Shown here: positions 1 through 64,000 of the stretch, piece by piece
Layout: every line of letters starts with the position of its first letter
How positions within the stretch are numbered: position 1 is the stretch's first letter
Origin: Cruorifilaria tuberocauda
Lineage: Eukaryota > Nematoda > Chromadorea > Rhabditida > Onchocercidae
Assembly (NCBI GenBank): GCA_013365365.1
Contig: JABVXU010000295.1
Location: forward strand, 1 to 64,000
DNA length: 64,000 nt
Direction of reading: 5' to 3'
Translations under genes and position numbers: made by a program
Notes under the pieces: generated by a model
Databases searched by the model: none
Seen by the model: the letters and a program-made list of their open reading frames with translations, nothing else
What the model was told of the DNA's origin: nothing

Positions 1-18
1 ATGATGATGAAATTTTAG

Positions 19-391
19 CTTTTGGGAACAGGTATTATTGCACAATATCATCTGAACAATCATACTATTAATACATGGATTCAAATAAATGTCGGATGGG
101 GTTTTGCTATAACGTTATCTGTTATATCAGTTGCGCATATTTCCGGTAAATATTATTTATAATTAAAATTAGGCAGGATAATTTACCTGGAAAAGGTATA
201 GTACAAATAATAATAAGTAATTAAATTAAATCTATAGAGAATCACAATAAGTAATTAAATTAAATCTATAGAGAATGATAAATGTACTTAAAGAGATGAA
301 TGTATATTCATTTTAACAGTTCAGAGATAAAATTAACAAATTTATTTGAATGGAATAAAAAAAATGATAATATTCATATGATAAAAGGTTA

Positions 392-422
<31 letters not shown>

Positions 423-1604
423 CCCCTCATATTCTTTGCTAATTAGGTGGACATTTGAATCCGGCAATATCAATATTATTTTTCACGATGGGTGCATTGG
501 ATGCTGTATCCTTGGTAGTATATATCATCTCTCAAAATATCGGTGCATTTCTTGGTGCAGCTGCAACCTACATCGTCTACCTTGGTATGATATGCTTATA
601 CGATGGAAAAATTTTCCTCAAAAAATTATTTCTGTAACAAATTTTGCAAATTAAAAAGTAACTGTAATGTAATTATTTATTCATGCATATGTTTGTTTTC
701 CTTTGTTATTTTTAAATTCTTAAATTTGTCAATTATTCGTCATTGATAGGTTAAACAGGTAGGTTAATTGATAGGTTATTTCTATTCCTATGAACATTTA
801 TCATTATATTGGCAGTTATGATAAGATCAAATGAAAATTGCAGACGCAATAGATCAATTCGATCAAGGAATCAGATCGGTAGCTGGCCCAAATGGAACAG
901 CTGGAATCTTTGCGACGTATCCTCAACCATTTCTGTCACCCTTAGCAGCATACTTGGATCAGGTTTTTCATACTTTAACTCGATCATGAAAGTAACAATA
1001 ATCTTTTCACAAACAAAATTGAAGACAGGAAAAGGTCCACAATCATCAAACTATTATCTATTTTGGGATGAAAATGTTGAAATCAAGTTTTACGTTTTTC
1101 TATTATTCTGTTTACAAAAGAAATTTCCATGAATTCAGATTGTTGGAACAGGTCTACTTGCTTTTTGTGTATTGATGATTATTGATCCGCGGAATAAGAT
1201 TCCCTCCGCGGCTCATCCATTATTATTCGGTATATCGTTACTTGTCATTGGATGTGCATTCGGATGGAATTGCGGTTATCCGTTGAATCCAGCAAGAGAT
1301 TTCGCACCGCGATTATTCACTTATCTCATTTACGGAAAAAATGTTTTCACGTAAGTGATTGATATCCATTTCTAAAATCTTCAAATGCAAACGAGCAATA
1401 ATTTCAAATTAAATTAAATTATTCTACATGTTTACTCAATCAATCTAAGCATTATTTAGGTATCCATGGACAGGTTGGTTCCTAGTACCAATAATAGGTC
1501 CAATACTTGGTGCGTTAATTGGTGGTTGGCTTTATATATTGCTAGTTGGAAGTCATATACCGGAAGAAGAGAAAGCGCAGGAAGACATACGGTTAAGAGA
1601 GTAA
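19..1604 (+). CDS. Aquaglyceroporin (MIP family), 3' part of gene
   Basis: Membrane channel for water and small solutes such as glycerol. Five exons stay in frame: 19-145, 447-584, 844-962, 1139-1350, 1460-1604 (246 residues plus stop). The first NPA box is seen as SGGHLNPAISI in exon 2. The second is NPARDFAPRLF in exon 4, and the Asp after NPAR is the usual mark of aquaglyceroporins as opposed to strict water channels. Hydrophobic helices lie on both sides of each box, and the protein ends in a short charged tail (IPEEEKAQEDIRLRE). Exon 1 opens right after an AG acceptor, and the start codon and first helix are missing, so at least one 5' exon lies before the window. An overlapping reading of 809-1132 is a shadow. 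The family call is secure; which paralogue (C. elegans aqp-type) cannot be decided. Confidence 0.93.
395..423. repeat. (TC)n microsatellite in aquaporin intron
   Basis: Uninterrupted CT dinucleotides directly upstream of the polypyrimidine tract and acceptor of aquaporin exon 2 (AG at 445-446). It extends the pyrimidine-rich tract before the splice site. Confidence 0.9.
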
Positions 1605-3051
1605 TAAGGAAGTAAAGTAAAAGGGAACAAAGAGCACAATGATATTTGAAATTTTGAATTTAAATTGTTAAATGTAAAGAATTGAAATTTAAGTAAATTT
1701 ATTTGTAATTAAAATAAATGCATAATTGCAAGTTAATATTTTGTCAAATTAAAAAATTCACATCAATCAGATAAGCATTTTCCATTTTATTGTTCTCATC
1801 TTTTGTCTTGGACGTAAATGCATGGATTGTTTATTGTAATATGTCTTGTATTTCTCAACTTATTCACTTTGCATCAATTGCCTCAAATTGATTAATTTCG
1901 AGCTATTAACCAAAAAAACAAATTTAAATCTTCGCTTAAATATAGCGGAAAATCATTATAGCTAGTTATTGTTGAAGTAAACAATTTTGAAATCACAAAG
2001 CAAGGAATTTTTAATTTTAATTTTGAAACCGAAATAAGCAAGAAACTTTTAATCAATGAAAATCCATCGGATGATGACGTTTATAAAATGAGAAATTAAA
2101 GTTAAATATCAAGCAAAACAAAAAAAAAAAAATTATGAAATAACATATATACAATATAAGCATGACATTTAATCGATCGTTTTAAACCACAAAAATCAAT
2201 CATTTAATAATTCAGGTAAAAATTCATCTGGCCTAACTTCATCCCTACAATGATTTTTAAAAAAATGATTTTTTAAATTTAGAAATTATGAAGCATATCA
2301 AACAAAAGATTAATAATAATAATAATTAATGATAATAAATAAGGATAATAAATAATAATGATAATAATAATAGTAAATGTAATGTAACAATATCTTTGAT
2401 TTCTATCTTCTAGTGATAATTAATGAGTGGATATACTGAAATGGATCATGAAATTTTACTTTAAAATAATCGGAAATTTCATGCTGTTAACAAAAAAATT
2501 TTAGTTCTCCATTGAATTAGAAATTTGCATCTATAATTTGATAATTTCAACTTATCTAACTAACTGATAATGACATAACAGTACAGGATGTAATTTATGC
2601 TAAATTTGATTAAATTACTGATATTATCTTTATCATATTTGGGTTTAGTTAAACTTTATATGAAATGACGTTCCATTATATTTACACATATATATATATT
2701 TTTTTCATGTATAACTTTGTATAACTTTGTGTGACTTATAAGTAAAATAATGTTAAACTTACAGATAAAAGTAATTTACAATGGAAAGCTTTAACATTTA
2801 AATGTTTCATGTGTTTTCCACATACTGTCAGGAAAAGAGAGTAATTAGGAAGGTCAATGTTGATGATTCTATCTCAACCTCTGGCTATAAGACCCTTTAG
2901 ATTTCACTTAACTCAGAAGCTGATTCGGTAAAGTATGCAAAATATCAATAAACAATTTACAAAGGTTGCCAGGGCAACGCTTGTTTACATCCATCACGGA
3001 GAGAATGGTACCTCACAACATAAAGTGATATAACAACATCAATCAGATCGG
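1605..3051. other. Intergenic, AT-rich
   Basis: Between the aquaporin stop and the nph-1 start, both on the plus strand. It holds AT-rich simple sequence (TAA/GATAAT-like runs near 2310-2380, an AT run near 2680-2705) and no convincing open frame with splice sites. The aquaporin 3' UTR and nph-1 promoter must lie here, but I see no diagnostic motif. Confidence 0.6.
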
Positions 3052-6000
3052 ATGACATCAATTTTCACTCATTTTCTATCATTTCATATTGATCCGAGAC
3101 GATTACAAAAATTCCATGAACAGGTAAGAGATGAAAGTAAATTTTGGATGATTAAATTAATTGTGCAGAATCTGAGCGAAGAAAATCTCACTCAGTTATC
3201 ACTTTTGCTATCACTTTATCACTTTATTTCGTTCGTTTTATCAGCTCACTGATAAAACTGATAAACTGATAAACTGATAAAATATATATAATTCATGGAG
3301 CTTCTGAAATTTCTTTGAATTATTCGTTCGCAAAGTTCTTCAAATGATTTCACTGATGTTGATAAGCTATCAAATTTATTTATGAATTTTAAAATTAAGG
3401 TGGAAGAGTTAAGTAATCGGAAAGAATCACAGAAAAATGATAGCTCATTTGATGAAAATCATTTTCTAAAACATTGCGCTGATTTATGGAAACAATTGGA
3501 TAATTACAAACGGAAGATAGAAGGAATGAAAAATACCGGCGATCAGTCGAGTATCAAAGAAAATGTACTTGAAGATTTAAAAACAATGGCTGTAAGTTAA
3601 ACATGTATTAAATTCATAATGAACCAATTAGTCTTATGTTAATTAATTTGAGTTAATTAATTCGTTAAAGAATTACCTAACATGCAACGTTAAATGGAAT
3701 TAAGCAAAGTTTATATCACAAAAAATATCAAAAAAAAATAAACTGAACTAAGATAAACATTTAAACCTAATCGTACACATTTTAGATTATTGAATTCCCT
3801 AACGATCAATTTAGGATAAAAAAAAAATCAATAATGAATAGAATATATTACAGGATAAGTTATCAAATTTGATGAGTTCAAATAAAACTGCAACAGAGAA
3901 TGATTCTGTTAGAATGTCTCCAACTGAAAATATAAGGTAAAAATTTCATAATTTCACAGAATGCTATTTGAAAAAAAAACTATGTTAAAAAATTGAATTT
4001 GAAATTTTATAGAGAAGAAAAGATTCCAATGGAAGAAACGAATAATTTAAAAGAAGTGGATTCAGTAAAAATGAAAGATTCATCATCATCGTCATCATCA
4101 TCATCATCATCATCAGATCCAGATTATGATTCCGATCGTTCGATAGTTGAGGAACGAAATAGAATAGAAAAAATGAATTTAAAGTTAGACTTGTTTTTAA
4201 TTATTGTGACATTTATAATGATAGAGAAATTTGATAAGAGAAAAGAAGTAAGTTCCAATATTCCTTACAACTTACTACTAAGTCATCAGTAGTAAGTAAG
4301 TTGTAGAGAGTGTTGAAAATAAAGTTTTATTTCTATATTTTTCAAAATTGTCAGTATTATTTGGGATTGTTGACAATATGTGGAATATAAACTTGAAATA
4401 GTTATGGGAAGTATTTGAAGATTAATTCGGCTAATTTCTTCCTGTAATTAAGACTGTTGAAGTGGCTTGATTTTAAGTAGCACTACGGATTACTTAATAG
4501 TATTATCATGTCTAAAGAAGTTACTGAAGTAATTTTAAGAAAATTTTGCTAATTCTTTCGGTGGATCATCACTGTATTTCAAAGTTTACTATTAGAATGG
4601 ATAAACTTTTTAATTCAATAATTTCACAATTCTGATTTTAATTTTTTAGGGAAGAATTGAAAGATGCAGGAAGCACAGTAAACCGGAATAATCAATTCAT
4701 TGCCATAGCTAATTTCGAAGCACAAGCAAAAAATGATTTAACTTTGAAGGAAAATGATTTAGTGCGAATTATTGCTACTCGGTTGGTTTCAAAATTTTTT
4801 TCAAATTTGTCATTTTTATTCTTTCTCAAAATGATCATAATTGCTTGAGCAATTATTAATTTAGACAAGATGGTTGGTGGTTAGCAGAGAATGTAAACGG
4901 TGATCGTGGATTTATTCCGAAAACATTTCTGAGAGTTTGCGAAGAATGTGAAGAAGTAAGAGCAAAAGAGTCAAATATACCTTTGTCAGTGTCACAGCAG
5001 ACTGTTCCCACAAAAGTAAGGCAAGCTGAAAACTTCCGAATAATCAAAAATAATGAGATTGTTGAAAAATCAAAAGCTTCAGAAGAAAATGAGCAGCATG
5101 CAAATGTTAGTGGTGCAAGTACGTTTACAGAAACTTCAAATATTGCACAAGTTATCGAAACTAAAATTCTTGAAGAATCTGCCTCTGGCTCTGATAATAG
5201 CAAAATTTCGGGACAATATTTGAAGTTACCGGAGGCGAAAATTGCAAAAACTACCCTATCGGTAAATATTTTTTTCATTTTTTTAACTTATCAAACAAAT
5301 ATACTTTCATTAAATTATTTTATTTGAAGTTACCGGAGGCGAAAATCGCAAAAACTACCCTATCGGTAAACATTTTTCCCATTTTTTTAACTTATCAAAC
5401 AAATATAATTTCATTAAATTATTTCATGTTTATTTATCAATTCATAAATTATTTCCAGCGATCGCTCATTCAATCTGCAATTATACCAAATACATTTGAA
5501 AGAGATAATAATTACAGTAAGTTACTTAACAAATCTCAATTTCATTATGAATATTAAAATATTACTTACTTCATAATTTTAAATTTTATTGATAATGCAT
5601 GTATAAAATGATATACTCACACATCTTTTTCGAGTAAAAATCTAAAAAATATTTGAAACAAAGTCGGTATTTTGCTATAACTTTGTTTAAATGAAGTAAA
5701 TTATATTCCAATTGCAATTTGATAATATTTTTTTTCAGGTAATCATTTAACATATGAATGTTATTTGGCACCACGCCTCTGTAAATCAAATTATGCATTT
5801 CATGATATTTACTGGAATTATGAGGATAATAGAGTAAATTTTCTCGTATCCATTCTATTCATTTCTTTCTTTTCAATTATTTTTTGCTGGTAGAAGAATT
5901 TGTATAACTTCTATTTACAGTTACGAAAACGACGAGTTCGAGTAAGTAAAATGATCAAAGTAATTCGTTTGGATAAAGTACGATTGGATGGAATTGATGT

Positions 6001-8958
6001 TCATTGTCGATTGGTACGAGCGTATTTATCCGATGAAAAGAGTACGGAGGAAAAATATCAAATTGTAATCTTTCACAAATTTTTTCCTCACATCTCTCTA
6101 TCATTGTTATATAAAAATTAATTATTGATTGATTGAATTTAAAAAAGTTAAATAATTGAGCTAATAACTGTGAATCAGATAAAAATATTTGCCATATGAA
6201 TAATTTGTAATATCATTTTTAGAAATTAATAAATAATTTACAGGTGAGTAATGTTTATACAATCAAGGCATGCTTACGTACACGTGACCCACAAACGTGG
6301 ACTTTCTCTACATCGGTAAATGCATTACTTAAATTTTATCGGTTTGAAATTTCTTGTAATAAATATTGCTGTTAGTACGATGAAAATTATTAATTAGCAA
6401 GAAATGGTACTTAAGTTTGAAAAAAAGGTTGTAATTATTAACTGCTATAGTTAATTGGTTTCTTTAGATGATTTTTATGCTGCGACTGATTAGATATGAT
6501 TATGAAATTTTGACGAGAATCATGCTTACATAATTACGTACTTAAATTACTTACTAACTTACATACTTACTTAAATACATATTTAACTTAATAATCTTCA
6601 TGATATCATTCATATACTTTCTAATTAATTAATATTTTCTGGTGTTAAATTATCAATATTATAAAAATTTTTAAGAAAGATATACAGAAAGTACCACTTA
6701 ATTATCCATCGTTCATCGTACGTTCAAATTACAAGCAGAAAAGTGTAATGTTATGCCTGGAAGCTATTATCGTATTTAGCGATCATGTAAGTAATTAACT
6801 CTTAATTTAACTCTAAATTCTTAATTTTTCAGTATGAGAGAATAGAAAATGAAAACTACAAAAATTAACTTCATTTAATTGTTTATTTTTGATTTTTTAA
6901 AATTAAATTCATCCATACCTGACCGTATGAAATATACGTGATAATTGATCACTAGCAAACAGATTTTTAAGTAAGAAATAGAAAGATGATACTGTTGGTA
7001 ATTTGAAAGCTAACAATTATATACTGTAATTACAGGAAGGTGAAATGTCACAACAATCACTTGGCTGTGTTACTTTACCGATTATTGATGAAAATGGACA
7101 TTGTTGTATTCAAAACAAGTATTTTTTTTTGAGATTAATTAAATTGAACTCAAATATTTTATTTGAATTGAAATTTATTCGTTGATTTGCTAGCAGACGA
7201 ATAATTTGTCAGAAATTTGCTGATAAAAATTCAAATTTTGCAAGTAGTTGAGTTATAATTTCCAAAAAAAAAAAATTAATGAAACTTTAATTATTTTGAA
7301 TAAATAAAGTCCTCATCTTAATTAATTTTTCAAAAAATTTTCAGAAATTATTCCACAAATCTATTTACGCGCAATTCTCTTAACAAAAAAGGTACCAAAA
7401 TTTATGAAACAGATTATTCTCTTAACAGTAAAGATACCAAAAGTTATGAGACAGAGTATTTCCTTAACAGAAAAGGTACCAAAAGTTATGAAACGGAGTA
7501 TTTCCTTAGCAGAAAAGGTACCAAAAGTTATGAGACAGAGTATTTCCTTAGCAGAAAAGGTACCAAAAGTTATGAGACAGAGTATTTCCTTAACAGAAAA
7601 GGTACCAAAAGTTATGAAACAGAGTATTTTCTTAGCAGAAAAGGTACCAAAAGTTATGAAACAGAATATTTCTTTAGCAGAAAAGGTACCAAAAGTTATG
7701 AAACAAATGCATTTCCTTAACAGAAAAGGTACCAAAAGTTATGAAACAGCTATAGAACTTATTAAAACTACTGAAAGAATATCCTGGCAATTGTTTATAT
7801 GCTAGGGAATTTCCTAATGATACATGATGATATCCACTATAATATAACCTTGATCAAGCGTTAAGTTAACAGTAATGCTACGAAGTAAGATTTTAATAAT
7901 AAAATAAGCAAATGAAAATAACTCATATTGTTAATTTATTTCAAATAAGTTAAATTAATAAGAAATGAAATCTAAAATTTGAAAATAATGACTTTTCGAA
8001 ATTTAATTCTTTAACATTGAATTAAGAAAGTAAGTTTTGAATTTAAATGCACTGTTGAAGCTAAAGGAATTTAAATTATAGATGTAATCCCTGTAAATAC
8101 TCAAATTCAAATAACTTTTCGAGTATCGGATATTCCAAATGATATGGTTCATCAAGTTGAGTAAGTACATTACCGTTGGATTTATTCTATTTGAATTCCT
8201 AAAATAAATCTTGTTACTTAATTAAAAAAACTTAATTAAGAAATTTCAGAATAATCAATTAGTTAATTTATTCCTTTGCGTTAATTTCAGTTCATTGCCA
8301 GACATTTTCCTATGTCATGCATTGTTTCTACCGATGTTTTTCTATTATCGACGTTTGTTAGGTCAATTTTTGACAAAAGATTCCGATAATTGCAATAGTG
8401 CAGGTAATTTAATTATTATTTCCGAAAGTTTATTTTTTTTAATTTGAAAATAAACGCTTTAAAAAAGGCATTTAATTTGTTCGAAATGTTTCAGCACTTA
8501 AAGCTGAACCATTCCTTGCTACATTTCCGGCTATTGCTGATCAACCTGATATTATGGAAATGCTATGGCAACTTTGGAAATTTCATGAAAAAAATCTAAC
8601 AAATAAAAAGGTAATGAAAATTTTCGCATTTTCGATTTGTTCATTAATTAAACTTGTCATTTTGAAAAATTAGGAAAAAAAAATCTTTTAATTTTAGATT
8701 TCTGAAATTGAGGAAGCCGAACGATTCCGTTCATTCTTCCTAGCAACCGGATTTATTCTTCATCAAACCGTTCCAATGATGGAATTCAACTGGGCTGATC
8801 CTCGTTGCTTTGCCGATCGACAAATAAAACTTACTCATTTCCGGGAGCAATATTTACATCATTTTGATGCTATCAAATATCTTAGCAGACAACGTTGTCA
8901 TCCAATTAATGTATACAGTTATGCGGTTGATATTATTGGACCTCATGCAATCAGTTGA
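3052..8958 (+). CDS. nph-1: Nephrocystin-1 (NPHP1), 17 exons
   Basis: Ciliary transition-zone scaffold; in worms expected in ciliated sensory neurons. Exons: 3052-3123, about 3367-3591, 3854-3936, 4013-4183, 4650-4781, 4865-5261, 5459-5516, 5739-5833, 5921-6064, 6244-6315, 6676-6786, 7036-7118, 7345-7391, 8082-8160, 8291-8403, 8495-8610, 8698-8958; about 752 residues (human about 730). Domain order fits the family: N-terminal coiled coil (LWKQLDNYKRKIEGMK), acidic/Ser-rich linker with 12 Ser in a row (TCA repeat near 4080-4116), SH3 domain at about residues 199-252 (FIAIANFEAQ, DGWWLAENVNGDRGFIPKTF), then a nephrocystin homology region (DPQTWTFSTS, FLATFPAIADQPDIMEML). All phases close except the start of exon 2, where the AAG acceptor at 3366 is a phase-based guess. 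Exons 6 and 13 end in tandem duplications, listed separately. Confidence 0.93.
5217..5424 (+). repeat. 104-bp tandem duplication across nph-1 exon 6 donor
   Basis: Two near-identical copies, 5217-5320 and 5321-5424. Each contains the last ~45 coding bases of exon 6 (LKLPEAKIAKTTLS), the donor (ATCG/GTAAAT or GTAAAC) and ~60 bases of intron. Only the first donor keeps frame with exon 7: reading past it meets a stop at 5325-5327, and 104 is not a multiple of three. The second copy is therefore best read as an intronic exon-end relic with a decoy donor. Confidence 0.92.
7378..7745 (+). repeat. 42-bp minisatellite (9 copies) at nph-1 exon 13 donor
   Basis: The unit is anchored on GGTACC at 7391, 7433 (variant GATACC), 7475, 7517, 7559, 7601, 7643, 7685 and 7728. 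Spacing is 42 bp except the last step, 43 bp. The first copy is the real exon 13/intron border (AAAAAAG/GTACCA). Reading on in the exon frame, every unit is open and gives 14 residues of the type GTKSYETEYFLSRK, until a stop after copy 8. Both strands are open across the array because of the repeat's composition, so a minus-strand protein there is not supported. Confidence 0.93.
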
Positions 8959-11915
8959 TATTAAAATTTTTTTAAACTAAAAAAGCTTGGCTCTTTTAAG
9001 AATAGTTATAACGGAAAATGGTAGATAGAAATATATTAATAATTCCATCCTGGCTCAAATAATCAGATCAATTCCAGTAATTTTTTTTTTTTTGCCATTA
9101 TTACAATAACTATTTGTCTTGCATCATCTGATCTAACCATTAAATTTAATACTTTTCGAAATTATTGGATGATAAGAACAGCTTTCGGAACAGTTCCGAT
9201 CTAAAATCTAATTTAAGATGATATAAATTAAAAATGCAATCAGTTAATTATAGTTATTTAAGTATTTTCGGAAATTAAAATTTATTAAAAATCCCATAAC
9301 TTCACTTTCTGTTTCCTTGAAACCGAAAAACATTCTGAGAGATATATGTATGAAAGAAATTATTTGTCATCTGTAAATTGTATATCATCGTATCAATCGG
9401 AAATAAAAATGCTTTTTAATCATTTTTAATCTGACAGATACAATAAAATATTACTGGAATAAATGCGTATTTTATTAATGAAATTGGCTATCTCTTGTTA
9501 TACTTGGAATTGTAAGGAAATATTATCTTATAATTACATTCAAAATTAATTAAATGAACATCTGCTATATATAATCGTTAATTTTATCGATTTTTCATTC
9601 TACGAAAATTAAATTATGATCATGAACATTATTAGTTTTTCTTCCGTTCGGAACTATCAATGTTAGTTGTTGAGTATTTTGAGAGAAAGAAAAAAAGAAT
9701 AATTAATTATTGTATGTATCACCTGAAATGCTCTTCTTCCAATTGCAATATTTTTTACAGTAAGTTTGAATTTTTATTTGTTTTTTTTTTTTTAGTTTTT
9801 GTAATATGTAAATGTATGATGATATTAATTGGTTGATTAAATTAATCAAAAGTGCATAATAAATTTTGTTTCATTATTTTTTAACTTAAATAATTCTTTA
9901 ACAAGTTTAAAGTTCAAATATTCTTGATCATAAGGAATAAAAAAGAAATGTAAAAGGTAAAGAATAAAACTTTGCAGAGAGCTTGTAAAATAAATAATGA
10001 TTTTTGATTGAAGAATATGAATGAATGAACAAAACAAAAAAGGCATATATCATTATCATTTATAAGTTACTTCGACGAAATTTATCGGTTAGTTCTACTA
10101 AAGTGATAAAAGTAGATGGAATTCTATAGTACTATAATAGATTTAGAAATAATGAATTGAAAATGGATTTCTTATCAAGACAAGAGAACCAGTTTTATGA
10201 TTATTTAAGTTTGAAAATGAAACAAATCATTATTGTTAATTCCATGATTACTTAAATTTGGAAACAAAAGAAATGATTATTGATAACAGATGAAATCGAA
10301 TTTGTAAATTCCTTATCGAATTGTTATAATTCGATAAAAATTGATAATATTTTAAACATAGATAATAAAATAACAAATTATTTAAGCATGTATAATTTAA
10401 ATGTGAAGAAATCCATGATTTCCATAATATCACAATAATATTCCTGGCTAATGCTTCATCTCGTTTAGCTTATGCGCTAAATAACTGTTTGTTTTTAATT
10501 TAATTTACAATTCTTATTAGCATTGTATACGTTTGTATGTTTTTTTTTTCCTAACAATAATTTAATTACTCTTAGAAATTCATTACTAGAATGATTAAAT
10601 TACAGATATAACGTAATGGTAATGCTGGTAATCTTAATAGTTCAGATAATTAAGTCTTTACTTAAAGATATTAGATTATTCATCTTTCAGGGGCAATTTT
10701 CTTTTAATATTGTGAAAAATCATGCATGTGAAAAGGAAGTGAAGCGAAATTAAGATGTTTTTATTAAAGAAAAGATTCGAATTAATGCGAAATTAATGTG
10801 ATTGATTTGTAAAATTAATTAGTAGCTGAAGGCATTCAATATAAATTAAAGCAGGTATAATGCAGGAATTAATGTAACATTTTGTGAACTTGTTTTTGAT
10901 GATAAAGAGAGAGGAAGAGAGAGAGAGAGAGAGAGAGAGAGACTGGAACGGTACAATAAGTGATTTCCGATGGAATCTAGGGAAGAGAGAATTGGATGGA
11001 GAAGATTCGGGAGATGCTGTAACTTGTTTTGTATTATGGAACTATTTCCTCATATAACATTCCTTCAATTTAATTCACTTCAACAAAAACTTGCTTTTCT
11101 TTTGCTTTCTGAATGAAGCAAAAACAGCAATTATTTCCATGATATACCACTCTTTCATCCAAACCAATATGATATTTGCTGATTTCCTGATAATATTTAC
11201 AGTGGTTTAAATCACAGAATGATCAACTTTGAGGTAACTTCACTAATGTTATGATTTTAATGTTAAATTAGAAATATTTGATACCAAATTTGACATCCTG
11301 TAAAATAATTTTGGAGTTGTTAAGCTTCCTTCTCATATGCAGTCATACAGAACTATGATATTTTGTTTAAACTTCCAGTTTTCTCCCGTGATTTGTAATG
11401 CTTCCACTCATCATTGATGGAAATTTCTTTAGTCACCACTGTAGTTCAAAAAAGAGCTCCAGTGATCTGCTCAGGACAAGCACTACATAAACACACGATT
11501 CGGTTATTATTTTTATTCAATCACATATAATAGTTGATCATTCAATAAATACGTCAAAACTTGGCTGGATTCAATTTGATGCATAATATGCCTACGAAAT
11601 CTATGATTCTACTTCATTATAAAACTAACATTCAATAAATGGAAAAGCAAAAAGAAATAAACGACAAAAGCCATAAATAAATTAACAATAAAAATCGAAT
11701 GATCCTTCATCATTAGTAAATGGCAGGCTCAGAGTAGTAAAAAACGATCGGAAATTTGTAAAAAAAAGAAAGATTTCAAAAAGCCGAGAGGAACTTACTA
11801 AATAATTATCTTACATTTCGATTTAGATGTAATTTGTGCATATTCACGGGAATAAATCCTATCTATGTGTAAAATATTTAATTTGTTAATAACAGTATTT
11901 GAATACTGGGAAACG
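8959..11915. other. Intergenic between convergent nph-1 and ATP synthase delta
   Basis: About 3 kb of AT-rich sequence holding both 3' UTRs. A (GA)n microsatellite spans 10906-10942. Short open frames at 9846-10046 and 10248-10433 on the minus strand are AT-rich, lack splice context and look like chance. Confidence 0.6.
10906..10942. repeat. (GA)n microsatellite
   Basis: Run of GA dinucleotides with one GGAA interruption near its start, in the gap between nph-1 and the ATP synthase delta gene. Confidence 0.9.
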
Positions 11916-12904
11916 TTACTTCTCGATACTATGAGCTGCTTTTACTAGTGCCTCGTATGTCTCTATTTCAATTTGTATCACAGCTCGCGCATCATCTTCC
12001 ATCGCCTCATGGGCACGTCGCTGCGCCGAGCTCAGTTCTTCTTCAGCCTTCTGCAAATAAAACAGCTTTTTCATTCAAACTGAGCATAAAAAAAAATGCA
12101 ATTTTGAATGAGGATAGTCTATGATAGTATTGTAAAAAATATTTACAAATTAAGACTAGAAAAATTAAATAGAGATCTACAAGAATGTACCGCTAAATCG
12201 ATATCCTCAACTCTGACTGCTTCTTCCGCCAGAATTTGACAAGAACCATCTGGATTCATAGAAAGAGTACCAGATGAGGCAAAATATTGGAAACTTTTAT
12301 CTGAAATATAAAAAATACTCCTAAATATAAGCAATTCACAACATAGATGTATTCAATTTTCACTTGATATTCAAATTTGGTAATTTACCATCTTTGTCCA
12401 CAATTCGAACAACACCCGGTTTCAGCATTCCTAACACCGGGACATGTTTTGGTAGGATACCAATTGAGCCATTCAAGGTAGAAATATCAACCTGCTTTAC
12501 TACAGTATCATTAAAGAAAACCTGTAATATAAAAATATACGAAAATATCTCTGATAATAATTGCAAGTTAAACTTTATTTAATCTAAACAGTAATTCTTG
12601 TTATCCATTAAAAGATCACTACATTTGCAATTCAATTCGAAATCTTCGAAATTATAACTTAACTTCCAATGGTAGCAGCTCTGACTGAAATTTCGTTTTG
12701 AAATCTAAGTTGAAAGGAATGTTTAGTAAACCATGTAATACTGCTCAAACTAAAACATCGTCATACCTCAACAGGTGATGCAAAGGTCAATCGTAATTCC
12801 TCAGCATTTACTGGTTCTTTTGCTGCACTATGTGCAGTTTCTGTTGCAGCGTAACATCGCCGTAAAATATTCGACAATCTATGAATGCTACGCCTTGATA
12901 ACAT
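11916..12904 (-). CDS. ATP5F1D: Mitochondrial ATP synthase subunit delta (F1 central stalk)
   Basis: Subunit of the F1 central stalk, equivalent to bacterial epsilon, acting in the mitochondrial matrix. Four exons in transcript order: 12767-12904, 12389-12521, 12191-12300, 11916-12050. Together they give 171 residues, matching the usual ~168, and all junctions are in phase. The N terminus (MLSRRSIHRLSNILRRCYA) is basic and lacks acidic residues, typical of a mitochondrial presequence, which supports this start. The beta-sandwich follows (NGSIGILPKHVPVLGMLKPG, FFASSGTL-like FQYFASSGTLSMNPDGS). The protein closes with the helical hairpin (KAEEELSSAQRRAHEAMEDD). It is a single-gene unit with about 3.2 kb upstream to SSBP. 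Identification is firm. Confidence 0.95.
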
Positions 12905-15900
12905 CCTTAAACTTTCATAAGAAAATATCAACTCATTGTTTCAATCAGTAGACATGCATGCTAACATACGTGAGATTATTTCTCTTCAAGTATAAAAGCA
13001 TAAAGACGCAATTCAGCATGAAGCCCTTATTAGCTGAAGAAAAAGGATATCCAAAATGGAATAATGAAAAAAATGAAAGATGTAAATTGAAATTTATCTC
13101 AAAATTAAACTCACTCTTTCAAATAGTACTCAAATATTAATATCTTTAATAGGTTAAAAGTGAAAAAAACAAAAGGAAAAAGAAGCAAAGAGACATCGGA
13201 GAAGATATAAAAAAAGTGAGATCAGATGATAAGGGAAGATAACAAAACACCTAAAAATGAAATGAATGAATATGATTTGTTGCAAAATGGTTACTTTGGG
13301 CATTTTTAAACCTTCTTTGAGACGTAGTACAAGCAAGCCATTATGAAAGTTTTATATCTCAGGTGATTTGATTATATTTGCCAAGTATAACCTGGTCTGA
13401 TTTCAATGAATGTTAAGATGAATACTATAACACTCTTGATTACGGGAAAATTTCTTACTAACTCTACAAAATATCAAATAAAAAATTCTCTTTCAACGAA
13501 CAGTCATTACGAACAATAGCGCTTTTTGTGCCTGCTCTCAGGCGTAATGAGAAAATTAGATTAAATAAAAGAATATGATAACCCTAACGTCATAATGACA
13601 CCTAGCAATTGCTTACAACAACTCTAATAAATAGAACTTACCGTTCCATTCATGCATATATCATAATCTATTACTGACCTGTATAATGAAAACACTGTTA
13701 ATCTCTTTTGATCTGATGATTATTAATGGCAAATGAAAAGACCTTGCGTATCTTCAAACTTACTATATCTGTCAACTACATTATGCCACAAATATCTTAT
13801 TCGCACAAATAACCACTAACCGTCGAACTTTTTATAAAGTCTGTTTATAAATTCTGTTTTTATAAAATCTAGAAAAATCGTCGGTTATGCAAGTGTGACA
13901 AACAATTGTTCTTTATGTTGGTGAAAAAAAAAAAGTTAAATACATTAATGAATGCATACAGATTTTATCAAAAAAAGGAATTTGGGGACAGATGTTCAAG
14001 AGACATTGAGAAAACTTGAATAATCATTGAAAAATTGATGATGCGGGCATCGTTATAAATATTATGAACAAAAAGAATGCATCAAAATCATATTTTACGG
14101 GAAGCACAGAGAAGTCTTTTCTGCATAAAATGATTTAAATAGGTGAAAAACATACACAAAATAACAGTTTTATAGAAATAATAATCATATCATGATCTCC
14201 GTGCTTTTGAAATATTATTTTTCCATCTTTATCCCACCTTCTTTCTCACCTAATCTAAACTACTACCAAACAAACTAACCCAAAATCTGCTATTAAAACA
14301 TACTACAAAGTACACAAATGATATAGCTCGAAAAGTATTAAACTCACTGTACAATCAACTTCACATTTTAAATCTACCTCAGGAAGTAAAAAAAGAGATC
14401 TGATTTTCTCCTACCAAAATATTACAGCAAATGACCTTCCAACTTTCACATCTCCGTTTATCAAAACCAGATATTAACTTGAAAAGCAAAAATCCATGGA
14501 AGGATAAAAAGTTTCTTACATCTGCCATTTTACTGGAAAATAAATGAGAAATAAATAGTTAGGTTTGAAAGAGATAAGATCTGTGTAATGAAAGCATTAT
14601 TCACACTGTTCAGAGATGACAGAAGAACGACAAAAACCGATCCGTTAATTAAACATCATATGGCGATTGATTAATCGGGCATGTTTACTGCACATTACAA
14701 AACGCAACAAAACACAAAGATTGAAAAATCAAAAAAATAAAAAGTAGTAACGTTCAACAAATTTACATACAATAAATACTGGAGATATTTCAGAGAGGGA
14801 GAAATTCAGAAAATTCATATTTTTTTACATGATAATCGCTTCGGATATTATAATGCTAATGATAATTTTCTTCGGTGATCTTATCGATGCTTGGAATTCA
14901 TTTTCTAGTAAAAACGAAATTCGCTAAAATGCGAAACGATCTTAAAACCAATTAAATAAATTAAATAATTAAATAAATACAATTAATAATTAAATAAATA
15001 TAGTGAGTGTTGCCTATTATATTATACTGTTTTTCAGATTCATTGAAATATTCACCCTCTATGACTAAATAAATTTCATTAAGATTAAAAAACCAAATTT
15101 CACAAAAAGAAACAAGATCCATTAAAGATATGAAAATAAATTACTCGCTTGCACCTAAAAAATAAATAGTAAGCAAGCAGCAGAGGCATGCAGAAAATGC
15201 AGATTCATTTCCCAACTCTATCTGCAATTTCGTTAGTGCTGAAATGCCAAAATTAAGAGCACAAAGTAAATTCCTTGAGTTTATTATCAGGAAATAATGA
15301 GTTTTCTGCAACCCCTCATTGGTACAGTAAACCACGAAGTTTTAATATGCACATAAATAAGAAACATAAAGATAAATAGCAAGAAAATATAAGGAGAAGG
15401 ATTATTAAAACAGAGAACAGACAAGTAAAATTGAGAAGTGGAGAAATATAATCAGAATTCATTTCGAATTTACAAAGGAACAAAACTAATATGAATGCCA
15501 CCCAAGCTAAGATAACCAACTCATTATTAAATTCAAAGCATGCCGCAACAACCATTAGATTATAACAGCATAACAAAAAAGATAACAGCAACTAGATTTT
15601 TGGTGGACGACATAAAAAATAGGAAAGCTAAAAAGGAATCACGTATTAAATAAGCTAAAAGAATAGTCATGTGGACGCAAAATTACATCTTCGAAGCACC
15701 TCACATGTCGTTGCCAAGTGAAGCGAAACCAGAATATACTGGAGAGAAAGCGAAATAATAAAAAACGGAAATGAGACGGGAAAATTTACCACAAAAGATT
15801 TATCATAAAACTTTTTAAGAACGTTCTCTAGCACCAGGTCATCATACTCCACTTAAGACTAGTCGATGTAAAGCATAAATATTCTGGCAGGTTTACACCA

Positions 15901-16087
15901 AGATTTCCTTTCTTATACCACTGAAGAAAGATTGCTTACGGGGAGCAATCCTATTAAATCAGATCATTTTGAAAAAAAAGCGGCAAACCCGGTGGTTCTT
16001 ATCGGATCCAACCGGACAAGCGCCTTGAATTTCAGATTGTGAAAGATCCGTTGATGTATAAATTAATTCATTTCGAAAGTCATATCA
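12905..16087. other. Intergenic upstream of ATP synthase delta and downstream of SSBP
   Basis: It holds the promoter side of the ATP synthase delta gene and the 3' UTR of SSBP, both minus strand. Mostly AT-rich. Minus-strand segments at about 15141-15860 have long hydrophobic open frames and a more coding-like texture, but I could not join them into a phased gene (see findings). Confidence 0.5.
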
Positions 16088-19000
16088 TTACGAAAAATAA
16101 CTTTCAGCATTGTTATCTTCCTTCGCACCAAAATGTTTTAAATCGTCGAACAAACTTTGCTTGATTTTCGATATTTCACTTGCTTCCTCCTGCAAACATG
16201 GTTTTACATGTTTGAAATATAGCAAATAAAGCGCAAAATATGAAAATATTCATATAATCACCTCATTAAAATGTTTCATAAAAAAATGATTTGATCACTG
16301 GTTTTGATTTTTTATCATTAATTTAAATGCTTGTTTATAAACTCATACTATTAAAGAACAGATAAACGAGATAATGAAATAAAAGTGTATTATTTTTAGC
16401 AAAATAGAGAAATCACTGTCGAGGATAACTGACAATTACTGAACTGGAAAGCCATAGTGTAATTATTCCGATAGATAAAATTAAACGAAATTAAAAATAA
16501 CAAAATTATATGCACAAAGAAACTAACATTTACTTGTCCTCCAGAACTTGAATTAGTGTTTGAATTATTGCCAGGTCCATTACCTTGATTGCCACCAGCT
16601 ACAGCATTCGGAGGTGCACCAGATTGTGAATGTACTGAACCAGGACCACCAACTCCAGCCCCTGCTACTGAGCCTGGACCACCCACTGGTGCCTGACTGC
16701 CTGTATTTTACATAAAATTTAGTGAGAAATCCAATGCGGATAACTCACGCAAATCACAACAGAGGACCGTTTCAACACATGAAACATGTTTTCAAAATAA
16801 GTTACCATACATTAATCGGGGAAGACAAGGAAATTATAACCACCCACAGGCATTATTAGTAGGTGGAATGGGTGAAATAAAAGGAGTGATAGTTAAACAC
16901 CGTCTACGCCTCAAAGGAGGGAGACAGAGAATCAGGTCCTGCGAGCAGTCGCACCGCCATCAGAAAATCGCGGCAACTGGACCGTTTTCACTTTGTTAAT
17001 ACTGAGTGCAGGGTTGTAAATTGAAACAGATGCCATGGGGCCTGTAACAAAAATAAACAGCTCCCCTCCTATGAATTTAGAAACATATGGTCAAGTTACA
17101 AAATATAACGAGAAGAAAAGTAGGAAATGAATAACCCAAAATTACAAACCTGGTCCACCTGCTGTACTCGGTGTACCACCGTTCAATCCACCATGCGTGG
17201 AAGCAGGTGACTGTTTCATTTCTTCACCGTTCAACAATGAACCAACCTGCGGTTCAGGACCAGAACCTGGAGGTCCAGCTGAACCTCTACCACCTGCTCC
17301 CGGAGTCATGCTACCCTCAGAACCATGCATTACGTACTGCAATGAAATATTTTTAACAATGAAATATTTCACGTAAACACAAGTAAACAAGATTAACTCT
17401 GCATTCAAAAAATAGATTTTATCTACCTGATATTGCCGATATTATTAAAAAAAAATTTTGTCAACTTAAATAAAATAAAATACCGGTATGTTTGAGGCAG
17501 TCGACATCATCATGTAACCCCTTGGATCAGCCTGTCCATCAGGTCCCGCTGGCATCGGTCCTTGCGGTCCTGGTGATGACAATATCGAAGGAGTTGATGA
17601 GCATATCGCACCATTTGGCATCATCGCATTCTTAAACAACGGGATATAACTAATACATCATAAAACTATGAAATTTAAAAGAAGTTTAAATGTAAGTATT
17701 TGAAAGTTTTGAAAAACGGTTTATTATTATTACAACAATTATATATCATTTTTCTTTTCTATCTTAAATTGAAAATCGCATTTAGAAAAGTTCTCATAAA
17801 GCAACAGTATTTGCAATATACTCAACTATAAACGCCATTATGCATCTCGAGGCAGAATATAAGATCGGAATAATCTAATAAAAATTAAAAACGTACTGGA
17901 GGGAAAGGAGTGCCTGTTGGAGACTCCATGTACATTTGAGAACCATATCGCATTGGACCGTTTGGTCGCATTCCCGGGAAATTCTATAAAGGTTGATCTC
18001 AGAGCAAATTCTTTTTTCCAAAATTTATATCCCATTGCTTTCAAAAAACAAAATATGTATAAATAGGAATATTTAGATTCATAAAAAGCAACGGGTGACG
18101 ACAACATATTGAATGTTAGGAATGATACGAATTAGATAGCCTAAATATATACTTCAGTTAAATATCAAATGTCACATGTCGCAGAATTGTAGCTGCCCTT
18201 TCATTAAACAAATTGTGAAGAATTCAAATTCGTAGAACAGCATAATTATAAATTTGAGCTGCACTGATATAGACATACCGTTGGCATACGCATCGGGCCT
18301 GCACTTGGAGGTAGTCGCTGTGGTTGCATGGGTCGCATTTGTTCACCAAACATATGAGGCGGTCCCGCACCTGGAAATCCAGCACCCGGTGGCATAGCAC
18401 CTGGGCCTGGTGGACCACTTCTTGACGGCATAGCATACCGTGGTGGAACTGGGGCAAAACTTCCAGAAGGAGGCACACCTGTAAATTATCAGAGCGATCA
18501 TCATATATAACTAGTGATTCAACTTTAAGACAGCTAAGTTGTTCATGAAGTTTTGAAAATTTTTTTAATATCAGATTAAAATACTTTATACTATACATGT
18601 ATATGGAAAAGGTGAAGAAGTACAACTGAATTTTGTTACTAATCCTAATATATAACCTGAAATGGGTGACGACTGACTAGTTGTGCCTGATGGTCCCGGT
18701 TGTCCACTTCGTGGAGGATAATAACCAGCGGGCATAAGTCCATCTGGTCCTGGTCCAGGTCCCATACCAAGAGGGCTAGCTGCTGCTGACGGAAACTGTA
18801 ACAAGTGCAAATAACAATTCAAAACGAAAAAACATATAAAACGTCAAAAATAATGAAAGAAATGGTAAAACAGTCAAATGCATGATAAAACTTATTAAAT
18901 AAAAGTAAAAAATATGATGACCAACCAGATGAGATCCGTGCATACCATTCATCATTGGTGTAGCAGCAGGACCCGGAGGAACGCCATGATTTGCATTCAT

Positions 19001-19971
19001 AAACCCCTGCATTCAAAAAGAATGAAAACTATATTACACATTAGCCATATTTTTCATTTTTTTAGTCATAAAAATATTGTATTCAATAGCAACTGCTGGA
19101 AAAAAGAAACGAAGTAATTACCAGAAAAAAGCTTACGTATTCATGGAAAGCTTTAGCTTCTTGTGAAGCTTCGCATGTGTCTCGCCTTTCTGGAGCTGCT
19201 GAGTATAGATCCCAAAATAAACTGCAAAATTCCTCAAATGATGGATAGCGACAAAAATCCAAACACAATGAGATTTTTATTTTCTTATTAAACTTGAAAT
19301 TCATAAATGTAAACTTACAAGAACCAATTCTGCAAAAATCCTGGTGCGTCACCAATATTGATTTGCTTTGATACGTTATTTTGCTGAAACAATCCACGAT
19401 TTTCTTCATTCCATATTGGTTGTGAAAGTAAAGCATTTTATGACAAATAGTGTTGACGACTTCCGCTTTAGTTATGAAACCCTCATCTCATATTAACTAA
19501 ATTTTCAACTTGAGAAAATGAAGTGAAAGATTTTCAACCCAAGGTTTCAACAAGACTCTATAAAAAATTTGGAAAATGATGCATATGGGTAAACCACTAA
19601 CAACTCCAGAAATCAAAAAAACTATATAAAAAATTTACGACTGTAATTTCTAACCGATAGCATTTCGCCTTTGAATGATTCAGCAGTTTTTGTTGCACCA
19701 TTATGCACCAAATATTCATATACAAATCCAGCAAGTCTGCAATACCACCAATATAGTCGTATAATGAAACTGACCAGTAACCTCTATCCTTTTTCATATA
19801 TGACAGTACCAATGTGGAAGATAAAGCATTCGACACCGAGCAATGAATTTCTTAAATATTTCCTAACTGGCGGAAAAAAACTTACTTTTCTTTGGCAGCA
19901 GCTTCACTTTGGCTTGTTAATGTTGTTTGAGTGCGATTAGATGGTGGCCCCTTTGGCTGTTGTGCAAACAT
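16088..19971 (-). CDS. sam-10: Single-stranded DNA-binding protein / SAM-10 (SSBP2-4 family)
   Basis: Nuclear cofactor that stabilises LDB1/LIM-homeodomain complexes; sam-10 is the C. elegans member. Twelve exons, transcript order: 19886-19971, 19655-19736, 19319-19383, 19137-19221, 18926-19006, 18657-18795, 18279-18478, 17897-17983, 17484-17630, 17150-17336, 16534-16700, 16088-16189. Total 475 residues with no phase conflict. Residues 20-106 form the conserved LUFS/LisH module ([54 protein letters not shown]). The middle is a long Pro/Gly/Met-rich low-complexity region as in vertebrate SSBPs. The C terminus is a short charged tail ([18 protein letters not shown]). [13 protein letters not shown] is taken as the start because the ATG opens the first exon and resembles the MFAKGK start of vertebrate members. 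Confidence 0.94.
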
Positions 19972-20869
19972 TCCAGACAAAAATGATGTTTCTTTTCAGA
20001 CTGTTCTTAATGTATCGAAGGAAGATGAACAAAGATGCATAATAATAACTTAGTATAATACCATAAACCAATAGAATCTTCACACAATCTAAAATAGTAT
20101 TAAACCGTTTATAATTTAAATATATTTGCACACTTAAACCATTGCTTAACGCAAAGATTGAAACATTTACATTAATACAAAATATTTCACTGATAAACAT
20201 TTAACTTTGTCAGTTTGACGAAATGCTTGAATAAAAAATTGACTAATCAAGAATGATAATAGTTGCAGTACCACACTGATCATCATAAACAATATTCAAA
20301 ACAGCACGAAGGGAACCATCTAAATAGCATCTCTAACGAAAACACGTTGTAGCAGAAACTAATTAATTAATCTTACTATGATTCCACCGATAAAGTTTGA
20401 AGGTTTTTGCAAATAAATTCAATAAAAATGTATAAATTAGAGTTAACACTGACTACTCTGATTATAACATAACTTGAATATAAAAGACAAATTATTTATA
20501 GGCAAATAATTACCTAACATTAAACAACGCAAACAATATCGTTAACATACTTTGATGATGGGAAAACAATACAAGTAAACTACTACTGATATTGTAGTTA
20601 ACAACAAATAAACTGAAAGTTTTTAGAAAATTTTCAAATGGTTATTCTCATAATTTTACATTATGAAGTAACAAATAAAACTTCTTTTGATGATTGAGAA
20701 AATAATACAAGTAAAACTACTACTGATATTGTAAACGATAACAATAATAAGTTAACGGGAAATAATCAGGTATATATTAAATCATTAATATATGGAATAA
20801 AATATATTCCATTGCTGATAATAATCTATCCACTGTGAATATAATGAAAGATTTGAAAATCCATTACTA

Positions 20870-20934
20870 TAACAATAATAATAAGAATAACAATAACAAT
20901 AACAATAACAATAATAGCAATAATTTAGCAATAA
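20870..20934. repeat. (AAC/AAT)n trinucleotide-like repeat
   Basis: Tandem AAT then CAATAA units, about 0.9 kb upstream of the SSBP start codon. Confidence 0.85.
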
Positions 20935-21096
20935 TCGAGCGTTTAATTAATCGAGCTAACAACAGAGAATGAATGCGAGTAAGAAGAAGCAGTTAGCAGC
21001 AAACACACAACAGACAGAGAGCCTCTGATACGTCCCTCGAACCGATGAATTAATTGTGAAAATATATGCCAGCAAAACACATGTCAACAACCCATC

Positions 21097-21100
<4 letters not shown>

Positions 21101-21136
<36 letters not shown>

Positions 21137-21180
21137 CACACACATACACGCACACGCACCCACATACATAGACATACACG
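21101..21180. repeat. (CA)n microsatellite with degenerate tail
   Basis: About 14 perfect CA units followed by interrupted TACACGCACA units. Hypothetical Cys/Val-rich frames on the minus strand come from this tract and are not genes. Confidence 0.9.
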
Positions 21181-21463
21181 CATATATAAATAAACTGGAC
21201 GACCCCCAAGCTACTCTCCGCGACAGCAACAAACGCGAGAAGTGGCGTCGTGCATCTGGCGAATGTCCAGCCGCCCTCTATATCGATCGAGAGGAGGCGC
21301 ATCCTATCAACTACTATTCCTCTACATCTCCTGCAGGTCACTTCCCACCTGCAATCTCTCTCAGGTTTCCCGAGGTTTCTCGATAACGGCATCCTTTATT
21401 ATACTTCTTCTACTGGATTGGATCGCGATCGCATCCTCTTAGTGAGCATCGCTGCTCCAATCT

Positions 21464-21606
21464 CTTTTACACACACATACAAAATAAACATGAAGGATTG
21501 GTGGAAGGGGGGGGGGTCGCAACTTTTGCGTTATTTCACATACACGCAGACATAAACAGACACAGATGCTACACACACATACACACATGCATACACATAT
21601 ATACAA
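21464..21606. repeat. Second degenerate CA/TACA-rich tract
   Basis: Scattered ACACACAT and TACACATGCA units flanking the GC-richer patch on its distal side. It also contains a G-run near 21507-21517. Confidence 0.75.
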
Positions 21607-23400
21607 CCACCTTCTATATATTGTTGAGGGACTTACGGCTTGACGGATTGTCACCCCTACACACTACCCGGTGAGCAATTACACCGATATGCATGCTACG
21701 ACGAGAAACGCACACATGCATACACACATATACAATCTTTACGGCAATCGTTGAAACTGAACCCGGAAACATCCCGAAATTCACTAATTCAAAATAAATA
21801 TTTTCAAGCATGTCGGAAGTCTCCATATATTATTTGAGATGGCAATTGAAAATTACAAGGTAGTGACGTAATAGGAAAACTGATCCGGTCTACGTTAGAG
21901 GGACCACCTGCAACTGCAATAATTCCTTTTCATATTTTTGAATATTTAGAGAATTGCTCCTTCATAAGTTCTCAATCAACACAAAGTGGAGGATCAAGTA
22001 ATTACCGTGGTTCTGGAAGAAGATGATTAATGCATGATTCTTACAAATACTTCGCAAGAATTACATCACTCGACTATCACAACCTAATTCATCAGTCGTA
22101 AAGTCTGAAGAGTGCTGAAAGATCTTGACCTTCGTTATTTCACTCTCCGAATATAGAAGAGACATCATATCATCCAATTTCACCAGGTAGCATTGGAAAT
22201 GCTTGCGAATGGAATTCCATGAACATCAACATATTCCACTCAACCATGTTTTAATAAATCTAATCTCCATATGAAATATAAGTCTGAGAATTTCAACTAT
22301 ATATATTTCCTCCGTGAAAGAGGTTTGTAAGATTCCTCGGGAAAAAAAAAGCGTACTTGTTACTGCTACTTCTAGCAAAAGTTCTAGCAAACTGAAATTT
22401 CAGTTTCAGAGATTTAAAAAAATTCAAATTATCTTTTGGCAATTCGTAAATAATCTGCACGTAATTCATCGTAGGTTAATCAACGTAGACACAAGAACAC
22501 GAATTATGCGTGCAGGTTGACATAATTGTGTAATTGCTTTCTCATAGAATTCCGTCTGAAATGGGGTCGCCTCATTATTTCCTCTCGAGAATGGAAGATT
22601 AGAAATGAAAATTCAATCCTCAAAGAACAGCATTCGTTTCATGCTTGATCTTACTTGGATTTGGTAATTTCAGTGCTTTAAAATTTCGGTTTTTCGATTT
22701 CTCCACTAAATTATAGGAAGAATTATTTTTCAGATTCTCAAAATTCTTTTAGCTCTCCTCATTCCTTTTCTAAGTTTCATTTAGTTATCATTTAAAATAA
22801 CAGTGCATTTTTGTGCTGATAATTTTAGAAAACAAAATAAAAAGGAAAAAATTGAATTTCTTGGCAGAAGTTAGAAGTTAATAAAGAAACCATTGGACAT
22901 TTTCGTCTTACCGAACAAAATGTAAATTTAATTCCTGAAATTTCATTATAGTAAGCGGGAATTATATTTAATTTTTCATCTTTTTAAACGTTGAAATTGA
23001 AATTAGCGAACAAATCTTAGTAAAGCTATCATTCATAAGCATCATAATGTGGAAGTGTTTATCTGCGCCATTCTTATCTAAATGATACTTTTGATTAATT
23101 TGATTAAAATTTAGCAAAATAAGAGTATCGAATAATATTTGCGATAGAGCTATCAATGAATAGTGATAAAGGATTGATGGAAATCAGGAAGCTCCATCAT
23201 CTGAGTACCAAAAGTACTTTTCAGAATTCTTATATAATAAGAAAATTATTTAAATATGATTATTTTAAATACGAGTATGATTATTGATTATGATTATGAT
23301 TATTTAAATAATCATTTTATTTATTCATAGAAGAGGGATATTTTAGGAAAATTTTAAAATGCCCTAAATAAATGATCGATACGTATTCTCGTGCAGTAGT

Positions 23401-23577
23401 ATAATTTATTGGAAGTAGTAGTGGTAGTAGTAGTAGCAGTCACTGAGAGAACAAAAGTTGAGAGAAGAGAAACGATTAAAGAAGATCCGTTGGCTATCAT
23501 CAGTGAATGTTGCTATCTTGATCGAAATGCAAATATTGAATTAAGTTTAAATGAAATCAGTAAAATGTTCGATGTAA
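23401..23577 (+). other. Candidate orphan coding exon, unassigned
   Basis: An open stretch with coding texture (frame ETIKEDPLAIISECCYLDRN, then NIELSLNEISKMFD) ends exactly at a strong donor, GAT/GTAAGT at 23578. Upstream in the same frame are Val-coding GTA repeats. A second frame is also open for most of the length, which lowers confidence. No partner exon was found within several kb. Not recognised; could be a first coding exon of a lineage-specific gene or chance. Confidence 0.25.
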
Positions 23578-23708
23578 GTTGATGAGATTATGTATCAAAT
23601 TTTATCAATCCTTCAATTGATAAGTAGAATATGAATCTGTTTCATAATATTAAAGAGAGTAGTCTGCTTCTAGATTAATTTGTGATCTAAATGGAATGAC
23701 CCTGACCT

Positions 23709-23769
23709 CAAAGATCTCCTCCTCCTCCTTCTCTTCTTCTCCTTTCTCTCTCTCTCTCTTTCCCTCCCT
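23709..23769. repeat. Pyrimidine (CT/CCT) tract
   Basis: TCC and TCT units merging into pure CT, 130 bases after the donor of the candidate exon ending at 23577. Confidence 0.85.
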
Positions 23770-25309
23770 GATACATATATAAAATGACTTCAATTTTTTT
23801 GGAGTTTTATTTAAAGTAATTAGCTGCTAAGTATAGGAATAATCTATAAAAGAAACAAGGATCTACCGCAATCCTTCAATAGAATAACGTAAGAGAAGGA
23901 AACTCAAATTAAAATTAGAAAAGAAGAGTATCCTATGTTATCTATATGAAAAATATTCATACTAAGACCCAGTAATGACGTCAGCAATGTTTGTCAAGCA
24001 TTTAGCCTAGGCTTCCATCTCTAAAAGCCTACATTACATTGCTAACATTTTATTTACTTCATTTAAACTTCATTCAATATTCGGACAAAAAAAAACATCT
24101 AATGCTAGAGAACAAAGATCATTGATTAAAAATGTAGCTAACATTTTTTTTTTTTTCGGAAATCAACTATTGTTAGTGTTCAGCAGATTTTATCCGTAAA
24201 TCTAGCTGATTCAGCAAAGTGATAGACAAATATAAGAATGATCAAAACTCAGAGATTAGATTACTAAGTCCTTGACCTTCTCGATACTTCCCTAATAGGC
24301 TATTTAATAATAAGTAATATATTCTGAGCTTACTGCTATTGCAATACTAGAAATGGTACAAACAAGTTTGAAATATTATTCCAGTTTTACTTCATACAAA
24401 ATAGCTATTTCATGAGTTAGAGAACGGATAATAGCTAAATGACCGATAACTATTATAGCGATCACCATGAAAAATCAAAATCTGCAGTTATATCAAAAAG
24501 TTCATCTGCTTATCAGTGCATTTTCTCTTACTACACGCTAATCATTGCTAATTTCAAATGACCAAAAGTAAACTTCACATAAATATAAGCGAAGCGTTTT
24601 TTGCATACTGAGATGATGCAGAAAATATTTAAATGTTTAAATAAAATTAAATAAACAATGCAATAATTACTTATTATAAAATAGAAATGATTGTAAAACT
24701 AATCATAAGTAATGATTATGCTTTTCAGCTATCATTTTGTAACAGTAATATCTTATATTGACCGTATAAATCACTTAAAGGTAAATTCTATCAAATGTGA
24801 ATCCAATAAGAATTCACAAAATGTTTTCACAGTCATTTACTATGCATAGAAATTAAGGTTGTAACAATCATCTAATTCCTTCACTCTAAGGCACTTTCTT
24901 TTTTTGATTTTTTACGAGTCATTTCTCTACCTACGTCATTACAAATACACATCTGACCTCATTCAAATGTGCGATGAACTGAATGAACTGATTTAGTAGC
25001 TTTGCGAAATGGTAGTTACTACTGCAGAAAATTTAAATCAATCCACATGTATGAACAGACCAAAATTTAGTTTTATCTATGGTAGCCATAAAAATTCAAA
25101 AATAAAAATCAGACAGCGATAAAAATTTGAAAGCAAAAATCACATTACTGAAGATACAAAACTCTGTTATATCACATCAATTGCAGGATAAGAGCATCGG
25201 TTAAAAATGTTGCCATTTCCCAAGATGACAGACTGGCACCGGCTGCTTATTAGCTTCTCTTTGCCATATCTATGCGATATTCTTATAGATTCTTCCCTCT
25301 TTAAACATT

Positions 25310-27481
25310 TTAATCAGCACTATCTGATGAACTATCACCACCGTAATCTGCTATTAATGTTAAAGGTTTATTGCATAGTTCTGGCTTCACTTCAGAAACG
25401 AATTCATCCTTGATATTCGCTAAATTCATCTGATCGGGGCATTGCAATTTTTCAGGCTCAGGCTTGACATCATCCAGATTTCCCTGAGAAGTTATGTCAA
25501 TAAAATCTTTCAGAATTTAAAATATATCAAACAAAAACAAATGAAGAAAAGAAGCTTCCAAAAGTTCTTTTCGATATTTACAGTTTAAAACTCTTCTAAA
25601 GTATTACTTGTATAAATTATTACCTTGCTCAAAACATCTATTTCATCGCAATCTTCATTTTCGCATTTTAACCTTTTTACAATGCCAAGACTTCCTGCTG
25701 TTAGTTGTTCCTGTCCGTTATGTGCAGATGACACATTATCAAAAGCACCATGTTCGTTTCTATGAAGTTTCATAGATAATAACCGCTTTTGCGTCATATC
25801 CTTCTTCATTGAAGTTGATGGTTGAAGACTTGAAAATATGGGCTTGCTTAATATCGCCTTACGTTTCTCTTCTTGCTGTTCTTCAAAAACTGAAAAATAA
25901 TATAGTCAATACAATAAAAAAATATTTTTTAGACTAGAAGAATAAAGCAAATAATCATATGTTATTAACTAATACAGTCAAGATTTATTTCAAAAGAAAG
26001 CCATTATCTGCATAATTCAAAAATGTTAGAACTTTTCCAGTGTATAAGATTATCGCGCTAATCTCTTCAGCATAGAAAAATAATGTTTAAAATGTTACGT
26101 AAATTTCGTATTTTTGTACCGCGATACAACAGCAGCGAGTTTTTTATCCTCAATACTTTCTGACACTAGCTTGATGTTCAAAGACATCCTCTTCAACAAG
26201 TCCTCATCTCTGGCTCTTTCCGCCTCCAAACCACTTTTTTTATGCTAAAATAACGTAACTTATAACAGACTAAAACAGACACAATGTAAAACACATAGTA
26301 TGAAGAGCAGGAGAAATTGGAATTTTAAGTAATTTTCATTTAAAAAATGAGTACCTTGAATGACCTTCTTAAAGCTTGATTAGCAGCAAAATCATCCCGC
26401 ATTCTTTCCTGAATCCATTCCAATTTACCAATCTTATCGGCTGAACTTGCTGCCTTTTCTTTGTCCTGTTCCACATGTTCAACCTAAAAAATGGCCAATG
26501 TTTGAGTTGAGAAAAGTTTGCACCGCAATATTTGGATATCCTATTGTATCCAAATATTTAGCTTCATTGCGTGATTTCATCTTAATTTTCCTTTAGATAA
26601 TTTATGACATTCATATTATTTGAAAATTAAGAATAAATTAAATATAAAATTGGTACGATACAGTCAAAATTAAACCTGAAACATCCGATCGCTTTCCAAC
26701 TGTCTGCTAAAACCTCTATCAACAGCTCCGAGCTGATCGATTGTAGATGGATCATACCGTTTCTCCTGTCGACGACAGCCTTCCACAAGTTCATAATCAA
26801 AGTGCTATAAAGCTAACGTTTTTGCTTCAAAATGATTATAAATACGGTAAATTAAGCGGAAGGAAAATAATATAAAGCATTACAAAGAAAAAGACTTCAA
26901 AATTAAAAAAGCATTCCAAATGCACAAAACTTTTTAAAATGATTTGATAAAAACACGGTCACCTCAGGATCTGTGCGTATGACAAAATAGTTGTCACACA
27001 AATGACATTTCATACGGAATTCATACAAAGGTGTCGTGTAATACATTCCGATTTTCTTCTTTTCAGCATTATATCGTACACCCATCCCAATATGGTTGTT
27101 GCAGCCAAGACACCAAATATTGAATGGCATTTCAAAGCTAAATATTGAAAAAATAGAATACAAAATCTCACAATAACTTGACAAATAATAATTCAATGGA
27201 TGAAATCTGCAAGGGAAAATCTTAATATGTTGAGTAATTACTGTTTATGAATTGACTCAAATCAATTTCGAATTTACAAAGTATGGAACGTCGAAATACT
27301 AAAAATGGCATTAAAATCTCAAAAAATCAAATGCAACATACCGTATAATAAGAATCCCTTGTTTAATTTTGGCAGCACGTTCTCGCAGTGCATGAGTTCC
27401 ATGGTAACTGTTCAAACTTTTATGCTTTTTATAATCAAAGTCTGGCGGATAATAGAAATTCTGTCCTTTACGCTCACCCAT
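25310..27481 (-). CDS. YJU2B: Splicing factor YJU2B / CCDC130 (CWC16, Saf4-like)
   Basis: Spliceosome-associated CWC16 family protein. Exons in transcript order: 27342-27481, 26963-27137, 26676-26804, 26355-26483, 26120-26244, 25624-25889, 25310-25483; about 379 residues. The N terminus (MGERKGQNFYYPPDFDYKKH) is hallmark CCDC130. A zinc site is formed by two CxxC pairs, WCLGCNNH (C56/C59) and MKCHLCDN (C91/C94). It is followed by a charged helical region (ERMRDDFAANQALRRSFK) and an acidic Ser-rich end (DYGGDSSSDSAD). Five of the six joins are phase-perfect. The join between 26120 and 25889 is one base out with GT-AG splicing (donor phase 2, acceptor needs phase 1), so that junction is wrong, uses an unseen microexon, or holds an indel. 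It lies about 1 kb downstream of SQV-8 on the same strand. Confidence 0.92.
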
Positions 27482-28529
27482 ACTCTGGAAACTTATTCAA
27501 AATTTTTAAAAATGTTATATAAGAACCTACGGAGTTAGAAAATAGCTTCCCTTTATTCAAAGTGTTCACTAATTTAGAAATCAATTACAAGTATCAAAGA
27601 TGACAGCTCGACTGCAGAATTTATTTGGATAAAAATACCTCAAATGAAAATATCTTTATTTGTAATGTATTACATCTGAATGGCAAAATCGAAATTGAGC
27701 CAGAAAAATAATATTTTATTTGGTTTTAAAACAAAATAAGATAGTACCATTTAAATCGTTCCCGTTTTATAAATCTCATAAATCTATAATCAAATGAATG
27801 AAATTATAAATACATTAGACTTTTTAATGTTTGATACAAAAGAGAAAACATGAACTACTACTATACAATACTAACTGGCACATAAGGATGTATAAAAATA
27901 TTTGCATTTCTGGATCTAAGGCTCTAAAGAGAGTAAAAATATTTGCACCTGTTTTGTTTAAAGTATAATTGTATGAAGTCAAACCAAGAAAAAACAAAAT
28001 ATTACCAATGCATCAGTATGATAAAAAAAATGTAAAATGTGATTCATCTAAAAGATATCTATTTAGAAAATATCAAACTGAAACTCGAATTAAATTGCAT
28101 CATGTTCACCACTCATATTATCAATGTTGAACAATGATAATTTATGCAAACGCACCGGGAGACTTAATTAAATGAGAATATATAAACACAATATCGTTCC
28201 GAATTTTTGTGATGAACCTCTCCATGGAATTTAATTAAATGCATGGTGAAGTTCTGGCTACGATCAAGTACACGTATACTATGACACCTTTGTAATTTTA
28301 TAATTACTCAAATTGTAACCACATATAGATGAAACAACTTATAAGCAAACAATTACACGTCATACTTAAATCATAAGATTATAGTTCAGGCATCGAATAT
28401 TCTTACTAAAATAAATGAAATAATGCAAGTAATGCATAAATAATTAATGTAAAGTGATGCAAAGCATGATTAAATGTGATCAAATTTGAAATGCTGAATT
28501 ATCAAATGCTAAAGAAATTACAAATACAA
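27482..28529. other. Intergenic between SQV-8 and YJU2B
   Basis: About 1 kb, AT-rich, separating two minus-strand genes. No coding signal seen. Too long for a tight C. elegans-type operon spacer (~100 bp), but spacers may be longer in filarial worms. Confidence 0.6.
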
Positions 28530-30562
28530 TTAACAGACAGCATCTGTTTCAACATCATTCAATGAACCTCGCCAAAATTTTAACCTTTCGTGCTGCGAAA
28601 GCAGAGTTCGTTCTGTTCGGGTATGCCAAACATATACCTTCGTACAGCCATCAGCTTTCAGTTCCAGATCGTTTCTTTTCAAACCCAAAGAAGTAAGAAA
28701 ATGAGATTCCTAAAAAATTTTTTGATGGTCTGATAAGTATTAAAGCATTATAAGGGTGGTATTATATACAGTTCACACAAAATGGCATAGATTATTAGAC
28801 GAACCTGATAACCGCGGGGTACATTATAAGTAAAAAATGCATTAGTATTAAGTGCCAAAGATAAATTAACGGCAAATGCAGCCATGTCGACAGGAAATGG
28901 TCGTTCTGGTTTCCACAATGAATTGAATGATACGTTTTTATCTAAAAAATCTAAATAACAATATTAAAATAGACTATTAAAAGATAAAAGAAAATCATCA
29001 GGGGATTCGCATGAAATAAAGCAACTGTGAGCAATAATAAACACACTTTTTTTTTTTTTCAAACCTAATAATTCCAATTTAAATAATATAAATATGATAT
29101 GCATATAAATTACCATCTGAAAGCTTAGCCGTCTCAACAATCAAACCACCAACGAGACCAACTGGCCATACACCTACTCTTTCTATAGATCGCATTTCAT
29201 CGAATAATCTCCAGTCATAGGTATTGTCATCATCACCGAAATATACAATTCCATTTCTTGATCTATCTAAATTTTTCCTAAAATACAATAGTAACGGTAC
29301 TTCAGAAAAGCACTTTGAGAATAGTTGAGTTAGATTTCTAAATTCTCTCAATAACATTTTATTGCAAATGGCAACATCATTAGAGCAACAAAAACAATTT
29401 TTCAAAGCCAGGGAAAAAGTTCCTAACATAATAGAATTTGAAACAAGGTTTCGCACCATCCATATCTTTCGCTGTCAGATACCCTTGGTGAAATAATTTA
29501 TGATATCCACTGCGTATTATGTCTTTAAAACAAAAAAATTAATTTTCTAATTATTTACTATTACGCATACATTAGTAGAAATTTTTTAAAAATATGAAAA
29601 AAGTATATTTTTGGATAAAATCGAATTTAAGAACTCTGAGTTTATGATAAATTAATTATTCTTTCATGAAGAGAAGATATTACACCTACAAACATCAATG
29701 AATAAATGCTGCTGAATAAGTGAAACACCTCAACCACACGAGAGCTTTATTTCGTTGGGCAACTCCTCGCGCAATTTTCCAGTTCGGATCTGTTTCATTC
29801 GGTTTCTTTTCTGGAGGTGTAAGCGCATAAAGATGAGTGAATCTAATACGATATCTTTTGAAAATTTCGGTAATGAATGGGGATGTATTATTCGAATCTT
29901 CGACTACAATCCAGTACAAGTTGGGAATATATGCTGAAATGCTTTAACCGATTTTGAAATCATAAAAGTGTATGAATTTAGTTGTCGAAATATTAACCTG
30001 CAAAAAGTATCCCATTAACATACCCAATGTTTGTGCTAAGCGGACGAGATCTGCTTTTTGCGTCGGCCTTCGATAAGTTGGTGTAATAAAATAAATAAAT
30101 GGAAGATCTTTGCGTATTTCTGCTAGTGGCATTCGATCACGAACTCTGCGAACGAAATCGAATTTGCAAAATTTCACAGAAAGCATCATTGCAGGAAAAA
30201 ATTATATTTAAAAACGCTGGAGAGTAAATGGTTCAAAAAAAAAACTTCATTTTATAACTAAAATTGCAACCTTAATAATTCTCATCCCAAATCGGAAACA
30301 TAAAAACAATAAAACTAAACACGGGAACTTACAAACTGTCAATTCGTTGCAACTTTTCCTCCATGCGATACGTTTCTTTCTCTTGCATCCAGATCTTCTT
30401 ATTCAATTCTTCTCGTTTTCTTAGTAAAGTATCAATTTCCGCAACAAGCATAAATTTCTTTTCATCCAAATTTTGTAGTTGCATCCAAAAAACTGCTACT
30501 TGTGCAATAAAAAATAGGCCTACAGCACATATAATTTTAAAAACGAGTTTTTCATCCAGCAT
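28530..30562 (-). CDS. sqv-8: Beta-1,3-glucuronosyltransferase (GlcAT-I / SQV-8 family)
   Basis: Golgi type II enzyme; GlcAT-I adds the glucuronic acid that completes the proteoglycan linkage tetrasaccharide. Exons in transcript order: 30333-30562, 30024-30145, 29729-29933, 29114-29277, 28805-28941, 28530-28709; 345 residues, all phases consistent (human B3GAT3 about 335). Residues ~8-28 form a signal anchor (VFKIICAVGLFFIAQVAVFW), followed by a stem coiled coil. The catalytic domain shows FITPTYRRPTQKADLVRL, the Mn/UDP-binding DDDN motif (residues 201-204, VYFGDDDNTYDWRLF), WPVGLVGG and the C-terminal VWHTRTE (H315). Family assignment is certain. GlcAT-I versus a HNK-1-type paralogue is inferred from the single-copy style and the SQV-8 likeness. 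Confidence 0.93.
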
Positions 30563-31461
30563 ACTGTTGATTCCCTTATGCAGATATTCGAGATTTCAAT
30601 AAAACAAGAAGTAAGATTTTTTCAATAGAAAAACGAATCCAATTCAGCAAGACAACAGCATTAACATTTAGCCAATATCCAGTTAAAAATATCAGAGCTA
30701 GAATCGACGTCTGATAACATGCTGCATCCTGATGGCATACCTGATCAGGAAAATTAGTAGAGGTAGCAAAACAAGATAAAGAAAAGACTCGCTTAATAAT
30801 AATTCAAACTTAAAATGGAAATTTAAAATTTAAAAATTTTAATAAAAAATTTAAACGAAAATCTAAAAATTAACCGACCGATTCAGAGTATGCATGTGCG
30901 TGAACAGATAACAACGTGCAAAAAGCATAAGAAATATAAATGATGAGTTTTACTCCATCTTGCATATTGATATGCATTTCATTTTATAACACGAACTTTC
31001 TGAGACTCATTTGCGGTCAATATATCAGCATAACAGCTTTCGACTGTTTGTTTCTCTGGTAATACGGTCCAGGCAAGATGAAATACGGATTTTTCCGAGA
31101 TCTAAGTACATGTAAATAAGATAAATGAGATATAATAAAAGAAACGCTTAACTATGAAACAAGTGAAATGTCTTTTCATTATAGCATGAAAAATTATACA
31201 AAGACATCTTCTCAAATAAAGCACAATTTAATAAAAGTGCACGATTTCAGCTAAAGAGGGCTCTATTATTAACATACATTCATGTACAATAAACAATATA
31301 TACTAAAGGGAATTCTATACATATGTATAGAGTTCTAATGAAATGTAAGGTTAACGATGTTAGGCTAATGTTGATCACTCAGCTGACAAAAAACTATCAA
31401 CCATTAGAGAAGTGAAAATCAATACAGATAACAACTAAAAAGAAACACAGAAACATTTTTT
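30563..31461. other. Intergenic between DNAJC9 and SQV-8
   Basis: About 0.9 kb AT-rich spacer between two minus-strand genes. I see no ORF with splice support. Confidence 0.6.
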
Positions 31462-32918
31462 TCATTTCTTTGTCTTTCTTGGTTTTTTCGCATACTTTAT
31501 GGCTAAGGAATCACATAGTTGATTAAATGAGCCAAGATTCTTTTGTTGTCGATTTTGAATCAGAGTGACGAGATCCTTAGCGCCTTCATTTCTTTGAATC
31601 TCTTTTAGCGCTTTCTCTGCTTCCTTTAACAAATTTTAAAAAGAGAAAAAACGAATTAATACTGTTTAATATGAATTAAGCATTGTTTTTCCAGCTCATT
31701 ATGTCAAGCTGAAAGATATAAAACATCAGCGAAAACAGTACCTCGGCTTCACGTTCTGCTGCTTTGCGACGTCTAGCTTTTCTTTTTTCTGGTTCAGAAA
31801 CAAAATATCGAGTTGCCTTCAATTCTCCGGATTTAATCATATCATTTATCATTTTGCGCAAACGCTCTTCGTCTTCGTATGTAACACCAATAATATCATT
31901 CAGAATTTTTCCCATATCTCCTTTGTGCTTTATATACGCTTCTTTAACTGCATCACGTTCTTCGCCAGAATCTGAAGTACATAGTTGTAGCAGTTATGAA
32001 GATTTATATTCTATACACATAATGATATGTGCATTAAAATGACTTCATTCTCATCCATACTAATTTTGTTTTGTTAATAGCGACTTTTCTGTCAAGCGTC
32101 CTACTATGATAGAAAAGAAGTAATGACAGAGAACTTTAATAAAACCTCGAAATTTTCTAATGAAGTTGTCGATATCTTCCTTTGTTATCTTTCTAAATAT
32201 CAGCCTCCACCTCGCAAGCCAGTCCACATCATCAGTGCAAATTTCATCATCCACAATTCCTATAACGAAAGGAAAGGTTTGTGATACTAAAGAGAATAAT
32301 ACTATGAAAAAAGATGAGAGAAAGACAAGCTTACCGGTTTCATCATAAATAGCTCTCTTTTGCTTATCACTAAGAACAGCATAAGCACGATTTAAAATCT
32401 GAAATTTCGCTGTTGTTTGCATCTTTTTTGTCTCATCATCGCAACGATCGGGGTGAAATTGCAATGAGAGTTTGAAAAACGCCTTCTTAACTGAAAATAA
32501 TCAAATAAGAGAAGAAAAGAAATTGAGAGACCAAAGGATCTACAGGAAGGTATTAGTCATTCTTAGTACACTATAAATACGTTATGAAAACAATATACAA
32601 TCAAAAAACGGCTCTCTTATATTTTCTAATTGCTTTTTTTATTCCTACTTAATAACTAATCAACAAATGAACAACTATTTCATTCGACATAAATTCATAG
32701 TAAAAGTATTTCCTTCTTTTATACAGTATTACTAGAAAATCAATCTTAAATCAATCAAAGCGCTGCAGATATTTATAGTTTATGCGAAGCATTTACAAAT
32801 TAAACTTACTGTCTGCTTGCTTGTACTCTTTTCGTTTCAATTTCGATCCATTCAAGTGCAAAATTTCATAGAGATTTGTAGTGCCGAATAGACGATCTGC
32901 ATCATTAAAAAATGACAT
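31462..32918 (-). CDS. DNAJC9: DnaJ homolog, DNAJC9 type
   Basis: J-domain co-chaperone; human DNAJC9 stimulates Hsp70 and acts as a histone H3-H4 chaperone. Exons in transcript order: 32810-32918, 32335-32490, 32146-32259, 31742-31971, 31462-31623; 256 residues (human 260), in phase throughout. The J domain starts at about residue 15 (NLYEILHL) with HPD at residues 49-51 (SLQFHPDRCDDE) and RAYAVLSDKQKRAIYDETG. Then follow the DNAJC9-specific acidic and charged segments (DDVDWLARWRLIFRKITKED, GDMGKILNDIIGVTYEDEER) and a basic C-terminal tail (AIKYAKKPRKTKK) like a nuclear signal. It starts 528 bp from the divergent MVD start, so a shared promoter region is likely. Confidence 0.95.
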
Positions 32919-33446
32919 CTGTAAAACAATTTTGACAAATTTTCTCCTTGAAATTCTTTCTCGTAAAACTTTGAACTGCAACAAATGAAATGCAACAAAA
33001 TTCACTCTTTTTATGAAGAAATTCATGAAAACTAAGTAAACCTAACACGACACTAACTATGAAGAAATTCATGAATCCAAAGGAAGACTAAAATTCCCCT
33101 CCAATCAGACAGGAATCAATTGACCCTTCACCTCATTGCACACAACATCTAATAGAAAGCTCTCGAATAAAAGCGCATTTCATCTGCGTTGCATGTATAC
33201 TGTTTGTGAAACAAAAGAAATCTTAATGTTGAAAATATTGGTTAAGAAAAATGATAATGATGATAGTATTATTAGAACGGAATTATTGATTTGTTTAGAT
33301 CGGAATTATTGATTTACGGTATTATTGATTTGTTATCACTGTCTCGAAATTGATATCTTTTTTTTCTTGTTTTTACACTTCAATTCTTTAAATAAGTGCT
33401 ATTGTTTGAGGTACAGGTGCTTAAACTGCTTAAGCTTTTGATTTCG
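32919..33446. promoter_or_regulatory. Divergent start region of DNAJC9 (-) and MVD (+)
   Basis: The 528-bp gap lies between the two oppositely oriented ATGs and must contain both 5' UTRs and core promoters (or trans-splice acceptors). The repeated GGAATTATTGATTT phrase at 33280-33320 is the only local structure noted. No specific factor site is claimed. Confidence 0.5.
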
Positions 33447-36284
33447 ATGAGTTTAAATGGTAGTAATGGTAATCATGTACAGGAAGTGAAAGTTGTAGCA
33501 CCGATCAATATAGCACTGGTCAAATATTGGGGCAAAAGGAATGAAGTATTTGTTTAAACTAATACTATAAACAAAACTTTTGAATTGAAAATATATTATT
33601 ATCGTACTTTTTATTCATGCTTTATTTAATAACAGAAAATTCAGTATATATGATAACATTTCAAATTCCTTAGCGGAAATGTTCATCAATTTTTCCTTTT
33701 TCTAAAAAAACGTTATCAGCTCTTTATATAACATTATATAAGCCTTAGATGCTTAAAAAGTTTCTTGGGATACAATAATATATTTCTAATAGAAATTGAT
33801 ATTTGAGTGTTTCCAGGACCTTATGCTTCCATTGAACGATTCCATCTCACTTTCAGTCAATGATGTTTGTGCGAAAACCATAGTGCGGGTAGGTCCATCG
33901 ATTAAGGAGGATTCAGTCTCAATCAATGGTTTAGACGTCTGTTTTTCAAAGCACCCAGAGTTTCTTCGATGTTTTAAAGTGAGATTCGTTTGTATCTAAT
34001 CTTTTATTAAGAGTTCTTTGAGATATTTTGATCATGAAAATGAAGAAATTTAATTTAAGGAAGTAAGAAGGTTAATTCGAAAGCGTTCCATTGTATCGGA
34101 GACTAGCGAGAAATCCGAAAAGCAGGATTACTTCAGCAAGTTTGAAGTAAACAAATTTCTTTTTCTCTTACAACATTTTAAAAAGTTTTATATCCTGGAT
34201 CACCATCTATTTGGTGTGGTGGATTTTGGCTCAGAGATTTTCAGATTGTCTCCAAAACAAGTTTTCCTATTCAAGCAGGACTTGCTTCTTCAGCAGCTGG
34301 TTTTGCGGCTATTGCATATGGTCTTGGGCAAATTTACCATTTAACTATCAGCGACATAGTTCGTATTGCTAGAATGGGTAGATATGTACTACTTTATTTT
34401 TTCCAGCTTTTGCGGAATTGCGTCATTATATATTCTATTGTTCATGTGACTAATAAAGGAGAGGTTTCTTATTAAAATGACTGATGTGTCAAATTTTACA
34501 GTGCTTTTGATTTGAAATGATCACAAATAGAATTATTCAGGCTCTGGAAGCGCATGTAGGAGTATTTTAAGTGGTCTTGTACATTGGAAAGCGGGTACTC
34601 TAGAAGATGGTACTGACTGTGTTTGTGAAGTGTGTTTATTTTTTCAATTTTTATCATTTTTCGTAATCTCTTTGTGTTCGGAAACAAAAGTCGATGTTAT
34701 TTGTAAAGTACAATCATAGTTGAAGATGAAGGTGTTATATATCGATCAATTGATGATAGGTGGATTGATATCATACTTTTCAAGAAAACTATCGATCAAA
34801 TAAATTTTTTCAGACGGTTTTCTCCGAAGATCATTGGCCTAATCTGAGGTCTCTAATTTTGGTAACCTCATATGATTCCAAGAAAATAGGTAGTTCTAAT
34901 GGAATGCAATCAACTGTTAAAACTTCAAAATTATTGCAAGCTAGAATGAATATCGTGCCTGAACAAATAATGAAGTATATTTTGGACATTTTTTCATTAT
35001 TATGAAAAGCATTACTGTTTCTTGAATTTCAATAATGTCTATGTGATTTTATTTAACTGCAATAGATTTTAATCAAATTGTTTTTTAATGTATTTGAATC
35101 AAGAATATTGAAGGTTGAAAAATGCTTTTCGCAATAGAGATTTTGGGGAATTTGCAGAAGTAGTGATGTCGGATAGTGGACAATTGCATGCTCTATGTAT
35201 GGATACCATGCCATCTCTGAGAGTATGTTTTTAATTTTTTTCAAATTTCAAAGAAGTACAGGACTGGAGGCAGAATTTTCAATGGCTAGAAGAGATGATA
35301 CTACGTTGTCAGATTTGGAATCATTGTTATGAATTTCATATAATTTAGATCATAACACTCTGAAAAATTGATTCATTACTTGACTATTTTGTAATTTATT
35401 TTGAATATATAAATTATTAATGCATTGTGTACGCTTTTATAATATCGGGTAAACTTTTTCAATTGATGTTTAATTTTTATAATTTATTTGCAATCAATCT
35501 TTTTAAAAAGTCATTAGTCTCGTAATCAATAAATAAAATCAATTAACACACTGAAATTTTTGGCGAGTTGCACATTCAGATATTCAAAATTTTATTGATT
35601 TCAGTATTTGAACGATAGTTCTTGGTATTTTATGCGACTTATTCATGCTGTGAACAAGCATTGCAATAGCACGAAAGTGGCTTACACGTTTGATGCTGGT
35701 CCAAATTGCTGCTTATTTTTGGAGTCTATTAACGTGCCATTAGTTCTAGCTGCTATCAATAAATATTGCAAATTACAACCTGGTCTCATAGGTGTGCATA
35801 GCTTGTTTATTTATTTGCACTTTTTATCATAACTGTGGAATTAAGGCATATTTAAATTGGAAGCTTAAAAAGTTTTAATTTGATAGGGAAGATGTATTTC
35901 AAATTTGGAGTCGTTTAACAAAGAATAATGAATTGTGTTATATATTATTTATTTATGGGATTATTTTATTGTATGACGAATTTCCATGGATTATCATTTG
36001 TTAATTTCTGTTGGAATGCCACCATATTTTAATTTGAATACACTGCTGAGTACTGAGTAATTTTTTTCCGAAATACGCAATTTGCAGAGCGGATAGCAGA
36101 GTGTTCTGCTGCATGTGAATATAAAAATTTGAAAAGTTTGGTGGAAAAAGAACAGGAAAATCTGGTGTTATTCGAATCTGTGCAAGGTGAAGAGAACAGC
36201 GAAATTGAACCGATGGAAGGTGTCGTCAAAGACATTTTTCTTAGTTGTGTAGGCGCGGGACCAGTGTTGGAGAACAGAAGGTAG
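33447..36284 (+). CDS. MVD: Diphosphomevalonate decarboxylase
   Basis: GHMP-kinase-fold enzyme that makes isopentenyl diphosphate from mevalonate-5-diphosphate with ATP. Exons: 33447-33545, 33817-33978, 34060-34146, 34245-34377, 34541-34629, 34814-34974, 35114-35222, 35605-35791, 36088-36284; 407 residues (human 400), all junctions in phase. Signature motifs are intact: APINIALVKYWGKR near residues 18-31, LPLNDSIS, phosphate loop GLASSAAG (128-135), GSGSACRS (161-168), SEDHWPNLRSLILV, and TFDAGPN with the catalytic Asp at 310. The C terminus (FLSCVGAGPVLENRR) matches the VGPGP motif of the family. Nematodes do not make sterols, so the product presumably feeds dolichol, ubiquinone side chain and prenylation; this role is inference. 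Confidence 0.95.
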
Positions 36285-37465
36285 ATATTTGGGTGATATT
36301 TTTGTTGCAAAAACATTATAGGTTCTGTAAATAAATTTATAAGTATTGTGTCATAAATTACGTTTCACTTAATTTACCCACTAAAAATCACATCATTTTT
36401 AGTTGTTTAAGACTTTTGATGATCGATTATATTCAAGCATTGAAAAAACATGTTTCCACCTCATCATTCAGTATTTTTTTGATAACTCTTCATTATTTTT
36501 GACTGAATAATGTCTTAGTTAAAAAATTGTGATTTTTCTTAAAGAAAAAAGTCTGTACTGTATCATATATGTTTTCAAAGAATTCACCTTAGTCATTGAA
36601 CTCACCTCCATTTATTTTTTCTTCACTGCTTGTCAAATAGCAGTTTTCAAGATTTTATTCACAATTCTTACGCAAATTGTTGTGAAAGTTTGCCGGTTCT
36701 TGAATGTGTGTGAGAGCAAGTATGAGCGAATATTTATTTATATGAAGTGATAAAGATCTGATGGCGTACAATCGTATTCGGTGAAAACATTTTACCGAAG
36801 TGAATGCGATGAGATATAACTCGAGCATGATGAAATGTACTGGAGTACGATGCAATGAGTTATAACATGAGCTGTATTTGAATGAGAGAGAGTTACCAAC
36901 TAAAGATGTGGTTTTTTCGGGCATGTAAAAATGGACGTGATATAGGGCTAAAAAATTAGCATAAAGAAACTACGAAGGGAAAATAATTTTTTAATGGAAT
37001 GTTGTAGTAAAACTTAACAAATGTATCATGGAAACAGATTTTCACGTGAGATTTGTGATATGCTAGTTTGGTTAGATAAAGATGAGAAATTACACCAGAT
37101 GCATAATTAATAAATTTGAACAAGATTGCACAATTGATTACAGTAATCAGCTTGTTTCGGATTTTCCAACACAAATATTAGCTTCTTAAGTTTTTACTTT
37201 TGCCTTCGATATTGTACGATGCCATATTCTACGAAATGTCACATAGCACAATACTATCATTATAGTTATTTCAATAATATCTTATTTTTTTTGGAGTTTT
37301 ATTAATCGAAAACTAATGAAAGGAATAAATATTTTGCAGAACCATAAGACAGCAGACCTGTAAAAAAACAATTACAGGAATGACTGAGCATTGATATTTT
37401 CTAAATTTTGAATATTGGGAAATGGCATTCGATTTCGCAGCTAATTATCATTAATCGATATAAAC
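36285..37465. other. Intergenic downstream of MVD
   Basis: AT-rich region with the MVD 3' UTR. Overlapping open frames on both strands at 36529-36924 are low-complexity and unsupported. Confidence 0.5.
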
Positions 37466-37719
37466 ATTCGTTTTAATCATCAATCGCAGAGTTCTTGGCG
37501 GCACTGAATTTATTGATTTTACTCTGGACATTATTAGATTCCAGATTTATTGGTGGGAAAAGTTGGCAATCCATATTTCTGTCGGTCTTATATGTCATTC
37601 TTTTCAAGAGATTTGTTTCATTTAAAGTTTTCAACCAAGCATTTTATTTAAACAATAATGATGAAAATAAGGAAGAACCAACAATATTTACAGAAGTGGT
37701 ATTGGAGTGTCTCATATAA
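37466..37719 (+). CDS. Possible small ORF or terminal exon, unknown
   Basis: An open frame follows an acceptor-like TCGCAG at about 37484-37489. It encodes a hydrophobic segment (LAALNLLILLWTLLDSRF) then a more polar C terminus (NNNDENKEEPTIFTEVVLEC) and a stop at 37717-37719. There is no ATG at the start, so it would have to be a last exon. No upstream exon was found between here and MVD. It sits convergent to the collagen ending at 37807. Unrecognised; could be random, or UTR of an adjacent gene. Confidence 0.25.
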
Positions 37720-37806
37720 TAATGATTTGGTATCAACGACAACACTGATTATGGCTCTGGTATAACACTTATAATCCAGAAGGCATCCTTGGAGTTAAAG
37801 TACATT

Positions 37807-39448
37807 TTATATTGATTCTGGTATTATAGCTAAAAGAAGCTTCCAGAAAGTAAAAAAAGAGAAACAATAGTGAAGGTATAAGGTTTCAATGAGAAAAATA
37901 TTTGAAATGTTCAAATAATCAAGCAAGGTGAAACTTACTCGCACAATGTTTGCATGTACCTCGTTCTCCAGGCTCACCAGGCATACCACGTTGGCCCACT
38001 TTTCCGGGTTTTCCTTCTGGTCCTGGTTTCCCTGGCTGTCCGGGCAATCCAGGAGGTCCTGGGAAGGATTGTCCATCTGGTCCAGGAATACCTTTCGGAC
38101 CAGCTGGTCCTGCTGGACCTTGAAGACCAGGTGGTGCCTGTGGTCCGGTCATGTAAATGACTCTGCCTGGTATGCCTCGAGTTCCAGGTGGTCCAACTCT
38201 TCCGGGTCTTCCAATTGCCCCAGGCTGTCCTGGCGTACCCTATAAACTATCACTTACTAAGAATAAAAAAACTTACTTTTTTTAACAATATAATTTTTTG
38301 AACAGCAAGACGAGTTTTCACTCAATATCACACGCCCCTTTTTTGTTTAACTGGTAGTAGCGATTTTTATGAAGCATTATTCATGACAAAGGAAGTAATG
38401 TTCTTTGAAACATGCATACCATTTCACCACGTACTCCATCTTTTGGTGCATCTCCTGGTGTACCTTTTGGTCCAGGTGGACCTTTTGATCCCATATGACC
38501 AATTGTACCAGGACGTCCTGGAGGACATATAAGACAGAGATCCTCATGCACTGCCGCTTTCAATTGAGCATCAGCGCCATTTTTTCCATCTTTGCCATTG
38601 ATTCCATCTTTACCATCATTGCCGGGATCTCCTTCAGGTCCAACAGGTCCTGCTAGTCCCTAAATTATAAAAATATCAGCAAAATATGATTCATGTTGTA
38701 GCTTTTTCTGTCACTAAATTTTATCCTATATAATGTTGGCATGACTTTGCAATTCAAAATGTAATTTGATTTACCTGGTTGCATGTGCAGCATACGTTTA
38801 ATTCTGCATTAATTATAGTAGCAGTAGTACGTTCATGCTTTTGCTTACTTTTATCATTGGTTGGTATCCAATGACCAAACATCCACTCACGTTTTAAACG
38901 GCGAGCACTGGCTAATTGCAATCCAGACATTTCCGCAAGCATATTACGTGAGCGTGACTGTAATTTCGTTATCACTTAAAATTTCTGATTTTTCACAATG
39001 TTACAGATAGAAAAAAGTGAAAATAAAGAAACTGAAACGATTTGAAAGTGGTCACTATCATTAAGGTGATTCATCTCAGATACATGATTTTGGTCTAATT
39101 TCTCAAGTAATACGTAATAACTAGTAAACTCGCAGATGTGCAATATCTACACGCAGATGGATGTCGTTCGTGAATAACGTGATAGAGAAAGCGAGAGTTA
39201 TTTCAAATGTTCAGATCTATTTAATTCCTTATTGGTATGTGAAGCAGCAGAGGGTAGAATTTTACTTTGCAGTATTCTGTTTCATCGGAAATATGGCCAT
39301 GAAGTGATTGCACATAAGAATGCAGTGCAGGAAGAGTAATTACTGCAGCAATAACGGCTACTGTTGAGCATGCAACTGCAGTAACTGCTAATCGGCGCAA
39401 ATGTCGCTGTTCCAAAATTTCCTTGTCATATTCTATCGCCATTGACAT
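37807..39448 (-). CDS. Nematode cuticle collagen A
   Basis: Secreted structural collagen of the cuticle. Exons in transcript order: 39266-39448, 38775-38957, 38420-38659, 37939-38239, and a last exon tentatively 37807-37829. The N-terminal Col_cuticle_N domain has a membrane-spanning helix ([20 protein letters not shown]) and a conserved block with a subtilisin-type processing site ([14 protein letters not shown]). Cys clusters CCTC, CLICPPG and CKHC flank Gly-X-Y blocks (exon 3 and exon 4). A TTCAG 17 bases before the ATG (about 39462-39466) suits SL trans-splicing. Oddity: the family end, CxxC-x-PRxPxG, is present as ACT CCA AGG ATG CCT at about 37769-37783, but is preceded by AA instead of AG. 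The GT-AG alternative gives a non-typical end (TIIPESI). Confidence 0.93.
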
Positions 39449-42238
39449 AATTAAATTAGACCTGAAGGAAAAAGAATGGGAATAATTTAAAATTGAGAAA
39501 ATCTCAATTAAAAATGAATAAAGATTGAAGTTATAGCATTTATTGACATTTAGATATTTGAACATAACATAGGAAAAAAGTACTCATTCATTTTAAAAAT
39601 TCAATCAGTCATAAGAATGTCATTTACTTAACTGTAATAATTATAGAATGATTCAAATAATTAATTTGCATATACAAGTATAAATTTAGGAAAGTTTAAA
39701 TGATCAATTAAAAGTTAAGATTAAAGTAATGATAGAACTGATAAGCTTAGATAAATTTATCGTTCAATTGTAATAATGAATTAAAAATGAATGAAGACCA
39801 AAGTTATAACATTTATTGATACATGAGATATTTGAATATAAAATTGAGGCCAGATCAGAGGAACATTATAAGATTAGAATTAAATTGATATAAAACCTTC
39901 CGTCCTTCCTACCTCCTTAATGATAGATTGAGCGAATAGCTATTGTGTTTGCTGGCGATAATTAAATGTCCGATACTGAGCAGACATTTAATTCTGTTCA
40001 AACTTCATTTTTCCCACTTGGTTTATATTACCATTCCGTTGTAGTAGTGTATGATATCAAAGAACACTCCACCTCTTCGTATAGTATTTGAAATAAGATT
40101 TTTATCTCTGTATTAATAGATGTTTGAAATTTTAAACAGTCTCTTCATATAATACATTAATTTGTAATAAATTGCTAATATCAAAAATGAAGGAAGAAAA
40201 TTAATGGAATTTGAAATTTTGAATTGAATAAAAAAAATAAAATGGAAATGGATATATCGAAATAGTAGAGTAAATCGATTTGAAACATTAAATATGTTGA
40301 AAGTTGCTAGAAGAAAACTGAAAGAAGTAAAAGTAAAAAGAACTTATAGCAAGGTTATAGCAACCATCGTTAATCTGCTTAATCAGATTTGTTTATAAGA
40401 GGTAGAAAAACTATCTTATAACTAAGATAAATGCAAATTTTTAAGATTTCATGTGTAAATATTGATAATTTAAATATCAGATATCTGATACAATTGCAAT
40501 AACTTTGCACATTTAATGGATTCATAAATTATTGAAAGTGTGATATCAGTTTGAAAACTATTCCAAATATTCTGATCTGCCTGATAATCAATCGATTGAT
40601 TATAATTTCATAACTGTAACTTTAAATATATAATAAAAAATTGATCAGTGAAAATTGATCGTGCATATTAAATAAATAGTATTAGAGAAAATGTATTTTC
40701 AGATACTTTTGAAAACAGAAACGAATTGACCTTTTATTTTCAAATATCATACTTTATTAAACTTTCCACATACAAGTTGTTGACCTTTTATTTTTAATAG
40801 CATTTTGTGTTTGTTTTTCTTTTTTTCTTTTTTGAATACCATACTTTATTAAACTTTCTTTTACTTCCAAATAATTATTGCTAACTGGAAAATTTTATTA
40901 ATTATCAATTAAAAGTAGGCGTTCAGAAAATAATTGCTTTTTTTTTTTATAAGGCTGGTGGTAAATGGAATTTTCTTTTTAATTCAGGACGAACATTTAT
41001 CATTGATCTGCGAGATTTTTCATTGTATGATACCACAGACACTATCATGAAATTATTTTGGCGACAGTGTACTGGTTACAAATCCATTTTCAATTAACGG
41101 TAAAAATTTACCACTCATTTCGGGAAAAAAACGAAACTCGAAATTAACAAAAATTTTACATTGATGAAACATTTAAAACAAAATGCGTTAGAAATTTTAT
41201 TGAAAAATAAACGATGATTAATTTTAATTGAAATATTCTTTTAATATTCCATTTCTGTATTTGCAATTGAATGAAAAAAGAAAAACGCTTGAATGAATCG
41301 TATGAAAATTATTGTTAAATGAAAACTTTTGAAATAGACAGAATCTATAGGATAATTTGATAAAAACCTTTTTACCTTTTAAAACCCTGATTACAATAGT
41401 TATAACAGTACCTTTTACTACATCAACAGCTAAAATCGAATTCCTGATTTCTAATTTGGATTTAATCGATATAATATAAAACTCTTTTCACTTCATGAAA
41501 ATTTTTTTAAGTATGTAAAATGATGAAATTATGATAATCTTTTTATTGCTACCAAAATAGATCTGACCTGGAAATTAACCTATCATTCTTGTAATTTCAA
41601 ATTTGTAAAGATGAGATAATTTTACATTAGTTGTTAATCCAATACGATAAAATGTGAATTTGAAACATATGTATGCGTGTGTGTGTGTGTGTGTGTATGT
41701 GTGTGTATGTGACACAATTTAAATTCTAATTAAGGAAAAAAAAAAAAGAAACATGAAATAAAAAACAAAAGATAAGTGTTGACCTGAAAGCATCATTTGA
41801 CCGTGATATGTCTACCTACCTACCTGTACACCTCATCAATACTGTTTTCCGTTATTCTCTCTTCCACATCTCAGTCATTTTTTCAGAAAACGATTTTAAA
41901 AATCACTCTCGTCATTTTCTTCAGCTCCATTTTTAAATGATTGCAGACTTCAAGACGGCTATTTTTAACATGCGGTAAATTAAGAAAAAAATAAAATTCT
42001 AATTAAATGTATTTTACATTTAGTAATTTTTGATTTCCCAAAAAAAAATTCTCTTTCTCAAAATTAATTCATAACTTTTTTATTTTGTTTTCCATTCCAT
42101 TCTTTCTTTTCTAAATTTTAACAACTTACTGAAATTCTATGATTCAACAAAGATACCTGTTAATTAATTAACTTATTCAGGAAAAAAATCAAATTACCTA
42201 AATTTTACAGTCATTCATCTTTTCGCTTATTTATTGTG
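39449..42238. other. Divergent intergenic region between two collagens
   Basis: 2.8 kb, AT-rich, between head-to-head collagen genes; it must contain both promoters. It has a (GT)n tract at 41671-41711 and no coding signal. Shared stage-specific control is plausible but no moult-factor site is asserted. Confidence 0.55.
41671..41711. repeat. (GT)n microsatellite
   Basis: GT dinucleotides with two TATG interruptions, 530 bp upstream of the plus-strand collagen start. Confidence 0.9.
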
Positions 42239-44304
42239 ATGGATTGGAAAATGATGAAAGATTTGGAGGAAAATGAATATCGTCAAATGCGACGGATAGC
42301 ATTTCTTGCAATTGTTGTCTCAACTGTTGCTGTTATTTCAACAGTGATTACTTTACCAATGCTTTATAGTTTTATTCAGACATTAGAAAATCATTTATTG
42401 ATTGAAACTGATTTTTGTAAGGTAAAAATTTTATTAATTAAAAAACAATTTTTGCATTTACATTAGATTTGATGAATAAGTATGAGTGATGAGAGATAAA
42501 AATAAATTGTTGAGCAGAAAAATTGTGAAAAAATTTTAAGTAATTTTGAAGTAATACTAAAGTATAATATCTTGGAAGTTTAATAAAAGAGAAACGGATA
42601 TTAAATGCTAGCTAGAAATTGGATAAGAGATTTCTCATGCTGAAATGCTGAAATTGACAGTTTTAAATTTTCATATATTAATTTTCTATTTCATATTAGT
42701 TCCATGGAATATTGATGAGAAAGATTTTCAGTCTCGATCAAAGGATATGTGGTATGAAATTAGAGCACTTCAAATTGGCAACAAATTTTTCAATCGAATT
42801 AAAAGAGAATGGTTATTCGGTAAATGGACACCGGATAGTTTTTACGGAAATACCGCCGGTAATTATGGTGCAAATCCATTTTCACAAACTATTGAATCGG
42901 ATCGGATGGTGAATGGTTATTATGTTGGGCAATGTTGTACGTGTCATATGGTAAAAGTATTCAGTATCATTTTTTTTTGATAAGTGAAAAAATATTGATA
43001 AAGCATTTTTGATAAGTTTCTGATAAGTTTTTTGATAAGTGGATGAAGCATTTAAAAACGGATTAGAATGCAATGGTACAAAGTGTGTTGGAATTTTCAG
43101 TTTGAAATTTGGAAACTTTATTCTCTAATCTTAATGCAAAGATGTGAAAAATAGAATTTCTTGAATTGATTTACCACTTCATTTGTTTACTTACTGTTAG
43201 TAAGATATGTTTACTCACTAAATTAATATTTCAGAAACTAGACAAAAGTGATATTAAATTTCTAAATTCAATTTATTTCATTTGTTGTCTGTTAACGAGC
43301 ATTCTCTAGCATTAAAAAAAATATTATATATTTTTAATAAATGATTTACAATATTCAAATTTTCACTTAAAATTTCAGTATGATTTGCATCTGTCAATTT
43401 TTCAATACATTGTATTTAGGGTGCTGCAGGACCACCCGGTCCAGAGGGTGAGGAAGGAAAAAAGGGAGTAGATGGATATCCGGGAAGAAATGGTAAACCG
43501 GGAAAAGATTCGGAAATTCTTCCACCTCCACCGAATGAGGATATCAAAGAGGAAGAACCGTGCGTGACTTGTCCACCAGGCCCTCCAGGATATCGAGGTT
43601 CCATAGGTCCCAAAGGACCTCCAGGTCCTAAAGGAGCACCTGGTAATCTCGGAAGTGATGGCGAAACGGGTGAACAGATTGGTTTTATAATTTTTTAAAG
43701 AATCAGTCCATATTGTTTTGAACAAAAATTTATTCATCAGTCAATTACTTTGAATTTCTGCTGCAATTCCTTATTATGCAGTAGTAAGTAAAAATATCTA
43801 ATTTCGTTTCAGGGTTTAGTTGGACAAGCGGGACTTAAGGGTCCACGAGGACGGCGAGGGAAACCAGGTAAACGCGGTATACCAGGACGGTTAATCTATA
43901 TACCAGGACCTTTTGGTCCAGATGGACCAAAAGGGAATTTTGGTGATTTGGGTCCAAAGGGTGTGCCTGGTGTTGATGGTATCTCTTACCCAGGTCCACC
44001 TGGTGAACCAGGTGATAATGGTAAGAATGGACCGGAAGGCAAGCCAGGCTTGCCTGGATCTATGGGATCTCCAGGTGAGGATGGTGAAGAAGGCAGTTGC
44101 GATCATTGTCCAGGTAAACAAATCTCCACATTTAATTGTAAATTTTTTTTTTTACATCAACAATTCCAGTAAATTTTAGAAATGAAATAATTAAATATAT
44201 TTGATAGAAATATTTAGGAAAAAAATCAACAAATATTCTCTTTCATCTTGACCTTCCATTAGCAATAACCTATTGCAGCTCCTCGACTACCACCAGGATA
44301 TTGA
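42239..44304 (+). CDS. Nematode cuticle collagen B
   Basis: Paralogue of the minus-strand collagen at 37807-39448. Exons: 42239-42421, 42732-42950, 43420 to about 43677, 43813-44113, 44279-44304; about 329 residues. Exon 1 (183 nt) and exon 4 (301 nt, ending in phase 1) have exactly the same length as in collagen A. Features: N-terminal helix ([19 protein letters not shown]), processing block ([13 protein letters not shown]), Cys clusters [14 protein letters not shown] and CDHCP, two Gly-X-Y stretches, and the classical C-terminal end [17 protein letters not shown] 30 bases before the ATG may be a trans-splice acceptor. Oddity: homology and Gly-X-Y phase put the end of exon 3 at GAACAG/ATTGGT (43677), where there is no GT donor. 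Reading on hits a stop within six codons. Confidence 0.92.
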
Positions 44305-45634
44305 AACCTGAAAAAATCGAACAAAAATTTGTTTAATGCAGAATCATGCCATATCGTCTTTAGACATAAAATTAATAATCAATTCAATTATGCTTGTTTT
44401 TAATTTCTGTTGTTGCATGAATCATTGATAGTATCGGAGATATGTTTGAAATTATCTAATAAAGCTCTTCAAATACACAAAACCAAACGTGAGGTAAAAA
44501 GATTTCAATTTATTTATTTCGATTCCGGAATTTCGATATACCAACTGATTCATTTATACTTTTCATTACTTCATACTTCCATATTTTATGGTTAAATTTT
44601 TATAACTTTTTGTTTATCTGAAATTTTTGAAAGTAAATCTGTTTCAACTGTCTGGAGATTTTATTATGCAGTCTAGGATTATATGTTTTATGCAAATAAG
44701 TGGTTTATTTGCATAATTTAGCTGAAGTTTAAAGTCGCTCTTCGATACTTTGATATTTCCTCAAATTGGAATGACTATATTTGCTTGAGACAAAGAAATA
44801 ACGGAAATATTTTAATTTACAGGTTGAAACAATGACATGAAAGAAAAAAAAGATTTTTGAATTTTACAAATAATTACAATTATATATCAATGAGTTGCAT
44901 CATTTCGATGAATACAAGATTTGAAAGTTTTAAAATTTCACTTCAGTCAAAAATCAAAATTAGCTTGATTTAAAGCATTTCTTGCTCATCTAATACAAAA
45001 TAACAAAGAAAGTAATGATAGGTTAAGAAGAGGTCAAGAAATATACTATGAAATAATGATGGAGTAAAAACGATAACATATCGGTGATAAATGATAAATG
45101 AAAAATCTTTTGCAATGATAAAAGCTGTAACTGTGAGATTTAAACGTAAAATCAATCACAATTACAATCTCAATTCAAATATAAATGAAAAATAATACTT
45201 CCAAACATTTTGATGAAAACAAAAAAAACTTTTTTTTCATTCCAAAAAGAAGAAAGCCTAATTAATTAAGAGACTGGTCCAAAGATGAAGAAGAAATGAT
45301 AATTTGCAAACTGATAAATCTAATAAAAAAAAAACAATTTATTTCATTTTAGCAATAAAAATGCATGAATGAAAAATAAGATAATATAATATTATTGCTA
45401 TTTTATATGAAATAGAAAAATGGAAGAAAGGTTTTTTTTTTTTTTTTTTTTTGAAAAAATATCCTAAAATTATTTACAACAATAATCCACAAAAAAAAAA
45501 GGTAGTAGATATAGATATCAATCGATATTACAAATCGAGATTGATCCCGTCTAGAAAAATCGATATAGTTAAAAAATAGAATTTATAAGTAAACCGTTGT
45601 AAAAAATCGTACTTGCTTACAATTACTTTCATTC
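44305..45634. other. Intergenic between convergent collagen B and glutamate transporter
   Basis: AT-rich 1.3 kb with both 3' UTRs. A T22 homopolymer is at about 45431-45452. The ORF at 44410-44595 has no supporting splice partner. Confidence 0.6.
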
Positions 45635-48600
45635 TCAATGCTTTCCTTGCACCGATCTGTAACATTCCGAATCTTTTGTCCATGCTGGACCATTACCACG
45701 TTTTGAACTTGCCAATAATTGTCCTGAAATAATGAAAGACCTGAAAAGACAAAATTTATTTTCAAATTTGACTAATGCTATATGAATATGAGATAAAACT
45801 TATGATGTTATGATAGCAAATTACCATGTTCATCATGTGCTTGTTGTGATAAGCGCCTTTCAGCATCAATCACCGCCAAATGTGTTCGACTAAAATGATG
45901 AACAATTCCGGCACCAAATGCATCACCTAATACATTGATTGATGTTCGGATACGGTCCCTATTAACAGCAAGCATTTGTACTTTTTAAATTTTATCAAAA
46001 AAAAAAAAAAAATTGATCACATGAATTCTATCATTAATTTAAAAAATTGCACTAGAAGTATCCTTTTTGAAATATTAAATAAATTTTAAAACTTGATTGA
46101 AATGCATGCTATTAAAATTAAAATTTCAATAAATTCAAGTTTTCTATGAAAAAAAAAAAAAAGTTCTCATTAGTTTTTGCAATTACATTTTTCACTTCAT
46201 GAAATATTTTGCATTCACTCATAAACTTTTTATTATGTCTGAAAATGAATTTTCAAGAAAGTTTTAAGAAATCAATGAAAATGAGAATGCCATTTGTTTG
46301 TACTTTTACTTATACTTATACTTATATTTATATCTTTTTCTGTACTTCAAACTTCCTTTCATTTGCTTTTATTTGATTAATTTTTAAAACGATTTGAATA
46401 GATAAATCAGCAAAGAGTTTCAAACATTTTCAACTATCTTTAAATAATAAAATTAAATTTAAAACTTACAAAAGCCAATCAACGGCCACAATTAAGGAAA
46501 CATCATTTACCGGTAAACCAACTGCTGTTAAAACAATTAACATTGTAACCAGGCCAGCTGATGGTACTGATGCTGCACCTATCGATGCTAATGTTGCCGT
46601 TAAACTAAAATCCTTTTCATCTTACTTTAAACTTAATCAAAAATTAAAACAATTTTAGGCACATGCAATTTACTTAGAAAAGAAAGAAGAAATTAAAATT
46701 TTTTTGATATGATAACAAATGCAATAAAACAAAACCTAATGGTAATAACTTGGCCAAATGATAGGACAACACCGTTTGTTTGGGCTATGAAAATAGCTGC
46801 CACGGCTTCATACAGTGCTGTACCATCCTGTAATTAGATATAAAAATTGATAAAATCAAAGCAAAAAATTATTTATGAAAAATAAAAAAGAAGAATGAAG
46901 AAGGAACGGACCATATTAATAGTTGCTCCGACAGGTAACACAAATCGAGTAACTCGTCGATCAATTCCCAAATTTTCTTCCAAACATTTGAATGTCATTG
47001 GAAGAGTTGCCGAACTAAAATGAAATTATCAAACAATAAAAGTATTAAAACAAAAAAATAATAGTAATAGTAGTAAAAGTGTATAGTAGTAAATAATACT
47101 AGTAAAAAGTAAGGTGAGAAGAAAGTAAAGAATTATAGCATTTTTACTAAGTATTTTGTAAATTAATAAAGTAATGAACCTTGAAGCAGTTCCAAGAGCA
47201 GTAATCCATGCATGAAGTAAACCACGCATATAGGTAAATGGATTCTTCCTGGTACAGATAAAGAATAACAGTGGTAAACTGATTAATGCATGTATGATAA
47301 GTCCTAGCAATACTGTTACCACGTACATTGCTAACATTTGAGCCATATTTGCTAGATTATCAATTTCCAAAATTTTTCCAGCTATCAATGACATTATTCC
47401 AACTGGTGAATACCTTAAATTAGCAAACAACCTGTCTTCTTTATTTAAACATTATCAATTAATTAATTATATTTTATTAATAATAATTTAATTTATTAAA
47501 TTAATAGGATGATATTTTTGCATAAATGCATACCACATGATAAGCATGACAAGTTTCATAATCACTTTATCCAATATGGAAAAGAAATCAACCATGGTAT
47601 GAGCTTGTTCACCAAGTTGACTTAGTACTATTCCAAATGATATACAAAATACTATCACACCTGAAGTGAAAAGTAATCTATCTACGTATATCTATGATAA
47701 ATAATAATAGTATCAGTTAAATGTATAGCTTCTTATCTTTATCACTTGTATTAATTCCTTATCATTATCATTCGTATCAAGTTTAATTATTAAAGATGAA
47801 AAAAAAACTGATAACCTACCAAGAACATTCATACCAGCGGTATATTCAACCGATGGTTTCATAGTAGTAATGGAATTATTTGCAATTGCTTGTAAAATTT
47901 CAGAATTATTTTTTTTTAAAATTTTTGATTTCACCGGAATATATTTTGTTTGTACTTGTTGAAATGTTGCTTGTACAATATTTTCCGGAAATGTATTCCT
48001 GAAATCAATTTAAAACGATTATATGATGAATTATTTTTTAACGAATAAGACTGTTTTTTTTTTAGTTTTATCTGTGCATTTTCTAACTAAAAATTTTTCT
48101 TTTTCATCCTTCCTTCTCTCTCTTTCTTTCTGTCTTTTCAGCAAAAAAAAAAACAACTGCAAAAGTAATTTTTATTGAAATTAATTCAGTTCATCCAAAA
48201 AATTAAATCAATATTTGTGTTTGAACTTTAACCAAATTTTGCGAAAGCACACATTGCTTCCTTCTCTTTTCCACTCTTTCGATCTCTCTATACATTCTGG
48301 AGAGCACTTCTCGACTTCCGGAATTACTTTCTTCTTGATTTGTACGCAAACTTGATCCACAGGCCCATCTTTTTTCAAAGAGGGTTTCTTTAAGTTACCT
48401 CATTAAATCGAGAAATGTTTCGAGAGTACTGACTGTTTTTGCTTCTGTACTTTCAACCACATCACGTTTGATTGTTGGATTACCAGGATGTATTGTTAAT
48501 ACCAGAAATATGCCCGTCTAAAAAAAAGAAAAAAGAAATATTAGAATTTAACCTATTATCGATTAAAAAGGAAAAAAATCTCTCTCTCTCTCTCTTTCTC

Positions 48601-49698
48601 TCTTTGAAATATATATGGGAGAAAGGTATGTTCACCTGAAATTATTGTAAAATGTTTAAATTATTAATTTAGAAAACTAACGATAACAGCAATAAGAGTA
48701 GTAGCAACATAATAAAATATTGCAAGGAAACCCAAACGACCAGACTGTTTCGCATCCAATTGAGCTAATCCTAAAATTTATATTTTCTCAATGATTTGCA
48801 TAAAATTTAAAATATTATTGATTTGGAAGAAATTTCAAATCAAAATAATTCAATTATATTTATAATTTTAAGATTTCAAGAGATAAAAATGATTTATTTT
48901 AACTTTATCTATTTTATGTATTTAATAGTTATGTTAAGTAATTTAAAAGTAAAAACGAAGAAATTTTCATGAGATAATAAAAAATTATTGCAAAATACTG
49001 TAGTATTTCTTTAAAAAAAAAAAAAAAAAAACTTATCAATATTCATATATGAAATTAAGATTTAATTTTGATCGAACTAAATCTAACAATTAAATTAACT
49101 TAGACAGGAAGCATTAAAGCAGAAAATTTTAAATAATTATTGAAAAAATTTGAATATACTTTATCAAAAATTTCATGTTACCTGAAATGAGCGAACTGAT
49201 AATAAGCGGTAGAATCATTAGCTTCAACATACGCATCAATATTTCGCCCGGAAAGCTAACCAGTACTATAGATTGAACTGTTAAATTAAGCATACGTCCA
49301 ACAAAACCCAATAGAATACCCAGTAATACAGAAGTAACCGTAAGCACTAGCAATAAATTTCGCCTGAACCAGCTTGACATTTCCTAAATGAAAAAAAAAA
49401 TTTTTTTAATTAAACCATACAAAATATTAATAGTAATAAATAATAAGTAATAGTACTAGTAATAATAATAAGTAATACTAATACTAAATAAATAATAATA
49501 ATATGAAAATATTTAAAGTAATATAAGTGAAAATGATTATGATTTTATGCAGTATCATTAGAAGTAATAGAAAACTTTTTTTAGAATAAATTAAGATAAA
49601 ATTTTAATCAGGATTGAAATTAAAAATAAAATTTCAAAGAGTTTATCATCAAACATTTTTTTTTTAAATTACTTTATAATTCTTAGGATAAATGTTAT

Positions 49699-49737
<39 letters not shown>

Positions 49738-52700
49738 GTGTTTTAATCTATTCTTTTACTTTTACTACAGGGAAAATAATGTTTTGAAATAAAAATTGAT
49801 TGATTTTAACATTTTAAATTTTTGATATTTTACATATTACTAATAATACTAATAATATGAGATTGTTTACAATAATAATACTGCTTTGGTAAAAGCGAAT
49901 TTAAATTATTTTTATAAAATGAGAAGTTAAAAAAAAAGAAGAAAAGGTGAGGAAAAGTTTATTTCGAAATTTTCGCATGAAATAAGCAAAGTGTGGAAAA
50001 TTGATATGCAATAGTAATGTTTGAAAAATAGTGTTAGCAAAGGAGAAATGGCGAGAGTAATAGTTTGAGTAATTTGAGAAGTCCTGAATCAATAGAAATG
50101 CAAAAGCAATTCGAATAATTAACATTTTCGCGACAATCATTCTCTCTTTTTCAATTGACTGATATATTTATATATATATATCAACGGAAAATAATAGTAT
50201 TATTATCAACTAATTGATAATTGATATAATAAAAGTTATTTCAGGTCATTTCATCAATACGATTATTTGAATTTATTACAATTATCCTAGAAAATAATAA
50301 TAATTCAATTGTATCGTTTATGCAGTTATCATTGATTGATTATATATGGTAAACAAAAATTTCTAATTCATAAAGTAAACAAAAATTTGTCAAAAATAGA
50401 GTAAACAGTAATAAGCATACAATTGTTTATTTACTTGATTATTGAAATATTTCTAACTTTTTTCTTTTTCTTAGAAATATCAATCCTGAAATTGTAAATA
50501 GACAGAAATGAATAATACATTGTTGATGAATAATAATAATATTGATTATTAGAAAGCAAAAATTAAATAGCTAAAATATTGAGTGATTATTTCAGGAGAA
50601 ATATCGTAATTTTTTTTTTTAAATAAATCAAATAAACAAAAGTGCAATCAAACCAAATAAGCAAAAAAAAAAAACTAAAATGATACTCAAAAGTTTGTTA
50701 TTAATAAATTGAAAGAGAAAATAGTAAACATTTCTCAATAGATTTTTAACAGACGATAGAAAGTAAGACAATTGAATTTAACTTAACTCAAATACGAAGG
50801 TAAAATTGTAAGTAACGCATGGGATCTCATAGAAATCGATAAAGAGTATAAATATTAAAACAAAAGGAAGTTATATCAGAAATGAAATGAAAGTTATCAT
50901 TGCTTAAATATTAATGAAAGATAATTTAAAAATAAATAATAAAATATCAAAGAAAGTGCAAATAATATGATAATTATAAATTGTTAATTAAAATTTGATA
51001 AATATTGATTCTCATTAATTAAAGGAAGAAAAAAAAATATTTTTGATTATCACATGAAAACATAATAGATGAATTGTACTTTTGACTAAGTTTTGATTCA
51101 GTTAAAATTTTATGATTGTTTACACAGGTAGAGAAAGAGAAAAAGAAAGAGAGAGAGAGAGAGAGAGAGCAATAACTGAGTATACCAGTTAATATCCATC
51201 AAACTTTGAAAATATCAAATTATTGAAAAAAAAAGTGTATGAGAAAGCTGTTAGAAATATTTAATTTATATTCAAACTTAATCTTTTGTTTTTGTTTCCG
51301 AAAATAATAATTTATTCATAAATAGGGTAGTTATTAATATGTAAATCGTTGATAATTTTACAGTGTAAACATTATTCTGATCAATGATTCAATGAATTTT
51401 GCAATGATTTGAATATTAAAATGTCATTTGTTTTTTTTTTTTTTTTGGAAAAGTGTTAATTAACTCTAACTTATTAAGTGATCGAGAAAATGAAAAAGAA
51501 ATGCAGTAGCTTGAAATCAAATGAATAAATCAATAATATTGATAACAAATAATTTCTTTTTTCAGAACTAACTATGAAAGTATAGTTACACTTTCATAAA
51601 AGTGTTAAATTAATTTTACATTCGACAATTTTAGTTTTCTATGAGTGATAATTTTTTTAGACAAACATTTTAGATTTTAACTTTTCGTTCTTTTCAGTAA
51701 ATTATCAAAAATAACAATTAAGGTAATTATCATTAAAATATTCGTTTCGTTTCCATTTTCTCTAATTACTTCTTAAAATTTTCTTAAATATATCTTAAAA
51801 TTTTCAAAAAAAAGAAAAATATGAGAAGAAGCTTAACGAAACCAAAGAAAAATATCAGAAATATCAAATAATATGAGAATGAATAAAATTGTATAATTTA
51901 AATCTAAGAAATACTTTAACGAAAAATGCCTGAAAGGAAAAGAAAAAGTATTTTTATTATACCCTAAAAATTTTGTTGTTTTGCATGAAACATAAAAGTA
52001 CTTTTAAAAAAAAAAACATTACTTTTTTTTCAATAGTTCAGCTAATTATATTGTAATCAAAAAATTTACTCAATAAAAAGTATTTTAGCAAAAAAAATTT
52101 TCAACAAAAAAAAAGTTTTTTATTAGAAATTAGCGAATACTGACATGCAACATTTGCATACAATAATACATACATGCGTACAAAAGAATTTACAAAAACT
52201 TTTCAAATTTTTTTGAAATTTAAGTTTTTCTTTAAAAATTTTAATATTTATTTAACTACAAAAAACGAATTTTAATATTTCATTAACTACAAAAATAAAA
52301 ATTGTAAAAATTTTTTCCATTCTCTAATTCTTATTAAATCGCAGTTGTTTCATTCGACGAAGCATGAATAAATCGGAAAAATAAAAATTTAAATTTCTGC
52401 CTTATTCATCTGATAGATTATTTTCAGATAAAAGCTAACCTAATGTTACTTCTCGTGCAAGATCCGTTTTTCAGATAAAACTAAACGCTCCATGTGTATC
52501 ATCGATCGAGAAAACAGATTTTACCAGTTTTCATAAAAAAGAAAAAAGAAGAAAAAAAAATGATAACCTTCATTAGCATGAAAAAAAAAGCAGAAATGCA
52601 TGTGACGCAATTTTTTCTCGCTTTTTTTTTCATGCTTTCTAAAGATTGCTTTTCGCAACATTGCAAACAAGCAGCAATTAAGGCTTACTTGAATTAGCAT

Positions 52701-54674
52701 CCAACTGCGCTTTAATTGCATCTTACTAAATTACCAATTTCCGCCATTCCTTTTATCAGCAAAAAAAAAGAAAGAAAGATGAAGGAGAAGGAAAGAAAGA
52801 TGAATGAAATGAAATAGTTTTATGAAGTAGACGGTAGAAACTGTAAAACGGTGAAACGGTAGAAACGGTAAAATGGTGAAACGGTAGAAACGGTAAAATG
52901 GTGAAACGGTAGAAACGGTAAAACAGTACGATCGTTTATTTAAAGAGGAAACTAAAAATGATTTGAAATTAGAATAAATTATTAATTCATTCAAATAATA
53001 GTCTTAAATAATAACTGATGATAATATTATTGCTGCAAAAATAAAAACAAAAAGGAAAATTATCTATGAAAATGTCATATTTACAGCAAATGTTTTATTT
53101 TTTTTTCTAAAATTGAAAGTTAAAGTTAAATCAATTAAATTAAAATAATGATATAACATTTAATATGATTATGTAGACAAAAAAAAATAGAATTGAAAGA
53201 AAGAGGAAGAGATATTTGAAAGATGAATTATACTTATAAAGGACAGGTAGTTAAATGAACTGTGATTGATTGTGTGATTGAAATGGAATATGGAAACAGG
53301 CGGTGTTGGTTGGAATGGAATGAAAACGGGCGGTATTGGTAAACTGCATGAGGTCATCATAGCAGTACTGCTGTCTACTAAAGCAATTTTCTTTAATAAA
53401 TCATCTATCGATACATCCTAAAACAGGTTTTTTTTTTTTTCAGCATTCTTTATTGTACAGTTTTATCATACAGTACTTGCAACAGTATTAGGTATTTTTT
53501 TTTTGGTAGGCTGGTTAAATTAAGCTCTGAAATCTAATCAATCAATAATTTCTCATTTCAGTTCTTTCCATCCTACTATTACAGGTTTTTAGGATGGTAA
53601 AATTTTAAAATTAATAATTAAACCTAATGGATTTTTGAATGATTCGGTTATTTTTATGCTTGTAAAATTATTTTGTTTTTTGAAGATTGATAAATTTAAA
53701 ATTTATGATAACTAATGAATAAAATGAATTCAACAAAAAAAAAAGGTTGTCAGTTTGAAATGATTTATTTATCGATTGAATTTCTTAAGTTTGAACTTGT
53801 AATATGATAAGTTAATCAAGTAAAATCTTTTTTTTTATTAAAGTATAAATCGTGAATGTGAAAATGAAATAAATGAAGATAAGATATCATCTATTATCAC
53901 TGCTATCACTCCTCCTCATCACTCTCAAATGTGATAAGACTGCTTGGAAGGAAGTGATCAGAGAATTTCAATTCCTTTCTTCTTTAAGAGAAATATGAAA
54001 AGAGTGATAAAAAAAAGAAAAAGGAAAATGAATCCTTTCCTTATAAATTGCTATTTATATAAATATTTGAAAAAGCAATATGCTTTTCTACTTTTCGACT
54101 TCATCTGCTTAATCGACGAACTTAAGTGGAATTGAGTGGAATGCTAAGTTAGATTCAAACTTCAAAATTCACATCATAATAGTTCTTATCTTTCCAATTT
54201 CAAAATTTGCTTATTTTTGACGATTATACATCTCAATGATATCATCAACTAATGCGTGAAAACGATAATCTGAAGCTAACAATTTATATATTTGATATAA
54301 ATAAACGAATGATTTTACAGTAATTGTATGATTTGAAGAAAATTTTGCAATTATTTCATGTGCAAATTGAAAAGTGCAAAAGAAGTAACTGACAAATGAT
54401 AAATGCATGAAAGACTTTTAATTTTAAACTGAAAGAATTTTTTTGGAAATAATTAAAAAGTGTAAGAGTTAAAAGAAGAGTTTTAAAGCTTTACAATGGA
54501 TATTGGAATTAGTTAAAATTGAAGTTTTAGCTAAAAGTTTTCACGAATATATCGATGAAAAAAAAAAAAATCTGGTACTTCAACTATTTGCGTGTTATTT
54601 CTTCTTAGTGAAAGCTAACTAACATTTACATTTACACTAACTAGCACAGACATGAAGATACACACACACATACA

Positions 54675-54734
<60 letters not shown>

Positions 54735-56462
54735 TCAGTGTGAATTTAAATTTGTGTTATCTTAACATCACTCAATATAATCAGCATTATTACTATTCGA
54801 TTGTTGAAAAAGTTTATTTTCGTCAATTCATTCAACGATGTTTATGACATTAGTAAAGTTTGGAAAAAAAAAAAAGTTTTGGTATTTATTTGAGATCTCT
54901 CAGAGATTAGAAATTAGAATTATGACGATGATATAGGCATGGAAGAAATTGGAAAATTAATGGAAGAGACAATCATGCACATTTTTGTTTTTCATATTCG
55001 TTATTTATAAACAAGATTTAGCTTACATCATTTTGTCTTCTCATCTTGTCAATCATTCATCGTTAAATTTCATCCTAACTTATATGATTATCAATTTTCT
55101 CAAGCAAACTTTTAGTTTAAAATTGAATTTCAAAGTTTAAAATTAATCATTTTAAATGATTTTGTATATGCCAGATAAATGTTCCATGGAAAATTTATTT
55201 GATTAAAATATAAGTTTTAAATTTAAATATAGCTTAAACGAGAAATAAAAGTTAGTAATATCTGAAATATATTAAATTCCTTTTTGATTAATAAATTTTA
55301 CGAGTAATTTATACCTGGATGAAATACAGTAATATAGTTGCATATTACTTCAAAATTTTTTGGGAAGAAGAAACCTAACAGATAAAATCAAAAATAATTT
55401 TTTGCTATTTCAATTGAGGGAAATGTTTTAGTCAGTTTTAAGTAATTATAGGATAAAATAATAAGTATAGTTATCACTAAAACCTATCAGTCCTTTTCCA
55501 TATTCGATAAGAGAAAAGAGGCACTTAATGATTGATAAATTTGCATGTGTCATAAACAAACGGTATTAAATTCATTTCGAATAATAAAAAAAAATTGAAA
55601 ATTTGAATGAATGATAAAATTTTGAAATGTAAGTTTAATTCTTTTAGCAAAGAGAAAAAGTAAGCAAACAATTCATTTTCTCATTTATTTACTTATTATC
55701 ATTTTATCACTTTTATAATTGATATTACACTTCGAAAGAAAGTTTTCATTGCTTAAATTTTCAATTGAATGATAAAATGATAAAAAATTAGTAAAATTCA
55801 TGATAATTTTCAATAACTAATTATGAATTTATTGTTAGAAAAGAGAATATAATTTTTATTTGAACTAACTATTTTTAAGAAAACAATCGACAGAGAGAGA
55901 GAGAGAGAGAGGGGAAGAGAAGAAAAGGGAGGGAGAGGAAGAAAAGAGAGACAGTTATAGTGAATAAAAGAGAACAGAAAGAAAGGTTGAAATGAATTTG
56001 ATTAATTTCATTCCTTCAAATAAACTTTATCAAACCAAAATTAACAATATCCTAATCAAGGATTAAAGAGTGGGAATCAATAAATTTCATATTGATAATT
56101 AAACTATTGAAGTAAAATACTACTAAGGTAATTTTTAATTCTTAAAAAAAAATTTCGATATGCCCTTGACGATAACATTTATCATTGATGTATGAACGAA
56201 CGGGGGCATCATTTTAAAATTTCCTCAATTACACCATTTTATTTTAAACTGATAACTAATTATCACTGATACTTTTATCATAACTGATAACTTAAAATTT
56301 TTTTTTTAAATAATAATTTTCAAATAATATATTATGCAAAAAATATTATTGCAAATTATTTTTTTAATTAAACTTTTATATTAAATTAAAATAAGTTAAA
56401 TGGTAGTAGCATACCTTGAGTAATTGAATTTTTTTTTTCAAAAAAGAAGCAACAAACGGCAT
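45635..56462 (-). CDS. Excitatory amino acid transporter (SLC1/EAAT, glt-type)
   Basis: Plasma-membrane Na+-coupled glutamate/aspartate transporter. Transcript order: 56415-56462, 49182-49383, 48682-48770, 48399-48517, 47820-47998, 47534-47660, 47180-47413, 46912-47014, 46736-46827, 46470-46604, 45825-45958, 45635-45723; 516 residues, every junction in phase. Motifs: [18 protein letters not shown] in exon 2; the Ser-rich hairpin [68 protein letters not shown]447 in this model sits in the DRxR position of the arginine that confers dicarboxylate selectivity in EAATs. Exon 1 ([16 protein letters not shown]) resembles the KKKVQ segment of vertebrate EAAT1 and joins in phase 0 after a 7-kb intron. 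MSSWFRRN in exon 2 could be an alternative start. Confidence 0.92.
49701..49734. repeat. (GA)n microsatellite
   Basis: 17 perfect GA units near the 3' end of the long transporter intron. Confidence 0.95.
51130..51169. repeat. (GA)n microsatellite
   Basis: GA units with AAAG interruptions, inside the long transporter intron. Confidence 0.9.
52833..52928. repeat. 25-bp minisatellite, four copies
   Basis: Unit of the type GGTAGAAACGGTAAAATGGT plus GAAAC, starting at 52833, 52858, 52883 and 52908. The fourth copy is cut short. Each unit is itself built from GGTNAAAC sub-repeats. Confidence 0.93.
54661..54731. repeat. (CA)n microsatellite
   Basis: About 35 CA units with two TACA interruptions; the longest dinucleotide tract in the window. 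Confidence 0.95.
55891..55955. repeat. Purine (GA/GGGA) tract
   Basis: Perfect GA units followed by an imperfect GAAGAGAAGAAAAGGGAGGG purine run, about 0.5 kb from the transporter first-exon donor. Confidence 0.9.
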
Positions 56463-59162
56463 GTTATTTGATTTCACTTGTAGCAAATAATGAAATTTCT
56501 TAACTGAGTTAAATTAAGTGGAATAGATTAAAGATTATTTGAATCAATTACTTCTAAGATTGCTAATACTTGATTTGATCATGAACATATGATTAGCGAA
56601 TGATCAATGCCTCGTTTCGTACAATCATTCAATGAGTTAATATTGATTGAAAATTTGTAATTTTGGAGAAAAACAAAATTGGAGAGAGTTATTTTCTAGA
56701 AAGTAATTTGCAATTTGAGGAAGTTAACTGATGAATATAAATTTCATAATTTTTCATGATATTTTTCTCTTCTCGATATCGATTTTTTACATTTCTATTT
56801 AATTTCTTTTCCTTACTTAACAATTCCTAAAGATTCCTTTATCAATTAAAAATTTTCAACAGATAATTACCTCATTGGTACTTCAAGTACAGAATTTTGA
56901 ACTTGTAACATACTTTCTGTCTTCGTTTTTGGTGAATCATATTGTAGAGTACTTAGCGAAAGTTACTATCACGTTGAAATTTTGGTTTGCATTAATCATG
57001 AAAGTAACACAAGATATGGTGAAATTAATACTGATACTTATTTGATCTTGAATATCTAATTTAAATCTCAAACTTTCAAATTAGGTAATTTACGCTACGA
57101 TATCTTATTCTGTTTGAAGAATTTTTATTTCTTATTTTTGCAAATAACTATAGGATATTGATTATTCCTGAATATTCATTATCCGGTGCTAGAATCAAAT
57201 CATTATCAAAATACTGAAATAAGCCATATTCCAACAATTGGATATATTAATGGAATTGAAATACGAGAGAATTGTGGAATTGATTATTATATTAAATATA
57301 TTATTATATTGAAGTAATATTAAATTAGAATATTGATCGAAATATTAAATTGTTGCAAATCAATTTAAAAAGTAGCAAATATTGCTAATATCAGTTAAAA
57401 TGAAACAGAAAAAAAAATTGAATATCCGGAATCCGGAATAAATATCCTAATATTAAGTTCGGCATGATGAAATTACGATGATTTGAAAGTAATCGATTAC
57501 GATTAGGTAGTGGACATTCTAACTAATCTAGCTAATTTCATAAATTCATTTTTAAATTTTATTTCATTCACTCTATTTATATCACTCTCTCATCTCACCA
57601 TATCAGTATCATGCAATTTCACAAATTCAGAAAGAAATTAAAAAAAAAAATGATCTATGATGCGCAATTTATTTTTTCCGCTTAATTAAACCTAAATAGG
57701 TGCTGAAATTTGTTTTGCTAAAATTATTCCTTCAATTTATATTTTCAAGTAAAAATATTTAAATAAAGCAAAATCAAGTAAAGGTTACAATTTTTTTTTT
57801 GCTTTTAAAAACAAGAAATTAAAAAAAATTTTTTTAAATCAAAGCTATCAAAAAATTTAACCAAACACTCACCGCCATTAGTCCCATTTAAGCATAAATT
57901 GCAAGCCAGCGCTCAGGAATTAGCTCAAGAATCAAGAAAAAGCCTAGCTCGATTATCCACTTTGAACTTTTCATCGGATAAAGGAAAAAGATCATGACAA
58001 ATTTGGAGGATTTCGGATGATAAAGAAAATTTTCGAGTGGAAAAAAAATATCGAAAAAGCACAAGCAATGCTTTTTAAAGCTTTTTCTCGAAATATTTCT
58101 AAGCAAACAATTCTGAAGCTAACATCGAGAAGTATTAAAGCAGCTTCTTCTCAAAGAAAAAAAAACAGAAAATAAAAAACTTGACGAAGAATTTTATTAA
58201 ATGGAAAAATTCCACTTACCTTTGCTATTCCTCTAATCAATGATTATTATATTCTTTGATTCTATCATTTGTTAATTAAACTTAAATTTAGAAAATTTTA
58301 TTTGCTAGAATTTATCGTGAATATTCTGCTCTTACTTTTCTATTACTTTTCTTATTACTTATTACTATACTTTTCTATTGTATTGCTTAATTTAGAAGAG
58401 AGTTTGAAAGGTGAAATGATAAGTGAAAATGTTGAAATTAAAATAAACATATTTGATGTTGATAATTACAAAGTTGTACAATAATCATTTTATATGTATG
58501 ATAATATATATTGTATTAATATAGAAATTCAAAAATCAATCAGTGATATTTTCTGTGAGTAAGACAATCAAGTATTCCTTGTATATTCAGTATAGCTTAA
58601 TTGTATAACAATATAGCTTAAATGTATAACAATAATCCAGTTTCTTGAGTAATTTCATAGCAGTACGCATTTCAGTTCATTGCATAAATTAAATTTCTTG
58701 AAATTCGTTTTCCATGATCTAATCGAAAAAATTTCATTCAAATAATTAATATAAGCAGAAGCTTTGAAAAATAATTAAGCAGGAAAAAAATTATTAATTA
58801 AAAAGCAAATATAATATACTTCTTTTCCATCGTTTTTTTAATGAAATTTCTTTGGACTTTATCTGTTCAAATTCTATTTGCTAACTACTAATTATTACTT
58901 TATTGACAGCTAAGTGAAAAAAAGCATTTCTTTCATTCATGCATAAATATAAAATGAGGGAATTCAAGTGAAAACATTGAAAAGAAAAGAAGACGAAATA
59001 AAACAGTCGTTCATATTTGAAGGATTGAATGAATAAATTGATGAAAGAAAACTTTTTTTTGCTTCTTTTTTTTTTCAAATGCTGTAATACAGAATGCAAC
59101 AAAACTTTCACTAAGAATTATTAAAAGTTTTTATTATATAAGTGCAAAAAAAAATCGTTGAA

Positions 59163-59350
59163 ATTATTATTAATCTTGATAGTGATTTCTCTCATTTAAT
59201 CAATTATTATCAAACTTAGCAGTGATCAATTATTATCAATCTTGATAGTGATTTCTCTCATTTAATCAATTATTATCAATCTTGATAGTGATTTCTCTCA
59301 TTTAATCAATTATTATCAAACTTAACAGTGATTTTTTTCATTTAATCAAT
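59163..59350. repeat. 40-bp tandem repeat
   Basis: Unit of TTATTATCAATCTTGATAGT followed by GATTTCTCTCATTTAATCAA. Anchor positions 59182, 59248, 59288 and 59328 give one 66-bp step (an extra 26-bp partial unit) and two 40-bp steps. Confidence 0.9.
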
Positions 59351-60792
59351 TTGTTTAGACTGAATTATAAAAGGATCATTGATGGAAAGATCAAATCGGA
59401 AACATTCATTCCTTACTTTGTTTATTTTAAGATATCAATAATGAAAAGAAAAACGAACTTGTAAAATGATTTTTTTTACTGCAATATTTTGAGATTACAG
59501 TTAAAATTCATAGTATAACAAAAACTGTAAAGTAAAAGATCATTATTTACTCTCAGATAAATTTATGGTAAACAAAAAAGCTTCAATAAAAATATTCAGT
59601 TATGCTCAAATAAGTAACGATTACTTTACTTTATGCCACATTTTCCGTTTGTTTATAAGTAATTCAAATTTGTTATGGAACGAATAAAACGAACGAACTT
59701 TTTTTTCATTATACACCTTTATGATAGAAAAATTTTTCTATCATAAAAATGATCAAATCGAGAGAGTGGCGAATTCGTTAGAAAAGATTAGTCATGCAGT
59801 TTGATGCATATTTTGATGAATATTTTGCAAAATTAATCGATCAGTGAAATCAGAACGAATCGATTAGGGAAATTAGAAAATGAGACTTTTCTGAATTAAT
59901 TGAGTAATTAATTTATTTATTTTGTTAATTGAGAAAACAAAGGAAACTTTATTGATATTATTTTTTTTAATTTGTTTTCACTAAAAATTTAAGGAATTTT
60001 TATTTTTCAGAATTATCTCAGTGAGTAAGCCATCTCTTTATCAAATTAATTTAATTGAAATTAAAAATGCAAAATTCTTAATCATGAAAATTTCTTATAA
60101 AAACAGAAACTTCCAACTTGACGGAACCACAAATCCGTCTATTTAGCAAATTATCAAAAGTTAAAAATTACTCTTTTTTTTGACGTTAAAGTTACTCAAT
60201 TTCCTTGACTAAAATTTCTCTTGCAAATTTCCTCTCTTTGTTTCAATTTAATTTAAAGAAGTTGAAGTTTATCAATGGAAAAAATAAATTCAAACAAAAA
60301 CTGAAATAACATGCATACATTTCATATCCGGAAAGAATGATTTCATAAATGTTCCGTTCCGATAAATCGTTTCGAAAGGAAATTCAAAAATTTTGTCAAT
60401 TTGAATAATCATGAAAAGTTAGTGATAACACAAAGATGAATATAATAAGCAAATTAAGCGGAATGAGAACAAAAAATAAAATTTAATTTTATGAAATGAT
60501 TACATGGACTTTACGACGACAGGCAAAAGCTAAGTCATTTCATTCTTTTCTTACCGATCATTTCTTTCTTCCAAAGTTCGATTTTTCTTTTTGTTCATAA
60601 AAAATCGATAAGATATACAAAGATAGTGTGCAAGATTAATTGTTCAAAGATAGATATATCACCCAAATGAAAATGCTTTTAAAAGGAATTTTGAAGCAAG
60701 TTTTCTTTTTCTTAACAAAACTGATCTGATCAAAAATGTAATTTATCGAAGGAATTTTTGAGATGTATCATGTTTCTGAATGTCACGAAATG

Positions 60793-61062
60793 CTTAACAT
60801 AATAATCATGATATGGAATTATGATATGGATCCGTGAGAGAAATAATAATCATGATAATGGATGAGTAAGCGAAACAGGAAGAAACAAATTCGATAGTCT
60901 GGAAAATCTTTTTTGCTAGTTTTTACTCAAATATTAATTATTAGTTAACATAACAATCATGATATGGAATCATGATATGGATCCGTAAGTGGAACAGGAA
61001 GAAATAAATTCAGTGATCCGGAAAATCTCTTTTCCTAGTTTTTACTCAAATATTAATTATCA
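60793..61062. repeat. Direct duplication, ~151-bp spacing
   Basis: Two diverged copies sharing GATATGGATCCGT (60823 and 60974), AACAGGAAGAAA and CTAGTTTTTACTCAAATATT. Within each copy, ATCATGATATGGAAT is also locally repeated. Confidence 0.85.
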
Positions 61063-61142
61063 GTAGAAAAAAAAAACAATTTTTTATCAATAACTGTATG
61101 ATTATATTTGATATTATAGAGAAAATATAAATGAAGAATGTT

Positions 61143-61253
61143 TGCTGATAAAGCTTTAATCACTTTATCATTTCATTTCATCCATTAACGGTCATCCTTA
61201 CTGATAAGCTTTAATCATTTTGTCATTTTATTCCCTTCCATTAACGGTCATTC
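61143..61253. repeat. 56-bp tandem duplication
   Basis: Two copies of GCTGATAA..CTTTAATCA..CATTAACGGTCAT; the CATTAACGGTCAT anchor is at 61183 and 61239. Confidence 0.88.
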
Positions 61254-61905
61254 CAAAGAAAAAAAAACATCATGCAAATCATGAAAAAAAACAAATATCA
61301 AAATATCATGATATGGGAAGCTGTGAACTTTAAAAGAGAACTGTGAACTTTGATTTCCAATAGTTCAACATAAAATTATTTTGCTAAACCTGAGTGAAAT
61401 TAATTTTCATTTATTTAGTCATCGATTACTACCGGTTGGAAGAATATCGTATGAATACCGTTAATGAATGATTTATGGAACAAAACATTCACTTATTTCA
61501 TTGACGGCAAAAAAATTTCAAGAAAAAAGAAATTTATTTAATTTAAAATTTTTAATTAGCTGTGATTTTAATTGAAAAAATGTCAAGAATGAAAATGGTA
61601 AATAGAAATTACTATATGAGAGCAAAGAGTAAGGAAAAAGATGAATGTTCAAGAAAATTTATTGTAAAATTTTGGATTAATTCAATTATTTATTAAAAGG
61701 TGAAAATTTAAATCTTTAATTAATAATTTAGTCTTAAATAACCTAAAACTTGGTAAAATTTGAAATTCAATAATTTATAATATAATATCAGATATTCATC
61801 TTTGTAATAATTTTATTGAATATTTTTATATTCAAGAAACCTTAAAAGTTCTCAAAAATGTCAGAATGATGCAAATTATTTGAAAAAAAAAAACTTTTCA
61901 AGTCG

Positions 61906-63608
61906 TTAAATACGCCTTGCATGATGTTTATGATAAATTCGTTCCGTTAAATTCACCATTTTATCATTTGGAGAACTTATATTACATAATCGAGAATATT
62001 CTACATGCATATCATTTTCTAATATTTCTTCTATAGCAGAAAAAAAGGAAAAGAAATTTTTGCAAGCAAAATGAAAAAAATGAAAGTTTTGTAACCTAAA
62101 ATTCAGAACGTAATTCAGGTCCGGTAGCATCCGGAATAGTATTGTTAGCTTCTCGAAGAAGAGATAAAAACGATCGGATAGCACTCTGAATATGACGTAT
62201 CTCTTTGAAAAACATTAGCAGTTATGATTCATGCTTGATTTCAATCAACAATATTATTCTTTGAAGATGAAAAGTGATTTAAATGATTTAATTAAAAGTA
62301 ATTTGAAACATCGGAAAAGTAAGAGAGATAATCTCAGAAAGCATTTTTTGAATTTCATGGAATATTAGGATAAAATATCAAAATAGAATTCATGTTCTTA
62401 TCGCTACTCTCACTCATTAATACTATTTCGAATATCAAAACAGTTTTTTAAAATCGACTCGATTAAATCGATCCATCTGATATCTGTGTATCAAACTTTG
62501 TTGTTTTCCTGAGAGCGAATAGGAAAGAATTTTAGCAAATCAATTTAGTAAAAAAAATCTTCTATCAACGAAGATTTCGAAGAAATCAATTAAACTATGA
62601 TAATTAATTAAGCTGCAAAAAAAAATTTTATTTACTAAAAATTTAATGCACAAAATGATGAATAGAAATTCTTGCTAAATTAAAATTAAAATTAAAAATA
62701 AAATTTCATAATTAATTGTTTATTTTCTTTAAAAATTTCTAAATTCTAGGTTCTAAAACAAAAACTATACTTAAGTACCAATATCAATCATAGAAATAAA
62801 TTCTGTAGATATTAGAAAAGATGAAATTTTAAAGATGAAAACTAAAATGCTTTAAATTTCAATCCATAAATCTCAAAATAAAAACTGATAATTTTTTTTT
62901 TGAACTAACTTTTTCAAGAAATATTAAAAACTAATAATCATAAATTATGCTAATAAGTTATAACAGAACAGTTAAGTGCTCTTATCTACCACAAATGTTT
63001 CAATCTCATCAATCAAATTAATCATCTTACTCATTTTTCACCTGTTTTAATCTTCTTCCAATCCTTAAATTTCTTTTCAGGAAAATAAATTTCAAACATG
63101 CAGTATATTCTCACACAATATCTCAGATGACGCAGTACACGCAAGGAAACACGTAACATTTTCCCACTGAGTTGAAATCGGTAATTATTATAAATACAGT
63201 ACCAATTAACTTAAATCTTCAAGTAAAACATGAATTGATGGAATAAGTTCGATGCCTTCAAATACTGTTATTACAAATTGAATGCTTTAAAAATTTTGAA
63301 ATGAAAGTTGAGAAATATTTTTAATATGTGAAAATTATCTGAAGATATGTCCACGCAATGATACGATTACGATAATATTCGGTGATTTGATTGTAACACG
63401 TAATATACGTAAAGATCTCGAATGATCAAATTTCAAACATGTTCTATATTTTCACTTAAGAAAAGAAAATTCTCACAAGCAACCTGAATAATGAACAAAA
63501 AAATGGCAAATACATAAATACTGGAAAAGATTAAATTTATTTATCAGAAAGTAAACTCAACCAATCTCGCGACAATTGCGCCATTTCAATTCCATTCGTC
63601 AATTTCAT
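61906..63608 (-). CDS. Unrecognised small four-exon gene (129 aa)
   Basis: I do not recognise the product. Exons in transcript order: 63562-63608, 63042-63166, 62110-62202, 61906-62030 join with GT-AG sites and matching phases (2, 1, 1) into one open frame from ATG to TAA. The protein is rich in Arg, Leu and Lys and probably helical. An Arg-rich amphipathic stretch (MLRVSLRVLRHLRYCVRIYC) leads to a lysine cluster (FPEKKFKDWKKIKTEIR), a leucine-rich helix (SAIRSFLSLLREANNTIPDA) and a basic C terminus (LTERIYHKHHARRI). Individual exons are too short to prove coding; the phased chain and good codon texture are the evidence. The exon 1 donor (GTTGAG) and exon 3 donor (GTTCTG) are weak, so those ends may shift. 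More 5' exons beyond the window cannot be excluded. Confidence 0.5.
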
Positions 63609-64000
63609 CTTTTCATAATTGGAATATTAAATGTAACCCATTTGCATACCTCATTACTCAAATTTGGTTATTAAGTTATTGACCCGATGAAATAATTCAA
63701 TGTCTCAAAGGAGAATTAACATTTTTTGAAATATCAGTAAGTTATCAAGGAATAATCGATAATTAATACTTTCACTTCTACGGTACTCTCTCAATACTTT
63801 GCTTATTTTCTTCATGTTCACCTGTTTTAGAATACTTTTTTGCGTTGTATTATCTTTTTTCCGCCTGCTTCTTTATATCTTTTAAGTGTCATTTCAACCT
63901 CTGATCATCCGATTTTAGCTTATGAGTGCAATATTTCGCCTGAATTATCTTTTTCTTAAGCTATGAAATTTTTTTGTTCAATCTTTTAAAATAGTAAGAT
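63609..64000. other. Right edge, no gene seen
   Basis: AT-rich sequence upstream of the small minus-strand gene. No open frame with splice support on either strand. Confidence 0.5.

What the first reader, a model, noticed from the sequence alone, without database searches (positions are those of the whole stretch)
7345..7745. Minisatellite that multiplies an in-frame splice donor in nph-1
The 42-bp unit contains the exon 13/intron 13 border itself, so the donor AAAAG/GTACCA recurs at 7391, 7475, 7517, 7559, 7601, 7643 and 7685 (the 7433 copy has lost GT), and once more, frame-shifted by one base, at 7728. The unit is 14 codons, the phase stays 1, and no stop occurs before copy 8. Use of any of these donors would therefore give a nephrocystin-1 with 0 to 7 extra copies of a 14-residue polar insert (GTKSYETEYFLSRK type), in a region that in human NPHP1 is a loop. 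This could be a length-variable protein segment generated by donor choice or by allelic repeat number.
Basis: partly seen in the sequence, partly recalled or inferred. Interest (0 to 1): 0.75.

Follow-up and report, generated by a model that had tools for sequence, protein, structure and literature searches.

The report
Repeat array copying a splice donor
In a filarial worm's nephrocystin-1 gene a 42-base repeat has copied the end of one exon together with its splice signal about nine times; relatives suggest that the first copy is the real border, so the array is most likely intron sequence that could, at most, occasionally lengthen one loop of the protein.

Summary
The array is real: 42 bp x 8.8 copies at 7379-7749, straddling the exon 13/intron 13 border of a filarial nph-1 gene (17 exons, 741 aa). 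The listed donors are exact. Corrections: copied donors add 0 or 2-7 units, never 1. Copy 2 has a new in-frame GT at 7427, and copies 2-8 a further in-frame GT, so at least 15 GTs are in frame. None of the 23 (of 28) homologues that span the junction carries the repeat; the aligned stretch is 63-72 residues in 22, and 67 in the window spliced 7391-8082. That makes copy 1 the likely border and the array intronic. An open frame is unremarkable: 42-bp arrays at the gene's other borders would be open in 469 of 645 placements. Evidence on coding is weak and mixed: exon-like G+C, a codon score reached by only 26 of 346 intron windows but below 21 of 22 exon stretches, and third-position bias with p 0.05-0.12. 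AAG|GTACCA scores below 18 of 19 other donors, with average U1 pairing. The insertion point is a low-confidence loop of a predicted C2 domain. Best reading: an ordinary border-straddling minisatellite with latent donors. RNA would decide.

The parts
3052..8958 (+). nph-1 (nephrocystin-1) gene, 17 coding exons, 741 aa; SH3 domain plus C-terminal C2-like domain
   Evidence: phases consistent, one stop at the end; homologues, some named 'Nephrocystin-1-like' by their sources; best solved-structure match Nephrocystin 1 SH3 (1s1n)
7036..7118 (+). exon 12
   Evidence: orthologue alignment
7345..7391 (+). exon 13 up to its conserved (copy 1) donor AAG|GTACCA
   Evidence: NYSTNLFTRNSLNKK|DVIPVN aligns without gap to the Elaeophora, Acanthocheilonema, Brugia (2) and Dirofilaria proteins
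7379..7749 (+). 42-bp minisatellite, 8.8 copies; last spacing 43
7428..7433 (+). GTAAAG made by a private A-to-T in copy 2; in-frame donor candidate ACA|GTAAAG (cut after 7427), best-scoring in-frame stop-free GT of the array by matrix
7434..7435 (+). copy 2 donor lost (GT to AT)
7475..7687 (+). six further in-frame AAAAG|GTACCA donors (cuts after 7475, 7517, 7559, 7601, 7643, 7685)
7718..7720 (+). TAA that closes the exon frame; the 7728 donor or intron retention gives a stop after 661 aa
8082..8160 (+). exon 14 (acceptor score 7.9, left-one-out)

Best explanation
A 42-bp segment made of the last 13-17 bases of exon 13 and the first bases of intron 13 was tandemly duplicated in this filarial lineage by ordinary repeat slippage or unequal exchange (inferred). 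The working border is still copy 1: exon 13 ends at 7391 and joins 8082, giving the conserved 741-aa protein (inferred from orthologues). The other copies lie at the start of intron 13 (690 nt, the longest intron of the gene model). They are latent donors. Because the unit happens to be 14 codons and open, mis-splicing to them would add 12-101 residues to a loop of the C2-like domain instead of breaking the frame, which would make the expansion easier to tolerate; use of 7728 or intron retention would give a premature stop.
For: Array and border coordinates. Of 28 retrieved homologues 23 span the junction and none carries the repeat; the aligned stretch has 63-72 residues in 22 and 89, with unrelated letters, in one (Plectus); the window spliced 7391-8082 has 67, as do the five filarial proteins of Elaeophora, Acanthocheilonema, two Brugia and Dirofilaria. 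A search with the long form found no relative carrying the insert (8 hits; only the 7995 candidates sharing most words were scored). A random 42-bp unit placed in this gene spans a donor in 11% and any border in 22% of positions, so straddling is not surprising. Hypothetical 42-bp arrays at the 15 other borders are open in the exon frame in 469 of 645 placements (11 of 15 borders mostly open, 4 mostly closed; placements at one border are not independent). Only 9 of 126 single changes of the unit make a stop, so an unbroken frame over seven copies carries little weight.
Against: The copy 1 donor is weak by matrix (-2.15; 19 other donors -2.56 to 10.42), although its U1 pairing energy (-5.6) is average. 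The array is exon-like in G+C (31.6% against 22.4% in the other introns and 34.1% in exons; 0 of 271 overlapping intron windows reach it) and the unit's codon score is reached by only 26 of 346 intron windows. Among copies 3-7, 4 of 5 variable sites are synonymous third positions (p 0.045; 0.12 over copies 1-7). No variable site falls in the stretch around the donor in copies 3-7 (p 0.01 for that stretch, 0.12 for any such run).
Confidence: 0.66

Rival explanations
1. Donor choice makes a length-variable protein: the identical donors compete, and messages carry 0 or 2-7 units (28-98 residues) in the C2 loop.
For: Seven identical in-frame donors before any stop; loop position; no variable site in the stretch around the donor among copies 3-7 (p 0.01 for that stretch, 0.12 for any run of that length); AG|GT arrays are spliced stochastically in human UBC (PMC10809524, abstract and passages read).
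Against: No spanning homologue carries the repeat; weak donor by matrix; the open frame is at chance level; codon score of the array in this frame (0.19 per codon) is lower than in the other open frame (0.29) and than in 21 of 22 real exon stretches, which were also the training set.
Confidence: 0.15
2. The border has moved to the new donor ACA|GTAAAG at 7427 in copy 2, so this species has a fixed 12-residue extension and the rest of the array is intron.
For: 7427 is the best in-frame stop-free donor of the array by matrix (4.97 against -2.15). The two private changes of copy 2 make this GT and destroy the copied GT six bases downstream. The isoform of 753 aa is in frame.
Against: U1 pairing is weaker (-2.8 against -5.6). 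Conserved length in relatives fits 7391. The matrix rests on 19 introns.
Confidence: 0.12
3. The whole array to 7685 is exon: a coding minisatellite whose allele length varies.
For: Exon-like G+C, a codon score reached by only 26 of 346 intron windows, and third-position bias; the only indel lies beyond the last in-frame copied donor; the A. viteae orthologue carries an unrelated coding repeat in its linker.
Against: It would insert 98 residues into a C2-like domain whose length here is 63-72 in 22 of 23 relatives; the internal donors would have to be ignored.
Confidence: 0.04
4. Units are spliced out of the array itself, each AAAAG|GT serving as donor and acceptor, as in polyubiquitin.
For: AGGT in 8 of 9 units and a unit divisible by three.
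Against: As acceptors the eight sites score 0.99 (copy 1) to -5.66; 18 of 20 native acceptors score 2.67 or more, though two score -2.13 and -6.34. Introns of 42 nt would be shorter than any in this gene model (shortest 76).
Confidence: 0.03

Closest known systems
Internal tandem repeats at exon-intron boundaries of human duplicated genes (PMC2812944; passages read)
   Same: Tandem repeat across an exon-intron border that can alter the splicing pattern
   Different: Those were drawn from paralogues differing in repeat number, with transcript evidence analysed; here neither is available
Dual-specific AG|GT splice sites in tandem arrays: UBC and VCX3A (PMC10809524; abstract and passages read)
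   Same: AG|GT in nearly every unit, unit a multiple of three, in-frame products of different length possible
   Different: There the same site serves as 5' and 3' site and introns are multiples of the unit; here the array lies at one border with a separate acceptor at 8082, and the array AGs score poorly as acceptors
[quoted passage not shown] abstract read)
   Same: Tandem duplication across an exon/intron boundary copies existing splice signals
   Different: A new intron was detected there; here many copies and no new intron shown

Membership tests
Minisatellite at an exon-intron border | tandem units of roughly 10-100 bp, many copies (recalled definition) | tested here: met
   42 bp x 8.8, score 593
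Minisatellite at an exon-intron border | array contains the functional exon/intron border | tested here: met
   copy 1 contains 7391, the border supported by orthologue proteins; not confirmed by RNA
Minisatellite at an exon-intron border | copy number varies between alleles or species | not testable with these tools
   one match in the own assembly; no nematode DNA collection at hand
Dual-specific (AGGT) splice-site tandem array, UBC type | AGGT in each unit | tested here: met
   8 of 9 units
Dual-specific (AGGT) splice-site tandem array, UBC type | same site usable as 3' splice site | tested here: inconclusive
   by matrix only: scores 0.99 to -5.66 for 8 sites, against 20 native acceptors of which 18 are at 2.67 or above and two below zero
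Dual-specific (AGGT) splice-site tandem array, UBC type | isoforms with different unit numbers observed | not testable with these tools
   no RNA data
Coding tandem repeat under frame selection | synonymous excess among copies | tested here: inconclusive
   4 of 5 third positions in copies 3-7, p 0.045; 6 of 11 in copies 1-7, p 0.12
NPHP1 orthologue | SH3 domain most like nephrocystin-1 and conserved C-terminal part | tested here: met
   C2-like fold: PI3K alpha C2 domain 2enq (E 2.9e-4, TM 0.57 by target) and Aida C-terminal domain 2qz5 (E 2.1e-3, 0.65) among the 50 rows shown

The most novel reading that the evidence does not exclude
A ciliary scaffold gene has acquired a donor ladder: an array of identical weak 5' splice sites, each one in-frame unit apart, that spreads messages over a series of loop lengths in the C2-like domain, so that protein length is set by donor choice and by repeat number.
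Probability: 0.14. Interest if true: 0.6.

Novelty: new member of a known kind. Interest (0 to 1): 0.3.

Why it matters
If several donors were used, this would be a compact natural test of how the spliceosome chooses among identical 5' splice sites that differ only in position, and of how a repeat can lengthen a conserved domain without breaking the frame. As things stand it is mainly a caution for gene prediction: an annotator could place exon 13's end at any of at least 15 in-frame GTs.

Tried and rejected
Frame openness as evidence of coding: rejected, because 42-bp arrays at this gene's other borders would be open in 469 of 645 placements and a second frame of the array is open too. Codon-usage score: undecided. 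The array scores 0.19 per codon in the exon frame, below the other open frame (0.29) and below 21 of the 22 exon stretches (which trained the score), but the consensus unit (0.14) is reached by only 26 of 346 intron windows, best of three frames. Intra-array splicing: poor acceptors by matrix. Dispersed satellite: only one match in the own assembly. The first structure job (9 sequences) was too poor to use (mean pLDDT 42); the second (23 sequences) has mean 62.6, with 12 of 18 ten-residue blocks from 281 to 460 at 82 or more and the block 431-440, at the junction, lowest at 48. Species: not identified; assembly size 71.7 Mb is not in the 22-genome table of PMC12693587 (found; passages, section 8). 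Paper searches for a described donor-multiplying minisatellite or border duplication gave the related cases cited; searches on identical competing donors and on nph-1 repeats gave no paper; one search listed 8 of 13 papers, none opened. My first gene model (737 aa) used the exon 11 acceptor at 6688; orthologues favour 6676, which gives 741 aa. In one search the printed column 'extra aa' is one too high; the lengths are right. One search lists GTs scoring above -2 plus the named ones, so 'at least 15' in-frame GTs may miss very weak ones.

Full report
Observation. The array is as described: Tandem Repeats Finder reports 42 bp x 8.8 copies at 7379-7749, and AAAAG|GTACCA recurs at the listed places, with GT changed to AT at 7433 and a 43-base last step to 7728. 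The exon frame is open to a TAA at 7718-7720. A DNA search of the held assembly found it once.

Gene. Seventeen exons from 3052 to 8958 join in phase to a 741-residue protein. It is nephrocystin-1: some relatives carry that name from their sources, and the best of 258 solved-structure matches of the family profile (60 shown) is the SH3 domain of Nephrocystin 1, 1s1n. The C-terminal half folds, in a prediction for the Brugia pahangi orthologue, into a C2-like sandwich (mean pLDDT 62.6 overall; 12 of 18 ten-residue blocks from 281 to 460 at 82 or more). Solved folds matched include the C2 domain of PI3-kinase alpha and the C-terminal domain of Aida. The exon 13/14 junction is at residues 436/437, beside the stretch 432-436 that is under pLDDT 50; a second such stretch in this part is 355-364. 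So a loop is supported for the nematode protein by prediction; low confidence is not proof of flexibility, and human NPHP1 was not examined.

Which border is real. Of 28 homologues retrieved (every named one a nematode; P0024 has no name), 23 span the junction. None carries the repeat; the aligned stretch is 63-72 residues in 22 and 89 in Plectus, against 67 in the window spliced 7391-8082. Two species give two proteins each (Toxocara canis, Nippostrongylus), one Toxocara model (P0018) has a different exon here, and P0028 diverges just after the stretch. The five not counted are P0009 (its model has exon 13 and then skips on to later sequence), P0011 (does not reach it), and P0007, P0008 and P0015, whose models lack the residues of exons 13 and 14 together. 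These are mostly automatic models, so they show what the conserved protein looks like, not splicing in this species. A search with the 98-residue insert in the query found no carrier (8 hits; only the 7995 candidates sharing most words were scored).

Is the frame special? Forty-two is divisible by three and seven copies are open. But the gene's other borders would give an open 42-bp array in 469 of 645 placements (11 of 15 borders mostly open, 4 mostly closed), two of three frames of the array are open, and only 9 of 126 single changes would make a stop. Third-position bias is 4 of 5 in copies 3-7 (p 0.045) and 6 of 11 in copies 1-7 (p 0.12). Against a plain intron, the array's G+C is 31.6% (introns 22.4%, exons 34.1%), partly because every unit repeats a piece of exon, and the unit's codon score is reached by only 26 of 346 intron windows; on the other side, the array scores below 21 of 22 exon stretches and below its own second open frame. 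These lines are weak and point both ways.

Donor strength. With a matrix from 19 other donors (15 from this gene, 4 from the neighbouring aquaporin-like gene, placed by eye against P0005), AAG|GTACCA scores -2.15; one native donor is lower, and none of the 19 has C at +4 or +5. Its computed pairing to the U1 5' end (recalled sequence) is -5.6, about the native median. Two kinds of in-frame alternative score higher: ACA|GTAAAG at 7427 (4.97; U1 pairing -2.8), created by a private change in copy 2, and AAA|GTTATGA (2.21; U1 pairing -1.6) in copies 2-8.

Verdict. An ordinary kind of event, a minisatellite seeded across a splice border, has produced an attractive arrangement. A random 42-bp unit in this gene would include a donor 11% of the time. 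The conserved product needs copy 1 and 8082. Use of other donors is neither shown nor excluded. Related arrangements with transcript evidence are published (PMC2812944, passages; PMC10809524, abstract and passages; PMC4974935, abstract), so this is a new member of a known kind.

Noticed in passing
window 5217-5424: A 104-bp tandem duplication (99 of 104 identical) straddles the exon 6/intron 6 donor of the same gene: donors TCG|GTAAAT after 5261 and TCG|GTAAAC after 5365. Use of the second would give a stop after 370 residues.
   Followed up: partly
window 7345-8160: Exons 13 and 14 together are 126 nt and can be skipped in frame; the gene models of Loa loa, Cercopithifilaria johnstoni and Ancylostoma ceylanicum lack the residues of both, either a prediction fault or a real isoform.
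   Followed up: partly
window 6676 and 6688: Two in-frame acceptors 12 nt apart for exon 11; orthologue proteins favour the upstream one, which encodes KDIQK.
   Followed up: partly
window 7421-7462 (copy 2): The two private changes of copy 2 make a GT at 7428 and destroy the copied GT at 7434, six bases apart and in frame; chance or a shifted donor.
   Followed up: partly
protein P0002 (Acanthocheilonema viteae): The orthologue has its own coding tandem repeat (ITGALARTSY type) in the linker after the SH3 domain.
   Followed up: no
window, about 1-1605: An aquaporin-like gene lies just upstream on the same strand; two Dirofilaria immitis records fuse it with nephrocystin-1 (P0005, P0009), perhaps a gene-model fusion.
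   Followed up: no
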